From: a virus
Length of the DNA: 64,000 bases
Reading direction: 5' to 3' (one strand)
IMG/VR virus record: IMGVR_UViG_3300034101_003479
Coordinates: 21,871-85,870 of that record
Shown here: piece after piece, positions 1 through 64,000 of the stretch
Position numbering within the stretch: position 1 is the first letter of the stretch
Layout: each line of letters opens with the position of its first letter
The notes under the pieces: generated by a model
Databases searched by the model: none
What the model was told of the DNA's origin: nothing
The model's input: the letters and a program-made list of their open reading frames with translations, nothing else
Position numbers and translations under genes: made by a program

Positions 1-735
1 TTTTAAAGACCCTGTTTCTTTAAGCGCTGGCGGTAGGCCCTCTCTAGCAGAAGCTCCATATGTGCATATATGTCCTTGATCAGACAGAATGTTGTAGTAT
101 TTCATAAAAGACCTACCGCCGTATGAATCCATAATAAAGTCTGGCTTGCGACCTATACTGGCTATTAACTTTTCTATCTCATCAAAGTTATTTAGGCATG
201 CAAAATCAACATTTAAATTTTTTACAAACTCTATCTTTTTTTTGCTTGAAGTTACAGCTATAACCTCTGCGCCAATCATTTTACAAAGCTGTATTAAAAT
301 TATTGACAGTCCACTTGAGGCTCCGTTAATAAGAACTAGGTCCCCCCTTTTTATCTTACAGGCATAATTTACTAGACCATAAGCAGTTGTTCCTTGAGAA
401 AGAGCTGCTAGGGCCTCCTCTTCTGAAATACCATCTGGGACCTCAAACATTTTCTTTTTGTGAACAGTAGCTTTTTCTGCATACGATCCACTTTCCGTAA
501 AACCAACAAAATTTTTATTATCCATAACAAAAGATGCTTCTACTCCAGGAACCATGGGTGCGCTTGCAGCCATAAAATAAAAATAACTATTTTCAATTTG
601 ATAGGTGTCTGCATAGTTTACGCCTACCATTTTGACGTCTACTAAAAATTGATCCGTTCCAGGAATTGGATCCTTAAAGTCTCCATACTCAATAACTTCT
701 GGTCCGCCAAACTTATTGATTACAATTGCTTTCAT
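1..735 (-). CDS. Quinone oxidoreductase-like (MDR family), 3' end cut by window
   Basis: From the ATG at 735 the frame stays open for 245 codons to the window edge. The start MKAIVINKFGGPEV is typical of zinc-free quinone oxidoreductases (zeta-crystallin type) of the medium-chain dehydrogenase superfamily, which reduce quinones or enals with NADPH. A GroES-like N-terminal domain is followed by a nucleotide-binding loop, NGASSGLS (residues 137-144), where relatives have a glycine-rich loop, and a second strand, GHICTYGAS (about 221-229). No catalytic zinc cysteines are seen. About 80 C-terminal residues of a usual 320-residue protein are missing. The start overlaps the previous stop as TAATG. 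Its role in a phage is unknown; redox support of infection is a guess. Confidence 0.85.
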   Translation of the reverse strand, partial: MKAIVINKFGGPEVIEYGDFKDPIPGTDQFLVDVKMVGVNYADTYQIENSYFYFMAASAPMVPGVEASFVMDNKNFVGFTESGSYAEKATVHKKKMFEVPDGISEEEALAALSQGTTAYGLVNYACKIKRGDLVLINGASSGLSIILIQLCKMIGAEVIAVTSSKKKIEFVKNLNVDFACLNNFDEIEKLIASIGRKPDFIMDSYGGRSFMKYYNILSDQGHICTYGASAREGLPPALKETGSLK

Positions 736-998
736 TAAACTTCCATTTCCTTTTTAGTCTGCTCATTTTCATTTCTAAAAAATTCTTCTACAATTTGCTG
801 AACATACTCTGAAAAATGTTTTCTTATATTGCCTTGAGGCCTTTTACCTATAGAGTTCCATATTCTTTGGTACTCAATAATATTTGAAAATGTAGTAGGG
901 CATACAGTTTTACTATTGTATTCTTTTAAAACGGTTGGCAAAGGAACATGTTTGGTACAGCATTTACATTCCTTTGCTCTTTCTTGATATTCGCTCAT
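735..998 (-). CDS. Small Cys-rich protein of unknown function
   Basis: This 87-residue protein sits between the large terminase and the oxidoreductase, with ATGA overlap upstream and TAATG downstream, so it is translationally coupled to both. A cysteine cluster (Cys 11, 13, 14) and a further Cys-Pro could bind zinc. I do not recognise the family. Position suggests a late gene. Confidence 0.7.
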   Translation of the reverse strand: MSEYQERAKECKCCTKHVPLPTVLKEYNSKTVCPTTFSNIIEYQRIWNSIGKRPQGNIRKHFSEYVQQIVEEFFRNENEQTKKEMEV

Positions 999-2788
999 AG
1001 CATAGTCATCCTTTCTAAAGACTCTGACAAATGATCAGGCATCTTTGGCGCTCTAATCATATTAACTGGGAACTCTTCTTCTCTTCCGAAATCGTTATCG
1101 TAACTCATTGATTCATATGTGTGAACATTTATTTCTTGATTTAAATCAAACCTAGTGCCACTTATTGCATTATATATAGATCCGCATACAGCATCAGCTA
1201 AGTCTTTTGAGCCTTTTCTGGGGTGGTCAACTTTATCTCTCATAATTTTTAGCTGGAGCAATTCGTCTATGAGCAAAGGTATATGTGGCCCACGCAATCT
1301 TTCTTCTAAAACAATCATGGCCATATCGTCATAATGTTTTTTAGCAACAGACAAAATCTCTGTGTTAATGCCGTACTGTTTTAGCTGTTGCATCATATCA
1401 TGAGAGTTCCATCTATCAAATGTGCAAAGCTTTATATTAAACCCCTTTGTCCTTAATGATAATATATAGTCTCTAACTTCTGCAAAATCTACAGACTTAT
1501 CTGGGGTCGGAGTCCAGTATCTAACTGCATCTACTTCCACTATTGGCGCTGGCTGGGAATATGTGTCTGTGACTTTTACATTAACCCATTTCTGAACATG
1601 AGCTATTGAAACCGCACAGTGGTCATGTTTTTGTGCAAGGTCAACGTGTATAAAATAATGTTTGTCTGGGTCTGGGGCAAACCAATTTTCAAACCTACCA
1701 AATTGATCAATGGCTAAAGCTGTGTTATTAAATGCAACTTCAATTTTTTCTCTTGATTTAAAAAATGCATCTACTGCGTCTGACGGCATGCAGGCAAATC
1801 TTCCAAGAGCATCTACAGAATTTTTATAAAAAGCAACTTTAAAATCATTTATATTTCGTGTTGGGTTAATTTCCCAAGTAGGTCTTTTTAATGCATACAC
1901 CTTTGGGATGCTATAAGAAATAATATGATCTTCTTCCCACTCTACAGTAAATTCATTTCCTTCTGTGCCCTCTGGAAGATCCTCGTCCATTTTAAATCTG
2001 TGGCTTCGAACTACAATTTCTTTTTCAGAAATTACTGAGTCGTAAAATTTTTGTATTGGATCGTTTTTAAATCTTGGAAAAGATAGCAATATAACCTTTC
2101 CAAAATCTGGAAATCTGGAATCTACTGATGCACGGTACATATCATATATAGCATCTGCTGTTTTTGCTTGATCGTGACCAGTAGTGTTCTCTGTGGCAAA
2201 GCCAGATATCTCGTCAAGGATTACAACAATTACGTTATACCCTTCCCAAGCTTCTCTCTCTGAGTGTCCTGAGTGAACTGTTATAGCTTTATCAAATTTC
2301 ATTTCTGAGGCCTTGTCGGTGTACTTGCCAGTAAACCAAGGAGACTTTTCAATTCTTGTTTTAAACCCTTTAAAAAAAACATTGTTTGCTTGCTGTGCGT
2401 TAATAGCAATATTCAAAATATCAATAGCATCGCCTGGCGGCTTTCCATAATAAGACGCTGGGTCTTTGAGGCACAGTAGTAAATAAACGATATAAGAAAC
2501 TGCGATAGTAGAGCAGTAGTCTTTTCCAGAACCTTTTCCTAATTGAGCAATTACTTCGGTAGCCGTTTGTTTAAATATTCTTCTTCCTTCATCTTCTCCA
2601 AAAAGTTTTATTAAAGTAGACTCTTTGTATATCTGGGAAGACTTCTCTATTAATGCATACTGGTAATTAGATAAGGGAGGTAGCGCTAGATAATTTGGGC
2701 TTGTAACAAACTCACGAAGATCAACTGGCCTTTCTTCAAACTCTTCGCCATCTAAAATATCGATAAGATCATTAAAGTTAAGATTCAT
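995..2788 (-). CDS. terL: Terminase large subunit (packaging ATPase and nuclease)
   Basis: The DNA-packaging motor cuts concatemers and pumps DNA into the prohead through the portal. The 597 residues carry an N-terminal ATPase with Walker A LGKGSGKD (83-90) and Walker B IVVILDE (187-193, Asp192-Glu193). The C-terminal RNase H-like nuclease has acidic residues at Asp383 (HVDLAQ), Asp458 (CTFDRW) and Asp529/Asp532 (KDLADAV). Length is normal for the family. It overlaps the small subunit gene by 11 bases. It lies about 44 kb from the portal gene, unlike most siphoviruses. Confidence 0.96.
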   Translation of the reverse strand: MNLNFNDLIDILDGEEFEERPVDLREFVTSPNYLALPPLSNYQYALIEKSSQIYKESTLIKLFGEDEGRRIFKQTATEVIAQLGKGSGKDYCSTIAVSYIVYLLLCLKDPASYYGKPPGDAIDILNIAINAQQANNVFFKGFKTRIEKSPWFTGKYTDKASEMKFDKAITVHSGHSEREAWEGYNVIVVILDEISGFATENTTGHDQAKTADAIYDMYRASVDSRFPDFGKVILLSFPRFKNDPIQKFYDSVISEKEIVVRSHRFKMDEDLPEGTEGNEFTVEWEEDHIISYSIPKVYALKRPTWEINPTRNINDFKVAFYKNSVDALGRFACMPSDAVDAFFKSREKIEVAFNNTALAIDQFGRFENWFAPDPDKHYFIHVDLAQKHDHCAVSIAHVQKWVNVKVTDTYSQPAPIVEVDAVRYWTPTPDKSVDFAEVRDYILSLRTKGFNIKLCTFDRWNSHDMMQQLKQYGINTEILSVAKKHYDDMAMIVLEERLRGPHIPLLIDELLQLKIMRDKVDHPRKGSKDLADAVCGSIYNAISGTRFDLNQEINVHTYESMSYDNDFGREEEFPVNMIRAPKMPDHLSESLERMTML

Positions 2789-3314
2789 TTACCTGCTCAA
2801 TTATCTCTATTGGCTCGACCAACCCAGTAATTTGAGAAAGTCTTTTTGCTACATCCATTTTACATTTTGGGCAAGAGGCAGTAACTTCTTTTAAAATCTT
2901 AATTAATATTTCTTGCTTATGCTCTGTTTCTGCAATTTGAGATGCCATTTCTGCATTGTCAAGAATGCCAACTTCTTTAAGCATTGTAATTCTTTTTGTT
3001 TCAATATCTGCTATAAGCTTTAGGGCGCCCGCCTTTACGCTAAGTTGACCTTGAGTATCCGCATCTTCTACCGTTTTCCAGGCCTCTTTGATAAGCATAG
3101 AGTAATGCTTGTCAGCTCCAGATATAGCCTCTTTAGCTCTTTCTTTAGAAGCGTTATCGTTATGAACAACAGTCTTCCACTCATCTATAAGGTCAACGAC
3201 TTCAGCTCTTTTAAAGCCAGTCATAGTAGCAATTTGTGTTGGGTTGTTGCCTTTTAAAAGTTCGGCAACTACCTTATTCATGCGATCAAAATGATCAGCT
3301 AATTCAATTTCCAT
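2778..3314 (-). CDS. Terminase small subunit-like DNA-binding protein
   Basis: Position directly upstream of and overlapping terL, together with a helix-turn-helix-like segment (GNNPTQIATMTGFKRAEVV, residues about 23-41), supports a small terminase subunit that recognises packaging sites. The remainder of the 178 residues is helical with a CPKC pair near residue 149 that could bind a metal. It has its own consensus promoter (3323-3351), which would start the mRNA two bases before the ATG. No Shine-Dalgarno site is seen, consistent with leaderless translation. Confidence 0.8.
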   Translation of the reverse strand: MEIELADHFDRMNKVVAELLKGNNPTQIATMTGFKRAEVVDLIDEWKTVVHNDNASKERAKEAISGADKHYSMLIKEAWKTVEDADTQGQLSVKAGALKLIADIETKRITMLKEVGILDNAEMASQIAETEHKQEILIKILKEVTASCPKCKMDVAKRLSQITGLVEPIEIIEQVNES

Positions 3315-3322
3315 ATATATTT

Positions 3323-3351
3323 ATTATAATTCTAGTTGACTAAAATGTCAA
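3323..3351 (-). promoter_or_regulatory. Consensus promoter for the terminase genes
   Basis: On the minus strand TTGACA (3351-3346) and TATAAT (3328-3323) are separated by 17 bases, a perfect match to the bacterial housekeeping consensus. The expected start, about 3316, is two bases before the terminase small subunit ATG, so the mRNA would be effectively leaderless. The -35 box overlaps the stop of the preceding gene. Confidence 0.9.
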
Positions 3352-3686
3352 TTGGAATTTGCTTTAGCAATTTTAAGTAAGATTAAATAACCTATCATAT
3401 CGTCAATATCATTATCTCCAGCAAACCCTTTGCCATTCTTAATTCTATTTATTTTATCATCAATACGAATTTTAATTTGCTCTTGATTGTCCGCCTGAGA
3501 AAATATACGAATTGGGGTCAAAGCTGAGTCTCCGTAGGATATATTCTTTTCAATCAACATTTGTGCTATTTCAAGACACTCTACAATTATCTTATTTCCA
3601 GATGGTGCATCTGTTGCCATTAACTGTAAATCTGTAACCCACATTTGATACCCGTTTTCTTTATTTGGATATGATGTAAATCCCAT
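3348..3686 (-). CDS. DUF1599/Nmad1-like protein
   Basis: The 112-residue helical protein contains the pattern NISYGDSAL, then RIFSQAD, RIDDKINRI and a C-terminal DDMIGYLIL. This resembles small phage proteins assigned to DUF1599 (also called Nmad1, nucleotide-modification-associated) and, more loosely, MazG-type all-alpha nucleotide pyrophosphatases that use acidic residues to hold Mg2+. A role in nucleotide metabolism is therefore inferred. Its start overlaps the nucleotidyltransferase stop. Family assignment is from motif memory only. Confidence 0.6.
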   Translation of the reverse strand: MGFTSYPNKENGYQMWVTDLQLMATDAPSGNKIIVECLEIAQMLIEKNISYGDSALTPIRIFSQADNQEQIKIRIDDKINRIKNGKGFAGDNDIDDMIGYLILLKIAKANSN

Positions 3687-4348
3687 TATTCCATCTCCTT
3701 ATATAACTGTTTAAGTCCTCTTAGCGTTCCAATATCCATATATTGTCCGCCTGGTCTTACCGCCCGAATGTTAGCACCCTTTGCAATCCATTCTTTTAAT
3801 TGTTTTCCTGGATGATCTAGTGATGTATCTATGTATCTTATCATATTCTTTCGGAATAGCATAGTGCCCCACATATCTGGGTAATCACAATTGTCTACCT
3901 TATCTTCTGACTCAATTACTTTATCATTAGAAACCAAGACCTGACCAACACGGCCTTTTATAGATTCTCCGCATTCCCAAATTCCCAGAACAAGGTCTGC
4001 GGTATTATCTTTAAATAAAGGCTTATATATATTTCCAGGTGCGTTTAATATATATGTATCTGGCATACCAATTAGCACCGTATCATTATACTCACCGACC
4101 ATAAACTTTACTGCATCTGACATTGTTGATGGCTCACGAACAATTAGTTTAATATTCATGTCCATGTTTTGAATAATTGGAACCCACTCAGCTCTTGTAG
4201 AAACTCTAACCTCATCACACACTTCAAGCATCTGCTCTACGTGCCACTGCAAAAGAGATCTTTCATCTGATATAGGCAAACAAAATTTAGGGATGCCTCC
4301 AATTCTAGAAGCTTTTCCTGACGCTGGCAATACTCCAATAGTAGACAT
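3686..4348 (-). CDS. Sugar-phosphate nucleotidyltransferase
   Basis: An NTP-transferase of the RmlA/GlmU/MobA type that would activate a sugar-1-phosphate as NDP-sugar. It opens with the nucleotide-binding signature LPASGKASRIGGIPKF, the family's GxGxR...PK loop, and has an acidic metal site in GMPDTYIL. The longest frame begins at a TTG at 4360, but the ATG at 4348 forms a TAATG coupling with the glycosyltransferase stop and follows GGGAAAAG, so I place the start there (220 residues). Together with the next gene upstream it suggests synthesis and transfer of an activated sugar. Confidence 0.85.
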   Translation of the reverse strand: MSTIGVLPASGKASRIGGIPKFCLPISDERSLLQWHVEQMLEVCDEVRVSTRAEWVPIIQNMDMNIKLIVREPSTMSDAVKFMVGEYNDTVLIGMPDTYILNAPGNIYKPLFKDNTADLVLGIWECGESIKGRVGQVLVSNDKVIESEDKVDNCDYPDMWGTMLFRKNMIRYIDTSLDHPGKQLKEWIAKGANIRAVRPGGQYMDIGTLRGLKQLYKEME

Positions 4349-5106
4349 TACTTTTCCCAATCGTGAGGATTAAATCCGTTAGGATATGATTCATTTACTC
4401 TAGGATCTTTTTTCCAAGCAATCCATCCCTCTTCTCTGTCGTCTCCCCAATATAGATGAACTACATCTCTGTCTAGGAGTCTTTTAGCATCTTCGCCATG
4501 GAAAATATAAACCTTATTATCTTTTAGGAATGGCATCTCAAGGAGCTCTGGTGCCCATTCATTAATGTGTTTTTGATACGGCTCTACACCAAGCTCACGG
4601 TATAGTGCATCAGTAAACATTTGAACATCAGTATAGTAATGAACCATATGGTTGTGTTGAATGACTCCTTCAGAACATCTTTCAACACAAAGGTCTATGG
4701 CTGCCTTTAGTAAAGGGTGTCCAGCTTTAGCGGCAATCGTTTGAGTTGCTAGCCATGGAGTATCTCTTTCAATATCTAGGATCATATCGTACTCAGAGTT
4801 TAACCATGTGTCTACTGGAATCTTGCAATGAGTATCCATATCAGCATATATACCGCCGTGTATGTAAAGAATAGCAAATCTCCACAATCCAGCCTTCATT
4901 ACTCCCAGAGGCAGGTTCACATACGTCTCGTATGTTTTTGTATCAAAGTGCTCCTTAAAGAAGTTTTCTCTGTCTTGTCCGCTCATGTATCCATGAGTCC
5001 ATTCTGGATTTTGATAAGTCCATGTGCCTACGCTTTCTTTAGCGTAAGATGGCAATTCATCAAATGGTGTTTCGTAAGTCTGCCAAATCTTTTTTTCTAT
5101 ACTCAT
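4348..5106 (-). CDS. DXD-motif glycosyltransferase (OCH1/capsular type)
   Basis: The 252-residue protein begins IPK-like (MSIEKKIWQTYET) and contains LWRFAILYIHGGIYADMDT (residues 74-92), the hallmark of the sugar-binding DXD glycosyltransferase family (Asp89, Asp91 hold the metal-nucleotide sugar). The relatives transfer hexoses in glycan synthesis. A strong ribosome site, AAGGAG, lies in the 3' end of the tiny upstream gene. It is coupled to the nucleotidyltransferase downstream, so the pair may make and use one sugar donor. The acceptor is unknown: host surface glycan or virion protein. Confidence 0.88.
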   Translation of the reverse strand: MSIEKKIWQTYETPFDELPSYAKESVGTWTYQNPEWTHGYMSGQDRENFFKEHFDTKTYETYVNLPLGVMKAGLWRFAILYIHGGIYADMDTHCKIPVDTWLNSEYDMILDIERDTPWLATQTIAAKAGHPLLKAAIDLCVERCSEGVIQHNHMVHYYTDVQMFTDALYRELGVEPYQKHINEWAPELLEMPFLKDNKVYIFHGEDAKRLLDRDVVHLYWGDDREEGWIAWKKDPRVNESYPNGFNPHDWEK

Positions 5107-5107
5107 A

Positions 5108-5254
5108 CTATCTCCTTTTAATTAACTGAAACTTTTCTAAATGTCTCTGTATAGTCATAGCAGAAACCTTGCACTCATCAGCAATTTCAGTTACTGTTTT
5201 CTTTTGAACAACATATCTTCTATACATCCATGGCTGGCTTTGATATAGTTTCAT
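5108..5254 (-). CDS. 48-residue helix-turn-helix protein
   Basis: From ATG 5254 the frame encodes MKLYQSQPWMYRRYVVQKKT followed by VTEIADECKVSAMTIQRHLE, a homeodomain-like helix-turn-helix (residues 20-40), ending in a TAG just before the glycosyltransferase ATG. The start is two bases beyond the stop of the hydroxylase gene. Similar mini-regulators with a W-x-Y-x(2)-Y opening are common in actinophages. It likely binds DNA; target unknown. Confidence 0.85.
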   Translation of the reverse strand: MKLYQSQPWMYRRYVVQKKTVTEIADECKVSAMTIQRHLEKFQLIKRR

Positions 5255-5256
5255 AT

Positions 5257-5841
5257 TTACTGCAAATACTGTTGTGGGATTATGTCAATAATTAGATGAA
5301 CCCTGCTGAATTTAGATTTATTTTCAACTCTGTGCATCTTGTTGTTATTTATCTCCCAGCATTGCCCCTCTTTCATAGTTGCATCTTCGCCATCTATTGA
5401 AAATATGACCTCGTCATTTGTTATTATAGGAATATGGTTTCTGCGGGAAACATCAAGATAATCTCCAACATCCCAATGGGCTGGAATTATACTATTGCCG
5501 TTAAGCATGGCAAACATAACGTTTCCCATTCTTCCACCATGAATGCGCTTTAAATCCATTACTATTGGGTATACAGCATTCCATAGAGCCGACCCCTGAT
5601 TACTTATTCTTTGTATATACGGGTCTTTAACTTTCCATGCTATATCATATTTGTGCAAAAAGTATGAAAATGTACCAGCTAATGCTTTATGCTGGAAGCG
5701 CTCATCTTTGCCCAAAACCCATTCTTGATCCAAATCTTTGATTAGCTCTTTTATCTTTGACACATCATAGTCTTTATGATGCTTAAACGCAAATTCTTCT
5801 TGCCTCTTTGATATGTCCACCTTGTTTTTATTTTCCATCAT
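5257..5841 (-). CDS. Aspartyl/asparaginyl beta-hydroxylase-type 2OG oxygenase
   Basis: A 2-oxoglutarate/Fe(II) dioxygenase of the Asp/Asn (and Arg) hydroxylase family. The jelly-roll metal site reads AHWDVGDY (His122, Asp124), followed by RRNHIPI, then the distal His170 (NKMHRVEN) and Arg180 for 2-oxoglutarate (FSRVHLIIDI). Substrates of relatives are protein or peptide side chains. Two ATGs in a row (5841 and 5838) sit 6-9 bases after a TATAAT box and no Shine-Dalgarno site is close, so translation may be leaderless. It heads a cluster with an HTH protein, a glycosyltransferase and a nucleotidyltransferase. Confidence 0.88.
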   Translation of the reverse strand: MMENKNKVDISKRQEEFAFKHHKDYDVSKIKELIKDLDQEWVLGKDERFQHKALAGTFSYFLHKYDIAWKVKDPYIQRISNQGSALWNAVYPIVMDLKRIHGGRMGNVMFAMLNGNSIIPAHWDVGDYLDVSRRNHIPIITNDEVIFSIDGEDATMKEGQCWEINNNKMHRVENKSKFSRVHLIIDIIPQQYLQ

Positions 5842-5847
5842 ATCTAT

Positions 5848-5874
5848 ATTATACTCCTATTATCTTTTAGTCAA
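5848..5874 (-). promoter_or_regulatory. Probable promoter for the Asp/Asn hydroxylase gene
   Basis: Minus-strand TTGACT (5874-5869) and TATAAT (5853-5848) are 15 bases apart, slightly short; shifting to TAATAT gives 17. The predicted start coincides with the first base of the ATG at 5841, giving a leaderless mRNA. It overlaps the 3' end of the RuvC-like gene. Confidence 0.65.
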
Positions 5875-6426
5875 TACTTCGTTAGAATAATGGGCAATGC
5901 CAAATGCATCTGCTACGTCAAAATCATTTAATGATAGGCTATATTTTTTATTAAAATAGTCTACAGTTCTTTGCTTACGCATATTTCGTAATTGAGTTTT
6001 ATACCAAGAATCTGCATACCCTGGATTCTTTAATCTTATTGCTGCCTTTTCGTCTTTGGTTGGGTTCTTATTTCCAATATACGCCTGCCAGGAGCTAGGT
6101 GGGATAGTAATAACCGAAGCCCCAGTAGACATAAGCTCAGCAATAACAACACCGTAGACGTATGATAATTTTATTACCGCATCGGGTGATCTGACAAGTA
6201 TGGCACCTTCGACAACAATATAATCAGACTTTAATTCATCTAGCATTGCATTCATTTTTATTTTTGCGTCATATATTTTTTCGTATATATCTGCGCCTTT
6301 AAACTCTATCTTCCCCCACTTTAAAGGAATATTGTTTTCCATTAAGCAAAAGGCCACGGAGTTTGTTGAGGCATCTATTCCAAGCACTCTATGCGCTTTA
6401 GTTTTTACTAGACTAGCTAAGTTCAC
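5860..6426 (-). CDS. RuvC-like Holliday junction resolvase
   Basis: The RNase H-fold endonuclease shows the RuvC acidic residues: Asp18 in VLGIDASTNS, Glu73 in YIVVEGAIL and Asp170/Asp173 in DFDVADAFGIAHY. The 188-residue length fits RuvC. Phage relatives resolve branched replication intermediates before packaging. It overlaps the zinc-motif gene by 14 bases and lies in the recombination/nuclease group. Confidence 0.9.
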   Translation of the reverse strand: MNLASLVKTKAHRVLGIDASTNSVAFCLMENNIPLKWGKIEFKGADIYEKIYDAKIKMNAMLDELKSDYIVVEGAILVRSPDAVIKLSYVYGVVIAELMSTGASVITIPPSSWQAYIGNKNPTKDEKAAIRLKNPGYADSWYKTQLRNMRKQRTVDYFNKKYSLSLNDFDVADAFGIAHYSNEVLTKR

Positions 6427-6691
6427 TTATTATGCCCCACAAAATCTTTTTGCTTTCGTTATTTAAATTTTTTTCACAAGTAGAACATACAGATAGCTGG
6501 TTATATCTGCTTAGTTTAGTTTTGCAAAACTTACAAGATCTTTTTGCGCCGTTCTTGATTGCCTTTTTTTCATAATACTTTTCCATAATTTTACGATTTG
6601 TTGCAACCCTACAGCATTGCTCATTACAGTATTTTTGATTATGTGTTTTTGGCTCAAAGTCTTTTGCACATTCTATGTTTGAGCAAATCAT
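6413..6691 (-). CDS. Small zinc-finger protein
   Basis: The 92-residue protein has one treble-clef-like set (C3, C8, C22, C26/27) and a zinc-ribbon-like set of two CxxC pairs (CKFC at 53-56, CSTC at 69-72). The N-terminal pattern CxxxxCAKxF...KYCxxxC resembles small DNA-associated zinc proteins of phages and HNH-type proteins, but no HNH catalytic motif is present. It is ATGA-coupled to the nuclease gene upstream and overlaps the resolvase gene, suggesting a role in DNA processing. Confidence 0.75.
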   Translation of the reverse strand: MICSNIECAKDFEPKTHNQKYCNEQCCRVATNRKIMEKYYEKKAIKNGAKRSCKFCKTKLSRYNQLSVCSTCEKNLNNESKKILWGIISELS

Positions 6692-7464
6692 ATTTTTGGA
6701 ACCTCAAATTTTTCAATCTGAACAGTTCCAGTTTCCATAGACCAGCATGCATCTTTTGCTGGGCAGTACTTGCAAGAAGATGTCGACTTTGTAAAAGATC
6801 TCATTGGAAGATCGCCTTCTTTAAAGTTATCCCAAACCTCGCACATCCATGTAAAAGTATCATCAATAATCTTTTTATTTCTATCATTCATTACGACTGG
6901 TATGATGACAACTTCCTGCGTGTTTTTATTTTCATACAAAAAGAATCCCTCTTTGGCATCAGTTAGCTTCATGTAAGTAAGAAGCTGTAGCATATGGTTT
7001 GCTGAGGACTTCATCTCTGCTTGACGGGTATCCCAAACCTCTTGCTTGGCGGTTTTGATTTCACCAATTATTGTTTCGCCATCCCATTCCATAACCAGGT
7101 CAATAAACCCTCTAATTGGTGGGTATTCGTTTTTAATTTCACGCTCTTCCTCAACAAAGTTAGGCATTGTCTTAATTAAATTTTGCAGTCTTTCGTGAGC
7201 CTGTGTACCCTGAGCCATATTAGCAATAGCAACAGAATCGTTATCGTTAATAAACATAACTCCGCTAAATGCAAGATACCAATATCTAGGACAATTACCG
7301 TGTCCATACCCCAAAGAGCTTGGGCTAAAAGATGTTTTTGTTGTTACAGCATCTTCTCTTTTGGTTGCTAGGTATGCGTCATCAAGCATCTTGGCAAACA
7401 CTTCTGGATCAAATTTACCAGAAGTTTTTTTAAACTTTAAGTTCTTAACGATATCTCTACCCAT
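6688..7464 (-). CDS. Cas4/RecB-like PD-(D/E)XK nuclease with Fe-S cysteines
   Basis: The exonuclease core reads RGFIDLVM followed by GEIKTA (Asp122, Glu135, Lys137 counted from the ATG at 7464). Four cysteines, one near the N-terminus (Cys58, NCPRYW) and three near the C-terminus (Cys231, 234, 240), match the iron-sulfur arrangement of Cas4/AddB nucleases. The frame is open to 7518, but that start would overlap the adenosyltransferase gene by 62 bases. ATG 7464 overlaps by eight bases, so I prefer it (258 residues). No CRISPR genes are nearby; a role in DNA end processing with RecA is likely. Confidence 0.88.
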   Translation of the reverse strand: MGRDIVKNLKFKKTSGKFDPEVFAKMLDDAYLATKREDAVTTKTSFSPSSLGYGHGNCPRYWYLAFSGVMFINDNDSVAIANMAQGTQAHERLQNLIKTMPNFVEEEREIKNEYPPIRGFIDLVMEWDGETIIGEIKTAKQEVWDTRQAEMKSSANHMLQLLTYMKLTDAKEGFFLYENKNTQEVVIIPVVMNDRNKKIIDDTFTWMCEVWDNFKEGDLPMRSFTKSTSSCKYCPAKDACWSMETGTVQIEKFEVPKI

Positions 7465-7954
7465 TGTTTGGCACCCACATTTTTTCTTTTCCTTTATTGT
7501 GATATCTAGCCATAACAAACAATAAGTCTGATAGACGATTTAAATACTTAGCAATGTTTGGATTTACATTTTCTATCTTCCAAACCTCACGCTCTGCCCT
7601 TCTTACAACAGTCCTTGCATTGTGCAGTGGACCTGTTGGTAAAACAAAAGATCTTAGAGGTTCTAGATATTCATTGTAGTCATCAATTACATTTTCTAAA
7701 TATGTCACTCTGTTTTCAGATATTGCTATTGTTGGGGCCCCCGCAAGCTCTGCACCAAGATCAAATAAGTCGCTCTGAACTCTTTCAATAATATCATTAT
7801 ACTCATCTGTTGCCATTCCAATAGCAGAGTTAGCCTCATCTACAGCACCTATTGCTTCCATTACGGGGCTAGTCTTAGACACCCTTTCGTTATTAGCGTT
7901 AGAGGTTTGCCCATCGTCACCAGTTTTAGTATAAATTTTACTTAGTATTACCAT
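7457..7954 (-). CDS. pduO: PduO-type ATP:cob(I)alamin adenosyltransferase
   Basis: This enzyme attaches the adenosyl group to cobalamin to make coenzyme B12. All family motifs are present: KIYTKTGDDGQTS (6-18), VVRRAEREVW (116-125) and LNRLSDLLFVMAR (138-150). The 165-residue length is normal. The longer frame begins at 7978, but the ATG at 7954 follows AAGGGG and is TAATG-coupled to the small membrane protein, so it is the start. Such a gene is uncommon in phages; adenosylcobalamin feeds class II ribonucleotide reductase or other mutases of host or phage. Confidence 0.93.
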   Translation of the reverse strand: MVILSKIYTKTGDDGQTSNANNERVSKTSPVMEAIGAVDEANSAIGMATDEYNDIIERVQSDLFDLGAELAGAPTIAISENRVTYLENVIDDYNEYLEPLRSFVLPTGPLHNARTVVRRAEREVWKIENVNPNIAKYLNRLSDLLFVMARYHNKGKEKMWVPNNG

Positions 7955-8115
7955 TAATGACCCCTTAAAGAACGCCAAATATCTACTGCAATTTCATTAA
8001 CTACAGATAAAGCAACAACTGTTATAAAAAGCTGAGCAATAACTAATATTGGAAAAGATTTATTCTTAACCTTTTCTTCTAATAATTCTACTTCTTCTAA
8101 TAACTCTACGGCCAT
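7954..8115 (-). CDS. 53-residue single-pass membrane protein
   Basis: From ATG 8115 it encodes an acidic N-terminus with two LLEEV-type repeats, then one hydrophobic segment (about residues 21-41), then WRSLRGH. It ends in TAATG, shared with the adenosyltransferase start, and overlaps the secreted-protein gene upstream by ten bases. The tight coupling ties it to the B12 genes. Function is unknown; it might be a membrane anchor or, less likely, a holin. Confidence 0.8.
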   Translation of the reverse strand: MAVELLEEVELLEEKVKNKSFPILVIAQLFITVVALSVVNEIAVDIWRSLRGH

Positions 8116-8555
8116 CTTACTTCTCCTTTAGTAGAAAATACTAGGCCAAGGTGGTCTCCTGGTTCGACAAAAGTTTCATTAATTCCCTTTTGTGCCCAGC
8201 CCCATTCATTTCTTGGAAATGGCAAGGCCTGATTCTTTTTTACTAACACGGCCCAATATGCATTTTCTGGTGGCATGTCTTGGCATTTTTCAACACTGTT
8301 GTTGGGAAAATTATTTACTCTGCAGACAACAGCATTTCCATACTTTGCTGTCCCCTCTATCTTATATCCATTTGCTTTTAATAGGTCTAAAGAATTAACT
8401 TTACCACTAGCACTGACGCATTTCTTTTCTACTGTAGAATTATTTCCGTAGTCTACGTGTAGGTTAATGCACTCTGGTTGATTAGAATTTAAAACAAACA
8501 ATCCTATTGCTGAGCCAATAAAAATAAACAAAAACATAATTCTTTTTTTAATCAT
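8106..8555 (-). CDS. Exported protein with transcobalamin C-terminal-like (DUF4430) features
   Basis: A positively charged start and hydrophobic segment (residues 6-24) make a signal peptide or anchor. The outer domain has four cysteines (29, 46, 78, 91) that could form disulfides, and the order LDLLKANGY, VVCRV, YWAVLV, GWAQKGI and VEPGDHLGLVF. This resembles DUF4430, related to the C-terminal domain of animal B12 carriers, and small secreted actinobacterial proteins. It lies immediately beside a B12 adenosyltransferase gene, so surface binding of a corrinoid is a reasonable inference but not shown by sequence alone. Confidence 0.65.
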   Translation of the reverse strand: MIKKRIMFLFIFIGSAIGLFVLNSNQPECINLHVDYGNNSTVEKKCVSASGKVNSLDLLKANGYKIEGTAKYGNAVVCRVNNFPNNSVEKCQDMPPENAYWAVLVKKNQALPFPRNEWGWAQKGINETFVEPGDHLGLVFSTKGEVRWP

Positions 8556-8899
8556 TAGTTATACCTAACCACATACTTAAGCGCATCTACAAGTTTGTCT
8601 ATTGATTCTTTTAAAGAATAATAAACGTTCTTTTTATTGTTGTTTGTAGTGCCAGCTTTATCTTTTGCAATAGTGGAATAATATGAGGCAAGTACAGCAA
8701 ATTTAGTAGACATTGCCTGAAGCTCCATAATAAGCATTGGTGATTTTGCAGATGGCACATCTGGGTTCATTAATAGTTTTACTACAACTGCTAGAGCTTT
8801 ATCCAAGTGTTCATCTTTCATAAATTCATGAAGGTCATTAAACTCAGTAATATCACTGATCAGTTCTAGAGTATTTTTTGAATCAGTTTTATTTTCCAT
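8555..8899 (-). CDS. Helical protein of unknown function
   Basis: A soluble, mostly helical 114-residue protein ending VYYSLKESIDKLVDALKYVVRYN. Short relatives with this tail occur in actinophages as hypothetical proteins as far as I recall. Its start overlaps the 34-residue membrane peptide gene and its stop is TAATG-coupled to the exported protein. Confidence 0.75.
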   Translation of the reverse strand: MENKTDSKNTLELISDITEFNDLHEFMKDEHLDKALAVVVKLLMNPDVPSAKSPMLIMELQAMSTKFAVLASYYSTIAKDKAGTTNNNKKNVYYSLKESIDKLVDALKYVVRYN

Positions 8900-8993
8900 C
8901 TCTATTTACCCAATCTGTGTAGTATCCAGCCCATAGTCCTAATGGGTATGCAATTACAATCCCAAGCAAAACTCCAAAAAGAAACTCAATCAA
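8889..8993 (-). CDS. 34-residue membrane peptide, TTG start
   Basis: A TTG at 8993 follows GGAGG by eight bases and encodes LIEFLFGVLLGIVIAYPLGL and a short polar tail, one membrane segment. The start overlaps the stop of the oxygenase upstream and the end overlaps the start of the helical protein. Conserved spacing and a strong ribosome site support translation. Role unknown; too little to call it a holin. Confidence 0.65.
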   Translation of the reverse strand: MIEFLFGVLLGIVIAYPLGLWAGYYTDWVNRDGK

Positions 8994-9805
8994 AAGTGTA
9001 ACCTCCATATACCGTCGCATCTTAAGGCATGTGCCTGTAAGGTAATTCTTCGTTCATCTGTTTTTGCATTTACTGGTGGGGCAATTTGATGCCATGGATC
9101 ACCAATAACATAAAACAAACTTCCCTTAAAGTATTCTACAATCTTTGGCTTATCCATATCAAACTCTAAAATCTTTTCGCCATTAAATGGATAACCAGAA
9201 GCAGATTTAATTCTATCTAAATCTGACATAGCGTCCTTTTTTATACTATTTGCATATTCTGTTTCAGAATCCATATCCATATCTTTGTCCCAAACTACAA
9301 GGCCAGATCCATTTTTATGAATGTCTAAAGCAACAGTTATTGTTAGTAGGTCATCTTCAACTTCTTTATACTTTGACCAAACTCCCTTATGATTATATGA
9401 AACTGTATCTGAATGTAGCTCTGTGGAATATCCAAGATTTGGTATTGGGTTAGCCGACCCCATGTTTTTCTTTTTTAAACCAAAAACTTGAAACCCAGGA
9501 ATAGCAAGGCTTTCCTCTAATTCACATTTGCCAACTAGTGGCTCCATTGTTTTAATAATTAATTCGTATAAATAAGAAAAGTTTTCTTTTAATACCGAAT
9601 TCATCTTGACTGCGGAGTCAGCATATTGATTTGGTCTAGCACCTTTATAGGAATCTAAGTACGATGCTGCTCCTACTGTATAGAACATGTTTAAGCCGTT
9701 TCTTGGCCTTGGGGTCCAATGTTCTTCTAATCTATCTAATATATCGATTGTTTTTAGGCAATCTTCTTCAGACATTAATTTTATCAAGCCATATTGTTTA
9801 ATCAT
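8990..9805 (-). CDS. 2-oxoglutarate/Fe(II) oxygenase-like protein
   Basis: The 271-residue protein has a prolyl-hydroxylase-like metal triad: His131 and Asp133 in ELHSDTVSY and His239 in GDPWHQIAPP, with Arg253 in DERRITLQ as a likely 2-oxoglutarate ligand. Between them lies a jelly-roll pattern (LLTITVALDI, GSGLVVWD, GSLFYVIGD). The substrate is unknown. It is coupled by ATGA to a 43-residue gene upstream. Confidence 0.8.
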   Translation of the reverse strand: MIKQYGLIKLMSEEDCLKTIDILDRLEEHWTPRPRNGLNMFYTVGAASYLDSYKGARPNQYADSAVKMNSVLKENFSYLYELIIKTMEPLVGKCELEESLAIPGFQVFGLKKKNMGSANPIPNLGYSTELHSDTVSYNHKGVWSKYKEVEDDLLTITVALDIHKNGSGLVVWDKDMDMDSETEYANSIKKDAMSDLDRIKSASGYPFNGEKILEFDMDKPKIVEYFKGSLFYVIGDPWHQIAPPVNAKTDERRITLQAHALRCDGIWRLHF

Positions 9806-9933
9806 TTTTGTATTTTCTTTTTAGTTATATAGGGACCAAGATCTGCTTTGATTGCTCCATCTTTTCTTAGCCTAACAATTCTACCATTTTTAATAACTGT
9901 TTTATTAAAAGGTATCTTATTATTATTTCCCAT
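9802..9933 (-). CDS. 43-residue basic protein
   Basis: ATG 9933 follows GGGAGG and encodes MGNNNKIPFNKTVIKNGRIV and a lysine-rich tail; the stop overlaps the oxygenase ATG as ATGA. I do not recognise it. The strong ribosome site and coupling on both sides make it real. Confidence 0.75.
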   Translation of the reverse strand: MGNNNKIPFNKTVIKNGRIVRLRKDGAIKADLGPYITKKKIQK

Positions 9934-10231
9934 TTTTTTCCTCCCAACAATTTATTAACTCTTCTAAAACAGACCACTCAATTATTCCTAGTCTAACCTT
10001 TGACTCATTGCCTATTATTATTTTGAGCGCTGGGTGCATGTCTCTATCCACCTTAAATGTGTCTGTGCATATTTTTGCCCAAACATCTTTATTTAATGTA
10101 AATGACTTTGAAGCCTCTTTATAATCAACTAAGAACTGGTTCCACTTAGCATCACCTTTTTGATAGTCTCCCCTGCCAGAATTTTTTTGAGCTTTTGCGC
10201 CATCACGTTTAACCTCTGATCGTTCCGACAT
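9923..10231 (-). CDS. Putative small PD-(D/E)XK-type nuclease
   Basis: The 102-residue protein shows RGDYQKGDA followed by FLVDYKEASKSFTL (Asp36, Lys38), then a helix and ALKIIIGNE, the order of a minimal restriction-endonuclease/Holliday-resolvase fold. Small proteins of this kind occur in phage recombination modules. The catalytic assignment is inference from the D-x-K pattern. It is TAATG-coupled to the zinc-ribbon gene. Confidence 0.55.
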   Translation of the reverse strand: MSERSEVKRDGAKAQKNSGRGDYQKGDAKWNQFLVDYKEASKSFTLNKDVWAKICTDTFKVDRDMHPALKIIIGNESKVRLGIIEWSVLEELINCWEEKNGK

Positions 10232-10419
10232 TAGTTCACCCTGTATTGATTGCTATGTCCATCGGGGCACTGCCAAGACATTATTAATGTATCTGGGTCC
10301 CAGAAAGACTCTTCTGCATCTTTACTGCATTTGCCACATGGTTTTGTTCCAGAAATAGTTTCTAGATTATTCTTTTGTATCTTTTCTTTTTTATTAAAGA
10401 ATTCATTTAGATTGGGCAT
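10231..10419 (-). CDS. Zinc-ribbon protein
   Basis: Sixty-two residues with CGKC (28-31) and a CPDGH (51-55) around SFWDPDTLIMSW, a CxxC...CxxxH metal-binding knuckle frequent in small actinophage proteins. It overlaps the prolyl-hydroxylase-like gene by 17 bases and the nuclease-like gene by one. Function unknown; nucleic-acid binding is likely. Confidence 0.75.
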   Translation of the reverse strand: MPNLNEFFNKKEKIQKNNLETISGTKPCGKCSKDAEESFWDPDTLIMSWQCPDGHSNQYRVN

Positions 10420-11314
10420 TGATGTTAACCCTTTCCATTTGATCTGTATTTAATATTTTTGGTGGAAGAACCCAAGTTGATAAGTCTTTCATTCCTGGTG
10501 AGGTCAGGAAAACCACACCATCTTCTTCCCACATAAAAGGAACTTTGTGGTTTGTTTGATTTGAAGATTTTGTATACGATCCAGATTTAAATTCGTCAGA
10601 ACCTTCTGTCTCTATACAATAATTCATTCTAATTGCGTATCTATCGTTTTTATATGTAGTAAGTACACCGTGATAAAATGGCTCACATGAAGGGAAAACA
10701 ACGGCATCTCCTGCTTTTGGTTTTAGTCCAACTATTTTTGTTCCGTCAAAGAAACAAATTTCTCCTCCATCATAGTCATCGTTTAGGTATAGCATTACTG
10801 TAAAGATTAGTTTATATCCTGGAGAGTCCATATCTTGTTCAAAATAGTCACTGTGAAATGCAGAGGATGTCTTTAAAAATCTTTTATCTTGATAATCTTT
10901 TTCATAGTTATACTTCAGAAATGCAATTTTTGTATTTTTTGCCTCTGTCAGTAAATCAACCTTCTTATAGGAACTTGGCCAAATGTTTTTGTTTCCATAT
11001 TTAGATATAAAATCTTTTGAAATATACTTATATGAATTATAAATATTTTGGAAAATTTCTTTTTGACGGACATCCTCTTGATTATTTTTGTCTAAAGGAT
11101 TTGCATTAATTGATTGAGAGTCTATTTCTGTCATTATACCCATGTCTCCCCAATCATGAAATTTTTTCATAATGTAGGTATCTTCGGTATAACTTTCTGC
11201 TTCCTTGAAAAAAGAAAGCAGCTTATCAATATCCTTAAAAGCATTTCTATATACAATTGCACCAGGGATTAAACTGTATGCTTCTATATCATTTGCTTTA
11301 TCAGAATTTTGCAT
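10403..11314 (-). CDS. Prolyl 4-hydroxylase-type 2OG/Fe(II) oxygenase
   Basis: A clear P4Hc-type domain: AFHSDYFEQD (His154, Asp156), the strand pair FTVMLYLNDDYDGGEICF (171-188), GDAVVFPS, His215 in FYHGVLTT and Arg225 in KNDRYAIRM. This layout is that of prolyl hydroxylases and many marine phage oxygenases. The C-terminal 60 residues are an extra region of unknown role. It starts inside the 3' end of recA. Confidence 0.9.
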   Translation of the reverse strand: MQNSDKANDIEAYSLIPGAIVYRNAFKDIDKLLSFFKEAESYTEDTYIMKKFHDWGDMGIMTEIDSQSINANPLDKNNQEDVRQKEIFQNIYNSYKYISKDFISKYGNKNIWPSSYKKVDLLTEAKNTKIAFLKYNYEKDYQDKRFLKTSSAFHSDYFEQDMDSPGYKLIFTVMLYLNDDYDGGEICFFDGTKIVGLKPKAGDAVVFPSCEPFYHGVLTTYKNDRYAIRMNYCIETEGSDEFKSGSYTKSSNQTNHKVPFMWEEDGVVFLTSPGMKDLSTWVLPPKILNTDQMERVNINAQSK

Positions 11315-12305
11315 CTATTTCCTCTTTTAGTTTAACAACAACTTCTGGATTGTCCTTTAGGTACTGCACAGCTTTGGCACGACCCTGAAGTCTTTCACCG
11401 TTGACTGTATACCAAGCTCCGCCTTTTTCAACAACCCCTGTCATTTCTGCAACGTCTAATGTCTCTCCTATATAATCTACACCAAGAGTTTCCCCTTGGT
11501 AGTAAAAGTCATACTGTCCTGAAAGATTAGGGGGGCCGAGTTTGTTGTAATCAATAATCCAGTTAACTGGTCTTCCGACTCTTTGTTCGATAATCTTGTC
11601 GCCAACTTTAATACCAGCTTTAATAGCATTAGCCTCAGCTTCAGACGACCATAGCTTAATGACTGTGGAAGAAAAGAACTTGACTGCCATGCCACCTGTG
11701 GGGATGTGACTAGCATGCATAGATCCAAATTGATTTCTTTGTTGCGAGATGAGAACAAGTAGTGTTTTTTTGTTTGCATAATTTAACATCTTGACTGCGT
11801 GGGTCATATCCTTTGCTTCAGCGCCGATTTGCTTTGTATCCTGCAAATCTTTCATTTCATTTCCATCTTTTTCAAAATAAATTGCTGGCAACAATGCAGA
11901 AATTGAGTCAACAACTATCATATCAACGCCAGCATCCATTAGTTTTGTTGCAACATCAACCATATCGTTAACTGTTTTTGCTGAAGAATAAATTAGTTTA
12001 GATGAATCTACTCCTAAAGACTCTGCCCAAGACTGATCGTAAGAAGCTTCAGCATCAATCCATGCACAAGTCTTGCCCTCTTTCTGAGCTATTGCTATCA
12101 TCTGTAAACAAAAAGAAGATTTTCCAGCAGACTTATTTCCCCATACAAGAACTTGTCTGCCGTAGCCTAGCCCTCCACGGAGAGCCATGTTTAATCCAAT
12201 GCTTGGTGTTTTTTGTTTTTCAACAACAACATTTTGTGCTGATTGCACTCTTGCTCTTGTTTTTGGGTCTAGCTTTGCTAATACATCATCTATTAAAATA
12301 TTCAT
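11301..12305 (-). CDS. recA: RecA recombinase
   Basis: The strand-exchange ATPase has Walker A GNKSAGKSS (56-64), Walker B MIVVD (129-133) and the loop ISQQRNQFG. It is 334 residues, slightly shorter than bacterial RecA. The N-terminal linker region is short, as in T4 UvsX-like phage recombinases, but the core reads as RecA. Its own extended -10 promoter lies 23-28 bases upstream of the ATG (12328-12336), and GAGAAAG precedes the ATG. It likely drives recombination-dependent replication and repair. Confidence 0.95.
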   Translation of the reverse strand: MNILIDDVLAKLDPKTRARVQSAQNVVVEKQKTPSIGLNMALRGGLGYGRQVLVWGNKSAGKSSFCLQMIAIAQKEGKTCAWIDAEASYDQSWAESLGVDSSKLIYSSAKTVNDMVDVATKLMDAGVDMIVVDSISALLPAIYFEKDGNEMKDLQDTKQIGAEAKDMTHAVKMLNYANKKTLLVLISQQRNQFGSMHASHIPTGGMAVKFFSSTVIKLWSSEAEANAIKAGIKVGDKIIEQRVGRPVNWIIDYNKLGPPNLSGQYDFYYQGETLGVDYIGETLDVAEMTGVVEKGGAWYTVNGERLQGRAKAVQYLKDNPEVVVKLKEEIDAKF

Positions 12306-12327
12306 TGTTTTCTTTCTCTATATGCTT

Positions 12328-12336
12328 ATTATAGCA
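12328..12336 (-). promoter_or_regulatory. Extended -10 promoter upstream of recA
   Basis: Minus-strand TGCTATAAT lies in the 100-base gap between recA and the preceding gene. A weak -35 (TGACAC-like) is 18 bases upstream. The predicted start near 12321 leaves a leader of about 16 bases. Nothing else is visible in the gap 12306-12405. Confidence 0.75.
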
Positions 12337-12405
12337 TTAAAATCAGGGTTTGTGTCATTGTAATTAAAGTCTTTTGATCTTTTATTTAATACGGGAGCAG
12401 GAATT

Positions 12406-12645
12406 TCATTGATCTGATTCTGCATCAGCATCCTGATTATCAGTTTGTTGTTCAATGTTCTCCTTTAGCTCAAATACAAACGAGGAGCTATCCTCAAGAT
12501 ATTCGACGTTTAAACTTTTTTCTGAGTTAGATGCGTTTAAAAATACATCAATCGGAATTGATACCTTTTTTTGCGACTCTAATATTGCAACTAAAATATT
12601 AGTAGCATTCATTGCTTGATATATTTCTGCTGGGGTTTTACTCAT
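12406..12645 (-). CDS. Acidic protein of unknown function next to the polymerase
   Basis: Seventy-nine residues, ATGA-coupled to the end of dnaE, with an acidic C-terminal tail (QDADAESDQ). The core resembles a small alpha/beta protein but no motif is recognised. The coupling suggests a replication accessory role. Confidence 0.7.
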   Translation of the reverse strand: MSKTPAEIYQAMNATNILVAILESQKKVSIPIDVFLNASNSEKSLNVEYLEDSSSFVFELKENIEQQTDNQDADAESDQ

Positions 12646-15600
12646 CTTATTTCCTTTATCATTAAAGTTCCATCTTCTAGTTTAGACAAAACGGGTTTAC
12701 ATTTCATTCCCTCACGCATTCTGCCAAGCACCTTTGAATACATAGTTGGGAAAGCAATTGCACGTTGCAATTCTTTATTTTTATTAGTCATAACAATGTG
12801 TGCCATTGTTTTTCCAGCTTTTGTTTTATATGGATTAAAATTAATTACCATCATTTCATCATCTTCCATATCATATTCTTTTCTATACAGATAGTCAACA
12901 AATAGGTCTGAGCCATTGGGGTCAATTTCATTGACCTTAACGTATCTTGCAATTCTATTATCTCCGACCAGAATAAAATACATCTGTCCTGTTTCAATTT
13001 GAGTTTGCTCATTATGAAATAATCCAATTGATCCAGTTTCATCAACAAGCTCTACTCTAGCCCACCCAGTTCCTCTTTTTATACTTTTAACCATTCCAAA
13101 TACTGGGAATGATCCTAGGTCATCAAAGTCTTGAATTGGTCTTGCTTGAGCTTTAATTCTTGGTGGCAAATCAATATTAAATGTTGGTATACCTAAGTAT
13201 TCGTAATAGTTTTCTTTTTCTTTGCCAGTACGCTTATTATCCTCAAAAGCAGCCCCACCAATACTATTAAGAGCAGAAATAGCCCTGCTGTTAATCCCAC
13301 TACCCTTGGTAGACGCCTTTTGAATAAACTCCGAATAGTCTTCATACGGTCTCTTTTCTATGATTTTATTAGCTATGCTGTCCGATATAAACTTGACTTC
13401 AGCTAAGCCAAATTGAACTGCATTTTCTTTAAGAGAAAAATACAATTCTGATTCATTGATGTGAGGCAATAAAATTTTAAGATTTAATCTCTTAGCCTCA
13501 ATCAAATATTCTGTTCTTTTATCTTTGTCATTTTCGTTTTTAAGAATTGAAAAAATAAATTCAAGTGGGTAATAGTGCTTAAGCCAAGCCGTATAATAAC
13601 TAAGCATGGAATAAGCAACAGCATGGCTACGGTTAAAAGAGTAGCCAGCATGAGCCTCGAAATCATGCCATAACGCTTCGGCCTTTTTCTTAGTAATGTG
13701 TTTTGAAGCCCCATCAATAAATTGATCTTTGAACTGGTCGAATTCTTTTGCATCCTTCTTCTTTCCGATGATTTTACGAACTTTGTCAGCTTCTGACCAA
13801 GACATACCACCTAAATGTACACAAGCCTGCATAACTTGCTCCTGATATATAATAACACCATACGTATTTTCTGTAAAAGGCTTCATAATCTCATGAACAT
13901 AGCTAACGGCTTCTCGTCCATGCTTTCTATTAATATATGAAGCTCCTACAGTATTCATTGCTCCTGGTCTAACCAAAGCATTAGATGCAGCAAGATCTTC
14001 AAATTTGTCCACACCCATTTTAATTAAAAGGTTTGTGTACGGTGTAGCTTCAGCTTGGAATACTCCCTTTGTATATCCTTCGCTTAATGTTTTATAAACA
14101 TCTAGGTCGTCAAGTGGTAATTCAGACAATACAATTTCTTTATTGTGTCTTTCTTTGATTGCTTTTAATGTGTCTGAAATTACAGATAATGTTTTTAGTC
14201 CAAGTGCATCTAGCTTAATAAGACCAATGTCTGCGACTGTATCCATGTCATACGCTACTACTGGGATACGACCAGAAACTTTATCTTGTGCATCCTCACG
14301 AGATTCAATAGGAGCAAAATTTCTTAGATCATCCTTTGCAACGACAACTCCAGCAGCATGAACTCCAACGCTTCTAATTTTTCCACGCAGTCTTTCTGCA
14401 AGCCACACAACTTCTGGGTACTTCATTCTAAACTCTTTTGTGTTTGGAGACTCCATAAAGTCTTCAAATGTATCAATTGATTTCATTGCACGATTTACAT
14501 CCTGCAACGGAACCATAAATACACGAGCAGCATCTCTAATTACTCCCTTATCTTTAAAGTAAGTGTATGTAGAAATAGATGCCACATGCTTGAATTTCTT
14601 TTTGAGGTAATCCTTTACTTCCTTACGGCGACGATCTTCAAAGTCTGTGTCGATATCTGGAAAGTCGTTACGTTCTGGATTAATAAATCTAAAAAATAGC
14701 AAGTCATACTCAATTGGGTCTACATCTGTAATTCCAAGAGAGTAGCAGACCAAAGACCCAGCAGCAGAACCACGTCCTGGACCCACCATGATATTATTTT
14801 GTTTAGCCCAATTAATCATATCTGCTACCACAAGAAAGTATGATGCAAATGATTTATCTTTAATTATAGATAACTCTTCTGCTAGCCTGTCCGTGTAGAC
14901 CTGGTCCCCGTCCAGACCTAGCCTTTTAAGGCCCTCAGAGGCCATTTGAGAGAGTTTCTCGTCAGCATCCGTCTTGGGTACTGGGAGTAGGTCTAAACCG
15001 CTGTTAAAATCGTATTGGCCAATTTTATTGGCTATCTCAATAGTGTTCTCATAAATGTCTGTTCGTTTAATTCCAGATTTATTAAAGTCTGACTCTATTT
15101 CTTCCCTAGATTGGATAAATAGGTTATAGTCTTGAAAAGAGATTCTTCTATCTGGATATAGGTAGTTGAATCGATCTAGCATATTATTCATATTTCTAGA
15201 CATTTCAAAGTCTGCTTCTTTATCTGATTTAGGTGATGTGGAAAGAATTAGCATGGCTTCTTCCAAAACCTTATCTTCGCCTTTAGCAAAGTGTGCATCT
15301 CCTGTGGCAACTGGCTTGATTCCAAGCTCATCTGCCAACTCTAGCAACTTGCTATTTATTTCTTCTGGGTTGTGAGACTGTACTTCAATGTAAAAGTCTT
15401 CGCCAAAAGTTTGCTTAAAGTCCTTGAGTATAAGTTTTGCTTCTGAGAATTCCTGGCGTTCAATAGCTTTACTAATAAGACCATTGAGGCATCCAGAAAG
15501 AACAATAATGTCTTTTGCATATTCCTTTAGAACCTCCCTATCAATTCTAGGCTTATGGTAAAACCCTTCGTTCCAAGCTAATTCTTGCAGTCTATTAATA

Positions 15601-15908
15601 TTGCTTAGTCCGTTTTGATTTTTTGCTAACAAAATAATGTGATTGTATGCCTGTATGCTTTTGTCTGTTTTAGATGATCTATCAAATCTATCTGTCGGTG
15701 ATATGTATGCCTCTACTCCAAGGATTGGCTTAATACCCAATTCCTTGGCTGCAATTTGCATTTCACGATGTGATGATAGTGTACCATGATCTGTAATAGC
15801 AATTGCTGTTTGTCCAGCATCTAATGCTGCTTGGCAAAGCTCTCTAGGGGAGTTTAGACCGTCCATTAATGAGTAGTATGAGTGAACATGTAAGTGTGCA
15901 AAACTCAT
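12642..15908 (-). CDS. dnaE: DNA polymerase III alpha subunit (DnaE type)
   Basis: A C-family replicative polymerase. The PHP domain starts MSFAHLHVHSYYSLMDG with ITDHGTLSS. GPGRGSAAGS and the catalytic PDIDTDFED (about residues 412-424) are intact. A helix-hairpin-helix region and an OB-type domain (VFGMVKSIKRGTGWARVELV) follow. The frame is open to 15926, but ATG 15908 is TAATG-coupled and follows GGGGGG, so the protein is 1088 residues, somewhat shorter than bacterial DnaE (about 1160). Replication likely borrows the host clamp, since I see no clamp or loader here. Confidence 0.96.
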   Translation of the reverse strand: MSFAHLHVHSYYSLMDGLNSPRELCQAALDAGQTAIAITDHGTLSSHREMQIAAKELGIKPILGVEAYISPTDRFDRSSKTDKSIQAYNHIILLAKNQNGLSNINRLQELAWNEGFYHKPRIDREVLKEYAKDIIVLSGCLNGLISKAIERQEFSEAKLILKDFKQTFGEDFYIEVQSHNPEEINSKLLELADELGIKPVATGDAHFAKGEDKVLEEAMLILSTSPKSDKEADFEMSRNMNNMLDRFNYLYPDRRISFQDYNLFIQSREEIESDFNKSGIKRTDIYENTIEIANKIGQYDFNSGLDLLPVPKTDADEKLSQMASEGLKRLGLDGDQVYTDRLAEELSIIKDKSFASYFLVVADMINWAKQNNIMVGPGRGSAAGSLVCYSLGITDVDPIEYDLLFFRFINPERNDFPDIDTDFEDRRRKEVKDYLKKKFKHVASISTYTYFKDKGVIRDAARVFMVPLQDVNRAMKSIDTFEDFMESPNTKEFRMKYPEVVWLAERLRGKIRSVGVHAAGVVVAKDDLRNFAPIESREDAQDKVSGRIPVVAYDMDTVADIGLIKLDALGLKTLSVISDTLKAIKERHNKEIVLSELPLDDLDVYKTLSEGYTKGVFQAEATPYTNLLIKMGVDKFEDLAASNALVRPGAMNTVGASYINRKHGREAVSYVHEIMKPFTENTYGVIIYQEQVMQACVHLGGMSWSEADKVRKIIGKKKDAKEFDQFKDQFIDGASKHITKKKAEALWHDFEAHAGYSFNRSHAVAYSMLSYYTAWLKHYYPLEFIFSILKNENDKDKRTEYLIEAKRLNLKILLPHINESELYFSLKENAVQFGLAEVKFISDSIANKIIEKRPYEDYSEFIQKASTKGSGINSRAISALNSIGGAAFEDNKRTGKEKENYYEYLGIPTFNIDLPPRIKAQARPIQDFDDLGSFPVFGMVKSIKRGTGWARVELVDETGSIGLFHNEQTQIETGQMYFILVGDNRIARYVKVNEIDPNGSDLFVDYLYRKEYDMEDDEMMVINFNPYKTKAGKTMAHIVMTNKNKELQRAIAFPTMYSKVLGRMREGMKCKPVLSKLEDGTLMIKEIR

Positions 15909-16114
15909 TAATATCCCCCCATGCATTCGTTTCTAGTATGATAAAGTCTAATCTTTGTCATAGTCTTTTTGTTTGGAGCATATAGCTCTTCTCCACAACA
16001 TGCAGTTTTTAGATACCATTCTTTTGCAAAGAAATCGTAAACCATGCCCTTGTAGTTATAGTATTTATTAGCCACAAATGTTGTAAATGGATCTGGTATG
16101 TCTAAGTTAATCAT
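15908..16114 (-). CDS. 68-residue protein of unknown function
   Basis: Starts MINLDIPDPFTTFVANKYYN after AAGGCGG, with Cys pairs (ACCGEE, NEC) near the middle and end. It lies between the tRNA and dnaE and is TAATG-coupled to dnaE. Possibly metal binding; family not recognised. Confidence 0.7.
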   Translation of the reverse strand: MINLDIPDPFTTFVANKYYNYKGMVYDFFAKEWYLKTACCGEELYAPNKKTMTKIRLYHTRNECMGGY

Positions 16115-16133
16115 TTCCGCCTTTTCTTTCTAG

Positions 16134-16206
16134 TACCAAGGGTGGGATTCGAACCCACGCTTTATAAATTTTAAGTCTACCGCCTCTACCACTGGGCTAC
16201 CCTGGC
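16134..16206 (-). tRNA. tRNA with UAA anticodon (Leu?), short variable loop
   Basis: The 73-base gene folds as a cloverleaf: acceptor GCCAGGG/CCTTGGT with two G-U pairs, D arm from GCCC to GGC, anticodon stem GTAGA/TTTAT with loop CTTAAAA, variable loop AAAGC, T arm GTGGG-TTCGAAT-CCCAC and discriminator A. The anticodon (16173-16171) is UAA, reading the leucine codon UUA. CCA is not encoded. Normal bacterial tRNA-Leu has a long variable arm, which is missing here, so charging identity is uncertain. A GC-rich hairpin lies four bases upstream. Confidence 0.88.
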
Positions 16207-16209
16207 AGA

Positions 16210-16231
16210 GTGGGGCGGTTTCCCGCCCCAC
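16210..16231 (-). other. Perfect GC-rich hairpin with GAAA tetraloop before the tRNA
   Basis: Minus-strand GTGGGGCGG-GAAA-CCGCCCCAC forms a nine-base-pair stem right after the stop of the single-strand binding protein gene and four bases before the tRNA. There is no U run after it, so it is more likely an RNA processing or stability element than a terminator. Its GC content stands out from the AT-rich surroundings. Confidence 0.75.
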
Positions 16232-16234
16232 CTT

Positions 16235-16900
16235 TTACCACTCTACGCTACCTGAGCCTGAAGACTGATCTTCTCCGCCTTCGCCGTTAAAAAAGGATTC
16301 TTGTTCTGTGTAGGGTAGATCACGAACTGCAACCTTTTCTAATTCGTATAATTCCAAGCTGGAAGAATCAAAAGGGGATTCATCTTTTGCTAGTGGAATT
16401 GCTGTATAGCTTGTGTCTGTTTTTGTGCCTGTACGCTTAATGCGCCACACTAAGTTTGAAATGCTACCCATTTCGCCAGCATATTCAATTAGTGTTGGGG
16501 TAATAGTCTTTCCGCTACTTCCCTGAGACAAGATGGCAACGTATGGCTCTTCTTTACCATCGTCTACAAGAACATTGATGTAAAGACGAGAACGTCCCTT
16601 CCATCCTGCCTTGTAATCCTTGCGATGTTGTTCACATCCCCAGCATTTTCCTTGATCATCAATTGTGCATAATGCTTTGCGCTTATAATCTCTTGGGTTT
16701 GTGTGTTCTACTGCAATGAACCCAAGGCTATTTTTTTCATTATAATGTGGGGAGTCAGGATCTAATTCCTGAAGAAATCTAATCTTTACACTTTCTGAAT
16801 CATCTAATTTTACCCAACGAGCTTTCGTGCCGTCTCCGCCAGATGATTGCGGTTTATCCATAACTTTATTTAAATCTTTTAGTCCTTTTACTAGACCCAT
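16235..16900 (-). CDS. gp32-like single-stranded DNA-binding protein
   Basis: The 221-residue protein has a zinc-site pattern H66-x11-C78-x7-C86-x2-C89, very like T4 gp32, in an OB-type core (SRLYINVLVDD, EEPYVAIL). A C-terminal acidic/Gly-Ser tail ending VEW matches the protein-recruiting tails of single-strand binding proteins. It lies between primase and polymerase genes and has its own extended -10 promoter and AAGAGG ribosome site. It would coat ssDNA during replication and recombination. Confidence 0.85.
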   Translation of the reverse strand: MGLVKGLKDLNKVMDKPQSSGGDGTKARWVKLDDSESVKIRFLQELDPDSPHYNEKNSLGFIAVEHTNPRDYKRKALCTIDDQGKCWGCEQHRKDYKAGWKGRSRLYINVLVDDGKEEPYVAILSQGSSGKTITPTLIEYAGEMGSISNLVWRIKRTGTKTDTSYTAIPLAKDESPFDSSSLELYELEKVAVRDLPYTEQESFFNGEGGEDQSSGSGSVEW

Positions 16901-16947
16901 TTTTTCCTCTTTTCTATAGTTGATGGTATAAATCCATCTGTTACTTT

Positions 16948-16956
16948 ATTATATCA
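16948..16956 (-). promoter_or_regulatory. Extended -10 promoter upstream of the ssDNA-binding protein gene
   Basis: Minus-strand TGATATAAT overlaps the primase stop codon. A TACAAA-like -35 is possible about 17 bases upstream. The leader would be about 40 bases and contains AAGAGG before the ATG. The same TGATATAAT word recurs before other genes here. Confidence 0.7.
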
Positions 16957-17952
16957 CAAGCTCCAGGATTTGTATTCTATGTCAGAAACAGCATTATTTA
17001 TACAATGCTTAATTTCATCCTCAGTCATATCTCCTGCATCTTTTGCATCATTAGGGTATATCTTACCATAAGAATACGAAGCCCACAAGATGTCTTTGTT
17101 CTTTAATTTATTAGAAATAGATAGCCCTAATTCTCTTCCAGCCTGATCTGCATCTGTCATTATAACTATTCTATTAAAGTATCTATTAAGTAGATTTAAA
17201 TTATCTGTTGATATGTGTCCGCCTAAAGTTGCAATAACATTTGGAAACCCTGACTGGTGCACTCTAATTGCATCAAAGCTAGACTCAACAATGATTACTT
17301 GATCTCCAATTCTTTTTGCTCTATGAATATTAAATAATGTTTTGTTTTTAGGAAGATTTGTACTGTTCTTAAATTTCTTTTCTAATATTGATCTGCCAAC
17401 CAAACCAACTGGTATCCCGTCTGGGCTGTGTACTGGAACAATAACCATTCCTTGTGCCTCAGAGTATCCCAATTTAAAATGACTCATAGACTCTTGATTG
17501 ATTCCACGAGATTCAAAGTAATCTCTAGCTGGCTTGTTTAGCGCTAGCTCTAATGACAAATCGTCTAGCTTTCTTTGATCAAACTCTATAAAGTCTGGCT
17601 TGTCCTCAAACATTTGACTTAATGCTTCGTCAAAGTTGTCTAAAGCCTGTGATTCTTTTGCAGTAATTAATCTAATGGCTTCAAAATCATTTTTATTTGC
17701 AATTCTTTTAACTAGTTGAACTATGTTTCCAGTTTCTCCGCATGAAGGATTAAAGCAAAGCCATGCCCCATTTTCTTCGCTGATATAGAAGCTTGGGCTA
17801 TGTGTGTTGTTATGGAAAGGGCAATATATTACTAGGTTATTGTTAGACTCGCTAATTATTCTTAAGCCTATTTCTTTTACTACTGACTTAATGTGTTTTG
17901 GTGCATACTGCGTGGTATTAGCTTTCCCTGTGTTATTCCCTCTGAGTGCCAT
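16954..17952 (-). CDS. DnaG-type primase
   Basis: Makes RNA primers. From ATG 17952 the zinc finger is Cys44-x2-His47...Cys66-x4-Cys71 (YCPFH, LCFNPSC). The TOPRIM part shows VIIVESSFDAI and RIVIMTDADQAGRELG with its acidic residues. No helicase domain is fused (332 residues). The frame is open to 18003, but ATG 17952 follows GGAAGGAAAAAGGC, a better ribosome site. Even so, the gene overlaps the upstream gene by 73 bases. Confidence 0.92.
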   Translation of the reverse strand: MALRGNNTGKANTTQYAPKHIKSVVKEIGLRIISESNNNLVIYCPFHNNTHSPSFYISEENGAWLCFNPSCGETGNIVQLVKRIANKNDFEAIRLITAKESQALDNFDEALSQMFEDKPDFIEFDQRKLDDLSLELALNKPARDYFESRGINQESMSHFKLGYSEAQGMVIVPVHSPDGIPVGLVGRSILEKKFKNSTNLPKNKTLFNIHRAKRIGDQVIIVESSFDAIRVHQSGFPNVIATLGGHISTDNLNLLNRYFNRIVIMTDADQAGRELGLSISNKLKNKDILWASYSYGKIYPNDAKDAGDMTEDEIKHCINNAVSDIEYKSWSL

Positions 17953-18188
17953 GCCTTTTTCCTTCCTGTGTATACACCATGGAGTGTCATTAAGAACCTC
18001 CATGTTTGTCCTGTAAATTCTACCGAAAATGCTGTGTCTATGTCAAGTACTCTTGAATATCCTTTATCCCTCATTTGATGAGTTAGCATATTTTCATATT
18101 GATTTCTAATTCTAATCATGTCTGAGTCGTCTTTAAACTCGACATCAATTTGAAATCTTTTAATTGGCTTGTGGTGGTACGTAGTCAT
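17880..18188 (-). CDS. Unknown protein between helicase and primase
   Basis: A 102-residue protein beginning MTTYHHKPIKRFQIDVEFKD. It overlaps the helicase gene by 29 bases and the primase start by 73 bases, in different frames. The helical N-terminal half looks soluble. Its position suggests a replisome accessory protein. I do not recognise a family. Confidence 0.65.
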   Translation of the reverse strand: MTTYHHKPIKRFQIDVEFKDDSDMIRIRNQYENMLTHQMRDKGYSRVLDIDTAFSVEFTGQTWRFLMTLHGVYTGRKKAWHSEGITQGKLIPRSMHQNTLSQ

Positions 18189-19398
18189 ATAGCTCTTTAA
18201 TAATACCTCTATTGATATCCCAATCTAAATGAAAGGCAAACTCATGTCCATGTCTATTTTTTCTAGAAACAATTTCAATCAAATTTGTTCCTGGGTGCCT
18301 GTGTACGGCAAGTGCCATATCTGCATCGTATTCAATTGCTTTTGACCAAGCAACCTGAGACATCATTGGCGGATTATCTTGATCTGATATGTCATCTGCG
18401 GTTGCTGCTGTAATATCAATAACTGGTATGTTGTTTGTCACAGCCAACAACTTGAATTCACGAGATACGTTTCTATTTCTTTCTACTTCAGAATTGCTTC
18501 TTTTGTTATCATTGAATAGTTGATGGTAATCTAAGATAACCAAATCTGGCTTGTGCTGATCAATCTTTCCTTGAATTGTAGCAGGTGTAACATCGCCAGC
18601 TCCTTCATTAGAAACTAAAACAAAACTATTTTTTCCTTCAAATTTCTTTTGGCCCCATGACTTGAAGTCATCAATATTGATATCTCCTTTAGACAAATCG
18701 CTTGCCTTAAATAAACCTGACCCCAGCATTGTATAAATACGATCACGCATATTTTCTGGGGACATTTCTAGGGAGATAATCATTGGCTTAAATCCTTGCT
18801 CCCAAGCTTTACATGCTAGGTAGGAAGTAAACCATGTCTTACCTTTTCCTGGCCAACCAATTGCAACAATTAAATGACCTGGAGCCATACCAGTTGGGTA
18901 CGCTGTATCTATTGCTTGGAATCCAGTTTTAATTCCAGGGCTTCCGCCCATTACTGCTGACCTATCCTTTACTGACATAAAGTGTCGCTCTGCTGCATCT
19001 AGGTCTGTTACATCTAAGTCTCTTACGTTATTAGTAAATCTAGACAGACCAGCAAGTTTGCTTTGCATATCTGATAGGACTCTGGAGGCTGCATCTTCTT
19101 TAAGTGCTGCTCCTCCTTGTAACATAATTGATTTTAGCCTTGAAGACAAATACTCATTTTTTAATTTGTCTAGGTAATAACCAGTCTCAGCTTTAATATT
19201 TATGTCTGGGTCAAAGTCTTTAAACTTTTCTTGTAGGATTCCAATCTCTGGAACTGCCTTAAACTTATAGTAGTAAGATTTTAATCCGTCCCAAACATCT
19301 TTGTGTGAAGTAAATAAGTCATCAACATTGTCTGCAAGTAAAGTGCTGATGTCTTTATTCTTACAAACTGCTGATATTACTGTTGCCTCTGTATTCAC
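18160..19398 (-). CDS. DnaB-type replicative helicase
   Basis: A RecA-fold hexameric helicase of 412 residues. Walker A is GWPGKGKT (181-188), Walker B VILD (287-290), and there is a DnaB-like hydrophobic helix start at VRDLDVTDLD plus a C-terminal FAFHLDWDINRG. The N-terminal region is shorter than in bacterial DnaB. It is ATGA-coupled to a small protein upstream and sits next to primase. Confidence 0.92.
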   Translation of the reverse strand: MNTEATVISAVCKNKDISTLLADNVDDLFTSHKDVWDGLKSYYYKFKAVPEIGILQEKFKDFDPDINIKAETGYYLDKLKNEYLSSRLKSIMLQGGAALKEDAASRVLSDMQSKLAGLSRFTNNVRDLDVTDLDAAERHFMSVKDRSAVMGGSPGIKTGFQAIDTAYPTGMAPGHLIVAIGWPGKGKTWFTSYLACKAWEQGFKPMIISLEMSPENMRDRIYTMLGSGLFKASDLSKGDINIDDFKSWGQKKFEGKNSFVLVSNEGAGDVTPATIQGKIDQHKPDLVILDYHQLFNDNKRSNSEVERNRNVSREFKLLAVTNNIPVIDITAATADDISDQDNPPMMSQVAWSKAIEYDADMALAVHRHPGTNLIEIVSRKNRHGHEFAFHLDWDINRGIIKELYDYVPPQAN

Positions 19399-19712
19399 TC
19401 TTCACCCTCAACTAATCTCTTTGTGGCTTCTTGTAAAGCCTTTCTATTTTGCTTATCTTTTGCTACTTCTCTTTGCATTATATCAATTTTATCAAAGTTA
19501 AAAAAGAAGAATTGAATTGGGTGCCCATATTTACCAGTGGTAAAGTAGTATTCCAACAATTCTTTTGCACGAGCATATCCTACACTATCAATGACATCTT
19601 GCATAGCCCATTTTTCTCTATACTTATTAAGAAAGGGGGTTTTGCCATATTTTTCCTGATACATATTTTGATACATGCTTAAAAGAATATATGGCTCTTT
19701 GCTATTTGCCAC
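19395..19712 (-). CDS. Small helical protein upstream of the helicase
   Basis: The 105-residue protein starts MANSKEPYILLSMYQNMYQE and includes YREKWAMQDVIDSVG and YGHPIQFFFFNFDKI. Such small helical proteins directly upstream of DnaB are seen in actinophages. It could load or recruit the helicase, which is inference from position only. Confidence 0.65.
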   Translation of the reverse strand: MANSKEPYILLSMYQNMYQEKYGKTPFLNKYREKWAMQDVIDSVGYARAKELLEYYFTTGKYGHPIQFFFFNFDKIDIMQREVAKDKQNRKALQEATKRLVEGEE

Positions 19713-19908
19713 TCTTTAGCTCATCTTCTATTTCTTGTGTCTTCTGGATAAGCTTGTCTTCGACAAACTTATAGACACGTTCAGTCGCTATATCAACAGT
19801 TTCACCTTGCCTGACATCATCTTCAATCCCGATGCCTATCTTAATGCTCTCGTAGTTTCCTAGGTTTCTAGTAAAAGATAGGTCTACCTTAACTCTTGTC
19901 TCTGTCAT
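19702..19908 (-). CDS. Unknown 68-residue protein
   Basis: Pattern LSFTRNLGNYESIKIGIGIE then VDIATERVYKFVEDKL: two beta strands followed by a helix. ATGA-coupled to the zinc-finger gene upstream. Short phage proteins with this layout are known without an assigned function. Confidence 0.7.
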   Translation of the reverse strand: MTETRVKVDLSFTRNLGNYESIKIGIGIEDDVRQGETVDIATERVYKFVEDKLIQKTQEIEDELKSGK

Positions 19909-20018
19909 TTCTTATGCTCCGCCCTTAAATGTCTTTGAAGCGTATCGCTTGCAAATATTCCCCAACGCACTTCTATTTCTTTACTACACAGATCGCATAT
20001 AATAAATCTACTAGACAC
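19905..20018 (-). CDS. 37-residue zinc-finger protein, GTG start
   Basis: A GTG at 20018 overlaps the preceding TAG as TAGTG and follows GGAAGGCGG. It encodes IICDLCSKEIEVRWG and TLQRHLRAEH, a classic C-x2-C...H-x4-H finger. The end is ATGA-coupled to the next gene. Likely nucleic-acid binding. Confidence 0.8.
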   Translation of the reverse strand: MSSRFIICDLCSKEIEVRWGIFASDTLQRHLRAEHKK

Positions 20019-20497
20019 TAATCCGCCTTCCAAACTGGAACAAACCCGCCTTCTGTCTTAGTATACAATATCATATTGTTTTTGAGAAGTGCCTTTAGCT
20101 CTGCTTTGGATGGTATATTTTTAGAGTATCCAGCCTCTAATATATATTCGTGTATTTTAAATATATTAGATTCACTAAACATAAATTTATACCATTTACT
20201 TTCTGGCTTGCTTATGGGATAAATTCTTTGAGGCTGACTGATCTTACCTTGCAGAATGTATTCTTCTAGCGTTACCTTGTGTCTGCCTAGTATTTCTCCA
20301 ACCTGGACCATGGTATAAGCATTTTCCATATTTTTTTCTACATCGCTAAATGAATATAGAACTCTTTTTTTATCTAAATAGCACCAGGCTACTAGCTCGT
20401 CTTTAGATCTTGATGATCTAATTACTTTATGGAGTTTATTATTTAAGAAGAAATAGAGAAACTTTTTGCGAGTTCCTGGTCTTTTCTTTCCAGCCAT
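20018..20497 (-). CDS. MerR/excisionase-like helix-turn-helix protein
   Basis: A 159-residue protein. The N-terminus (KKFLYFFLNNKLHKVIRSSR) is a small beta domain followed by AYTMVQVGEILGRHKVTLEEYIL, a MerR-like helix-turn-helix. KWYKFMFSESNIFKIHEYIL and a helical tail follow. It overlaps the zinc-ribbon gene by 55 bases, but the N-terminal domain looks conserved in actinophage relatives, so I keep the first ATG. Likely a transcription or replication regulator. Confidence 0.7.
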   Translation of the reverse strand: MAGKKRPGTRKKFLYFFLNNKLHKVIRSSRSKDELVAWCYLDKKRVLYSFSDVEKNMENAYTMVQVGEILGRHKVTLEEYILQGKISQPQRIYPISKPESKWYKFMFSESNIFKIHEYILEAGYSKNIPSKAELKALLKNNMILYTKTEGGFVPVWKAD

Positions 20498-20628
20498 TTA
20501 CCAAACCTACTTGTCTCTTTATTAACCATCCATCTTTTTCCGCATAGCATACAGAAAAGCTCAACATGTAGTTTTTGAGAAAAAACTCTATCAACAAAAA
20601 CTCTTCCATTACATTTTTTACACCACAT
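20443..20628 (-). CDS. Zinc-ribbon protein
   Basis: Sixty-one residues with two CxxC knuckles, MWCKKCNGR and FCMLCGKRW. Its start overlaps the metallophosphoesterase stop. Nucleic-acid binding is likely; exact role unknown. Confidence 0.75.
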   Translation of the reverse strand: MWCKKCNGRVFVDRVFSQKLHVELFCMLCGKRWMVNKETSRFGKWLERKDQELAKSFSISS

Positions 20629-21443
20629 TATAAAGCAAACAACTTTCCGTCAACCATACATGTATAATTTGGAGATACGTGAATCATTTGTACGTGTGGG
20701 TACTTTCCATTTTCAATATGAGCAATAGCAAATCCCTTTTGCCAATCATGGTGTTGAGTGTATTTCATTCCTGGACCTTTTTCGTCACACATGTGACCAA
20801 TCTCATATCCTCTAAGAGTTTCGCCTTTCCCGTTATTTCTAAGTTCATAGGTTACCATATGAGAAGCAATTCTATGAGAATGTCCTCTAATTAATGAAAC
20901 CTGCATATCTTCCATATCTTTTCTTACTGCTCCAGTTGCTGATATTGAAAGTCCGTGGTGAACATGGATATCTCCAAAACGTTTCTTAGGCAAACTGTCG
21001 TAATATATATAATCATATCCCAAAGAATCTAAACTCCATAAAGCTTCTGGGGTAACATGCTTGGCATACTCTGGTATCTTCTTGTCCAGATAATCAAAAA
21101 TTCTAATGTCATGATTTCCTAACGCTGAAAACAATTGTGCTTTTGGAAGCATCTTTCTTGTCTTAGCATAAAATTCACGAGCACCGCTTGCCTCTAACTT
21201 CATGTCTTTAAGCATCAGCTCTAAGTCATTTATAACATCATCATTCTTATATGCCTTTAAAAATTCTGTTGGCTTTCCCTCAGTATATTTACTGTAGCAT
21301 GCTTGGTCGTCTGTGTCGCCCAGGTAGTCTACTACGTCTGGCTTAAACCACTTCATGACCTTAAACCAAAGCTCAATCATCTTGTCATCCTGATATGGAA
21401 ATTGTTGATCTGATGACAACATCCACTTTAAATCGTTAGACAT
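20628..21443 (-). CDS. Calcineurin-like metallophosphoesterase
   Basis: The dinuclear-metal phosphoesterase signature is complete: SSDQQFPYQ (Asp12), DYLGDTDD (Asp43), ALGNHDIR (Asn110, His111), HVHHG (His162-163) and IRGHSHR (His188, His190). Relatives are phosphodiesterases acting on nucleotides or nucleic acids. It is first in the replication module, behind a promoter and a hairpin leader. Confidence 0.9.
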   Translation of the reverse strand: MSNDLKWMLSSDQQFPYQDDKMIELWFKVMKWFKPDVVDYLGDTDDQACYSKYTEGKPTEFLKAYKNDDVINDLELMLKDMKLEASGAREFYAKTRKMLPKAQLFSALGNHDIRIFDYLDKKIPEYAKHVTPEALWSLDSLGYDYIYYDSLPKKRFGDIHVHHGLSISATGAVRKDMEDMQVSLIRGHSHRIASHMVTYELRNNGKGETLRGYEIGHMCDEKGPGMKYTQHHDWQKGFAIAHIENGKYPHVQMIHVSPNYTCMVDGKLFAL

Positions 21444-21463
21444 GCATTATTCCTTAAATTAAA

Positions 21464-21485
21464 AAAGTCACGTTTTCGTGACTTT
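21464..21485 (-). terminator. Hairpin plus U-run in the leader of the replication module
   Basis: Minus-strand AAAGTCACG-AAAA-CGTGACTTT makes a nine-pair stem followed by more T residues (TTTAATTT). It looks like an intrinsic terminator that ends the tail operon. Because a strong promoter lies just upstream of it, the same hairpin is in the 5' leader of the metallophosphoesterase mRNA and could act as an attenuator. Confidence 0.8.
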
Positions 21486-21487
21486 GT

Positions 21488-21526
21488 ATGCTACAAAAAT
21501 TGTAGCATATTGTTAAACACTGTCAA
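21488..21526 (-). promoter_or_regulatory. Strong promoter with overlapping palindrome
   Basis: Minus-strand TTGACA (21526-21521) and TGCTACAAT (extended -10, hexamer 21504-21499) have a 16-base spacer. A palindrome ATGCTACAA-TTT-TTGTAGCAT (21508-21488) covers the -10 and the start site near 21492, as an operator would. The leader then passes through the hairpin at 21464-21485 before the ATG at 21443, which has AAGGA upstream. Confidence 0.85.
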
Positions 21527-21529
21527 GTG

Positions 21530-21964
21530 TTAAATGTCTTTTAGTTGTGCTGCGATCCAGTTTATTTTTATGGATCCCGTGTAGGCTAGACTTGTTGTTA
21601 CATAAATCTTGCCATTTAACGTATTTGGTGAAACTACTGCTGCTACTGAAACCGTTCCCATTTTTGAAGTTAAAGCTTCTCCAACAGAGGCAGTAAATGA
21701 TATATCAACAGCGGGACTAAATGAAGAGCTAAATGTAACTGCATGGGCAGCTGACGGCACATTTGCCTTGCCACTCAATGGGACTGTTTCTGTATCTGAG
21801 TCGACGATGGCAACTCTATTTGTTCCGCTAGAGTCTTTTGTAGCATTTAATAATGACTTTGATGTATTAAATACATTTGTTAGATTAGTTTGTAATTGAT
21901 TTAAATCATTTGGATCTAGTGGGGCACCCTCGTTAAAAGTTACCGACTTCCATGTCTCTGCCAT
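21530..21964 (-). CDS. Virion structural/tail tip protein
   Basis: The 144-residue protein begins WKSVTFNEGAPLDPNDLNQL, an opening I associate with phage baseplate and fibre proteins, followed by a helix and a Ser/Thr/Ala-rich beta domain. It is the last gene of the structural run before the replication module. Exact role unknown. Confidence 0.7.
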   Translation of the reverse strand: MAETWKSVTFNEGAPLDPNDLNQLQTNLTNVFNTSKSLLNATKDSSGTNRVAIVDSDTETVPLSGKANVPSAAHAVTFSSSFSPAVDISFTASVGEALTSKMGTVSVAAVVSPNTLNGKIYVTTSLAYTGSIKINWIAAQLKDI

Positions 21965-22362
21965 TATAAGTTTTCTCCTAGATCATGAGCATTTGATTCC
22001 GCTTCGCTTACCTCTATGGCTTTTGATCGATCTAAGCCATATCTATTAAACGAGTCTGGGTCTACCACATGCCTCTTTTTATTTTGAGATATTAAATACA
22101 TTTTACCATCTGCTATGTTTTTTATCAAGGCACCGTCTCTAAACCCCAGCTTTCCAGCAAGTTTAATTAGCGATAATGATTCCTCTGTTCCATTTACTGT
22201 TGTAAATGACCAAGACTTAGAGGCTCTATCAGAAATCAGCTTATACCTCTTGTTGTCCTTAATCCAGTAAGTTGCCTTATCTGTCTTAACCGCAATCCCA
22301 GAAGGGAAATTAGTTGGAGAGGTTACTAAGTGAGTCTGAGTACTCTTGAATAGCTTTTTCAT
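21964..22362 (-). CDS. Structural protein with beta-strand repeats
   Basis: The domain has two similar units: ATYWIKDNKRYKLISDRAS and GKMYLISQNKKRHVVDPDSF, each a short strand, basic turn and helix, as in repeats of secreted surface proteins. The open frame begins at 22437, but that part overlaps the coiled-coil gene 22310-22489. ATG 22362, preceded by AGGA, gives 132 residues. Overlap is still 53 bases. Likely on the tail surface. Confidence 0.65.
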   Translation of the reverse strand: MKKLFKSTQTHLVTSPTNFPSGIAVKTDKATYWIKDNKRYKLISDRASKSWSFTTVNGTEESLSLIKLAGKLGFRDGALIKNIADGKMYLISQNKKRHVVDPDSFNRYGLDRSKAIEVSEAESNAHDLGENL

Positions 22363-22489
22363 GATCCTGCTTTTCATTAATAAGTTGAGTAATTTCTGCA
22401 CGTAATACTGCAATCTGAGTTTCATAATTAGATACAAGTTCTCCTATGCGCTGTTGTAGTGCTGTTATTACTAGTTGTGTTTTATCCAA
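22310..22489 (-). CDS. 59-residue coiled-coil protein, TTG start
   Basis: A TTG at 22489, five bases after AGGG, starts a continuous frame with MDKTQLVITALQQRIGELVS and heptad-like repeats of Leu, Ile and Ala through residue about 45. It is the third of three consecutive coiled-coil micro-genes. Probably a structural spacer or chaperone. Confidence 0.7.
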   Translation of the reverse strand: MDKTQLVITALQQRIGELVSNYETQIAVLRAEITQLINEKQDHEKAIQEYSDSLSNLSN

Positions 22490-22496
22490 TTTATCC

Positions 22497-22724
22497 CTAT
22501 TCTGTTAGAGCGTTGACTCTTGCCAACTCTGACTCTAGTGCTGAGATCTGCCCATCAACTTCATCCATTTGTTCATCAAGCCCATTTATTGCAGCTTCTG
22601 ACGGATTGTTTCTGGAGTTCTCTTTTAAAATATCTATCTCTAAATTATACTTTGTATAGTTAAGATTTCTAATATGCGAAGATATAATTTGAGCCTTTTC
22701 TTCTTTTGTTAAATTAATAGTCAT
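22497..22724 (-). CDS. 75-residue coiled-coil protein (paralogue pair)
   Basis: Heptad patterns run through KEEKAQIISSHIRNLNYTKY and end DGQISALESELARVN. The layout (Lys-rich start, HI-x2-L, final QI-x2-LES) matches the neighbouring 73-residue protein, so the two look like duplicates. Preceded by AAAGGAG and its own TGATATAAT box. Confidence 0.75.
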   Translation of the reverse strand: MTINLTKEEKAQIISSHIRNLNYTKYNLEIDILKENSRNNPSEAAINGLDEQMDEVDGQISALESELARVNALTE

Positions 22725-22738
22725 TTTTCTCCTTTCTT

Positions 22739-22747
22739 ATTATATCA
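22739..22747 (-). promoter_or_regulatory. Extended -10 promoter before a coiled-coil gene
   Basis: TGATATAAT on the minus strand, with TTTACC 17 bases upstream as a possible -35. The short leader contains AAAGGAG. Confidence 0.7.
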
Positions 22748-22754
22748 TTTAAGT

Positions 22755-22976
22755 TTAATTTGGTAAATTAGATTTTAAAGATTCTAGCGTAGCAATCTGT
22801 AAATCGTAATCTCCAATTATTCTAACAATGTTTTCATAAATTTCATTATCTGTGCTAGATATAGTTTGTAGCTCTATTCTTCTAATTTCATGACTAAACT
22901 GTTGAGCTTTTAGCTCAGTAATATGGGCATCAATTATTGCTATTTTTTGATCATCATTTAAGTCAGTGCCTGCCAT
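22755..22976 (-). CDS. 73-residue coiled-coil protein (paralogue pair)
   Basis: Contains DQKIAIIDAHITELKAQQF and ends DYDLQIATLESLKSNLPN. Compared with the 75-residue neighbour, the I-x2-HI-x2-L and QI-x2-LES signatures line up at both ends. Short coiled-coil proteins in a row near tail-fibre genes suggest trimerising attachments or chaperones. Function unknown. Confidence 0.75.
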   Translation of the reverse strand: MAGTDLNDDQKIAIIDAHITELKAQQFSHEIRRIELQTISSTDNEIYENIVRIIGDYDLQIATLESLKSNLPN

Positions 22977-23002
22977 TTATTTACCTTTCTTATACTTGTT
23001 CC

Positions 23003-23030
23003 ATTATATCATTTTTATCTATTTTGTAAA
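23003..23030 (-). promoter_or_regulatory. Promoter before the coiled-coil genes
   Basis: Minus-strand TTTACA (23030-23025) and TGATATAAT (23011-23003) with a 16-base spacer. It follows the stop of the 992-residue fibre gene and would drive the three micro-genes and distal structural genes. AAAGG precedes the ATG. Confidence 0.75.
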
Positions 23031-23037
23031 GACCATT

Positions 23038-26016
23038 TTATACGCTGGCTGAGAATCCAGATGAATATGTTTGGCCATTAGTTCCTAATATTGTTGCCTG
23101 GTAACTTCCCCATCTACCTGCGGTAGTTGTAGAGGTATCTCCATCCGTAGTTCCTATTCTATAGTTCCACGGTATACCGTTAATATTTCTAAAACTCGTT
23201 GTATATGACCTTGTTCCGCTAGCAATAATTGTTCCACTCGAACTTCCAGAACGAATTCTCCATGGATAACTAGGGTTTCCAGAGGTACTTCCACTCCAAG
23301 AAGCATTATCCCATCCCCAGTTAAAAGTGGATCCAGATCTAAAGAAATATGGAGGATTATTGTTTAATGAAATTGATGGGGTGACAAATACGGCATTCCA
23401 TATTGCTGTTGCTGTTGCATTTGCAGACCCAAATGTATAAGAGCCTCCTCCAGAATAGGTAGAGCCTCCAATATTCCATCCTCCAAAGCTAAATCCAGAT
23501 CGTGTTCCAGCTCCTGATGCCAATGTAATTGTCGCACCGCTTGCTCCAGGTTGAGGTAATGGAGTAGTAGATCCGCCATTTGCAGAATATGTAAGAGTAT
23601 AAGTAACAACCGTAGAAGCTGTTCCAGTCACAGTTGTTGATGCGGTATTATATCCAGAAACAGATTTATTAACTGTTATTGTAGAGGACTGGGCGGATGA
23701 TAATCCTGATGCCGTGACCGCACCAGTCGAAGAGTTTACGCTTCCAGAACCAGCGGTTGCTGAAACATATGAGTACGAGGCTTCTGTTTGTGCGCCAGAA
23801 TTTATAGAAGCCGTCCACCCACCAGCTGCAGAAGTTGCAGATCCATATGAAAATGCAACTGCATCAGCATTTGCTGAAGTAATCTGATTGCCAAAATAAT
23901 AATATGTAGTTCCATTGGTTCCCACGACTGTGTCTCTTACTGTAAATACATAGGGGACTCCAGCGGGATCAGAAGGAACTATTGCGTATGGATTGGCTGT
24001 TCTAAATGATGATAATGTATTTCCTGACGGAGACACAAGGTTTGATGTATTTGTAGAATAAAGTAGTACGGATGTTACTGATGCCGCATTATTATAAGTT
24101 CCAGCAGACCAAGTAATGCTATCAAGATACTTAACGATAGATGTAGAAAATGTATTAGTTGCTCTTGCTGTTGGTGCAGAGTTTTGTGAAACAGCTGAGG
24201 ATGTTACAGTAAATGGAAATCCAGCACTCCAAGAGCTTGCTACTGATGACGGACCTACACTAGTTTCTCCAGTAGAGGCAACAGATCTAACATACATATA
24301 ATATGTAAATCCTGCAGAAGATGGACCTGTTGAGTCTGTTACTGGACTAGAAGAACCTGATCCGTCTGGTGTATATTGTACAGTTGTCGACAATGATGAA
24401 GCCGTTGTCCAATATATTTGATAAGCTGGACCAGATCCTCCAGAAAAATAAGCTGTTACTGGTGCCCCTTCAATTCCAGAAGAAACAAATGAAACTGTTG
24501 GTGCTGTTAAAACATTTTGAATTGAAACAGATGCGGTGCCAATTGAATAATCTGGTATTGTTTCTACATAGGCGGTGTAGTTTCCAGTTGAGTTATAAGT
24601 ATTTGATAAACTATACGTTGGCTTGTTGGTTCCATATGACGGGTAAATCCAACCACTACTACTTCCGTCTCCATAAACAACTCTATATGCATAAGGGTAG
24701 CTATTTAATCCAGAAGGATAACTTTGAATTATTCCTGAAAACGTTACAGTTGTTCCTGGGCCTCCAGATGTTGGTGTAGCGGTAATAGTACCCAAAGAAG
24801 TTGGGTCAATATCCCACCAGTCAAATGAGAAGCTAGTAGAAACTGTATCTCCAGGAACCCAATAGTATCTGGTTCCACCTATCACTGCACTTATTTCATA
24901 TTCCCACGTCCATCTTGAAATACCACCATCATATGTTGATCCGTTAAAGATTTCTGGGATTGAAAAAACATCATATAGAAAAGCATTACCACCAGATATT
25001 GTAACATTGCTTATGTTTCCAACATTATTATAATCTGACTCATATACAATCCATGCTGCAGATGCTGTTGCTACCGCCTGATTATCTGGGTTCCAATAAG
25101 CTCCTGTTTGATTATTCAACACTCTATATCTCACTCTAAATGTTGTTGAGGAGTTTACCCCAGAAACTTTCCATTTTAATTTTAATGTGGTAGCTGTTAC
25201 TAAATTACCTCTATTGTTAAAACCACTGTCTCCGTTTGAATCTTCAAAAACAACATCTGATATTCCTATTGGCTGACCAATTGTGGATGTCTGATTACTC
25301 GTTGATGTTGTTTCTCCGCCTGTATTTGTAGCAGTTACAGATACCCTTAGTGTATGACCAACGTCTGTGCTTTGAATAGTGTATGTAGAACTAGATCCAA
25401 GATCATCTCCAGTAGCATCTCCCCAGTACCATCTATAAGTAAAATTATCTGGTGCTGTGTCCCCTGTATTGTCTGTAGTATTCTTCCAGTACGTTCCGAG
25501 TGTTGTTAAGGCTGTTACCGTTGAGTTTGCTGCTAATGTACCACTAATTGCTGGTAATGTAAGTGCAACTGGTTTATACTTTGTTATTTTTACTGCTTTT
25601 GCGGCAGCTTCGTTAAAATTGGTTCCATCAGATGCTCTTACTGTTACAGTAATCCACTTATCGTCATCGTCAGAAACAGTTTTATATGAAGTAGAGGTGG
25701 CTGCCGTAATGTTTTCAAATGGTCCAGTTTCATTATCTGACCTGCTCCATTGTCTTGTATATGAAGTGGCACCGTCCCAGCTTCCATTTGTTGAGTCATA
25801 GGTGTCAAAAAGTTTTCCACCTTCTCGTGGGGTTATCACAGGAGATGAGTTTAATGAGGGACCAGAACCAGCAAATACTTTAGTCCAAGCCCCATTTCTT
25901 TTTACATATGCAGTAGCAAGGGCTGTCCAGGCTCCGTTCCTTTTTAGATACATTTTTTTAATCTGTACCCATTTAGAAACTCCATTAACAGATTTTTTTA
26001 TAAATGCTACTGGCAT
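23038..26016 (-). CDS. Large tail surface protein with Ig/PKD-like and InlB B-repeat-like domains
   Basis: The 992-residue protein starts with two tandem units ending YLKRNGAWTAL and YVKRNGAWTKVF. Repeated beta domains follow, including fibronectin/Ig-like modules and a PKD-like region near 410-490 (GDGSSSGW). Residues about 805-875 (TYSANGGST...GFSFGGWNIGGSTYSGG) match the InlB B-repeat/Flg_new pattern known from bacterial surface proteins. It likely forms part of the tail tip or a fibre and may bind host surface polymers. AAGGA precedes the ATG. Confidence 0.82.
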   Translation of the reverse strand: MPVAFIKKSVNGVSKWVQIKKMYLKRNGAWTALATAYVKRNGAWTKVFAGSGPSLNSSPVITPREGGKLFDTYDSTNGSWDGATSYTRQWSRSDNETGPFENITAATSTSYKTVSDDDDKWITVTVRASDGTNFNEAAAKAVKITKYKPVALTLPAISGTLAANSTVTALTTLGTYWKNTTDNTGDTAPDNFTYRWYWGDATGDDLGSSSTYTIQSTDVGHTLRVSVTATNTGGETTSTSNQTSTIGQPIGISDVVFEDSNGDSGFNNRGNLVTATTLKLKWKVSGVNSSTTFRVRYRVLNNQTGAYWNPDNQAVATASAAWIVYESDYNNVGNISNVTISGGNAFLYDVFSIPEIFNGSTYDGGISRWTWEYEISAVIGGTRYYWVPGDTVSTSFSFDWWDIDPTSLGTITATPTSGGPGTTVTFSGIIQSYPSGLNSYPYAYRVVYGDGSSSGWIYPSYGTNKPTYSLSNTYNSTGNYTAYVETIPDYSIGTASVSIQNVLTAPTVSFVSSGIEGAPVTAYFSGGSGPAYQIYWTTASSLSTTVQYTPDGSGSSSPVTDSTGPSSAGFTYYMYVRSVASTGETSVGPSSVASSWSAGFPFTVTSSAVSQNSAPTARATNTFSTSIVKYLDSITWSAGTYNNAASVTSVLLYSTNTSNLVSPSGNTLSSFRTANPYAIVPSDPAGVPYVFTVRDTVVGTNGTTYYYFGNQITSANADAVAFSYGSATSAAGGWTASINSGAQTEASYSYVSATAGSGSVNSSTGAVTASGLSSAQSSTITVNKSVSGYNTASTTVTGTASTVVTYTLTYSANGGSTTPLPQPGASGATITLASGAGTRSGFSFGGWNIGGSTYSGGGSYTFGSANATATAIWNAVFVTPSISLNNNPPYFFRSGSTFNWGWDNASWSGSTSGNPSYPWRIRSGSSSGTIIASGTRSYTTSFRNINGIPWNYRIGTTDGDTSTTTAGRWGSYQATILGTNGQTYSSGFSASV

Positions 26017-26025
26017 TCTGTTTCC

Positions 26026-28089
26026 TTAGTTATTCGTGCTAAATGCAATATCGCCATTTTGTCCAACATTCTGCCAAGATGAACCAAGGATTGTTGTAGA
26101 AGAAGATCCTGTAGAAAAAAAAGCTCTTCCTCTAGTAATTTTGCCGCTTGCATCGGCTTGCAAAACTGCTGGCTGGTCTGAAAAGCTTGTTGTCTCGTGT
26201 CTATTTGTCCAGTTATCCCCAAAACCATTCATATAAAAAGCTTTTTCAGTGCTATTAGATCTTACTTCAAAACTTATATATCCCCCAGGATAATTTCCAT
26301 ATATAGTTGCGTCCCCAGAAGCGGTTCCTGTTTGCAGCCATAGTTCAGAATAGTATCCAGAGGTTGGTACTCCACCTTTTTCAATTGAGTCTGTAATTTT
26401 AAGGGTTTTTGATGTATTTGTAATGGTTGTGGTTCCGCTTACCCAGGTTTCATTAATAGGGTCATAGTATCCAGTAGACACTTCATCTGTCCACGTATCA
26501 AATGCTGGAATCATGCTATAGTTTGCTTCAGTAAAATTAATTTTTGTAGAAGTATCTGAAGCTTCGCTGTAGTCTCCGCTCTGCCCCCCAGTTCCAACCT
26601 GTCTTCCACTTACGTTAATTGTTGTACCAGTTATTGTTGATGAATTAACTTCACCGTTTGTTAAAGTGCCACCACTCATCGTTAGATTTCCAGTAGAAGT
26701 GTTTAGTGTAAATTTACCACTTGCGGATCCACCATTATAATGAGCTATAGAATCTGGCGTCAATCTTATATGTGCGCCAGACGCACTTCCAATAAACAAA
26801 GCAGGATCATATCCGCCATTTAGCTTAATTGTCCCTGTTGCGTTTTGCAAGTAGCTTCCAGCAATTGTCCACCCAGCAATTTCTCCAACTGTAGCTTTTA
26901 AATATCCGCTTCTGCTTACGCTAAATGGAGCACTTAAAAAAGTTGTATTTCCTAGCCATATGCCTGTTGAAGGCTCTGCTTTAAATATGTCGTTACCAGA
27001 TCCAATGGACAAGTCTCCAGTAAATGTTCCAGATCCTTTTATTGATAAAGTTCCAGTTGTTCCGCTTGTTAGGTATTCTAATAACTTTGTTGTTCCATCT
27101 GTTCCATAAATAATAAATGGTGAAGAGCTTCCTGAGATAACAACTCTTTGCCCTCCACTAACTCCAGCAGTTATTGAGGCTTCAGCCGTTAGTATGCCAG
27201 TGCTAATTTCGCTAGCTGGTAGCTTAGAAACTGTAATCGGATTTCCGCCTGCAGATATTGGCTGTCCATTTGCAACCTTATTTGCATTTACCGTGTCTAT
27301 TTTAATATAGTATGGAGTTCCGTATTGCAGTGTAGCGCCAGATGATTTATCAATAACTGTTCCAACACCTATTGAAACTTTATTTGACCCATTGGCAAAA
27401 TTTAATGTGTGAACCCAGTTGTTGTCACTTACAGTAAAATCTGGGGTAGTACCGATGAAAACTTTAGCCCCAGCAAAGCTGCCAGAAGTAAAGTCTTCAA
27501 ATCCGCCATTGCCATTTGATTTCTTTCCGTTCCATTCTACTATTATAGAAGCAAGCCCTGATGTAACTGTTGGTGCATATGGATCTTCTGGTTCTAAAAC
27601 TGACTGACCAGATTTTGTAACTAAAATACTTCTTGCATCGCTTACTGCAGATTTAGTTCCGTAGTTTGATATTGCATAAAGAGCTACAGCGTATTGACCT
27701 GCTGGTGCAGCTATTGTCTGTGTTCCTGCAACCTTGAAGCTGCCAGCTGCCTTTGTTCCATCAAATGGAGCTCCATCTATAAATATATCAACTCTATCTA
27801 CATTTGTTATTGGCTTTCCAGATTTATCGTTTCCGTTCCATGTTATCTTAATGAATCCATCATCGCCCACTACGTCTGTTAAAGATAAATTAGGGCTTCC
27901 TGGAAGAGTTTCTCCTGGGGTTACAAGAAGTCTAGATGCCGACCACAGGCCAAAAGTTCCATCTTTATATTTGTATCTAAATTGAATTGGATATGTTTCG
28001 TTTACATTTAGGTCTGTTACCGTTACAATAAAATAGTTTCCGTCTTCTACTGCAACGGAATTGTCTATTAACAAATCCTGATAAGTCAT
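26026..28089 (-). CDS. Fibronectin-type minor tail/fibre protein
   Basis: The 687 residues begin with fibronectin III-like domains (FRYKYKDGTFGLWSA; GDDGFIKITWNGNDKSG) and end with a repetitive beta region (SGTFTGDLSIGSGND, VGEIAGWTIAGSYLQ) like the tip domains of long-tailed phages. It sits among minor tail proteins and is probably a host-contact fibre or tip component. Confidence 0.8.
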   Translation of the reverse strand: MTYQDLLIDNSVAVEDGNYFIVTVTDLNVNETYPIQFRYKYKDGTFGLWSASRLLVTPGETLPGSPNLSLTDVVGDDGFIKITWNGNDKSGKPITNVDRVDIFIDGAPFDGTKAAGSFKVAGTQTIAAPAGQYAVALYAISNYGTKSAVSDARSILVTKSGQSVLEPEDPYAPTVTSGLASIIVEWNGKKSNGNGGFEDFTSGSFAGAKVFIGTTPDFTVSDNNWVHTLNFANGSNKVSIGVGTVIDKSSGATLQYGTPYYIKIDTVNANKVANGQPISAGGNPITVSKLPASEISTGILTAEASITAGVSGGQRVVISGSSSPFIIYGTDGTTKLLEYLTSGTTGTLSIKGSGTFTGDLSIGSGNDIFKAEPSTGIWLGNTTFLSAPFSVSRSGYLKATVGEIAGWTIAGSYLQNATGTIKLNGGYDPALFIGSASGAHIRLTPDSIAHYNGGSASGKFTLNTSTGNLTMSGGTLTNGEVNSSTITGTTINVSGRQVGTGGQSGDYSEASDTSTKINFTEANYSMIPAFDTWTDEVSTGYYDPINETWVSGTTTITNTSKTLKITDSIEKGGVPTSGYYSELWLQTGTASGDATIYGNYPGGYISFEVRSNSTEKAFYMNGFGDNWTNRHETTSFSDQPAVLQADASGKITRGRAFFSTGSSSTTILGSSWQNVGQNGDIAFSTNN

Positions 28090-29160
28090 TTAGATATTCC
28101 ACTCCAAGTCTAACTTATATTCAATATCTAATGATCTTCCAGCTATTTTCTGTATGCCATAAAAATTTCCAATTCCAGAAACTGTTGCTGTATTATTTTT
28201 TGAAAGGGTTATTGTGTAGTCAGATATGCTTACTATTTCTGCCCCTGAAGCAATTCCATTCCCAGAGACTGGCTGACCTATAAACAAGTTTGTAGCAGAG
28301 CCTACGGTTATAGTGTTTTGGCCAGAAGTACCAGAAATCTCAGAATTTGTAATAACTAAAGATCTGCTAATTAATCCAAAAATTGGGTCGAATGTGTCTT
28401 CATCATTAATTCTTAACCCATCAAAACCTACAGAAGATATTGTAGATCCAATTGGTTCTATTGTAATTCCTATTTTATTTATACTTGATTTGTCAGGAGC
28501 TGGAGAAGTAGCTCCATTAAATATTTCTGACATCGGTATATCCAGTGTCATTTTATGTCCTGTGCCAGACTCTGGTGTGATTGTTTTTAAAAACCATCTG
28601 TCGTCTGAGCTGTAAAATTTAATTTTAATTGAATTAAGATTTTCATCTTTTTTATAGTAAGCTAATTTAAGTGTATCGTTAACGCTATATCCTGATAAAT
28701 CTAAATTTTCAATACTATATATATACTCATTAGAGCCTCCTTGTAGTGACTGCATCAGGAGTAGTGTGTTCCCTATTCTTGAATTTGACGTTAGGTAGTC
28801 TGCTTTAAAGCCTTCTTCATCTGTCCACTCTAAATAAGATTCAAAATCTGTTATAAACTTGCTGTCAAAATTATTAATAGAAGATCTTGTAGATGGGTAA
28901 AGACCCATTTCGTTGATACGTCCTTCTACATCTTGTGGTATTGTTGTTTTAAATATAACAGAATATGTTGTGACATCATCATTGGTCTGTATATCGGTTG
29001 TTCCAAATATTACTGGGGCCCTGTAGAATTCGAATCCTAATCTAGTATTGTTTTCTGACTCCTGAGAATAATCTATACCGATAGCAATGTCTTTATTTAA
29101 GTTAGGGACATTTCCAGATATTTGATTTGTTAAAAATCTTTTTCCAAATTTTGTTATCAT
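28090..29160 (-). CDS. Minor tail protein
   Basis: Starts MITKFGKRFLTNQISGNVPN, a common opening of tail tip proteins. Beta-rich with a carbohydrate-binding-like middle (LSGYSVNDTLKLAYY). AGGAG precedes the ATG. No catalytic motif. Likely connects hub and outer fibre proteins. Confidence 0.75.
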   Translation of the reverse strand: MITKFGKRFLTNQISGNVPNLNKDIAIGIDYSQESENNTRLGFEFYRAPVIFGTTDIQTNDDVTTYSVIFKTTIPQDVEGRINEMGLYPSTRSSINNFDSKFITDFESYLEWTDEEGFKADYLTSNSRIGNTLLLMQSLQGGSNEYIYSIENLDLSGYSVNDTLKLAYYKKDENLNSIKIKFYSSDDRWFLKTITPESGTGHKMTLDIPMSEIFNGATSPAPDKSSINKIGITIEPIGSTISSVGFDGLRINDEDTFDPIFGLISRSLVITNSEISGTSGQNTITVGSATNLFIGQPVSGNGIASGAEIVSISDYTITLSKNNTATVSGIGNFYGIQKIAGRSLDIEYKLDLEWNI

Positions 29161-29172
29161 TTTTTTCTCCTA

Positions 29173-29973
29173 TTAAAGTGGCGTTGAGTATGCAGACCTA
29201 TATGTTTGTCCGTTTACTCCAACTACCACTGTTCTTACTCTTAGCCACCTAGGAGATGAAGTTGATGCAGTATCTCCATTTCTTGAGCTAACTCTATATT
29301 TTCTCATATAACTACTAGTTCCAATTTGATAATTTCCAGAAGATGGGTATGCAATAGTTCCACTACTTAAAGCAGGTGCGGTTGGAGAATTAGTTGAACT
29401 AACTATCCACTCATAGGAAACTGAGGAGTTTGTGCCAAATCCAGAAGCATCATTCCATCCCCAGGATATTGTATTCCCATCTCGCTTAAATACAACATTG
29501 GGTTTTGTTGGGGTTGGCTCTACAAAACTAACCGATGACAATGTTTGGGTTGATATCACCTGGACCTGAGATGTTAAATTAAAAATTCTTGCATCTATGC
29601 CAGAAACATTTGTTGGATTATCACTAGAGTTTCTAATTTTGATTAGCGCTCTTACCTTTTGCGCTTTTGATACTGGGTCATAGTAGGGTTCGTAAACTAT
29701 GCTTTCAATATCGGTTAATGACGGTATGTCTAAAGATTCTCCAACTACTGGCGGTGTTTCTGTTTCTTGTTCTTTAGGTATACCAATAACTGTTGATGTG
29801 CTTGATGCGGAATATAAGTTTGAATTTAAGTATCTTGAATAATCAATGGACCCAGCTTTTATTGCAATATAATCACTTGGGTGCAAATGCAATGAGTCTG
29901 GGTGGTCTAACGGGAGGGCAATTACTGCTCCTCTTGTTAGATCTTTGACGTCTATTCTTTTTGACTTAGCCAT
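29173..29973 (-). CDS. Minor tail protein with Ig-like domain, leaderless
   Basis: The 266-residue protein contains TRGAVIALPLDHPDS near the start, then a helical linker and a C-terminal Ig-like domain (FKRDGNTISWGWNDASGFG) ending RTVVVGVNGQTYRSAYSTPL. That ending is shared in style with the end of the 992-residue protein (GTNGQTYSSGFSASV), indicating related modules. The ATG lies seven bases after a TGGTATAAT box, with no Shine-Dalgarno site. Confidence 0.75.
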   Translation of the reverse strand: MAKSKRIDVKDLTRGAVIALPLDHPDSLHLHPSDYIAIKAGSIDYSRYLNSNLYSASSTSTVIGIPKEQETETPPVVGESLDIPSLTDIESIVYEPYYDPVSKAQKVRALIKIRNSSDNPTNVSGIDARIFNLTSQVQVISTQTLSSVSFVEPTPTKPNVVFKRDGNTISWGWNDASGFGTNSSVSYEWIVSSTNSPTAPALSSGTIAYPSSGNYQIGTSSYMRKYRVSSRNGDTASTSSPRWLRVRTVVVGVNGQTYRSAYSTPL

Positions 29974-29979
29974 ATTTTT

Positions 29980-29988
29980 ATTATACCA
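29980..29988 (-). promoter_or_regulatory. Leaderless extended -10 promoter
   Basis: Minus-strand TGGTATAAT, six bases before ATG 29973. The expected start is the A of the ATG, so the mRNA would be leaderless. Confidence 0.75.
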
Positions 29989-29993
29989 TTTAA

Positions 29994-31703
29994 CTATAAA
30001 GTTCTACAGGTAATTTGGGTCTCCAATCCGCCAGAATAAGAGTGTGTTACATTTGTTACTATAAAACTTTCAGTTCCTGCTAAGCCATAGTAAGAGTACT
30101 TTATTCCAACTATATCGCCTACAGAAATAAGAGGGTTTCCAAATATTGACATTGTTATAAGCTTGCCTTTATTTACAACATTACTTTTAATCCATTGGGC
30201 CAAGCTTTTTACATCAGCCTCATTTTGAAGCCACATAGACTGAAAAATAATTGGCTCAACTGTTGTGTATTCATTTAATCCTTCAGTTTTATATTCAAGG
30301 TCTCCAGAGCTTCCAAGAGTATTTCCATAGATGTAAAGGCTTGCTTCTAGACCATTAGATACTGGGATGCTGGTAGAAGTATTGTTTAATATGAATGCTT
30401 GAGCGCCAAAGTTAGAAACCTTTTGACCAATAATGTTTGCATATTTATTTATACCAGTACTCCATTTAATTGGGTAAGATGGCCTTGAATCGTATTTTAT
30501 ATCAACCTTTAATATCTCTCTTACAACAGTTCCAAATTCATCAAGGGCGGTTAATTTTTTATTTGCAAGAGATATTTCATCTTGTGAATAATTTGACATG
30601 TACGATAAATCACCAAAAGATGTATTTACTAAATCGTTTCCAAATTGACCTTGATAAAAATTTAAATCAAAAGTAGAGTCTGCATACTGGTAGTCTTTAA
30701 GTTCATTTCCGTATACGTAATCAAATGCCACCTCGCCTCTTCCGCATAGAACGGCTACTCTATTTGTTGGTGCAAGAATAGATGTTTCTGGTAGCGCAAC
30801 GGCACCGCTCTTTCTTACCGTGGAGTCCTGGTAGCTAATTTTATAACCATTAATGTATGCATCTATATTAACAGTTCTGTTTTGTATTTTTACCTTGACA
30901 TCAATATTATAAATTCGTCCTCCGTATATTCCTTCTACGGTAGACTCTGTTCTTGTTCCCATTTCTTTTAATGGCTTTATTTTGTTTCCAACAAATTTAA
31001 CAATTCTTACGGATTTTTTATCTAATGCTGCGGATGAGGAGGTCGATTCAATAATAATATAGTATCCAGTTTGACCTAAATTGTCTACAAAAAACCCAAG
31101 CCCTCCCATTTGCTTTGGGTTGTCAACCATATTATCTAACACTAAACTTGTTCCATATGAAAAATATCCAACATTATATTCGTTTCCATTAGTTCTAGAA
31201 ACACTTTTTGTTGATGGAACAACAATGGCTGGGAACTCTCTGTGGGCTATAGCATATCTTTTTGCTAAATAGTCTTGCTCTGTAACAGAAAGAGCCATGT
31301 AAGATTTTGCAACTTTAAAATCTTTTGATTTTTTAGAAAGTGTTTGTATTTGAATTCCGTCTTTTGGCATTGTATAATTTAGTTGTTGTACGCCATACCC
31401 CATATTTGAATTTAAGTATGGAACTACTTGAAAATCATATGTCGCTCCCATTATTAAATTATCAACAATAAATGGATCAGAGGTTTTGCTTAATGTAACC
31501 TCTGGAGAAGATGGGTCGTTTACCCACGCACCATTAGATAATATTTTTTTCTGTACGTATATACTATACGAAGTTGGCTCTACAGACCAGTTATACGTAT
31601 CTATATTTATTTCTACCGAGGTGTTAGAGATTGGCTTTATCACTAAATTTGTAATAAAGGTTAGCTGCGTATAGGTCCCTCCGATTGGAAATATATCACG
31701 CAT
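29994..31703 (-). CDS. Minor tail protein, hub-like C-terminus
   Basis: An N-terminal fibronectin-like domain (SPEVTLSKTSDPFIVDNL), a central beta-sandwich region and a C-terminal small barrel (residues about 505-569, GNPLISVGDIVGIKYSY to GLETQITCRTL) resembling the last domain of tail hub proteins. It overlaps the next upstream gene by eight bases. Likely part of the tail tip complex. Confidence 0.8.
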   Translation of the reverse strand: MRDIFPIGGTYTQLTFITNLVIKPISNTSVEINIDTYNWSVEPTSYSIYVQKKILSNGAWVNDPSSPEVTLSKTSDPFIVDNLIMGATYDFQVVPYLNSNMGYGVQQLNYTMPKDGIQIQTLSKKSKDFKVAKSYMALSVTEQDYLAKRYAIAHREFPAIVVPSTKSVSRTNGNEYNVGYFSYGTSLVLDNMVDNPKQMGGLGFFVDNLGQTGYYIIIESTSSSAALDKKSVRIVKFVGNKIKPLKEMGTRTESTVEGIYGGRIYNIDVKVKIQNRTVNIDAYINGYKISYQDSTVRKSGAVALPETSILAPTNRVAVLCGRGEVAFDYVYGNELKDYQYADSTFDLNFYQGQFGNDLVNTSFGDLSYMSNYSQDEISLANKKLTALDEFGTVVREILKVDIKYDSRPSYPIKWSTGINKYANIIGQKVSNFGAQAFILNNTSTSIPVSNGLEASLYIYGNTLGSSGDLEYKTEGLNEYTTVEPIIFQSMWLQNEADVKSLAQWIKSNVVNKGKLITMSIFGNPLISVGDIVGIKYSYYGLAGTESFIVTNVTHSYSGGLETQITCRTL

Positions 31704-33720
31704 TTTGAGTCACCAAAGATCCAGTCCAAAGGTATTCTGTTGACGGAACACCGCTAGCATTGTGTGATGCGGCTGTGGTTCCTAGAGCCCCTCTTGTCTT
31801 AACCCTATATACGCCATTTGGCTTAAAGTATATTTCTGAATTTATTCCAGAGGATCCAACCTTTGAAAAGTTTCTATATTTATTTACGTCAGCAGAATTT
31901 TCTATCCATATGTTTATAAAGTTTGATCCATTATTTAAAACGTTTGTTTCTGTTAGTGCGTCATATATTGTTGATGGCGTCAAATCTTTTGGAATGTACT
32001 GATATCCTATTGCGTCAAATTCTATAATCTCTGAATCTATCATAAAATAGCCGTTAAAATTAAAACCAGATTGAAATTTGCTGTACTTGTCTGGGGTTTC
32101 TAAATCTAGGTATATCTTGTTGCTTGAAGCCGTTAGTGTTTCTTTTAGCCCGCCTGCAATTAAATATGAAGTTGGAGACTGCCAAAGAGGGCCAGACCCT
32201 CCCATATAACTTGAAGATATTGGAGTAGACCAAAGAATCTTTACCTGATTTGCTGAGGCTATATCTTTTTGGTTAAAGTCTACAATGTTTGGTAAATTAC
32301 TTTCGCTTTGATCGTAGAAAAAATTCCAATTCTTATCAGTTCTTGAATACATATAATTTCTGCTATAGAATTGCAATACATTATTCTCATCGATAACCGC
32401 ATTCATTTGTATGTCTCTGCAAAGCTCTTGAATGTGCTCCCAAACTGTCTTGCTGCCGTCTGTCCAAAAATAATTAATAAGCGGGATTGATGAATCTGTT
32501 TCCGATGTGAGGTTGAAGGCATAGTTTGTAAACCCTACAGAGTCTAGCAACCTTCTTAATACTGCTGTTGCTGGGTATGATTCGCATAGCATGTCTGGGG
32601 CTATGGTCTCCATTAAATACTTTGTGTTGTCTAGTGCAGTTAATGTAGTTTCACCATAGCTGTCTATGTCCCAGCTGTCTACATAGTATTGACCCTGAAA
32701 CACCTTATCGTATTTTTCAGATCCTTCTGTGTGCGTTCCGCCTGCATGGTATATCTTAAAGTATGGGCTCAATACAACATTTTTATATATATAAGTAAGA
32801 GAATTTAACATGGCTACATCTCTATTATATGAAACATACTCTGGGGAAGACTGGTTATATTTTGCTAAATTTAAATTTAAAGAGTTTGCAGTTACTTTTC
32901 CTACTGGAAGAATGTCTTCGGAAGATGCTGAGGACTCTTTATTTATTGTAAATGACACCACATCTTCTGATATATCTTTTACCCATCTTGCTGAAATCTC
33001 TATAACTCCAATTATTTTCCCAGCGCCTGCGCTTGGAGTTGTTAGAGTAATTGATTTAATTAAAAGTGGGGAAGCAAATGCGCTTGGTTCTGTGGAAGAC
33101 CATGCGGATCCATTGTAATGCAATACGACATTTCCATCAGACGGAACACTTAATGCGCTTGCAATTGTTACTTGAGTGTTATCAGACTTTGTTATAACTA
33201 ATGTGTAGTTTGATGGCAAGGTGTGATTTTTTTCAAACTTTAAAACAATTTTATTTGTAAGGGCGTATTTAGTTCCAGATGTTGCATAATTTATTGTTAC
33301 ATTTGCACCAGTGTTTATTGGAGTAACCCAATATTTATAAAATGTTTCTACCCCTGGATAATATATTCTAGGCTGTGAGTCTGGGTATTTTACTGACCTA
33401 TATGATGAAAATGAATTTGTATAGGTGTCGGCATCTGCTAGGATAAAATATTTTATTCCAGAGTTAATTGGCCTAAAAGGTTTTATTAAAGAATCAACTG
33501 GAAATAGTTTTTTATATGGGTTAGGTCTTCCAGATGGCCATGCTGGCTGATTTACCGAATTAACTATTTGACCAGTATACGATGAATCCGCAATATTATT
33601 AACAGCAGAAATGTTATCAAGCATGTTGTTCATATTATATTCAATATTGCACCCAGCACTTATCTTAATGCTAGTATTATTATAAAGAGTGTTCTTTAGA
33701 TTAGTTGAAGCATTTATCAT
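31696..33720 (-). CDS. Minor tail protein (tip/hub component)
   Basis: A 674-residue protein with beta-sandwich content, in the tail tip gene group between the distal-tail-like protein and the hub-like protein. A helical segment (TVWEHIQELCRDIQMNAVID) followed by NVLQFYSRNYMY resembles tail hub proteins of siphoviruses. No enzymatic motif. Start chosen at the first ATG. Confidence 0.75.
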   Translation of the reverse strand: MINASTNLKNTLYNNTSIKISAGCNIEYNMNNMLDNISAVNNIADSSYTGQIVNSVNQPAWPSGRPNPYKKLFPVDSLIKPFRPINSGIKYFILADADTYTNSFSSYRSVKYPDSQPRIYYPGVETFYKYWVTPINTGANVTINYATSGTKYALTNKIVLKFEKNHTLPSNYTLVITKSDNTQVTIASALSVPSDGNVVLHYNGSAWSSTEPSAFASPLLIKSITLTTPSAGAGKIIGVIEISARWVKDISEDVVSFTINKESSASSEDILPVGKVTANSLNLNLAKYNQSSPEYVSYNRDVAMLNSLTYIYKNVVLSPYFKIYHAGGTHTEGSEKYDKVFQGQYYVDSWDIDSYGETTLTALDNTKYLMETIAPDMLCESYPATAVLRRLLDSVGFTNYAFNLTSETDSSIPLINYFWTDGSKTVWEHIQELCRDIQMNAVIDENNVLQFYSRNYMYSRTDKNWNFFYDQSESNLPNIVDFNQKDIASANQVKILWSTPISSSYMGGSGPLWQSPTSYLIAGGLKETLTASSNKIYLDLETPDKYSKFQSGFNFNGYFMIDSEIIEFDAIGYQYIPKDLTPSTIYDALTETNVLNNGSNFINIWIENSADVNKYRNFSKVGSSGINSEIYFKPNGVYRVKTRGALGTTAASHNASGVPSTEYLWTGSLVTQNA

Positions 33721-33721
33721 T

Positions 33722-34195
33722 TTATACCTGTACCATTGTTATTGATACATTCCAAAATGGCTGTGCGCCTCTTTTTAAAACTGTAAAGTTGCAATTTGCA
33801 AAGACTACTGTATAGGATTCGTAGTTTGCTGACTCCTGGTTGGTTCCGTCTTTTGCCAGATTTACTCTAATATTAAAAGCTGACTGACCTTCTGCGCTAT
33901 TATAAAATGCTCTTAAGTCTTCTGCTCCCCAAGCTCCATCTACCGTAAATGTTCTATATGATGGTAGCATATCCCAAGATAGAGTAAATGTTTTCTTATC
34001 TGCAACAAAAAATTTTCTTAGCGTTCCATTTGCCATTCTCTGTTGCTTTTCTATACGCTCATTACTTATATCAAATTGAGATCTATTATGCTCTGAGACC
34101 TTGTTGTATTTTAATGAGCCATCCCCGCCATTAGCAGATGCGTCGTAGCCTTGAATTTGAAGAATGGATCCTCTAGGCATTTTCACTATACTCAT
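33722..34195 (-). CDS. Distal tail-like minor tail protein
   Basis: The 157-residue protein includes TFTLSWDMLPSYRTFTVDG and WGAEDLRAFYNSAEGQSAF, features of a tail-tip adaptor. It is ATGA-coupled to the tape measure gene and directly follows it, the usual place of the distal tail protein. Confidence 0.75.
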   Translation of the reverse strand: MSIVKMPRGSILQIQGYDASANGGDGSLKYNKVSEHNRSQFDISNERIEKQQRMANGTLRKFFVADKKTFTLSWDMLPSYRTFTVDGAWGAEDLRAFYNSAEGQSAFNIRVNLAKDGTNQESANYESYTVVFANCNFTVLKRGAQPFWNVSITMVQV

Positions 34196-37100
34196 ACTGT
34201 TCTGCTCCTTCCAGAGGCTATTTCTCTCATTTTCATTTCTCTATGTATTGCTCTTGCTACGTCGTTTGCATCAAGATTTGACCCATTAAGCGTAACATTT
34301 ATATTATACATTGATCCGCCGCTTGTGGCTAGTCCACCATCTGCATAAGGCATTCTTGTTACTGGTCCGCCCATTGCGTATTTTTTATTATTAAATGCAT
34401 TAAATGTTTGAACACCATATTTTTTAACAGAGTCTGCGTTTATTACATATTCTCCATTTGAAAGCATAGCTGGGATGGAGTCAGATGTCGCTGTGCCAGC
34501 TCCTGAGATGTACCCGCCAAGCGCCTTATTAACAACCTGAACTTGTCCAGATCTATCTACGTTTCCAGAAATTTTATATTCTTTTCCATCTATTGTAATT
34601 ACAGTTCCAGGCGTCAATTTAAATCCAGCTGCTGTTACTTCCTGTGCTGAGACGCTTTTAGTTACAATTGCTCCCCTGCTAGTATAACTTGTACTTGTAT
34701 TAAGCTTAATGTCCTGTCCTGGGTTAAACTTTGTTTTAGTAAAGAATTTAAGTAGTGCAGCATCATTTGTTTTCAACTCTTTATTTTGATTTATTACGTC
34801 TGCAAATGCAGATTTACCAATTCCTTCTATACCAAATGATCCTGGTCTTAGTCCGTCCTTGAAGGGTATATTCGGACCAACGCCACCAATTGCATTTGCT
34901 TCTTTAGTAAAGCCAAGTTTTCTTAATTGAGTTTGCAGATTTGCTACTTCTTTATAATTAACATCTCCATTTGCAGCATTTAATGTTGTAGATACCAAAT
35001 TATTTAATGTTATTTGTAGGTCTGCAGCTTTCTTCAAGGAGGCATCTGCTGCAGCGGTGGCTTTTTCAACTGCCTTTTGAGATCCTTCTATCTTCTTTTG
35101 TAGGCCCTCAATAATTAGCTCTTGTGCCTTTACGTCGGCTTCTTCTTTATCTCTGATGGCTTCTACGGCAAGATCTTTTTGTCTAGATGAGTTTAGTAAT
35201 TTAATATCTATCTGTGACTGCGCTGCTCCTGCCATATCCCCAGAAGCAAGTTTTTCTTGGTACTGAATCTGTAGCTTTTGGATTTGAAGGTTATAGTCTT
35301 CTGCGTCATTCTGTCTATTTAATGCTTCTACCTTAGCGTCTGCTTGCTCTTTTATTTGATCAATTATCTTTTGATGTTTTTTAATTTGAGCATCTAAATC
35401 TTTTTGAACATTCTGTTGTGTCTTTATTGCTTTCTGTGACGTACCAGCTTCAGTTAATCTTTTTATTTCATCAGATATGCCTTTAAATTTCCCGCCAATT
35501 AAATTTTGAGTTGCAAGGTTTACTGCCTTCGCTGCAAGTCCTGCCATTTCTGAATTCATAGACTTAAGATCAATATCTATACCGCTTAAATACAATTTCA
35601 TTTTTGCATACGCACCAGCAACCGTGTCTGCCTCATTAACAATAAGACCCATTATTGCATTTTGCTTAGACAAAGCCTCTACTCCTTGTTTTTCTAATTG
35701 AAGATTTCCAAGACGTGTTCCGCTAATTGATTTTAATGTTTCATCAAATGCCTCTCCACTTGTCACCAATTGACCTTGAGCATTTTTTGTTCCAACAAGA
35801 GCCTTTTCAGCTTCTTGCAAAGATGTTATGACTGTATCAAATGATATCGCTAATTGATCAGTATTTCCTTCTTTTAATAAAGCATTAAACACCTTAACCG
35901 ATTGAATTGCAGCTGTTGACTTATCCTTAATGCTAGCAAATCCCTCATTGGCTATTGCTTGTACTGCTAGGTTTGCTTTATTAGAAACAGAAACCATTGC
36001 GTATATCTTTTTGGTTGCTTCTTCTGCACTCATTCCGCCTGCAACAAATTGTGCCTTTAACTGCTGTGCTTTTATTATAACTTCTTTAGGGCTTGCCTTA
36101 TCAAACATCTTTACATAGTCTGGGAAGTCCTTGCGTACTGTTTCTTTTAACTCTGACAGCTGCTTAATTGTTAAGTTTAGTCCAGCCACACCAGAATTTT
36201 GTGTTGCAGCATAGAACTCTTCTATTTTTGCTTTAGTTAATTTTGTTTGGTCAGCAAAGTCTTTCATTTGCTCTGTCAATGAATTGTATTTAATGCCAAG
36301 CCTTTGTGCAGACTCTTCTGTAGGGCCAAATGCTAAATTAATTATCTTACGATGTTCATTAATTTTATCGTTAACAGTTTTAACGGCTGCGCCTACAGCT
36401 AATACAGCTCCAAGCAATTTAACTGGGCCTGGTAGCAATGTTACAGCTTTTATTGCGTTCTTAAATCTATCTAGTTTTGGTATAGATTCGTCTGCAGACT
36501 TTCCTGTTCGCATCATCATTGCAGGGACAGCCATAGAGCCAGCTATTCCACCAATCATTCCACCAATATCTCCGCCAACCATTGACCCTAGTGCTTGTCC
36601 GCCCATCCATCCAGCAGTTCCACCAACCATTTGTCCAACCATGCCACCCATAGCATATTTTCTTGGTGCTGGTCCTCCTGGAATCATTCCTCCATTTTTA
36701 TATCCACGCATCCACTTTTGTCTTAAAGCTATTGATCTTGGATCTGGTGCCACGTATCTTGGGTTAGCCCAACCCTTCGCCAACTTTTGCAATGGCATAT
36801 TTAAAAATGTTTTTCTTCCGTGGGCATTTATTGAATATTTATCTGGATGTATACCTCTTGCTGCAGTGTTGTAAGGCATTCCTCCAAATGGTAAAGATGC
36901 TCCAACGTGACCTCGTTCTGCTCCAAAAATTGATTTAAATGTTTTCCCTCTGCCAAATGCTGGAGTTGCTTTTCTTTGATCCTCTGGGTAAAGCTCTTGC
37001 ATTCTTTCAAAATGTTTACCTGCCATAGAATCTGCTGGTATTCCGCCACCAGTTGAAACAAATGGTTGTGCTACCTTTTGTCCATCAAAACCAATATTTC

Positions 37101-40100
37101 TTACGCTGCCCTTTAATACACCTTTATTTTTTGCATTTCTCTTAAATCCTAGTGAGCCAATCTCTTCTGTTAAAGAAACTCTTCTTCCTTTTGCAGCACT
37201 CATTCTGGTAACTCTTTGTAGATGCCTGTGCATTATCTTAGAAACAATTTGATCGTATTGTTTTGGAGTGATATTTCCAGACTTCATTAAAGTCTCTCTT
37301 ATTTCTTTTTCCATTGGGTTTATTGCAAACTGTAAATCTTTTGAAGAATAGCCTAGCTGTGATCCTATTTCATAAAGAATTCCGCCTGGATGTACGCCAG
37401 ATCTACGCATTTGTCTAAAATCGTCTGCAAACATTTTGCCAGGAATTGTGTTTCCAGTTGTTAATGGTGTGTCAAGATTTAAAGACTTTCTTCTTCCAGC
37501 TTGATCTGGGTGGGCCAGTATTGCATTCATCTTGCTACCTTGCCATAACATTGTTGCTGGTAAGAATCCGCCTTCTGCATAATTGCCATCTTGATTTCCC
37601 ATGCCACCGTTAATTGCTGCAAGCAGTGGCAGATTTTCTCTGGTTGCTTTTGCGTTAACTATAAACTCTCCAGCAGAAGCCATAATTGGAATTGAGTCAG
37701 ATGTTCCAGTGCCTGGTCCATAAATTTTTCCACCAGCTGCAAACTTTTTAGGCATTGTGGTTTCTGTAGAATATCCACCACCCCAAGTTCGTACACCAAG
37801 ACCTCTTGCTATCTTATCAATAATTCCAGAAGCTGCTCTTTTTGGTCTAAATATTTCTTTAATGTTTGACTTTCCTGTGCTGCTTACAATTGGTTGATCT
37901 ACTAATGGAACTTGAGTTAGGTTGGCAGTTCTTCCAAGGCTAGTAGCAACCTGTGTGGTTGTTTGCCCCATCATTCTTTCTAACTCTGCGTTAATTGCAA
38001 TAATTTTTGTGCGAGCTGCATCTACTGTTAATTTACCTGCTTGCAACTCTGCAACAATTGCAGCAGATTGTGATGCTGCATTACTTGTCAATTTTGTCAT
38101 AGCTGGAAGCAACTGTCCGAATGTGCTATTTATTTCTGCGCTAAATGTTCCTGTTCTAGCAATTTCTTTCTTTAAATCTGCAACTTCTTTCTTGGACATC
38201 ATAGATAGTGTTCCCATTAATGCATGCCACTTGGCAGCTTCTCCAGCAACAATACCAGTTGAAACTCCCTTAGATGTCGTTAGACCTTCAATTCTTGGAA
38301 GATCTCCATCCATAAATACTTGTGGCACCGCTCCTATTTTTTGGTTTAATGGAATTGGTGCTGGTGTGAATGAGTGTATAGTTTGTGAATCTCTTTGTCC
38401 TTGAGTCATTAATGATCTTGGATTGTGGTGAGCCGCTGCTCTTGTTCCCTGCGCTCCAATTAGTGGGTGAGATGAATTAACGCCTCTTCCTGCTGCATCC
38501 ATAACTATAGTTCCACCGCTTGAAACAACTGGGTTCACCGATATAGCAGCGGACATTGCTTTTTGTTCTAGGTTTGCAAACTCGGCAGCTAGTGTTGCTA
38601 TTGATTGCTTTAATACTGATGCTGCCTTTGCATCGCTATAAAATGTTTGCTCTACTAAATTTCCTGCTTTTTGTGCAGCTAAAATTTCTGGTGTGAGTAG
38701 CTTCCAGCCTTCTCCACCTTTAAATAATGCTCTAAAGTGAGAAGCACCTTTTATTATATATCCAAAAAAGTTTCCAAGAACACCAGTTAACATAATTAAT
38801 GGTCCAGCTGCTGCTGTTATCATACCCAAAAATCCAAGTGCTTGTTTAATTGGATTTGGAAGAGATTGTACAAAGTTAAGTATTCCATTTACAAATTGAA
38901 TTAAAGTGGTATTGATCTTTAGGAACTGCTCTCCAATTCCAGCAAGATCTGCTTTTAATCCCTCTACCGCTCTTTTATATTTACCAGAAGCTGACTCTGT
39001 AACCTGAGCTAATTCTCGACCAGCTAAATCTGTTAACTCTTCTGAGCTGGCTTTCATTAGATCCATTACTTGAAGCGTTTGGCTACCTTGTTTTCCAAGA
39101 TTTTCAAAAAGAGCATTCATTCTAGCAAACTGGAACTTACCAAATAGTTGCTCTAAAGCCTGTTGCTTTTGTAGTGGGTTTAAGGTTTCTAAAGCAGACT
39201 GTAAATCTAAAATTGTTGCTGTAGTGTCGCCAGCATTTCTTTGAACAATATCTGTTAATGAAATACCAAATCCTTCAAACATTCCTTTTGCAACCTTTGT
39301 TGGATTAATTAAAGAAGCTAGACCAGATTTTAATGCGTTTGCACCTTCTGATGCGTTAATTCCACCTTCTCTCATTGCGGTTAAATAAAGAGCAAGATCT
39401 TTTACGTCTCCGCCAAGACCCTTAACAATTGGACCTGCTTTTGGAATTGCTTCTACTAAGTCATTTAGTGTTGTAGAGGTTTGGTTTTCTACTGCGTTTA
39501 AAAAGTTAATTGATTGAGATAGTTCTTCTGTATTTTGTTTAAATGCTGTTTGTATTGCAAGAGTTGCTTTCATTGCATCTTGTCTGTCAACTTCACCAAG
39601 CACTGCAAGTCTTGTTGTTTCTCTAATTGAACCAAGAAGTTCATTGCCTTGTTTTCCAGTTGCTGCGATATCTGCTGCAAGTGCAATAGTTTCTGAGAAA
39701 GATGATCCATAAGATCTGGCAAGGTCTGCTGCGGTGTCGCTTACATCTTTTCGTACTTTACCAAGCTCTTGTGTTGAAACGGCAGACAGTCCGCCGTAAA
39801 CCTTTGTTAATCTAACTAATTGTTGATCTGCTTCTTTAAATGCATCAGCTGCAGCTTTACCAAATGCTGCCAGTGGAACTGTTAATCCTACTGTTAACTG
39901 ACGACCCGCCCACTGTGTGTTTTTACCCCAGTTAATTAATTGATTTGCACCCTCTTGAATGACCTTATTCATGATCATTAATTCTTGCTTTGCAATAGCA
40001 GTTTTATTCTTTACTAGATCAAGACCTCTTGGGATATGCACATTGTATTGCATTAATCCTTCGGCATTTCTTCCTAAAGGCTGTAGTATAGAGTTTTGTA

Positions 40101-40452
40101 ATTGTACTTGCTGTTTTGCTAAATCTCTTATTAGTCCGCCATTTGTTTTAACATGTTGGCTGTATGTTTGGAAAAATTTTCCAAGTTTTAATTGACCTCT
40201 GTCTAGCTGATTTCCAAATTTATCAACATCAGAAGTTAAGCTTACAAAATGGGTAGAGAATTGACCAGTGCTTCTCATTGTTTCAGCAAATGATCTATTC
40301 ATTACAGCAACTTGTGCTGCTAATGTTTTGTTAGTAGTTTGAAGCTTTTCTTGTAGGCCAGTTAATGCTGAAGATACCTTATTAAGATCTGTAATAAGAT
40401 TTGAAAAATCAGATTTAGCAACTATATTGGTTACTATTTGTTCTTCAGCCAT
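34192..40452 (-). CDS. Tape measure protein
   Basis: 2086 residues, the longest protein here, directly after the tail chaperones. It has an N-terminal coiled-coil and phage tail tape core (AADAFKEADQQLVRLTKVYG), a hydrophobic stretch near 545-575, a Gly-rich hydrophobic stretch near 1280 and a long coiled coil (about 1650-1820). Two copies of a GTGTSDSIPIMASAGEFIVN-type motif occur near residues 930 and 2000. By the usual scaling of about 0.15 nm per residue the tail would be roughly 310 nm long. It sets tail length and is ejected at infection. Confidence 0.95.
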   Translation of the reverse strand: MAEEQIVTNIVAKSDFSNLITDLNKVSSALTGLQEKLQTTNKTLAAQVAVMNRSFAETMRSTGQFSTHFVSLTSDVDKFGNQLDRGQLKLGKFFQTYSQHVKTNGGLIRDLAKQQVQLQNSILQPLGRNAEGLMQYNVHIPRGLDLVKNKTAIAKQELMIMNKVIQEGANQLINWGKNTQWAGRQLTVGLTVPLAAFGKAAADAFKEADQQLVRLTKVYGGLSAVSTQELGKVRKDVSDTAADLARSYGSSFSETIALAADIAATGKQGNELLGSIRETTRLAVLGEVDRQDAMKATLAIQTAFKQNTEELSQSINFLNAVENQTSTTLNDLVEAIPKAGPIVKGLGGDVKDLALYLTAMREGGINASEGANALKSGLASLINPTKVAKGMFEGFGISLTDIVQRNAGDTTATILDLQSALETLNPLQKQQALEQLFGKFQFARMNALFENLGKQGSQTLQVMDLMKASSEELTDLAGRELAQVTESASGKYKRAVEGLKADLAGIGEQFLKINTTLIQFVNGILNFVQSLPNPIKQALGFLGMITAAAGPLIMLTGVLGNFFGYIIKGASHFRALFKGGEGWKLLTPEILAAQKAGNLVEQTFYSDAKAASVLKQSIATLAAEFANLEQKAMSAAISVNPVVSSGGTIVMDAAGRGVNSSHPLIGAQGTRAAAHHNPRSLMTQGQRDSQTIHSFTPAPIPLNQKIGAVPQVFMDGDLPRIEGLTTSKGVSTGIVAGEAAKWHALMGTLSMMSKKEVADLKKEIARTGTFSAEINSTFGQLLPAMTKLTSNAASQSAAIVAELQAGKLTVDAARTKIIAINAELERMMGQTTTQVATSLGRTANLTQVPLVDQPIVSSTGKSNIKEIFRPKRAASGIIDKIARGLGVRTWGGGYSTETTMPKKFAAGGKIYGPGTGTSDSIPIMASAGEFIVNAKATRENLPLLAAINGGMGNQDGNYAEGGFLPATMLWQGSKMNAILAHPDQAGRRKSLNLDTPLTTGNTIPGKMFADDFRQMRRSGVHPGGILYEIGSQLGYSSKDLQFAINPMEKEIRETLMKSGNITPKQYDQIVSKIMHRHLQRVTRMSAAKGRRVSLTEEIGSLGFKRNAKNKGVLKGSVRNIGFDGQKVAQPFVSTGGGIPADSMAGKHFERMQELYPEDQRKATPAFGRGKTFKSIFGAERGHVGASLPFGGMPYNTAARGIHPDKYSINAHGRKTFLNMPLQKLAKGWANPRYVAPDPRSIALRQKWMRGYKNGGMIPGGPAPRKYAMGGMVGQMVGGTAGWMGGQALGSMVGGDIGGMIGGIAGSMAVPAMMMRTGKSADESIPKLDRFKNAIKAVTLLPGPVKLLGAVLAVGAAVKTVNDKINEHRKIINLAFGPTEESAQRLGIKYNSLTEQMKDFADQTKLTKAKIEEFYAATQNSGVAGLNLTIKQLSELKETVRKDFPDYVKMFDKASPKEVIIKAQQLKAQFVAGGMSAEEATKKIYAMVSVSNKANLAVQAIANEGFASIKDKSTAAIQSVKVFNALLKEGNTDQLAISFDTVITSLQEAEKALVGTKNAQGQLVTSGEAFDETLKSISGTRLGNLQLEKQGVEALSKQNAIMGLIVNEADTVAGAYAKMKLYLSGIDIDLKSMNSEMAGLAAKAVNLATQNLIGGKFKGISDEIKRLTEAGTSQKAIKTQQNVQKDLDAQIKKHQKIIDQIKEQADAKVEALNRQNDAEDYNLQIQKLQIQYQEKLASGDMAGAAQSQIDIKLLNSSRQKDLAVEAIRDKEEADVKAQELIIEGLQKKIEGSQKAVEKATAAADASLKKAADLQITLNNLVSTTLNAANGDVNYKEVANLQTQLRKLGFTKEANAIGGVGPNIPFKDGLRPGSFGIEGIGKSAFADVINQNKELKTNDAALLKFFTKTKFNPGQDIKLNTSTSYTSRGAIVTKSVSAQEVTAAGFKLTPGTVITIDGKEYKISGNVDRSGQVQVVNKALGGYISGAGTATSDSIPAMLSNGEYVINADSVKKYGVQTFNAFNNKKYAMGGPVTRMPYADGGLATSGGSMYNINVTLNGSNLDANDVARAIHREMKMREIASGRSRTV

Positions 40453-40462
40453 TAACTATATT

Positions 40463-41121
40463 CTACTCCTTTGAGTATCCTAAACCAGCTCCAATACCAA
40501 ATCCTTGCTGTGCTGCAAGTGGGCCTTGTAAAGAAACAACATCGTCTGCTGATGCGTTTATTCCTAGAGCCCTTCTTTGTATATCTTCGAAGGTAGGACC
40601 TTCTTTTTTTTCTTCTGTGCCTAGATCTACACCCTGTAAAGAAGCTAAAAATTTTCTTTTTTCTTCTTCTGTTTTTTGCATAGACTTAAACGTTTGAATT
40701 AACTCTGGCATTGAAAGGCTTTCTTCTAGTTCTTCGTAATTTTTCCAATTACCTAAAAGAAAAACTTCCCCAAGCAAAGCGGCTAAATCTAGTTCTGGCC
40801 AGCCAGAACCGCTGCCGCTAGAAGGTTTGGGTCGTCAAGTTTAATTCCTCCGCAAACATCAAGAATGCGGTTAATTGTTGGCATGTCTAAAGCATCTTCT
40901 AATGCATCTTTATCTGCTACCAAGTCTGGCAACTGTGACTGTATTGCAATTCCGCATGCGTTAATTAGAATTGTTAATGTTTCGTCTTCATTTTCTGCTG
41001 ACTGTGTCTTTTGAATTTCTGCCATGAATAAGCGTAGCGCCTTAATGCTTAATGGCTTAAGCTTAACCTTTGAACCATTTTGTAGTTCAATTTCTTCTAC
41101 ATTGTATACTGTTGTAGCCAA
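40463..41121 (-). CDS. Tail assembly chaperones G and G-T (programmed -1 frameshift)
   Basis: The zero-frame product spans 41121 to 40789 (110 residues) and starts at a TTG preceded by AGGAGG. A slippery CCCAAAC at 40831-40825 is in the right phase (CCA AAC codons) to shift into the -1 frame, which then reads PSSGSGSGWPELDLAALLGE and on to the stop at 40463. The fused product would have 99+120 = 219 residues. This is the standard G/GT arrangement of long-tailed phages: both products coat the tape measure during tail assembly. The downstream part has no credible start of its own. Confidence 0.93.
40792..40831 (-). promoter_or_regulatory. -1 frameshift site with downstream hairpin
   Basis: Slippery heptamer C CCA AAC (40831-40825) followed after 15 bases by a perfect stem GTTCTGG-CTGG-CCAGAAC (40809-40792) ending at the zero-frame stop codon. 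The spacer is longer than the usual 5-9 bases, so the hairpin may help only weakly. Confidence 0.88.
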
Positions 41122-41147
41122 TTTATCCTCCTAGGATCGTCTTAATT

Positions 41148-41176
41148 ATTATAACATATAGATATTATCACTACAA
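41148..41176 (-). promoter_or_regulatory. Promoter for the tail chaperone/tape measure genes
   Basis: Minus-strand TGTTATAAT (41156-41148), with a weak TTGTAG -35 at 17 bases. It follows the terminator after the tube protein gene, and AGGAGG precedes the TTG start. Confidence 0.65.
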
Positions 41177-41183
41177 ATGAAAA

Positions 41184-41201
41184 GCCCCCATTTCTGGGGG
41201 C
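41184..41201 (-). terminator. Intrinsic terminator after the tail tube gene
   Basis: Stem GCCCCCA/TGGGGGC with a four-base loop, followed on the minus strand by TTTTCATTTG. Nearly the same sequence occurs after the capsid gene at 45213. Confidence 0.9.
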
Positions 41202-41223
41202 CTTTCTAATTTAATAAATTAAA

Positions 41224-41934
41224 TTATGCTGTCCATGTACGGTCAATGATCTTACCGTATTCTGAACCGCTGTAAGATGCGTCTGGGAGCAGACGGAATG
41301 TTACAGGGAATGTTGTTGCTGTTGTACGAGCCAAAGAGAACTGTGACTGTTGAACAGAAAGAACACGACGTGCATAGTATACACGCTCTGAATTTGGTGA
41401 GCTTGTGGTTGGAGCTTGTCCAACTGCAATTAATTGACGCTCTGTTGGAGCTTCACCTAGTGCTCCACCTGCTAGACCAAGAACTCCTGAATCTAGTGTT
41501 GCCTTCTTCTGTCCAAATACAACTAGAGTATTTTCTAGTGTACCTTCTGACATTTCTGTTGCAATCATAACTTCCATTGCAGACTTGAACAGCTTAGCTG
41601 TATCAAGTAGCTGATCTACAGTTACTGAGTCGTATGTTGGGTTATAAGTGATCTGAAGACCGTTATTTGTAAAACCTACGTTACGATAAGCTGCTGCAGT
41701 CTCTCCACCATCTGCTGTGTCGAGTGAGTTTAATGTTGTTGTGTATGATGCTGATGCGGAATATGCTGGGACCTTTGTAGATGGTTTTGTTGAACCAGCT
41801 ACTGCAGTTCCTGTTTTAGCGATTCCTGGCTCCATGTTTGCTGCGTATCCTGGTACTGTTGAGTCGTCTACTGTAAGAAACAGTGGGGACGCACCAACAA
41901 GAATATTTTTAGCATTACCTTGTACTTGTGCCAT
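41224..41934 (-). CDS. Major tail tube protein
   Basis: A 236-residue beta-rich protein in the position of the tube subunit: after the tail terminator gene and before the chaperones. It has an AGGAGG ribosome site and its own terminator, as expected of a very abundant protein. The features MEVMIATEMSEGTLENTLVV and FPVTFRLLPDASYSG fit a tube fold. No enzymatic motif. Confidence 0.85.
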   Translation of the reverse strand: MAQVQGNAKNILVGASPLFLTVDDSTVPGYAANMEPGIAKTGTAVAGSTKPSTKVPAYSASASYTTTLNSLDTADGGETAAAYRNVGFTNNGLQITYNPTYDSVTVDQLLDTAKLFKSAMEVMIATEMSEGTLENTLVVFGQKKATLDSGVLGLAGGALGEAPTERQLIAVGQAPTTSSPNSERVYYARRVLSVQQSQFSLARTTATTFPVTFRLLPDASYSGSEYGKIIDRTWTA

Positions 41935-42044
41935 GTGTTTACTACCTCCTGTGTTTTAAACTATATATATATATTTTAATACCAAAGCTGGCTAGGCTTC
42001 TTTCCTCTTATCCAATGATACGGGATATTGGGCTATAAAGCAAT

Positions 42045-42557
42045 CTAAACGAATCTGCCGTTTTGGTCTGTTATTCTTGAATACTTAACCTCTAGCGTAA
42101 TATCAGAGGACAGGAATCCCTGTATTTCTTGAGAAGGCTCAGTTGGCGATATGTCTGCTATATATATACTGTGGAATTTAAATTTGTCGCTTATTGCCCC
42201 TGATCTATTAACGTCTTTGGCAGAATCGTCCATTCTTCTAAATAGGTCAGTCATTACGTTTCTAATTTCTACTATTTCTGAGACATCTGTAGAGTAAACT
42301 GTAAATAAAATTTGTTCGCAGCATATTAGCCAATTGTCCTCATACGATAGCCCTACCTTGTCGTAAACAATATGCTTTTTACCGCTTAAAAAATGATTCA
42401 TTTCCGCAGATTGCTGAACTGGGATTATGGGTATTATGGTCTGACCTAAGTTATCGCTGTAGTATTCATCCTCATCAAAAATATTATATTCCACAAGATT
42501 TTCCCAAAGGTACTTTCTAATTTCAAACATAGCGTCTAATTTATAATTTGCTGTCAT
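42045..42557 (-). CDS. Tail terminator-like neck protein
   Basis: The 170-residue protein lies between the tail completion-like gene and the tube gene, the usual place of the tail terminator. It shows LSYEDNWLICCEQILFTVYS followed by a helix and FHSIYIADISPTEPSQEIQG. The 110-base gap after it (41935-42044) holds an AT-rich TATATA tract and the AGGAGG of the tube gene; a promoter there is possible but not clear. Confidence 0.75.
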   Translation of the reverse strand: MTANYKLDAMFEIRKYLWENLVEYNIFDEDEYYSDNLGQTIIPIIPVQQSAEMNHFLSGKKHIVYDKVGLSYEDNWLICCEQILFTVYSTDVSEIVEIRNVMTDLFRRMDDSAKDVNRSGAISDKFKFHSIYIADISPTEPSQEIQGFLSSDITLEVKYSRITDQNGRFV

Positions 42558-43342
42558 ACCATTGACCCTCCAAATGAAGATTCTACTGCTGCGTCCGCCA
42601 TGCCTCTAATTGAATTAGGTGAAAAAGAATATTGTACTCTTTTAATTGAAGATGGTATCATCAAAGCCTTTGTGAGTTCTGAATTAAATAGTCTCTGAAA
42701 GCCAGATTTTTTAATTGAGTTATTAACCAAATTTCCACTAAAGAATCTGGAATAATATAATCTAAATTGATTTTTTACACTAGGTCCTCCAGGCCTTCTA
42801 ACGGTCACTGTAGCCCCTTTGGGCATGAAGACTGTCATACCATTGGATTCGAACACAAGTCTCTCAGAATGGCGTGGAGCAATTACTAGAGGCATTCCAG
42901 CTTCCATCACAGAAGCCTTATTGATAAATACATGTTTTCTTCTACTTGCTGGTGCTGGGACAAATGATTTAGATGGCTGTAAGTCGTAGTCTATTTTAAA
43001 AGAAATTCCGTCACCATCAATTGATCTTAATTTAAAAAGTCTAGCTGACTTATTGCCAGCTTTTTTCCACTCATAGACGTGATGAAGAGACTTTGGCTTT
43101 GACCTAGCCTGTGAGTCTATATGGTCTCCAAAATCTTTATTTATCTGAGTAAAGATTGTTTGCTTAAATGCTTTTTTAAACTTCTTGCTTTTATTAAATT
43201 TAGCAATGACATTTGCCTCGTAATATAAGGCTGCAGATATCTGTGCGACGTTGCTATCTTTAATTGCAGCATTTTGAGACTGCCCTACCATTAATCTTTC
43301 TAGGCCAGATGCTGCTTGTAATAAAGCTACGCTAGAGTCCAA
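42554..43342 (-). CDS. Head-tail/tail completion protein (HK97 gp10-like position)
   Basis: A 262-residue basic protein with a helical start and a beta region (TVFMPKGATVTVRRPGGPSV), ATGA-coupled to the tail terminator-like gene. Position between the head closure and tail terminator genes suggests a tail completion protein. No sequence motif confirms it. Confidence 0.65.
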   Translation of the reverse strand: MDSSVALLQAASGLERLMVGQSQNAAIKDSNVAQISAALYYEANVIAKFNKSKKFKKAFKQTIFTQINKDFGDHIDSQARSKPKSLHHVYEWKKAGNKSARLFKLRSIDGDGISFKIDYDLQPSKSFVPAPASRRKHVFINKASVMEAGMPLVIAPRHSERLVFESNGMTVFMPKGATVTVRRPGGPSVKNQFRLYYSRFFSGNLVNNSIKKSGFQRLFNSELTKALMIPSSIKRVQYSFSPNSIRGMADAAVESSFGGSMV

Positions 43343-43760
43343 TTTGCTGGTTCTCCGATCTCTTTACCGCAGAGTTGTATCCTATTATATTTCCAAATGG
43401 GTCTGTAATTGGGGTGGTTCCTATTATCTCAAAAACAGTTGGAGTCTCTGTAGGGAAATTAATTTCTGTCCAGATAACGTTATTCTTGCTATCTCTAATA
43501 TTTGTAATTTTTTCTCTTGAGGTTATACGTTCTGCTGTTCTTATTTGTATGTTTTGCTCATTAACATATCTGTTATTAAATGTTTGATTGTCGCTTGATC
43601 TAATTGTGGAAGAGTTTGTTATCATTCCCTTTGCATGGCAATCTACTGTTTTATAGTAATTCCATTCTTTTACTATTGCACCAGTATTTGGGTCTTGATT
43701 ATCCGTTTGCCTATAAACGTCCATTTTCATAGACAATATTGAGTCTATGAGGGAATACAC
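43332..43760 (-). CDS. Head closure-like connector protein
   Basis: A 142-residue protein with DVYRQTDNQDPNTGAIVKEW, an opening common in head closure (Hc1/gp16-like) proteins: strand, NTG turn, strand. It lies between the head-tail adaptor and completion genes. Likely seals the portal vertex after packaging. Confidence 0.75.
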   Translation of the reverse strand: MYSLIDSILSMKMDVYRQTDNQDPNTGAIVKEWNYYKTVDCHAKGMITNSSTIRSSDNQTFNNRYVNEQNIQIRTAERITSREKITNIRDSKNNVIWTEINFPTETPTVFEIIGTTPITDPFGNIIGYNSAVKRSENQQIGL

Positions 43761-44747
43761 TTATATCACAACCATTTGATTTAAAACATATGGAGATAGC
43801 AGCTTGTCCGCATAGGCGCAGCCAGTACCGCTATTTATATTTGAGGTATACTCAAACTTCCAGTCAAAAGTAGATATAGATTTCATATATTGATCTTTCC
43901 ATATTCTATCTTTATCAAAAAAATGTCCCATTAGTTGTATACACGCCTGCTCAACTTCATCTGGAACCTCGCTCCAACCAAATCTTCCCTGAACACGGTA
44001 TGCGTAATCTTTTATGAATGATCCGCCACCAATATCATTAATGCTTGGTGGCACCATTCCGTTGGCAGAGTAAACGCTGTTATCTAATTCATCTGCTCTA
44101 TTTACTCTTAGCCCGAATCCAGTTTCAGATATACGCACTGACCTACCCCAATTGTTTATTTCTTGGGTATTGTCAAGAAGCATTATGTCATTTACATAAA
44201 GCTCATGAAGGGTATTTAATTTATAAGGCAGTGGCAAAACATCAGAGCCTGACCCATAAATTGTATGTACGTCATCATATAAGCTAAACTTTTGTCCAGT
44301 AAAATCATCAATTATCTTTCTTGCATATTTTTCTGCCATGACTAGCTCATGATATGTTTTATAGTTTGGGTCAGATGGGTCTGTTCCAAAATTTAAATCT
44401 TCTATTGCTTCCGCTAATGAGCAATATGGCTGAACAATATCCACAGTAGAAAAATGTTGCTGTGCGCTACCGTTAATGTTATATCCCCATCTAATCTTTA
44501 GATTTTTCAATCTTGATGTTTGATGGTATGGGATGTTTATCTTATATGACCCGTTATCAGTTTCTATTTTTATAGCCTCTGAGGAAAATATGGGAGTTTC
44601 TGGATTTACAGGAACCTCCAGTGCAGGATCTTCTGTTATGTCATAAACGGTTGCCATTACAAGGTCTCCGTCTGCATTAATGACTTCTCCGCCGTATATA
44701 ATTTTAGTAGATACTGACGAGTTTGTATTTATGTGGATCTCTGCCAT
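43761..44747 (-). CDS. Head-tail adaptor protein
   Basis: The 328 residues combine an N-terminal beta domain (TKIIYGGEVINADGDLVMAT) and a C-terminal helical adaptor part (EKYARKIIDDFTGQKF; DEVEQACIQLMGHFF) typical of gp6/gp15-like connector proteins that bind the portal. The extra N-terminal domain makes it longer than most adaptors (about 110-150 residues). Located after capsid genes. Confidence 0.78.
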   Translation of the reverse strand: MAEIHINTNSSVSTKIIYGGEVINADGDLVMATVYDITEDPALEVPVNPETPIFSSEAIKIETDNGSYKINIPYHQTSRLKNLKIRWGYNINGSAQQHFSTVDIVQPYCSLAEAIEDLNFGTDPSDPNYKTYHELVMAEKYARKIIDDFTGQKFSLYDDVHTIYGSGSDVLPLPYKLNTLHELYVNDIMLLDNTQEINNWGRSVRISETGFGLRVNRADELDNSVYSANGMVPPSINDIGGGSFIKDYAYRVQGRFGWSEVPDEVEQACIQLMGHFFDKDRIWKDQYMKSISTFDWKFEYTSNINSGTGCAYADKLLSPYVLNQMVVI

Positions 44748-44761
44748 ATTAAAGGTTTAAA

Positions 44762-45157
44762 TTAGTTATAGAAGTCTTGTGCTTCCTTTGGTGTGGCTAA
44801 TCTAAAACCTTCCTCCTTATCAAAAATTTCTTGTGCTGCTTCTTCTGACATTGCTACAAATGGATGCTGGTCTGTGAATGTAAATCCCATTGTATCGTAT
44901 CTAAAATTTGCTCTTGTCATTCTAACTAAAACCAAATCTTTGTCTTGAGCTTTCTTGGGATCAAATTTTGGTAAAACTTCAATTTCTTCTTTTGCATCGT
45001 CTACGTCTTTTATTGTCTTAGAATAAACTGACCAGCTTACCCCTTCTTCTGACAGTGCTGCAATTATATCTGTCTTACTCTTTAGGCTATTTATATCTAC
45101 GCCAAAGTCTTCGGCGATCTTCTTAATCTCAGCTAATTTTAATGTCTCAAATGACAT
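44762..45157 (-). CDS. Head-associated protein with HeH/SAP-like N-terminus
   Basis: Residues 1-36 (LKLAEIKKIAEDFGVDINSL) form a helix-extended loop-helix of the SAP/HeH type, seen in small phage head proteins. The rest is acidic and ends with an alpha/beta domain. AAGGAG precedes the ATG. It probably binds DNA or the capsid; precise role unknown. Confidence 0.7.
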   Translation of the reverse strand: MSFETLKLAEIKKIAEDFGVDINSLKSKTDIIAALSEEGVSWSVYSKTIKDVDDAKEEIEVLPKFDPKKAQDKDLVLVRMTRANFRYDTMGFTFTDQHPFVAMSEEAAQEIFDKEEGFRLATPKEAQDFYN

Positions 45158-45183
45158 ATATTCTCCTTAGTCTAGGTTGTTTA

Positions 45184-45192
45184 ATTATATCA
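45184..45192 (-). promoter_or_regulatory. Extended -10 promoter after the capsid terminator
   Basis: Minus-strand TGATATAAT between the capsid terminator and the head-associated gene; restarts transcription of the connector and tail genes. Confidence 0.7.
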
Positions 45193-45212
45193 TTACTAAA
45201 TTCAAATGAAAA

Positions 45213-45234
45213 GCCCCCAAAATTAATTGGGGGC
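45213..45234 (-). terminator. Intrinsic terminator after the capsid gene
   Basis: Stem GCCCCCAA/TTGGGGGC, six-base loop, followed on the minus strand by TTTTCATTTG. Nearly identical to the one after the tail tube gene. Confidence 0.92.
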
Positions 45235-45255
45235 CTTTTGTTGGTTAATTCTTAA

Positions 45256-46308
45256 TTAAGAAGCAACCTTAACGTTCTTTACAACTACCCAAGCGTCTGC
45301 CTGCTCAATTTGAACGCCAACACGAGTATACATTGTGTACTCGATTGAGTCCTTCTTTGGCCAGAAGAATCGGTAAACTGTTACGTCACGCTTGATACCA
45401 ATAACTACGTTATTTGGGAATGTCAAGTGCACGTCACCGTGTGATCCTGATGCTGCTGAGTATGAGCCATTCTGTGTCTCTGAAAGTAGAGGAACTTCAA
45501 CGATTGGAATACCGAATGCGTATGGCGCAACGTATCCTGCTGGACCTGAAACAGGTGCAACTTCTCCACGGATGATGCCTGAAGCAATATCCTGTGGGTT
45601 GACGTTCTGAATGTTTTGTGATGTTGAGTATAAGTAATCCTGAATCAGGTTTGATCCTGCTAGGAAGCGAAGGTCTGTACGGCGTTGCTTGTACTTACGT
45701 GGGAGTGCCTTCAATGCGCTGTTAAATACAGCACGAGAAATTGCAGCTCCGCCAGCGTCAACTACGTGAGCGTTTGCCTTAGCCTTCTTTACTACACCAT
45801 CAAATGCCTTGTAAAGCTGATCTGATGATAGTGATGTATCTCCGTTTAGGACTACATCTTCAATGTCGTTACCTGCCTGTGTTGCCATCAAGCGGGCAAT
45901 GTGATCTTCTAGATCTGCACCCTCAATATTGTCTTCTAGAGACTCTGTTGATAGTTCCCAATCTAGACGTAGCTTCTTTGTTGTCAAAGAAATCTTTGAG
46001 AATGTCACTGCAGCGTTTGCGCTGTTAGTGTTATCTCCTTCTGTCGCAAGCTTCATAAGCTTTTCGCCTACGCCCATGCGATCAATTTCAGTTGTATCAG
46101 ACTTCATTCTTACTGTACGTGCGACTTTACCAATTACGGTTGCGTCGAACATATAATCTAGAAAGCGGGCTGATTGTTCTGGGTTAAGAAGACCACCGTT
46201 GCCATTTTCAGACGCAGTGTGAATGCCTTCTCCACCAGTTGCTGATGCGAAAGTACCTGTAACTGTTGTATCAGCAGCTACGGCCTTTTCTAATAATTCA
46301 TTGCTCAT
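45256..46308 (-). CDS. Major capsid protein (HK97 fold)
   Basis: 350 residues directly after the protease/scaffold gene and followed by a strong terminator. The N-arm (GGLLNPEQSARFLDYMFDAT), spine helix region (LEDHIARLMATQAGNDIEDV) and P-domain end (RVGVQIEQADAWVVVKNV) fit the HK97 coat protein. An internal TATAAT-like stretch (AATAATATAATG) precedes the ATG with GGGTAGGTGA as ribosome site. Confidence 0.92.
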   Translation of the reverse strand: MSNELLEKAVAADTTVTGTFASATGGEGIHTASENGNGGLLNPEQSARFLDYMFDATVIGKVARTVRMKSDTTEIDRMGVGEKLMKLATEGDNTNSANAAVTFSKISLTTKKLRLDWELSTESLEDNIEGADLEDHIARLMATQAGNDIEDVVLNGDTSLSSDQLYKAFDGVVKKAKANAHVVDAGGAAISRAVFNSALKALPRKYKQRRTDLRFLAGSNLIQDYLYSTSQNIQNVNPQDIASGIIRGEVAPVSGPAGYVAPYAFGIPIVEVPLLSETQNGSYSAASGSHGDVHLTFPNNVVIGIKRDVTVYRFFWPKKDSIEYTMYTRVGVQIEQADAWVVVKNVKVAS

Positions 46309-46328
46309 TATATTATTTCACCTACCCT

Positions 46329-47639
46329 TTACTTAAATAGTTCGTTTACGGAACCGAGGAAAGAACCGTTCCATTTTGATTTTTGTACTACTACATCCTG
46401 TGACCCGCCAAGGTCTGAGGACTTCTTGATTGCAGTCTCTGATTCTACTGCGTCGACACGCTTTTCTACAGTATCAATCGTGTTCTTGATATTCTCAACT
46501 GTCTTGCTGAGTTCTGTGTGTTTGTCTGCCAACTCTGAGATTTGCGCTTCTACGCTCTTGCTAAAAGATTCAACTGTTTCTTTAATAGTTGAAACCTGTG
46601 CAGCATTTACTTCTGAAGCCTTGCTTAGAGTATCTGAGAAAAAGCCTTTTAAGTCACCTAACATTTTTGCAAAATCAGGTTCATCAACAACGACCTCTGA
46701 GACGTCTGATGCTTTTTCAACGGTTTCGGCAGAAGCATCTGCTACTACATTTTTTGTAACAGTCTCTTCAACCACTACATCTTCTGCAGGAGTTGAAACT
46801 TCTACTGGAGCAGTCTCTTCGACTACTGCTGTTTCTATGTTTTCTGACACTTCATTACCTCCTTCTGCGTTTGCCTGTTTTGCAATTGTTTGTATTTCAG
46901 GCAACGTAAATCTTGACTTCTTGAATGAAGCAAGAATCTTTTCTATTTCTTTTGCTTTGTTTATGTCTTTACTTTCTACCCATCCAATTAAAACAGCTGG
47001 CTTACCAGTTGCTGGAGAGTCGTAAGATTGTTCTGTTGACATAAAAACAGAGTCGCTTTCCTCACAGTAAAATATATTTTCTGTTACGGTTTCCGCAGCT
47101 ATTCCTTTAAACATTAATTGTCCATTCATTTTTTGAATAGACAAGATGTTGCAAAGTTCATTTGCTGGGGAGTCTACGACTGACAATTCCATGAGTGCGT
47201 ACTGCTTAATAAAACGGACTGGCTGTCCTGTTGATTTGTTTACTTCATTTTCTGAATCAATAATTTTTCCGCCAATTGAAAATCCAGTTAATGTTCCATC
47301 TAAAACTTTTTCCCAAGTATCTTGTGCGCCCTTTGAGATGTATGCGTCTACATAAACTCCATTGTAGAACTCTCCGCTTTTTGCATCGTAGTATGTCTCT
47401 GGCTTAAAAGAAACCATTTTGCCAACTGCATTTGATCCGTGCATCTCACGTATGTTGCCACGGAAATTTTCAAATGCTCCAAGACTTGCTTCTGCTGTTA
47501 CTACATCGCCTGTTTGATCAACATTGTCTAGTGTAGCAAAGCCTGAAACAGTTCTTTTCTCACGGTTAACTTTTGTAAAAGGAACCGATAGACTTATATC
47601 GTCGCCATGACTGGACCACAAAGATTTTTCAATATTCAT
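46329..47639 (-). CDS. Prohead protease fused to scaffold
   Basis: The 436-residue protein has an HK97-type serine protease domain: His67 in REMHGSN, Ser121 in LTGFSIGGK, and Glu151/Asp156 in MELSVVDSPAN. After a middle segment (residues about 185-240) comes an acidic, coiled-coil region (270-410) with long Glu/Val stretches, as in scaffold parts. The scaffold would be removed by its own protease during maturation. Confidence 0.92.
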   Translation of the reverse strand: MNIEKSLWSSHGDDISLSVPFTKVNREKRTVSGFATLDNVDQTGDVVTAEASLGAFENFRGNIREMHGSNAVGKMVSFKPETYYDAKSGEFYNGVYVDAYISKGAQDTWEKVLDGTLTGFSIGGKIIDSENEVNKSTGQPVRFIKQYALMELSVVDSPANELCNILSIQKMNGQLMFKGIAAETVTENIFYCEESDSVFMSTEQSYDSPATGKPAVLIGWVESKDINKAKEIEKILASFKKSRFTLPEIQTIAKQANAEGGNEVSENIETAVVEETAPVEVSTPAEDVVVEETVTKNVVADASAETVEKASDVSEVVVDEPDFAKMLGDLKGFFSDTLSKASEVNAAQVSTIKETVESFSKSVEAQISELADKHTELSKTVENIKNTIDTVEKRVDAVESETAIKKSSDLGGSQDVVVQKSKWNGSFLGSVNELFK

Positions 47640-47694
47640 ATGCTCAATTTTATCTTTGTATTCCTAAAAATGCAAATAACTAGTTGCCTAATAA

Positions 47695-49281
47695 TTAGGC
47701 AGTCGTTCTTCCTTCACCTTTTGGATTTCTGGCCTCCCCAGAAATATCGGGGGAATTAGAGGATCTTTCCTGGGTTCTTTGTCTTGAGTTTCCAGCCTGG
47801 GCTCTTTGTTCTGCTGCAGCCTGTGGCTTTAATTCTACAACCTCGTCTCCGCCATCCATAGGAATCATTCCTTTTCTAATTCTTACTTCATTTGGAGTGA
47901 TTACCTGCATTCTTAAATATCTTTCGTCAATCTTAGACTGGGTATCTTCATCGGTTAAAGTTAATTCGTTAAACTTAAGCAATAACGCATCTGTTTTTTC
48001 TAATATTATTCTGTTGATTTTCTTTTCTAGAATATCTTGGGCTGGTCTGCATACCTGCTCTTTAAATGTCTTGTCTGCGTCTCTAGCAGAAGCCAAGCTT
48101 ATTCCTTCTGGGACACCAATTTTATTAATTGGAACTCTGTGTGCTAATAGTATTTCATCTCTATTTGATTTGCGATATTTTTCAAATGAGCCTTCTTGAT
48201 TTCCAGCTTCAATTGGCTCCATCTTAAATTCAACCTTAGAGTCCGAGGTGTCTGGGGGTAGGGGGACATACAGGGATCTGTGATTTTTACCTTTTAGTCC
48301 AACTTGGAAAAACTCAAGAAGCTTTCTTTCTGACTCTGGAGATAGCTTTGCTCCCTTTACTGTAATTATATATCTTGGGACCGCTTTATTTTCAAAGTAG
48401 TCTAAGTTATATTTTCCAGAAAATTCATTTCCAGCCATTGCTGTCTGAGCTGCAATGATATCTGGTATTCCATAATAGTTATTCATTGGTGTATACTTTT
48501 TTAAATGAATAATTTCATTTGGTCTTTCTAATCCACCATCAATTGGATTTGGAGTTTCTTGATCTCCAAAGTTACGGAAGTATACTGCCTTTCCGTAAAG
48601 CAATTGAATAAATCCATCACGCAATCTGCGAACACGCATTGTTTTAGATGGGATATGGCCTATGTATCCAATATTTCCAGCAACCGTTCTTCCTATTTCA
48701 ATATAGGCGTTTCCAGTTGCCTCTAGGTCTGTATATGCTTTAATTAGTGTTTCTGTAAAAGTTTCTTCTTCGTTCGTTTCCTCAAGCCAATTGTCTAAAT
48801 CTTGTCTTAGCTTGTTTAATTTTTTGCGAGCACGTTCTAGCTGCTTTGTATCAGATATGCTATCTAATGCATCATTTGCTTTTTTTGTTTCTACAAAAGA
48901 ATATCCTAGTCCAACAATATTAGCAACCTTTGCATTAATCGCTGCGTAGTTGTACGGTGATATCTCATAAATTTTTGATAAGTACTCTAGGTTATAAACT
49001 GGCTGAACAAGGTCAAACATAGCGTAGCCAGTAACCGCTTGCTGTAATAGGTTTTGCTGTGTTCCAGTTCCTTCTTGTCCAACAAGTCTCTTTTGAATAT
49101 CTCTTGAAACTTTTCTACGAAATGTTGTGCTAAGACCGCTTACCTTTTTTAACTCTTGTGCCTCTATGTTAAATGGGTCTGTGTCCACCACCACTTCTTT
49201 ATTGTTAAACTTAAACCAATCGGCTGAATTTGATATGTCAATAGTCTCTGGGCTTACGTCGTCATCGTTAATGAATTCCAT
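47695..49281 (-). CDS. Portal protein
   Basis: A 528-residue protein with the portal pattern: GYAMFDLVQPVYNLEYLSKI, a stem region ending AGNEFSGKYNLDYFENKAVP, then LLAHRVPINKIGVPEG and a Gln/Arg-rich C-terminus. It starts the head gene series upstream of the protease. Twelve copies would form the vertex channel for DNA. Confidence 0.93.
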   Translation of the reverse strand: MEFINDDDVSPETIDISNSADWFKFNNKEVVVDTDPFNIEAQELKKVSGLSTTFRRKVSRDIQKRLVGQEGTGTQQNLLQQAVTGYAMFDLVQPVYNLEYLSKIYEISPYNYAAINAKVANIVGLGYSFVETKKANDALDSISDTKQLERARKKLNKLRQDLDNWLEETNEEETFTETLIKAYTDLEATGNAYIEIGRTVAGNIGYIGHIPSKTMRVRRLRDGFIQLLYGKAVYFRNFGDQETPNPIDGGLERPNEIIHLKKYTPMNNYYGIPDIIAAQTAMAGNEFSGKYNLDYFENKAVPRYIITVKGAKLSPESERKLLEFFQVGLKGKNHRSLYVPLPPDTSDSKVEFKMEPIEAGNQEGSFEKYRKSNRDEILLAHRVPINKIGVPEGISLASARDADKTFKEQVCRPAQDILEKKINRIILEKTDALLLKFNELTLTDEDTQSKIDERYLRMQVITPNEVRIRKGMIPMDGGDEVVELKPQAAAEQRAQAGNSRQRTQERSSNSPDISGEARNPKGEGRTTA

Positions 49282-49617
49282 TTATCTCATACCACCTTTT
49301 TTTAGAGAGTCTTTGTAGACTCCAATATCTAATGGATCTGGTGTAAGGCCCCACTCTAATCTTTGTTTTTGATGCTGAAATTCTTCATCATCAATTTTTC
49401 TACGACCTGCCAAAAACTTAGGCTGTCCTTCGTATATTCCGTGTGCTCTAACTGCATCCGCCAACAGGTTTATTTTTGATCGATTGCCCTTTTTTGCTGT
49501 GATGGATAAAAAGTTTCCATCGTCGTCGCCGATCCATCTTCCATCTGGCATTTCCCAGACATAGATTCCAAGGGTGGTCTCTTCTATTACCTGCTGATTA
49601 ATTCTTTTAATATCCAT
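49282..49617 (-). CDS. Unknown head-region protein upstream of the portal
   Basis: A 111-residue protein with GIYVWEMPDGRWIGDDDGNF and QRLEWGLTPDPLDIGVYKDS, found next to portal genes in some actinophages. The stop abuts the portal start. The ATG is nine bases downstream of a TGGTAAAAT box, nearly leaderless. Function unknown. Confidence 0.7.
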   Translation of the reverse strand: MDIKRINQQVIEETTLGIYVWEMPDGRWIGDDDGNFLSITAKKGNRSKINLLADAVRAHGIYEGQPKFLAGRRKIDDEEFQHQKQRLEWGLTPDPLDIGVYKDSLKKGGMR

Positions 49618-49626
49618 TGTGTATTA

Positions 49627-49635
49627 ATTTTACCA
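49627..49635 (-). promoter_or_regulatory. Near-leaderless extended -10 promoter before portal genes
   Basis: Minus-strand TGGTAAAAT; the expected start is about three bases before ATG 49617. One mismatch from TATAAT. Confidence 0.55.
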
Positions 49636-49680
49636 TTCTTTTTAGTTAATGTCCATATTTTGGCAAGACAATGTTCAATT

Positions 49681-51411
49681 TTATGAGTTTTGTAGCACGA
49701 TCCAGTCATTGTTATATATATTTACTGAATTTTCTGACAGGCTTAGTGTTGATCCACTAGATTGATATTTTGATTTTTCTGTGTACATCTCGTAGTGGCT
49801 TTGAGCCATGCCAGCCCCCAAGACATAATCATATATTGTTACATATTGATATAAGGACTTCTCAGAGCCCTCCTGCCTGTAATTAAATACGATCTGCTCG
49901 GTTATTGGGTTGGTGAGGGCCAGGACTACATGGTGCAAATCCTTTGGCTTAAATATATTCGATATTTGTGTTTCAGATGTCCTGTTTACCCCATTTACAT
50001 AAAGGCCAGATATGTTGTTTTTTGTAATGCTTCCATTGCTAGACCATCTAAATTCTGTACCCTCGGCTGAAAGTAAAGAACCGCTTGAAATTGTATTTGG
50101 GGTATAAAAAAATTCTATCGTGGATACAGATTTTGATGTATTGAGATTAAAGCCAGAGTCAGAATCAACCAGTATTCCATTTAAGCTATTATTACTTAAA
50201 ATAGGATAAGCTTCTTCCCCAAAGTTTGCATCTAAATCTTCAATTTTTGAAATATAGGATCCGCCATTTTTAGAGTACAGTATTTGGGTATTATAAAAAT
50301 TAACTTCTAGGCCATGCAACTTAGGCACATATTTTGATGAGTCTGATGAGCTGATAACGATTCTTATGTAAAAGAACTTTTGATCACTAAATTCTGCATA
50401 CTTAAATTGAGGTATTGGTTCTCCATTTTTGCATTCCAAATATGTTGTGTCGTCTAAACTTGTATAAACGCTAATTCCATTTTGACCGCTCCAAAATATT
50501 CTTGAAGAGTCCATTGTGATACCAGAAGGCATAGAAATTATATCGTTTAAAATAACTTCTTTTGTTTCCTGAGTGTTTGTTTTTGACAACTCTATATAGT
50601 TTTCAGACCTATTTAAGTTTAAATCTTCATTTAAAAAATACTCCCAAGATTTATCTTTGGGATATGAAAAAGAAAAAGAATTTCTCATTGTGTTGTCGTA
50701 TATATAAAAGATTTCTCCGCCGTCTGGATAGGCTACCTGTATAGGCATAACCTTGTTATTGTCTAAAAAGTGAGAGTATATCTGTCTTTCAGGCAATCCG
50801 TATCTATAAACTGCAACGTTATTAATTAAAAATTTATCAAGTATATTTTCTGTTGGGCCAGACTTTAAAGATATATCTGTATTTGTAAATGGATTAGAGG
50901 GCATTATTTTGCTAACACAAAGAATACCATCTACATAAATAAATGCTTTATTTACGCTGTATGTACAAACTATGTGCAATGACTTATTAAAATTTGGAAC
51001 TGAATACTCTAAGTAATCTGTGTCCAGTCCAAAAAATATGTTACCGTTATCCCAAAAAATTCCTATATTATTTTCTTTGTCCGCAACTATCGGTGTAAGG
51101 TTGTCTGTTTCTATTTGTGGTAATATCCAGCACTCTATTGAAAAGTCATTGTCGCCATCATTAATATTTGCAAACCCGCCTTTTGCTGTTTGGCCGTAAT
51201 AGTCTTTGTCTAAAGAAAATGTAATACTAGAAGAGGAAGTTACTTTTGAAGAGTACGAGCTGCCACTAACAATTGGATTCTTGTTGTCCTTTGGTCCTGA
51301 ATAGGATCCATTATTCTGGCAGCCAGAATAGTCTACTGCTGTTGTGGAGCTATCGTCTAGCTTCCAAAAGCCAATTGGGCTATCTTTAAGAACCTTGTAG
51401 TAGTATGACAT
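49681..51411 (-). CDS. LamG/concanavalin-like virion surface protein
   Basis: The first ~215 residues are a LamG-type jelly roll: GFWKLDDSSTTAVDYSG, FSIECWILPQ, SLHIVCTYSVNKAFIYVDGI. The rest is beta-rich, with a second similar sheet near 420-530 (STIEFFYTPNTISSGS). Such domains bind carbohydrates. It lies between portal genes and the enzyme cluster and is a candidate host-binding protein. The ATG is leaderless behind TGGTATAAT. Confidence 0.82.
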   Translation of the reverse strand: MSYYYKVLKDSPIGFWKLDDSSTTAVDYSGCQNNGSYSGPKDNKNPIVSGSSYSSKVTSSSSITFSLDKDYYGQTAKGGFANINDGDNDFSIECWILPQIETDNLTPIVADKENNIGIFWDNGNIFFGLDTDYLEYSVPNFNKSLHIVCTYSVNKAFIYVDGILCVSKIMPSNPFTNTDISLKSGPTENILDKFLINNVAVYRYGLPERQIYSHFLDNNKVMPIQVAYPDGGEIFYIYDNTMRNSFSFSYPKDKSWEYFLNEDLNLNRSENYIELSKTNTQETKEVILNDIISMPSGITMDSSRIFWSGQNGISVYTSLDDTTYLECKNGEPIPQFKYAEFSDQKFFYIRIVISSSDSSKYVPKLHGLEVNFYNTQILYSKNGGSYISKIEDLDANFGEEAYPILSNNSLNGILVDSDSGFNLNTSKSVSTIEFFYTPNTISSGSLLSAEGTEFRWSSNGSITKNNISGLYVNGVNRTSETQISNIFKPKDLHHVVLALTNPITEQIVFNYRQEGSEKSLYQYVTIYDYVLGAGMAQSHYEMYTEKSKYQSSGSTLSLSENSVNIYNNDWIVLQNS

Positions 51412-51417
51412 TTAAAA

Positions 51418-51426
51418 ATTATACCA
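51418..51426 (-). promoter_or_regulatory. Leaderless extended -10 promoter for the LamG protein
   Basis: Minus-strand TGGTATAAT followed by six bases and ATG 51411: the same geometry as at 29980. Confidence 0.75.
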
Positions 51427-51435
51427 TTTGACGGG

Positions 51436-52134
51436 TTAGTATCCGCCCACGTGAAATGTCTGTCCAGTTAGACTGTTTGATTTTTGATCAATCAAGATAT
51501 CTACTACGTCACAGACGTCTTCTGTTGTAAATATCTTATTGCTCAATGTTTGTCCAGAGCCAAATAGTATTCTGTTAAATGTATCATCAGAAAGGTGCTT
51601 TGTCATCTCTGTCCTAATCATGCCTGGTGCTATGCAGTTTGCTCTAATTGATGTCTCTCTTAAAACCTTAGCCAAAGATCTTGTATAGCCCTTTACCGCA
51701 TATTTGCTTGCTGCGTAAACAGAAATTTCTGAATTTGAATGAGCAGCTAGGCTACTTATATTTATAACTGGTGTATGAACTTTTCTATTCATAAGAGGTA
51801 TAAATGCTTGACAGGTGTTTATAACACCAATAATATTTGTCCCAAACAATGATTGAATTTCTTCAGCTGACATCTTAGTCCAATCAGCAGTAAAGAAATC
51901 TTGTCCCAGCCCAGCACAATTTATTAAACCGCTAACCGTTATGCCTTGAGATTTTATTTCATTTGCAATTTCGTTAATTGCTTTTTTATCTGAGACGTCT
52001 GCTTGATAGGTTTTAAACGGTGAACCGCTTTTTGGTATGTTTCTAGATATTCCTGAAACTTCGTATCCATTCTTTAAAAGCCTATTAACAATTGCATTGC
52101 CCATACCACTGCTAGACCCTGTAACTATAAACAT
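51436..52134 (-). CDS. Short-chain dehydrogenase/reductase (SDR)
   Basis: A full classical SDR of 232 residues: TGSSSGMG (5-12) for NAD(P), NCAG (72-75), Asn100, Ser127/128 and Tyr140-x3-Lys144 (YAASK). PGMIRTEM and FHVGGY complete the fold. It resembles FabG-type ketoreductases but the substrate cannot be told. It ends the enzyme cluster and its ATG overlaps the oxygenase stop as TAATG. Confidence 0.92.
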   Translation of the reverse strand: MFIVTGSSSGMGNAIVNRLLKNGYEVSGISRNIPKSGSPFKTYQADVSDKKAINEIANEIKSQGITVSGLINCAGLGQDFFTADWTKMSAEEIQSLFGTNIIGVINTCQAFIPLMNRKVHTPVINISSLAAHSNSEISVYAASKYAVKGYTRSLAKVLRETSIRANCIAPGMIRTEMTKHLSDDTFNRILFGSGQTLSNKIFTTEDVCDVVDILIDQKSNSLTGQTFHVGGY

Positions 52135-52787
52135 TATTCTGTCCCGTCTGAGTAGTATGCGTTTTTTCTATTGTGGTACCAGTTTGGCAAAGAGTATCTT
52201 GTTCCGCTTGTAACTGCGTCTACTTCATGAACGTATACAAAATTTGAAGGGAAAAACAGCAGGCTTCCAGCTTCTGGCTTGATGTCTATGCCTGCGTGAG
52301 GGAATCTAATATTTCCACCTTCATAATCATTATTTAAATACAAAAGAGCAGACAAGACTCTACTACTTATTCCATGATCAGAATGTGCTGGCAGGAATCC
52401 ACTTTCTTTATACTTTAAAAGATGCATTGTTTTTTCTCTAGACTTAATATTCTTTTCTGCGTATGGGTATAAAGAGAAATAATGCTGCAGACCTTTTTCT
52501 AGTCCATCGAAAAGGATTGAAGATATTTCAAATTGTTCTTGGTAAAACAAATCTGTTTTTTGAATGTCTTCTGGCTTTGGTAAAAACTTTTGCCAACAGA
52601 AAACTGTTTTTTCTTTATTACCATGGTCATAGTCCCATGCCTGCCATGGCTTTACAGATTCAGATCTATAGGAATCAGCATTACTTCTTTTTTCTTCTAG
52701 GTCTTCTATTTTGTTAATTAAATCTGCTGGGTTATCTATTATGTTTTTATAATAAACTGCCCCTAAAGCTAATTCTTCGTAATTCAT
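52134..52787 (-). CDS. Prolyl hydroxylase-type 2OG/Fe(II) oxygenase
   Basis: His135-x-Asp137 (LPAHSDHGISS), SALLYLNDDYEGGNIRFP, GSLLFFPSNF, His187 (YVHEVDAV) and Arg197 (GTRYSLPNW) form a complete P4Hc-type active site. The 217-residue length is usual for phage members. It directly follows a second, similar oxygenase, pointing to duplication. Substrate probably a protein side chain. Confidence 0.9.
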   Translation of the reverse strand: MNYEELALGAVYYKNIIDNPADLINKIEDLEEKRSNADSYRSESVKPWQAWDYDHGNKEKTVFCWQKFLPKPEDIQKTDLFYQEQFEISSILFDGLEKGLQHYFSLYPYAEKNIKSREKTMHLLKYKESGFLPAHSDHGISSRVLSALLYLNNDYEGGNIRFPHAGIDIKPEAGSLLFFPSNFVYVHEVDAVTSGTRYSLPNWYHNRKNAYYSDGTE

Positions 52788-53330
52788 TTAGCACCCCTCA
52801 AAATCTGGATCCATGAACTCTTTTTTTGTAGATTGCATATAAAGAGCCGTGAATCTATTACCACTTGTTATTTCTTTTACCCCGTGAATATAGTTAAAAC
52901 TATTGCCTGGGAAAAATATTGCTGAGTATTTCTTTGGCCTGTGCTCAAAAGATTGTCTTGGAAAATAAATCTCTCCGCCTTCATATTCATCATTTAAATA
53001 TATCACAGCGCTGTATTCGATAAAAGGCTCTTTTTCTATCGCATCAATATGTGGTGCTCCACTTTGGCCAGGATTCCAGAATGAACCAAAAGCTTTTGTA
53101 ACAATTACATCTTTTTCTAATTCAAAAAATTCTTTCTGTATCCTATTTGCATCGACTGCATATTTCTTTAATAGCGACATAACTGTTTTGTTATAAGGGA
53201 AGGCAGTACCGCCGTTTCTATCTTTATAGTATGATGGATACTCGTTTATCTCTGACGGCCTCTTCATCTCATTGATTAAAACATTTGCGTCTTCTTCTGT
53301 TATAAAGTCTTCTACTATTTTTATTAACAT
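52788..53330 (-). CDS. Prolyl hydroxylase-type 2OG/Fe(II) oxygenase
   Basis: A complete site: GAPHIDAIEK (His94, Asp96), AVIYLNDEYEGGEIYFP, AIFFPGNS, His149 (NYIHGVKE) and Arg159 (GNRFTALYM). It is 180 residues and shares the LND(D/E)YEGG block with its downstream neighbour. It abuts the glycosyltransferase gene (overlap one base), an arrangement that suggests hydroxylation followed by glycosylation. Confidence 0.9.
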   Translation of the reverse strand: MLIKIVEDFITEEDANVLINEMKRPSEINEYPSYYKDRNGGTAFPYNKTVMSLLKKYAVDANRIQKEFFELEKDVIVTKAFGSFWNPGQSGAPHIDAIEKEPFIEYSAVIYLNDEYEGGEIYFPRQSFEHRPKKYSAIFFPGNSFNYIHGVKEITSGNRFTALYMQSTKKEFMDPDFEGC

Positions 53331-54148
53331 TACCTAAGCTCCTTAACTTTATTAATATATCTTAAGCCGCCAATTTTATCAGTTTGAGATTGAGCTGGGT
53401 CATACGCAACATCGTTATCTTCAAACGGCAATTGCTCTATGTCTAAGCCAAAATGCTTTTTGACCTCATCCTTATACAGATCAACAAATTTATTATAATT
53501 ATGGTTTAAAGAAAACGGTGTATATTCTTTTTCTAGATCAGATCTATGTATAGATAAATACTCGTCTGGGAAGTTATACATCTTTATACCATTATTTATC
53601 ATATCTATCGAGATAGACTCTTCTTCTCCATTATATTTTAAGTATTTAGGATACTCTATCTTTTTAAAATCTTCAGTAAGTCCAAATAGAAAATTTCTAT
53701 CTATATATTTTATCTCATTAAACTCTTTTGATGGTGTTCTTGTTGCTGATAAATGGAACCAGTTCTTATTCTTTAACGAGACAGTAGAGTTTCCAGTTAG
53801 AATTGAATTTTTATTCTTTGATATGAAATCTATTGCATATTCGTCCCAATTTTGTATTAAGCTCAAGTCATCTTCAACCTGCATATAATATGTTTTATTT
53901 AAAATATTTAATGCCTGTTGCTTATACTCAATTGGGCTTTTAATTGAGTCCCATTTAACATAGTTGTATGAAGTAGAGTGATAAGATTCTGGCTCGGCAA
54001 AACCTCTTGTTCTATCCAAATTGTTTTGGTCTATGACATAGAAATACAAAATATTCTTTTTACTAGACTTTTCTTTTATTTCTTCTATTAAGTCTAATAG
54101 CTTTTTATTTTGATATGAGTATATACAAATTCCAATAGTGCTTGTCAC
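53330..54148 (-). CDS. GlcNAc transferase-like glycosyltransferase (GT60-like)
   Basis: The 272 residues start IGICIYSYQNKKLLDLIEEI, contain YMQVEDDLSLIQNWDEY (EDD at 92-94, WD at 101-102) and later KYNGEEESIS (GEE, 174-176) followed by YLSIHRSD. This order resembles the polypeptide GlcNAc transferases that glycosylate hydroxyproline of Skp1 in Dictyostelium. Family membership is from motif memory. Flanked on both sides by 2OG oxygenases. Confidence 0.75.
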   Translation of the reverse strand: MTSTIGICIYSYQNKKLLDLIEEIKEKSSKKNILYFYVIDQNNLDRTRGFAEPESYHSTSYNYVKWDSIKSPIEYKQQALNILNKTYYMQVEDDLSLIQNWDEYAIDFISKNKNSILTGNSTVSLKNKNWFHLSATRTPSKEFNEIKYIDRNFLFGLTEDFKKIEYPKYLKYNGEEESISIDMINNGIKMYNFPDEYLSIHRSDLEKEYTPFSLNHNYNKFVDLYKDEVKKHFGLDIEQLPFEDNDVAYDPAQSQTDKIGGLRYINKVKELR

Positions 54149-54789
54149 AGCAATGGTATCCAGTGTTGTGGTTCTGCTTTATTGGCAATTAAGCTTTTTA
54201 GTGGAACTATATCGTACGCAATAGTTACTCTAGGGCCTTCCCAGTCCCAGTCTCCCATTGCATGTGGGTGTCCCATTTCCGAGATAATCATTCTGTTATT
54301 CTTGTTATGATTTTCTACTTTGTTTCCAAAAACGCTATAATACGTAGTTGAAGGCTCTGCATTTACCGAATAGTAACCGTGAAAATAGGGGGCATAAGGG
54401 CCACCGTGATCATGCCAATCAAGCTTGCCACTATGATTGTAATTAATATTAAACCAACCCTGGACCATGTATCTTTGCTCTTCAAAGTTGACACCATAGT
54501 ACTCACAGGCTTCTTTAATAGTTTCCGATATATTCTTATACAGCTTATAAATAGACTCATGATAAAACTGAAAAACATTGTACTCTCTCCATTTTATTGT
54601 CGACACGCTATCGGATGATAGCCAGTGATCTCTTGGCGTAACCTTTGTTATTCCAGACAACTTAAGGTTTTCCATGTTAGCATATTGATTTTGCAAAAAC
54701 TCTGCAAGCTCTGGGAGATCGTTGTCTAGGTATCTCTCAAAAAACTTATGTTCTTTGCCTGTTGGCTGGTTCATATACATATTTTCCAT
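54145..54789 (-). CDS. 2OG/Fe(II) oxygenase-type protein (HxH form)
   Basis: A 214-residue protein with GWFNINYNHSGKLDWHDHGG (His126, Asp127, His128), YYSVNAEPSTTYY, EMGHPHAMGDW (His174, His176) and Arg187 in GPRVTIAYDI. It resembles the phage oxygenase family often annotated putative 2OG-Fe(II). It has a clear degenerate paralogue at 56964. ATGA-coupled to the glycosyltransferase. Confidence 0.8.
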   Translation of the reverse strand: MENMYMNQPTGKEHKFFERYLDNDLPELAEFLQNQYANMENLKLSGITKVTPRDHWLSSDSVSTIKWREYNVFQFYHESIYKLYKNISETIKEACEYYGVNFEEQRYMVQGWFNINYNHSGKLDWHDHGGPYAPYFHGYYSVNAEPSTTYYSVFGNKVENHNKNNRMIISEMGHPHAMGDWDWEGPRVTIAYDIVPLKSLIANKAEPQHWIPLL

Positions 54790-55548
54790 TTATATTTTCC
54801 CTCTATATTGTTTCCGTTGCCATATTATATTTTTATAATATGCATATATTAAAGATCTTCTTTTTTCGTCCTTGATTTGGTTTTGCTCTATATTGTCATT
54901 TGAATAATCTATTTCAAGAGACCATTCTTCTCTTTTAATAGGAATCATTTGAAATATAGGAGTTCCTTTAGGTATTATACCAATAAAGTTGCGTTTTAGG
55001 AAGAAGGACGTAAATACTGGGGTATGCCATAAATCTGAGTCTATGATTCCGCTCATTGTGGTAAATGGCAAGTCATGCCTATTTAACGGATGTGTTATTA
55101 ATAAAGAATATCCCTTTGGCGTTTCTGAGTACCAGTTAACCTTCCACCCATAATGCATTGGGTGATGTTGGGTGGGCACTGGGACATCTATCATCAATCT
55201 TTTATCTACTATCATATTATCGCCTTCCCAAGAAAGTACTGGGAAGCCATTCTTATCTTGACTTACATGAAGATCGTAGTCTAAGGTGTACATATATCCA
55301 GAAGTCAATGCATCAAAAAATGGCATACATAGCTTTGTCGAGGCTGCGCTTCCGTCGGTACCTCTGTCATTTACTGGGTATAGCTTGCTAATACTATTTG
55401 ATTTATGAAACTTAGATAGTTTTTTATACCAAGAAGGAATATGTCTTTTTGCTTCTTGTGGTTCATTAAAACAACTATAGTCTGTAAAGCTGTTTATGTC
55501 TGTAATGAAGGCTGGAGAGAACTTAACCCTTAGTTCTTTTTTTCTCAT
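54790..55548 (-). CDS. DUF6065-like protein, copy 1
   Basis: A 252-residue protein with the signatures TKLCMPFFDALTSGYMYTLD, SLLITHPLNRHDLPF, MSGIIDSDLWHTPVF and IGIIPKGTPIFQMIPIKREEW. I associate this with DUF6065, seen in phages with no known function. The copy at 56251 shares the same order. Beta-rich, possibly cupin-like, without obvious iron ligands. It overlaps the next gene by 26 bases. Confidence 0.75.
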   Translation of the reverse strand: MRKKELRVKFSPAFITDINSFTDYSCFNEPQEAKRHIPSWYKKLSKFHKSNSISKLYPVNDRGTDGSAASTKLCMPFFDALTSGYMYTLDYDLHVSQDKNGFPVLSWEGDNMIVDKRLMIDVPVPTQHHPMHYGWKVNWYSETPKGYSLLITHPLNRHDLPFTTMSGIIDSDLWHTPVFTSFFLKRNFIGIIPKGTPIFQMIPIKREEWSLEIDYSNDNIEQNQIKDEKRRSLIYAYYKNIIWQRKQYRGKI

Positions 55549-56254
55549 ACTCCCCTATAATTCTTTTAATTGTTTTCCTATCAGATTCTATTTGTATATC
55601 AAATAGGTAAGATCCTCTTTTTATTAAACCGCATATGTTATCTTCCATATGTTTATCAGATGTTGTAAAATAAAAATCAACAAAATTAGCTTCTTTTATT
55701 ATAACATTTTCATTTGTTTTTGTAAAATAATCTTCTTTTTCTATTGCTACAATAGAAGAATTTTCTAAGTTTGTTTTTACCGTATACTTTATATCCATGT
55801 CTAAAAACCATGGTATAAACATTTTAAAAACTCTATCGGACATAGGGTTTATTTTATCTATATTGTATATATTTGAAGATGGATAAAACTGTCTTAGCCA
55901 GCATTTATCCGTAGCATACAGCAAGCTATTTATTGGATTAGATTTAAATATTCCTTTGTGTCCCATCATTGGGTCTGCTATCTGTATTAATATGTCTGCA
56001 TAGTTACTATATCTTAAATAAATCTGAGTGTCTGAAATTTTTATAACTTCTGGTGGATCTGAAAAATTAGCAACATACATGTTGACTGGCTTAAGTATTG
56101 CTTTCTTGTATGCCTTATTGTTTTTTACACATGACCAATTTTTCCATTTTGGCAAAAGGTTAGAAAAATTAACTATTTGCTCAAAGCTCATGTTAGACAT
56201 CAAGCCCCAGGATTCTGACTCGAATGGGACCCTGTTAATTACTTTGGTGCTCAT
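55523..56254 (-). CDS. Possible divergent DUF6065-like protein
   Basis: The 243 residues lie between two DUF6065-like genes and share only the layout: N-terminal LLPKWKNWSC, a mid-protein VFKMFIPWFLDMDIKYTV and C-terminal DNICGLIKRGSYLFDIQIE, where the paralogues have GIIPKGTPIFQMIP. Homology is suspected, not certain. Confidence 0.6.
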   Translation of the reverse strand: MSTKVINRVPFESESWGLMSNMSFEQIVNFSNLLPKWKNWSCVKNNKAYKKAILKPVNMYVANFSDPPEVIKISDTQIYLRYSNYADILIQIADPMMGHKGIFKSNPINSLLYATDKCWLRQFYPSSNIYNIDKINPMSDRVFKMFIPWFLDMDIKYTVKTNLENSSIVAIEKEDYFTKTNENVIIKEANFVDFYFTTSDKHMEDNICGLIKRGSYLFDIQIESDRKTIKRIIGEYEKKRTKG

Positions 56255-56982
56255 TTATATGTTTTCTTTTTCCAAAACTTCATCCTGTATCCATTTTGAA
56301 AAACTGATCTTACACCTAAGTTCTTTTCTTTTATCATAAAATCAGAATCTTTTTCTTTATTAATAGAGCTTTGCCAGTCATCTCTTTTAAATGGAATGAC
56401 CTGCATAATTGGAGTCCCCTGCTTAATAATTCCCTTAAATCCCTTTTTAACAAAAAAAGATAAATATCCATCAGAAGGATATTCGTCTGTATCTATTACC
56501 CCTGGGACCGCCTTGATAGGAGAATCTTCTCCGTGCATAGGAGCAACAAATAAAGAGCTGTATCCTGTTTCTGTTTGAACCAACCACATTGGGTGTATCC
56601 TCACAACCTCTGGGTGAAAGTAATCTGGTATCGGGTACTTGGCCATTTGTTCTTTTAAATGGTTTGCAACAAGGTGTTGCTGCATTCCCATTATATCCGA
56701 AGTTAGCTGAACATGTAGCTTTTCGCCTGTTGCATCTATTGATATGTCTGCTGGGCACTTTAGGTAGTAGCCGAATGTCATTGCATCAAATACCGACTGA
56801 CATTTTTTAACTGTAAGCATCATTGTTCCACTATAGACATTTTGATCATTATTTAAATGGCTTTCTTGTGACTTCCACCACTCTGGTATTGCCGATACGA
56901 CACTAACTGGCTCTGGAAATACCTTACTATATAGTCTAAATTTTGGAATAAACTCTATATTAATCATGAAAGCGGTATCCAT
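56251..56982 (-). CDS. DUF6065-like protein, copy 2
   Basis: The motifs SAIPEWWKSQ, VKKCQSVFDAMTFGYYLKCP, VPGVIDTDEYPSDGYLSFF and KGIIKQGTPIMQVIPFKRDDW line up with the copy at 54790, so the pair are paralogues. Function unknown. ATGA-coupled to the divergent neighbour. Confidence 0.75.
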   Translation of the reverse strand: MDTAFMINIEFIPKFRLYSKVFPEPVSVVSAIPEWWKSQESHLNNDQNVYSGTMMLTVKKCQSVFDAMTFGYYLKCPADISIDATGEKLHVQLTSDIMGMQQHLVANHLKEQMAKYPIPDYFHPEVVRIHPMWLVQTETGYSSLFVAPMHGEDSPIKAVPGVIDTDEYPSDGYLSFFVKKGFKGIIKQGTPIMQVIPFKRDDWQSSINKEKDSDFMIKEKNLGVRSVFQNGYRMKFWKKKTYK

Positions 56983-57527
56983 TTCTGATAGTACTGTCTG
57001 TAGAGATACTCTAGGGGAGAAATATTAAAAGATAGCATTACGAAATCATTGCTTATTTGATTAAATAATATCTTTGCTGATGACTCCAGGAATATTAATT
57101 GTCCAGGTACTAGATCAACTTTTTCATCATTAATAAACATTTCATCGTTATTTGACGACAATATATAAAACCCTACAAATGTTGTTTTATAGTTTGGGGC
57201 AAAGTTTACATATGTATTTAATGGAACAGTTTCGTTTTTAACTATATTCCCTAATAGGTAAAAATAGTTTCTTTCAAAATTAACATTTGACTCTCTGCAA
57301 AATTCTTTTGCAATGTCGTTAATTTCTTTATACAGAATATGTATATTTCTACTATACATTGAAAAAAAGTTAAAGGTTCTATAATCAATTAGTGATACTT
57401 TTTTAGGCTTAAATCCAAGCTTTAGCCCAGGATTAAACTTGTACACATACTCATGCATTTCCGCAAGCATTCTATTGTATTCGGATAGCAAAGTTTTATT
57501 GTTTATGTTATTAATATTTTTTATCAT
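56964..57527 (-). CDS. Degenerate paralogue of the 54145 oxygenase
   Basis: The 187-residue protein aligns by eye with the 54145 protein: NFFSMYSRNIHILYKEINDI against NVFQFYHESIYKLYKNISET, VNFERNYFYLLGN against VNFEEQRYMVQGW, and a shared C-terminal KWIPLS/HWIPLL. The metal-ligand segments are gone: no HDH and no HPH. It would be a non-catalytic partner or pseudo-enzyme. The frame is intact and coupled, so it is not a simple pseudogene. Confidence 0.75.
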   Translation of the reverse strand: MIKNINNINNKTLLSEYNRMLAEMHEYVYKFNPGLKLGFKPKKVSLIDYRTFNFFSMYSRNIHILYKEINDIAKEFCRESNVNFERNYFYLLGNIVKNETVPLNTYVNFAPNYKTTFVGFYILSSNNDEMFINDEKVDLVPGQLIFLESSAKILFNQISNDFVMLSFNISPLEYLYRQYYQKWIPLS

Positions 57528-58158
57528 TTGGCTCCCAAACGCTCATGGAATGAAACAGGGCAGGAAAAACAGGGTCTTTATATATTACTAAGTCTGCTGG
57601 CATATTTATCTGTGGCAGTTCTCCTGGAGTCATCCCGCCCTTAACTACCTTTTCTGCTTTTTTGCCAGTCAAGTTAAACCTTTTTTTGGCTGAAGCTGCT
57701 ACCATATTTAATCCGCTTAAAGCTACTGCTTGTGTGCCTTGGGTATATCCTGGACCAAGTCTAGGTAATATATTAAAAAAACTACACCATATTGGATAGC
57801 CAATAAGAGATAGAGACTCCATATATTTCTTTTTTCTATGAAGCGGGCTTGTATAAAACCTATCTGTTATTGCAGTATAATGATCTTTATCGTATCCGTC
57901 TATAATAATTGTAGCCCATGAAACTGGATAGTCATTATTAATAAATCCAGACATTACAATAGTGCCAGACTCGTTATCTGTATTTTTATACAAGCATTCT
58001 ATTGCTTGAGAATTACCTTTATCTGTAAATACAGTGTATTGAGCCCAGGTTCCTTCTATATACTTAGGATACCTTCTAAAGCTTGGTATAGGTTTTCCAT
58101 CAAAATATTTAGCACCAGAAATGCCCATTCTATGTGCTTTTTTTAATTTTTCAAACAA
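57511..58158 (-). CDS. Unknown protein, first gene of the enzyme cluster
   Basis: 215 residues, starting MFEKLKKAHRMGISGAKYFD. A beta-rich centre (YTVFTDKGNSQAIECLYKN; YPVSWATIIIDGYDKDHYTA) and helix HRKKKYMESLSLIGYPI are loosely reminiscent of acyltransferase folds, but no acetyl-CoA loop is clear. It overlaps the next gene by 17 bases and precedes the oxygenase cluster. Confidence 0.65.
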   Translation of the reverse strand: MFEKLKKAHRMGISGAKYFDGKPIPSFRRYPKYIEGTWAQYTVFTDKGNSQAIECLYKNTDNESGTIVMSGFINNDYPVSWATIIIDGYDKDHYTAITDRFYTSPLHRKKKYMESLSLIGYPIWCSFFNILPRLGPGYTQGTQAVALSGLNMVAASAKKRFNLTGKKAEKVVKGGMTPGELPQINMPADLVIYKDPVFPALFHSMSVWEPNDKKY

Positions 58159-58170
58159 GTTAATTCCTGA

Positions 58171-59478
58171 CTACTGTTGGTCTTGAGAATCTCTCCATTG
58201 TTGATACATTGCGTCTAGCTTATCGCTAAATGTTTCGTCGCTAGAAGTTAACACGTTTGGATCATCTATTGCTCTGTAAGAGTCGTGTACTAATGCGTTG
58301 TCTGTAAAGAATACATCGTATGGTTCAACGTCAATTGAAACCAAAAGTTCTCTCTGATCTGTAATCTTGTAGTCTGTAATTGCCACCCAGTCTGACTCTG
58401 ATGGTGAGAAGATTAAATCTGTCTCTAAAACCTCTGCAGAAGGCTGGAATTGAATCTCGTTGTTTCTTTTAATTAAAACAAAGTGTTGCTTTGAGTACTT
58501 ATTTCCATTAATAACAACAGCACCCTCTTGAGAAATTCTTGCTGCCATTGCAACAATAGTTGTTTCTACATCCTGAGATATACTTGCGCTATTTGAAGAC
58601 CAATTTTGTAAATACTCTAATATTGCTGTATTCGAAACATCAATACCTTCGATATTTGCAGAGTAAAGAACATCTCCTACGCTCAAATTGTGAGCTAGAA
58701 TTAGTCCCTCTGGCACCTTAGACTTAATAATTGTTTCTGCTCCTACCGACTTAGGAGTAAACCCAAATGGTGTAAACCCGAATGGAGTAAACCCAAATGG
58801 TGTAAACCCGAATGGTGTAAATCCGAATGGAGTGAACCCAAATGGGGTAAATCCGAATGGTGAGAAGCTAAATGGTGTTGTGGTAATTTGATTTGAATTA
58901 GAGCTATATGAAGAAAACCCGTTATCATTTTGAGCTCTTACTCTAATGGTTTGGGCTTCGTTTCCATTTTCAGAAACATTTGCAGAGAATGTATTTGCAT
59001 TGTATGAGTAAGTATCATTTTCATGATCAATTAAAGAATAGCCTGTGATGCCCTTTCCACCGTTTGATGATGGTGCTGACCAGGATACTGCGTTTGTTTC
59101 TGCTCCGTTATTTGAGAGACTTGGGGCATTTGGTGTACTTGGGACAGTTGTTGCTGTAATTGAATTACTTGCATCTGAAGGAACTGAGTTTCCTACTGCA
59201 TTTGTAGCTATAACTGTAAATGTATAGCCAGTTGTAGACTGTAGACCTTCTACTGTAATAGGAGAAGCAGATCCAGAGCCAGTGTAGTTTCCTGGATTTG
59301 ATGTGACTGTATATGAAGTAGCTGGTGGAGAATCTACACTCATTGTAAATGATACGGATGCAGCTCCATTATTAAACGGTCTATTTGTTCCTATATCTGT
59401 TGCTGTTCCTATAATTGGCTTAAATGGCTCTAAAAAGTCATTAGCCGATTGGCTCATTCTACCTGCTTGCTTTGACAT
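58171..59478 (-). CDS. Virion protein: fibronectin domains, TPFGF repeat, Hint-like domain
   Basis: Residues 35-200 are two fibronectin III-like domains (SYTVTSNPGNYTGSG; GYTFTVIATNAVGNSVP). Residues 201-242 are a proline-aromatic repeat, TPFGF six times plus variants. A Hint (intein/hedgehog) pattern follows: Ser244-VGAETII, HNLSVGDVLYS (263-273), YSKQHFVLI (His332), SIDVEPYDVFF and ALVHD-S (396-400). In inteins the last pair is His-Asn followed by Ser, Thr or Cys; here it is His398-Asp399-Ser400. A 36-residue tail remains. Probably a fibre or surface protein; splicing or cleavage is only inferred. Confidence 0.8.
   Translation of the reverse strand: MSKQAGRMSQSANDFLEPFKPIIGTATDIGTNRPFNNGAASVSFTMSVDSPPATSYTVTSNPGNYTGSGSASPITVEGLQSTTGYTFTVIATNAVGNSVPSDASNSITATTVPSTPNAPSLSNNGAETNAVSWSAPSSNGGKGITGYSLIDHENDTYSYNANTFSANVSENGNEAQTIRVRAQNDNGFSSYSSNSNQITTTPFSFSPFGFTPFGFTPFGFTPFGFTPFGFTPFGFTPFGFTPKSVGAETIIKSKVPEGLILAHNLSVGDVLYSANIEGIDVSNTAILEYLQNWSSNSASISQDVETTIVAMAARISQEGAVVINGNKYSKQHFVLIKRNNEIQFQPSAEVLETDLIFSPSESDWVAITDYKITDQRELLVSIDVEPYDVFFTDNALVHDSYRAIDDPNVLTSSDETFSDKLDAMYQQWRDSQDQQ
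58753..58875 (-). repeat. 15-base tandem repeat encoding TPFGF
   Basis: About eight near-identical 15-base units (for example GGTGTAAACCCGAAT on the plus strand) with silent changes. They encode the flexible linker in the Hint-containing protein. Confidence 0.95.
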
Positions 59479-59501
59479 GTATGTTCTCCCCTATTATTTC
59501 T

Positions 59502-62500
59502 TTAAGCTAAAAGATCTCCAAAAACTAACCAACCGCTTGGAGTTTTCATTGCTGTTACTACTGAGTTTGTGTTTCTGAATTTTAAGCCTGGTGTACCAAC
59601 AACGCCGTTTGTTGAAGCAAATGATGCTCCAGTTCCTGACGCTTGGTAGAAGTCAATTGATTGACCAGTTGAATATCCAGATGAAGGAAGAGTAATTTGT
59701 ACCGCTCCACTTATTGGGATAAACTTATCTTGCTCGCCAGATGCGAGTGTCTCTGATGATGTTCTCTCTGTTCCAAATGTTGTTATAGATGGAACACCAA
59801 TCTTTGTCTGTGTTCCGTCTGAGAATGCGATTCCAGATGCTGACACAGTCACTGTGCCAGTAAATGTCGGAGCATTAATTGGGGCCTTAGTATCTATTTG
59901 AGTTTGAATTGCTGATGTAACTCCATTTAGATATCCAAACTCTGTATTTGAAACATCTCCTACCGTTAATGATGATGCATTTATTGCTGCAACTTGTAGG
60001 TCTGAATATTCAATACCTGCTTCTGCGAAATTTACAGTTGAAGTTGGCTTTGTTGATGCATGCTTAAATGCTTTAATAACGCCGTCGGAGGCATCACGGA
60101 CAATACCTGAATATTTAGTGTTGCCACCAATAGTGTATTCTCCAATAAAACCTAGGTCAACAATATCTGATGCGTTGTTGTCTCCTGTGAAAATTAGTGG
60201 ATCTGTTACTGAGAGGTTTGATGTTTCTACAGTTGTTCCTTCTCCTCCGAAAACAATAGTTCCTTCAATTGTAACATCTCCGTTAATATTCAGGTCTCCC
60301 TGAATACCAACTCCACCAACTACGGTTAATGCACCTGTTGTTGGTGATGTAGAAGGTGTATCAATTTCAATGTGAACATTTTCATCTGGGAAAATAGTCA
60401 TTTGTGTATTGTTTGACTGTAATCCTCCTGCAGCAAAAACAATGTGGTTGTGTGTTCCATTAGCACCAGTTGCAATTACAAGATTTCCGTTTCCAGCTGT
60501 TCCTACTGGGGCTTCCATAAATATGTATCCGTCATTTCCGCCAGTTATCGTAAAGTCTGGGTCTGCGAATGTTGGTGCGGTAATTCCGATGTTTACCCAT
60601 CCAGAAGCATCGTTTCCATTTGAAGAGTATAAAATCACATCTGTAGATGAATTTGGTGCATCTGTTGTATTTTTAACTGCAACTTGTGCATAATCATTTG
60701 CTGCAGTTGAAAACACTGCAATTGGGTTTGTATAATCATCGTCTGTTCTTAAATCTTTTGCATCTGCTCCGACATTGAAGTCATTTGTAGATACCTCTAA
60801 ACTATCTGTAGCTATTGCATTCCCACCGTCAGACATTGCTGCGACAGCATCTGCTGTAGATCTTACTGATGTGTAGTACTTGTTTGTTGTACCCTCTTCA
60901 ATATCATCAGTATCTAATGCATTTATAGCATCTGTAGTAAATGTTTGTGCTGCTGTAATTGCATCTGCTTCTGCTGTGTCTGCGTATGATTTTGTTGCTA
61001 GAAGTGCTGTATCAGCAATTCCATGAACATTTTGAGTTACAGATGCATGTGTTGATATTTTAGAATCTGCGGTGCTGTCTGCATAAATTTCTGTGTTGCT
61101 AATTTCGTTGTCAACATATTGCTTAGTTGATGCCTCTAAATTATTTTGTGGGCTTCCACTTAGTACTAGTGCTCCAGTCATTGTAGAACCAGTTTTTAGC
61201 ATTAAATCTGCTGTATTTGAAATTCCGTGGACGTTAGTTTCTGTACCATTATGTGTGGTAATTGCATTCCCAATAGACTCAGACACCTCGCTGTTTGTTA
61301 CTAATAATGTTGTATCTGGAATGCCGTGAACATTTGTTGTTGATGTAGAGTGGGTCATTCCAGCTTGTGTAATAACTCCCAATGCATTTGTCATAGTTGC
61401 TGCATAATTTTCATCTTCGCCTATAGCTTCCGCCAACTCATTTAAAGTATTAAGTGTTTCTGGTGCAGAGTCAACAAGTTCAGCAACTTTATTGTCTACA
61501 TATGAAGTTAAGGCTAATGTACCTGAAGCGTTTGGCAAAGTAACTGTGCGGTCTGCTGTTGGGTCCCCAGCCTCTAATACTGTTTCAAACTCATTATTTG
61601 TTGTGCCTTCAAAAGTAATAAAGTGTGGTGATGGAAGATAGATTCCATGAATACGTGGAGTGCCACCAGTTGCTGTAATCTCTCCTCCGTTAATTGTTGG
61701 AGTTGTTAAAGTCTTATCTGATAGGGTTTGTTGTCCAGCTAAAGTGACTACGGTATGATTTCCGTTTCCAATTGGTATTGTTGTAGAGTTTCCACTATGG
61801 CTAAGCTTTATATCGGTGCTGTCTATCTCAATTGTGGCTGTGTCTAAATAGAGTGTTGTGCCAGATAGATACAAATCTTTAAACTTATTTTCAGGGGATC
61901 CCAAATCGTATGTGGCATCAGATGAAGGAATAATATCTCCTCCAACTGTTGCTCCATTTATAATAGGGCTTGTTAAAGTTTTATTTGATAAAGTTTGTGC
62001 TGTATCTGTTCCAACAACTGTTGTAGTTGCATCTGGGAAGGTGATAGTTCTGTTTGCTGTTGGGTCTGTTACTGCAAGTGTAGTTTCAAAATCATTACCT
62101 GTTGTGCCCTCTAATATAATGCTTGACTTTGGAACAAGTAGGTTGCCGTTAGCATCTAGCTTTGCTGGTCCGCCTGCATTTCCTACATCTGCTAGTAAAA
62201 CATAATCAGATGTTACTGTATTTTGTAATCCGCCAACTGCGTTATCTACATATGAATTTGTGGCAATAACATTTGTATCAACTGTGATAGAAATTGTATT
62301 TGTAACGTCATTGTAAGACTTTGTAAGACCTGAGCCCATTGAAAGAGCTTGATCAATTGCATCTTGTGCAATTTCGGTAATGGCTGGCGAGTCAGCGGCT
62401 ATGTATGAAAGACTAGTCCATGCTGTGTTGCCAGTTCCAATTTTTAACTTACGAGTGTCTGTTTCAACACCCATTTCTCCTGCTGCTAGAGTAGGATTTA

Positions 62501-62555
62501 CTGAGGTCCACTCTGCTGCTGTGCCTCTTCTTACTTGAATTCTTACTGTTGACAT
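59502..62555 (-). CDS. Large tail fibre protein
   Basis: A 1017-residue repetitive protein. The N-terminus QVRRGTAAEWTSVNPTLAAG and TRKLKIGTGNTAW is a common phage fibre opening. Repeated modules follow: FETTLAVTDPTANRTITFPD and FETVLEAGDPTADRTVTLPN, three NVHGI units, and VDSAPETLNTLNELAEAIGE. The C-terminal part (QITLPSSGYSTGQSIDFYQA) is a beta tip. It likely binds the host surface. A TGCTATAAT promoter and AAGGGG lie upstream. Confidence 0.88.
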   Translation of the reverse strand: MSTVRIQVRRGTAAEWTSVNPTLAAGEMGVETDTRKLKIGTGNTAWTSLSYIAADSPAITEIAQDAIDQALSMGSGLTKSYNDVTNTISITVDTNVIATNSYVDNAVGGLQNTVTSDYVLLADVGNAGGPAKLDANGNLLVPKSSIILEGTTGNDFETTLAVTDPTANRTITFPDATTTVVGTDTAQTLSNKTLTSPIINGATVGGDIIPSSDATYDLGSPENKFKDLYLSGTTLYLDTATIEIDSTDIKLSHSGNSTTIPIGNGNHTVVTLAGQQTLSDKTLTTPTINGGEITATGGTPRIHGIYLPSPHFITFEGTTNNEFETVLEAGDPTADRTVTLPNASGTLALTSYVDNKVAELVDSAPETLNTLNELAEAIGEDENYAATMTNALGVITQAGMTHSTSTTNVHGIPDTTLLVTNSEVSESIGNAITTHNGTETNVHGISNTADLMLKTGSTMTGALVLSGSPQNNLEASTKQYVDNEISNTEIYADSTADSKISTHASVTQNVHGIADTALLATKSYADTAEADAITAAQTFTTDAINALDTDDIEEGTTNKYYTSVRSTADAVAAMSDGGNAIATDSLEVSTNDFNVGADAKDLRTDDDYTNPIAVFSTAANDYAQVAVKNTTDAPNSSTDVILYSSNGNDASGWVNIGITAPTFADPDFTITGGNDGYIFMEAPVGTAGNGNLVIATGANGTHNHIVFAAGGLQSNNTQMTIFPDENVHIEIDTPSTSPTTGALTVVGGVGIQGDLNINGDVTIEGTIVFGGEGTTVETSNLSVTDPLIFTGDNNASDIVDLGFIGEYTIGGNTKYSGIVRDASDGVIKAFKHASTKPTSTVNFAEAGIEYSDLQVAAINASSLTVGDVSNTEFGYLNGVTSAIQTQIDTKAPINAPTFTGTVTVSASGIAFSDGTQTKIGVPSITTFGTERTSSETLASGEQDKFIPISGAVQITLPSSGYSTGQSIDFYQASGTGASFASTNGVVGTPGLKFRNTNSVVTAMKTPSGWLVFGDLLA

Positions 62556-62577
62556 ATTTATTACCCCTTATTTGCTA

Positions 62578-62586
62578 ATTATAGCA
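62578..62586 (-). promoter_or_regulatory. Extended -10 promoter before the large fibre gene
   Basis: Minus-strand TGCTATAAT, then a leader with AAGGGG before ATG 62555. Confidence 0.7.
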
Positions 62587-62595
62587 TTATTTTGT

Positions 62596-62952
62596 TTAAA
62601 CTAGAACCCCAGAATCAAATATAATTCCATATACTGAAGTCGATGGAGATCCACCGTCAGCAAATTTAGTTGCTGTGGTGTTTACTCCGTTTGCCTGTAC
62701 TGTGTATATTGGAAGTCCATTATAATCTATTGCTAATCCAACATCCATAAACCCAATTTCTGTTGAGTTGTCTGGAATATCTGAGACAAAAGCTATAGGA
62801 CTCCAAGTTCCATTTAACTGGATTTGTAGCTTATTTGTTGCTGTATCAAATCTTAAGGGGGTTGTTCCCAATATAACGTCAGAACCAAATGTGGCATCTC
62901 CTGCGACATCGATTCCATTCTTAACTTTAAAGTTCTTATCTGTTGTTGACAT
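62596..62952 (-). CDS. Short fibre-type structural protein
   Basis: 118 residues beginning NFKVKNGIDVAGDATFGSDV, a repeat pattern typical of fibre shaft proteins, ending VYGIIFDSGVLV. Likely a fibre accessory. In the gap 62953-63016 a weak GGTGGGG/CCCC stem occurs, without a clear U run on the coding strand. Confidence 0.75.
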   Translation of the reverse strand: MSTTDKNFKVKNGIDVAGDATFGSDVILGTTPLRFDTATNKLQIQLNGTWSPIAFVSDIPDNSTEIGFMDVGLAIDYNGLPIYTVQANGVNTTATKFADGGSPSTSVYGIIFDSGVLV

Positions 62953-63016
62953 TTAAGTTCACATATCCCCTAATTGTTTTGGTGGGGTTTTGAAAGGACC
63001 CCCTACCTTTATTTAA

Positions 63017-64000
63017 TTATTTAATTAATGTTGCTACTACTGTTACTGTTGTATTTGCATGAACAGTGTCTACTTCTATTGCAAGATTTCCATTTAGGTA
63101 AGATGCTCCAACTGATCCAAGAGACCCGTTGGTTCCGACCATACCAAATTCTGTTATTGCTATATTGTTTGATGAATCTGTAGTTAGTAGAACTTCTGAA
63201 ATCTGTGAGTGTGTTGCTGTTGCAAACTTAACCCAAGCTTTTGCTGTTCCGTAGTCTGACTTAGACCATGACATTACTGATGATCCTGTTTGAGCTGTAG
63301 GAACTACTCCTTGAGCTGCTCTTTGGGAGCTAAGATCATTTATGTTTAAAGCTGTAAACTCTGTTGTTCCGTCTAGAACATCGTCAAGTGCTGCTTGAGC
63401 TGTGGCTTCTGCTGCAGACTGTGCTGCGTTTGCCTTGCTTGTTGCATCTGCTGATGCAGTTGCTTCTGCTGCAGTCTGTGCAGCGTTAGCCTTTGAAGTA
63501 GCATCTGCTGAGGCTGTAGCCTCTGCTGCAGTCTGTGCTGCTGATGCATAACCCTGTGCTGCTGTGTCAAGATCAGAAATTTCTGAGTTAACATATGATG
63601 TGTCAGCCTTTGTTCCAACTAATGTTGTGAGGTTTGTAATTGTATCTGGTGAATCACCAAGTGCTTCTGCCAGTTCGTTAAGTGTGTTTAAAAGTTCTGG
63701 TGCTGAATCAACAAGTGCTGAAACTGCTCCATCTGTGTAAAGGTTTGCTGCTGCTTGTGCTGCGTTTGCCTTAGAAGTAGCGTCTAGTGCTGCTGCAGTG
63801 ATTGCTGCTGCTTCTGCAGCGTTAGCCTTTGATGTTGCATCTGCTGATGCAGTTGCTTCTGCTGCTGCTTGTGCTGCGTTAGCCTTAGAAGTAGCATCGG
63901 TTGCTGCTGCAGACTGTGCTGCGTTTGCCTTGCTTGTTGCATCTGCTGATGCAGTTGCTTCTGCTGCAGTCTGTGCAGCGTTAGCCTTTGAAGTAGCATC
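63017..64000 (-). CDS. Alanine-repeat tail fibre, 5' end cut by window
   Basis: One frame runs from the window edge to TAA at 63017 (at least 327 residues). It consists of repeats of about 19 residues (ASADATSKANAAQTAAEAT), a fibre motif DSAPELLNTLNELAEALGD, another block of repeats and a C-terminal beta domain (KAWVKFATATHSQISEVLL). The alanine-rich repeats should form a trimeric coiled-coil shaft. Gln/Leu-rich readings of this region in other frames are artefacts. Confidence 0.88.
   Translation of the reverse strand, partial: DATSKANAAQTAAEATASADATSKANAAQSAAATDATSKANAAQAAAEATASADATSKANAAEAAAITAAALDATSKANAAQAAANLYTDGAVSALVDSAPELLNTLNELAEALGDSPDTITNLTTLVGTKADTSYVNSEISDLDTAAQGYASAAQTAAEATASADATSKANAAQTAAEATASADATSKANAAQSAAEATAQAALDDVLDGTTEFTALNINDLSSQRAAQGVVPTAQTGSSVMSWSKSDYGTAKAWVKFATATHSQISEVLLTTDSSNNIAITEFGMVGTNGSLGSVGASYLNGNLAIEVDTVHANTTVTVVATLIK
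63409..64000 (-). repeat. Long direct repeats in the alanine-rich fibre gene
   Basis: A stretch of about 97 bases at 63409-63505 recurs exactly at 63904-64000, where the window ends, so the true repeat may be longer. Shorter 57-base variants fill the rest. The near identity of the DNA, not just protein, points to recent duplication or recombination. Confidence 0.9.

Follow-up and report, generated by a model that had tools for sequence, protein, structure and literature searches.

Background

To our knowledge, most described phage Hint domains are inteins that reside in genes of replication and packaging. Class 3 inteins are recognized by Trp at B:12, Cys at F:4, and Thr at G:5, Hedgehog (Hog) domains combine a Cys at position 1 with a sterol-recognition region after the Hint domain, and in many inteins an Asp of block F helps to activate residue 1. 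Class 1 inteins are in-frame inserts with empty alleles in which the exteins are joined, and they end on Asn, rarely on Gln or Asp. The terminal Asp is a rare known variant (PMC7664689, PMC4031507), and inteins ending in this way are reported to splice (PMC4031507). Bacterial intein-like (BIL) domains stand at the end of variable, repeat-bearing proteins and carry no homing endonuclease; the A-type ends on His-Asn, and the B-type, with variable flanks, keeps the intein motifs other than the C-terminal one, which it lacks, and cleaves on its N-terminal side (PMC7765530). Annotations of Hint domains already exist for phage tail proteins, for instance in the virion proteins of Erwinia, Dickeya, and Yersinia jumbo phages (phrog_38766), where the record of the example from Erwinia phage vB_EamM_Y3 (YP_009794284.1) notes 'contains intein domain'.

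Gene layout and genomic setting

The window analyzed here is a stretch of 64,000 nucleotides (positions 21,871 to 85,870) from the IMG/VR record IMGVR_UViG_3300034101_003479, which belongs to an uncultured virus and is 85.9 kb long. A gene on the minus strand (58171..59478) encodes a 435-aa protein of the layout fn3-(TPFGF)n-Hint, which is shared by homologs in IMG/VR. An earlier note on this DNA had described the same open reading frame, with these coordinates and this strand, as a phage surface protein in which a Hint domain follows fibronectin domains and a TPFGF linker, and this domain layout holds. A short N-terminal stretch precedes a fibronectin type III domain (residues 40–104, 59167..59361, minus strand; Pfam PF00041, E 3.2e-9, two stretches), a second fn3-like domain (about residues 106–199), and a TPFGF pentapeptide array (residues 211–243, 58750..58848, minus strand), the repeats proper of which lie at residues 211–240 and differ in number among relatives. 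In four related loci (L080–L083), an FFPP-type array rich in Phe and Pro (about residues 90–130) stands before the Hint domain in place of TPFGF. The array of the window protein ends on Lys243 (58750..58752), which is residue –1 of the predicted Hint domain (residues 244–399, 58282..58749, minus strand), and the domain is followed by a 36-aa C-terminal tail (58174..58281, minus strand) that begins with Ser400 (+1). The motifs named in the earlier note are all in place, namely Ser244 (58747..58749) as position 1 and predicted N-terminal nucleophile, NLSVGD at residue 264, Ser329-x-x-His332 with His332 at block B position 10 (58483..58485), IDVEPYDVFF at residue 382, and His398-Asp399-Ser400, in which His398-Asp399 (58282..58287) forms the end of block G and Asp replaces the Asn of inteins. 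Block F position 4 is occupied by Ser381 (58336..58338; all of these codons are on the minus strand). The Hint domain is under purifying selection, with dN/dS of 0.04–0.12 against four relatives.

A neighbouring gene codes for a tail fibre of 1017 aa that contains an Mtd_N domain, and genes for the portal, a head protease, the tape measure, and minor tail proteins are found in the same region. From this place beside the Mtd_N tail fibre and the tail genes, the 435-aa protein is likely a virion protein. The layout resembles that of the jumbo-phage proteins in its C-terminal Hint domain, fibrous structural character, and short tail; the jumbo-phage domains differ by Cys1, a block F Asp, a His-Asn end, and Thr or Val at +1, and their proteins are collagen-like where the window protein has fn3-TPFGF and have no GNAT-like neighbour. 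Elsewhere in the window, the portal protein (47695–49281) is about 57% identical to portals of large Streptomyces phages although the G+C content of the window is only about 36%, the protein encoded beside it (49681–51411) has a Laminin_G_3 (concanavalin-like) domain, and an open-ended reading frame (63017–64000), rich in DATSKANAAQ-type repeats, probably encodes a coiled-coil protein of a fibre, truncated where the record ends.

Predicted fold of the domain

The domain was modelled with AlphaFold2 from an input alignment of 28 sequences, and the best model reached a pLDDT of 87.7 and a pTM of 0.84; among the five models (pLDDT 87.7, 77, 74, 65, and 65) only this one is very confident. When it was compared with the PDB using Foldseek, all 37 matches at E ≤ 1e-3 were Hint structures, headed by the BIL domain of C. 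thermocellum (2lwy; E 2.8e-6, TM 0.74 by target length). The fourth-ranked structure, the cysteine-less intein Aes123 PolB1 (9hth), also has Ser at position 1, but it ends on Asn (N159) and splices in a DNA polymerase; the same intein was the best match, in register, when a profile of the relatives was run against PDB sequences (E 0.15, not significant alone). A profile-profile comparison (hhalign) with the Erwinia jumbo-phage Hint domain (Cys1, His-Asn) gave 98.7%. Among viral predicted structures (BFVD), the nearest named entries were 'Hint domain containing protein', 'Fibronectin type III', and 'PASTA' from uncultured phages; the closest folds, A0A6J7WKC1 (uncultured Caudovirales) and others, bear automatic names only.

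Scans with Pfam and NCBIfam returned no Hint match for the window domain, nor did Pfam for the 28 relatives. Relatives match Hint models below cut-off, and PF14890 and PF07591 had no match over the whole 85.9-kb record. Phytochelatin_C and similar weak Pfam and NCBIfam matches did not reach cut-off, and we attributed them to chance. Because the fold prediction gives a Hint domain, we read the missing curated match as divergence. Structure prediction was a test that the earlier note had named as able to refute its reading, and here the model, the fold search, and the profile comparison agree, so that the Hint horseshoe fold of residues 244–399 is taken as established by prediction.

Homologs and active-site types

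Successive IMG/VR searches recovered sets of 33, 37, and 63 loci with large overlap, and a DNA-pattern scan for TPFGF gave 84 stretches, some of them new. A profile iterated over these loci and stretches yielded 84 usable domains (61 at < 93% identity), and a combined alignment with the Erwinia sequences was built on the HMM-seeded set. No relative was found in cellular genomes, and the family is therefore phage-only at this search sensitivity.

The three most conserved of about 158 columns are, in descending order, the His at B:10 (His332), the His at G:6 (His398), and residue 1 (Ser244), which is Ser or Cys in 84 of 84 domains without exception. A terminal Asp accompanies Ser1 in 49 domains, with Glu in one more; Asn accompanies Cys1 in 33, and a single further Cys1 domain has lost it. 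To the subtype of the window (K|S...HD|S, here the HD type) belong 41 domains, in all of which Lys243, Ser1, and His398-Asp399-Ser400 are invariant, and the [ST]xxH-type block B is kept with one Ala variant. A Lys at –1 is found in 41/41 HD-type domains vs. 0/8 of the other Ser1 domains. The further Ser1 types are S...FD followed by R, T, S, or G, one S...ME|S, and S...CYD|S. The Cys1 domains are of the types C...HN|K, in which the protein stops right after Lys, C...HN|T or V (Erwinia and relatives), and C...HN|I or Y. Asp399 is thus not an error, judging by its pairing with Ser1 in 49 domains and its invariance in the HD type, and the assignments of Ser to position 1 and Asp to the terminal position made in the earlier note were right.

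In a tree calculated with the catalytic columns masked, one branch (support 99/91) sets the Ser1/Asp domains apart. By this tree, Ser1/Asp vs. Cys1/Asn is one evolutionary switch that has been retained since; we therefore rejected repeated coevolution of the two residues, and the pairing does not count as repeated evidence. The idea that the terminal Asp substitutes for the block F Asp is likewise unsupported, as many Cys/Asn domains also have no block F Asp; block F position 4 is Ser, Thr, or Cys across the Ser1 clade and Asp in the Erwinia relatives. The YD types form a long branch nested within the HD clade (97/80), and they are without the Lys at –1, the penultimate His, and the GNAT-like neighbour, all together.

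Every member of the Ser1 clade has kept Ser1 and the B:10 His, whereas the FD, ME, and YD subtypes have lost the penultimate His and, in some cases, the +1 nucleophile, which suggests that the N-terminal half reaction is the part kept in this clade. The C...HNK types show the reverse, as their B:10 His is often Gln and His-Asn is retained. The tail ranges from one residue (HNK and stop) over 12–13 to 36 aa or more, and its sequence, like its length, differs strongly between types. Three syntenic homologs, L186 (268 aa), L213 (381 aa), and L182 (880 aa), end straight after the TPFGF array; no Hint reading frame was found near them, and the tail is absent as well.

Two further arrangements were observed. 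In L161, L176, L183, L188, and L211, a reading frame of roughly 190–228 aa directly follows Cys1/HNK Hint genes with slight overlap; these frames match the start of the Hint profile without the catalytic ends and are possibly a degenerate partner. In seven related phages, two HD-type Hint proteins are encoded about 5.5–6.2 kb apart. Applied to the window, this would put a second copy just beyond the end of the record at 64000 (region 62956–64000 and beyond), and its absence may be due merely to the record cut.

The GNAT-like neighbour

The gene at 57511..58158 (minus strand) encodes a 215-aa protein with a probable GNAT fold, assigned by AlphaFold2, Foldseek, and Pfam matches in relatives. Its model has a pLDDT of 72, Foldseek returned GNAT enzymes almost exclusively, the best at E 0.008, and Pfam Acetyltransf_1 is matched by 4/16 members of the family (best E 9.6e-4); in the window copy the GNAT motif A loop is degenerate. 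Members of this family immediately follow 27/40 HD-type Hint genes on the downstream side (about –72 to +6 bp) and 0/51 other genes, FD, YD, HN, and Hint-less types included. Judged by their size and layout, the remaining 13 HD genes resemble upstream second copies in phages that carry two; such pairs were directly seen in seven phages, and some of the exceptions are on short contigs. A functional partnership is suggested by this linkage, with the reservation that shared descent alone could hold the genes together. The neighbour and the invariant Lys at –1, together with the split between Ser/Asp and Cys/Asn domains, go beyond the earlier note.

A match to the gene downstream of the Erwinia Hint gene was rejected, as the two have no similarity, and no relative of the neighbour was found in the phage collection. 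Farther downstream (51436–56982), in an order kept in relatives, lie genes for a short-chain dehydrogenase, two 2OG-Fe(II) oxygenases, and the paralogous families 54145/56964 and 54790/56251, the latter DUF6065-like (phrog_7084); these genes, odd beside tail genes, are a possible protein-modifying set.

Proposed processing reaction and alternative explanations

The explanation that we prefer, and hold at just under an even call, is that the gene encodes a fibre-type virion protein whose C-terminal, intein-like Hint domain resembles B-type BIL domains and serves N-terminal processing, with release or attachment of the fibre, rather than splicing. Ser244 would attack the Lys243-Ser244 bond in an N-O acyl shift aided by Ser329 and His332, and the Lys243 ester formed would be hydrolysed or handed to another nucleophile. 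The fn3-TPFGF fibre part (residues 1–243) would in this way be released or attached without the Hint domain, and the adjacent GNAT-like protein would be a likely maturation partner. With Asp399 in place of Asn, C-terminal excision would be slow or absent, and N-terminal processing would give the main product.

We infer such activity, and the cleavage site, from several lines of comparison. In the Ser1 clade, N-terminal processing is favoured by the residue losses, the ends of the Hint-less homologs, and the variable tails; the array-terminal end of these homologs is the end that an N-terminal cut of the window protein would leave. A RadA intein in which the terminal Asn and the +1 residue were mutated is cleaved on its N-terminal side, and the reaction runs fastest when the –1 residue is the native Lys (PMC11842431). 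The earlier note had named bacterial intein-like and hedgehog-type domains together, and the best PDB fold is a BIL domain. Like BIL domains, the window domain closes a variable, repeat-bearing protein without a homing endonuclease, but it has Ser1 and a terminal Asp; its His398-Asp399 departs from the His-Asn end of the A-type, and its missing Asn and varying tail would agree with the B-type, yet all HD-type domains retain His-Asp-Ser. A Hog domain was rejected (Ser244, and only 36 residues after the Hint domain), and so was a class 3 intein, as Val334, Ser381, and Val397 stand at the aligned positions. Several points run counter to the preferred reading: Asp-ending inteins are reported to splice, the Ser1/Asp pairing goes back to a single switch, and one of the five fold models is very confident. 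The replacement of the block F Asp by Ser bears on how Ser244 would be activated, and the invariance of His398 and Ser400 in 41/41 HD-type domains is more than pure N-terminal cleavage needs, which leaves splicing, or a transfer using Ser400, as less likely routes.

Complete splicing, by which Ser244, Ser400, and Asp399 (through Asp cyclisation or another route) would excise residues 244–399 and join the fibre to the 36-aa tail, is unlikely in our view. The class 1 motifs are there (Ser244, Ser329-x-x-His332, His398, Ser400 at +1), with an Asp399 invariant in the HD type, and the combination of Ser1, [ST]xxH-type block B, penultimate His, terminal Asp, and +1 Ser is kept in 41 domains. It is shared in outline with Asp-ending class 1 inteins (Ser or Cys at position 1, TxxH-type block B, penultimate His, Asp, and a +1 nucleophile), and inteins ending on Asp or Gln can splice (Amitai et al. 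2004, as cited in PMC4031507). Such inteins interrupt host genes, whereas the window domain closes a virion-type protein with a short, variable tail. L186, L182, and L213 are Hint-less without a tail and are not joined exteins, tails vary strongly by type down to a single residue (HNK), and the sister Ser1/Asp subtypes have lost the penultimate His and the +1 Ser.

Little weight also goes to a catalytically dead Hint fold retained as a structural module for folding, trimerisation, or binding. Such a module would fit the replacement of both the terminal Asn and the block F Asp, the related subtypes in which the penultimate His is gone (FD, ME, YD) or the block B His has become Gln (HNK), and the existence of Hint-less homologs; the three most conserved columns are, however, the catalytic ones, and residue 1 is Ser or Cys throughout the family.

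A Hedgehog-like transfer, in which the Ser244 ester would be passed to an outside acceptor (a virion subunit, lipid, or sugar), possibly with GNAT-like help, we consider slightly less likely still. It would agree with the occurrence of the GNAT-like gene solely with HD-type Hint genes, with their Lys at –1, and with the YD types, which are without Lys, His, and neighbour jointly from within the HD clade. Against it, no acceptor-binding region is recognisable and the tail is short, the GNAT assignment is moderately confident, and the YD branch is long. Quite improbable is a two-gene module, a previously unknown use of Hint chemistry if true, in which the Hint oxyester at the invariant Lys-Ser junction would be resolved or modified by a dedicated GNAT-like partner (for instance through acylation of the junction lysine or by steering the transfer), and the fibre would thereby be covalently attached and not just cut.

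Significance

In the open-access literature, to which the search was confined, we found no description of a Ser1/Asp Hint variant or of its linkage to a GNAT-like gene, and both appear to be undescribed. Conservation of the whole active site, together with this linkage, points to a Hint domain that probably trims or attaches the fibre. Across a fairly large group of uncultured phages, the domain is a constant C-terminal component of fibre-type proteins, and its Ser/Asp, Ser/Phe-Asp, and Cys/Asn versions, along with the Hint-less homologs, form a natural mutation series for the question of the half reactions. If active, it would be a naturally occurring processing domain with Ser1 and a terminal Asp that protein engineers might use, and it would give these phages a protease-free means of fibre maturation or attachment.
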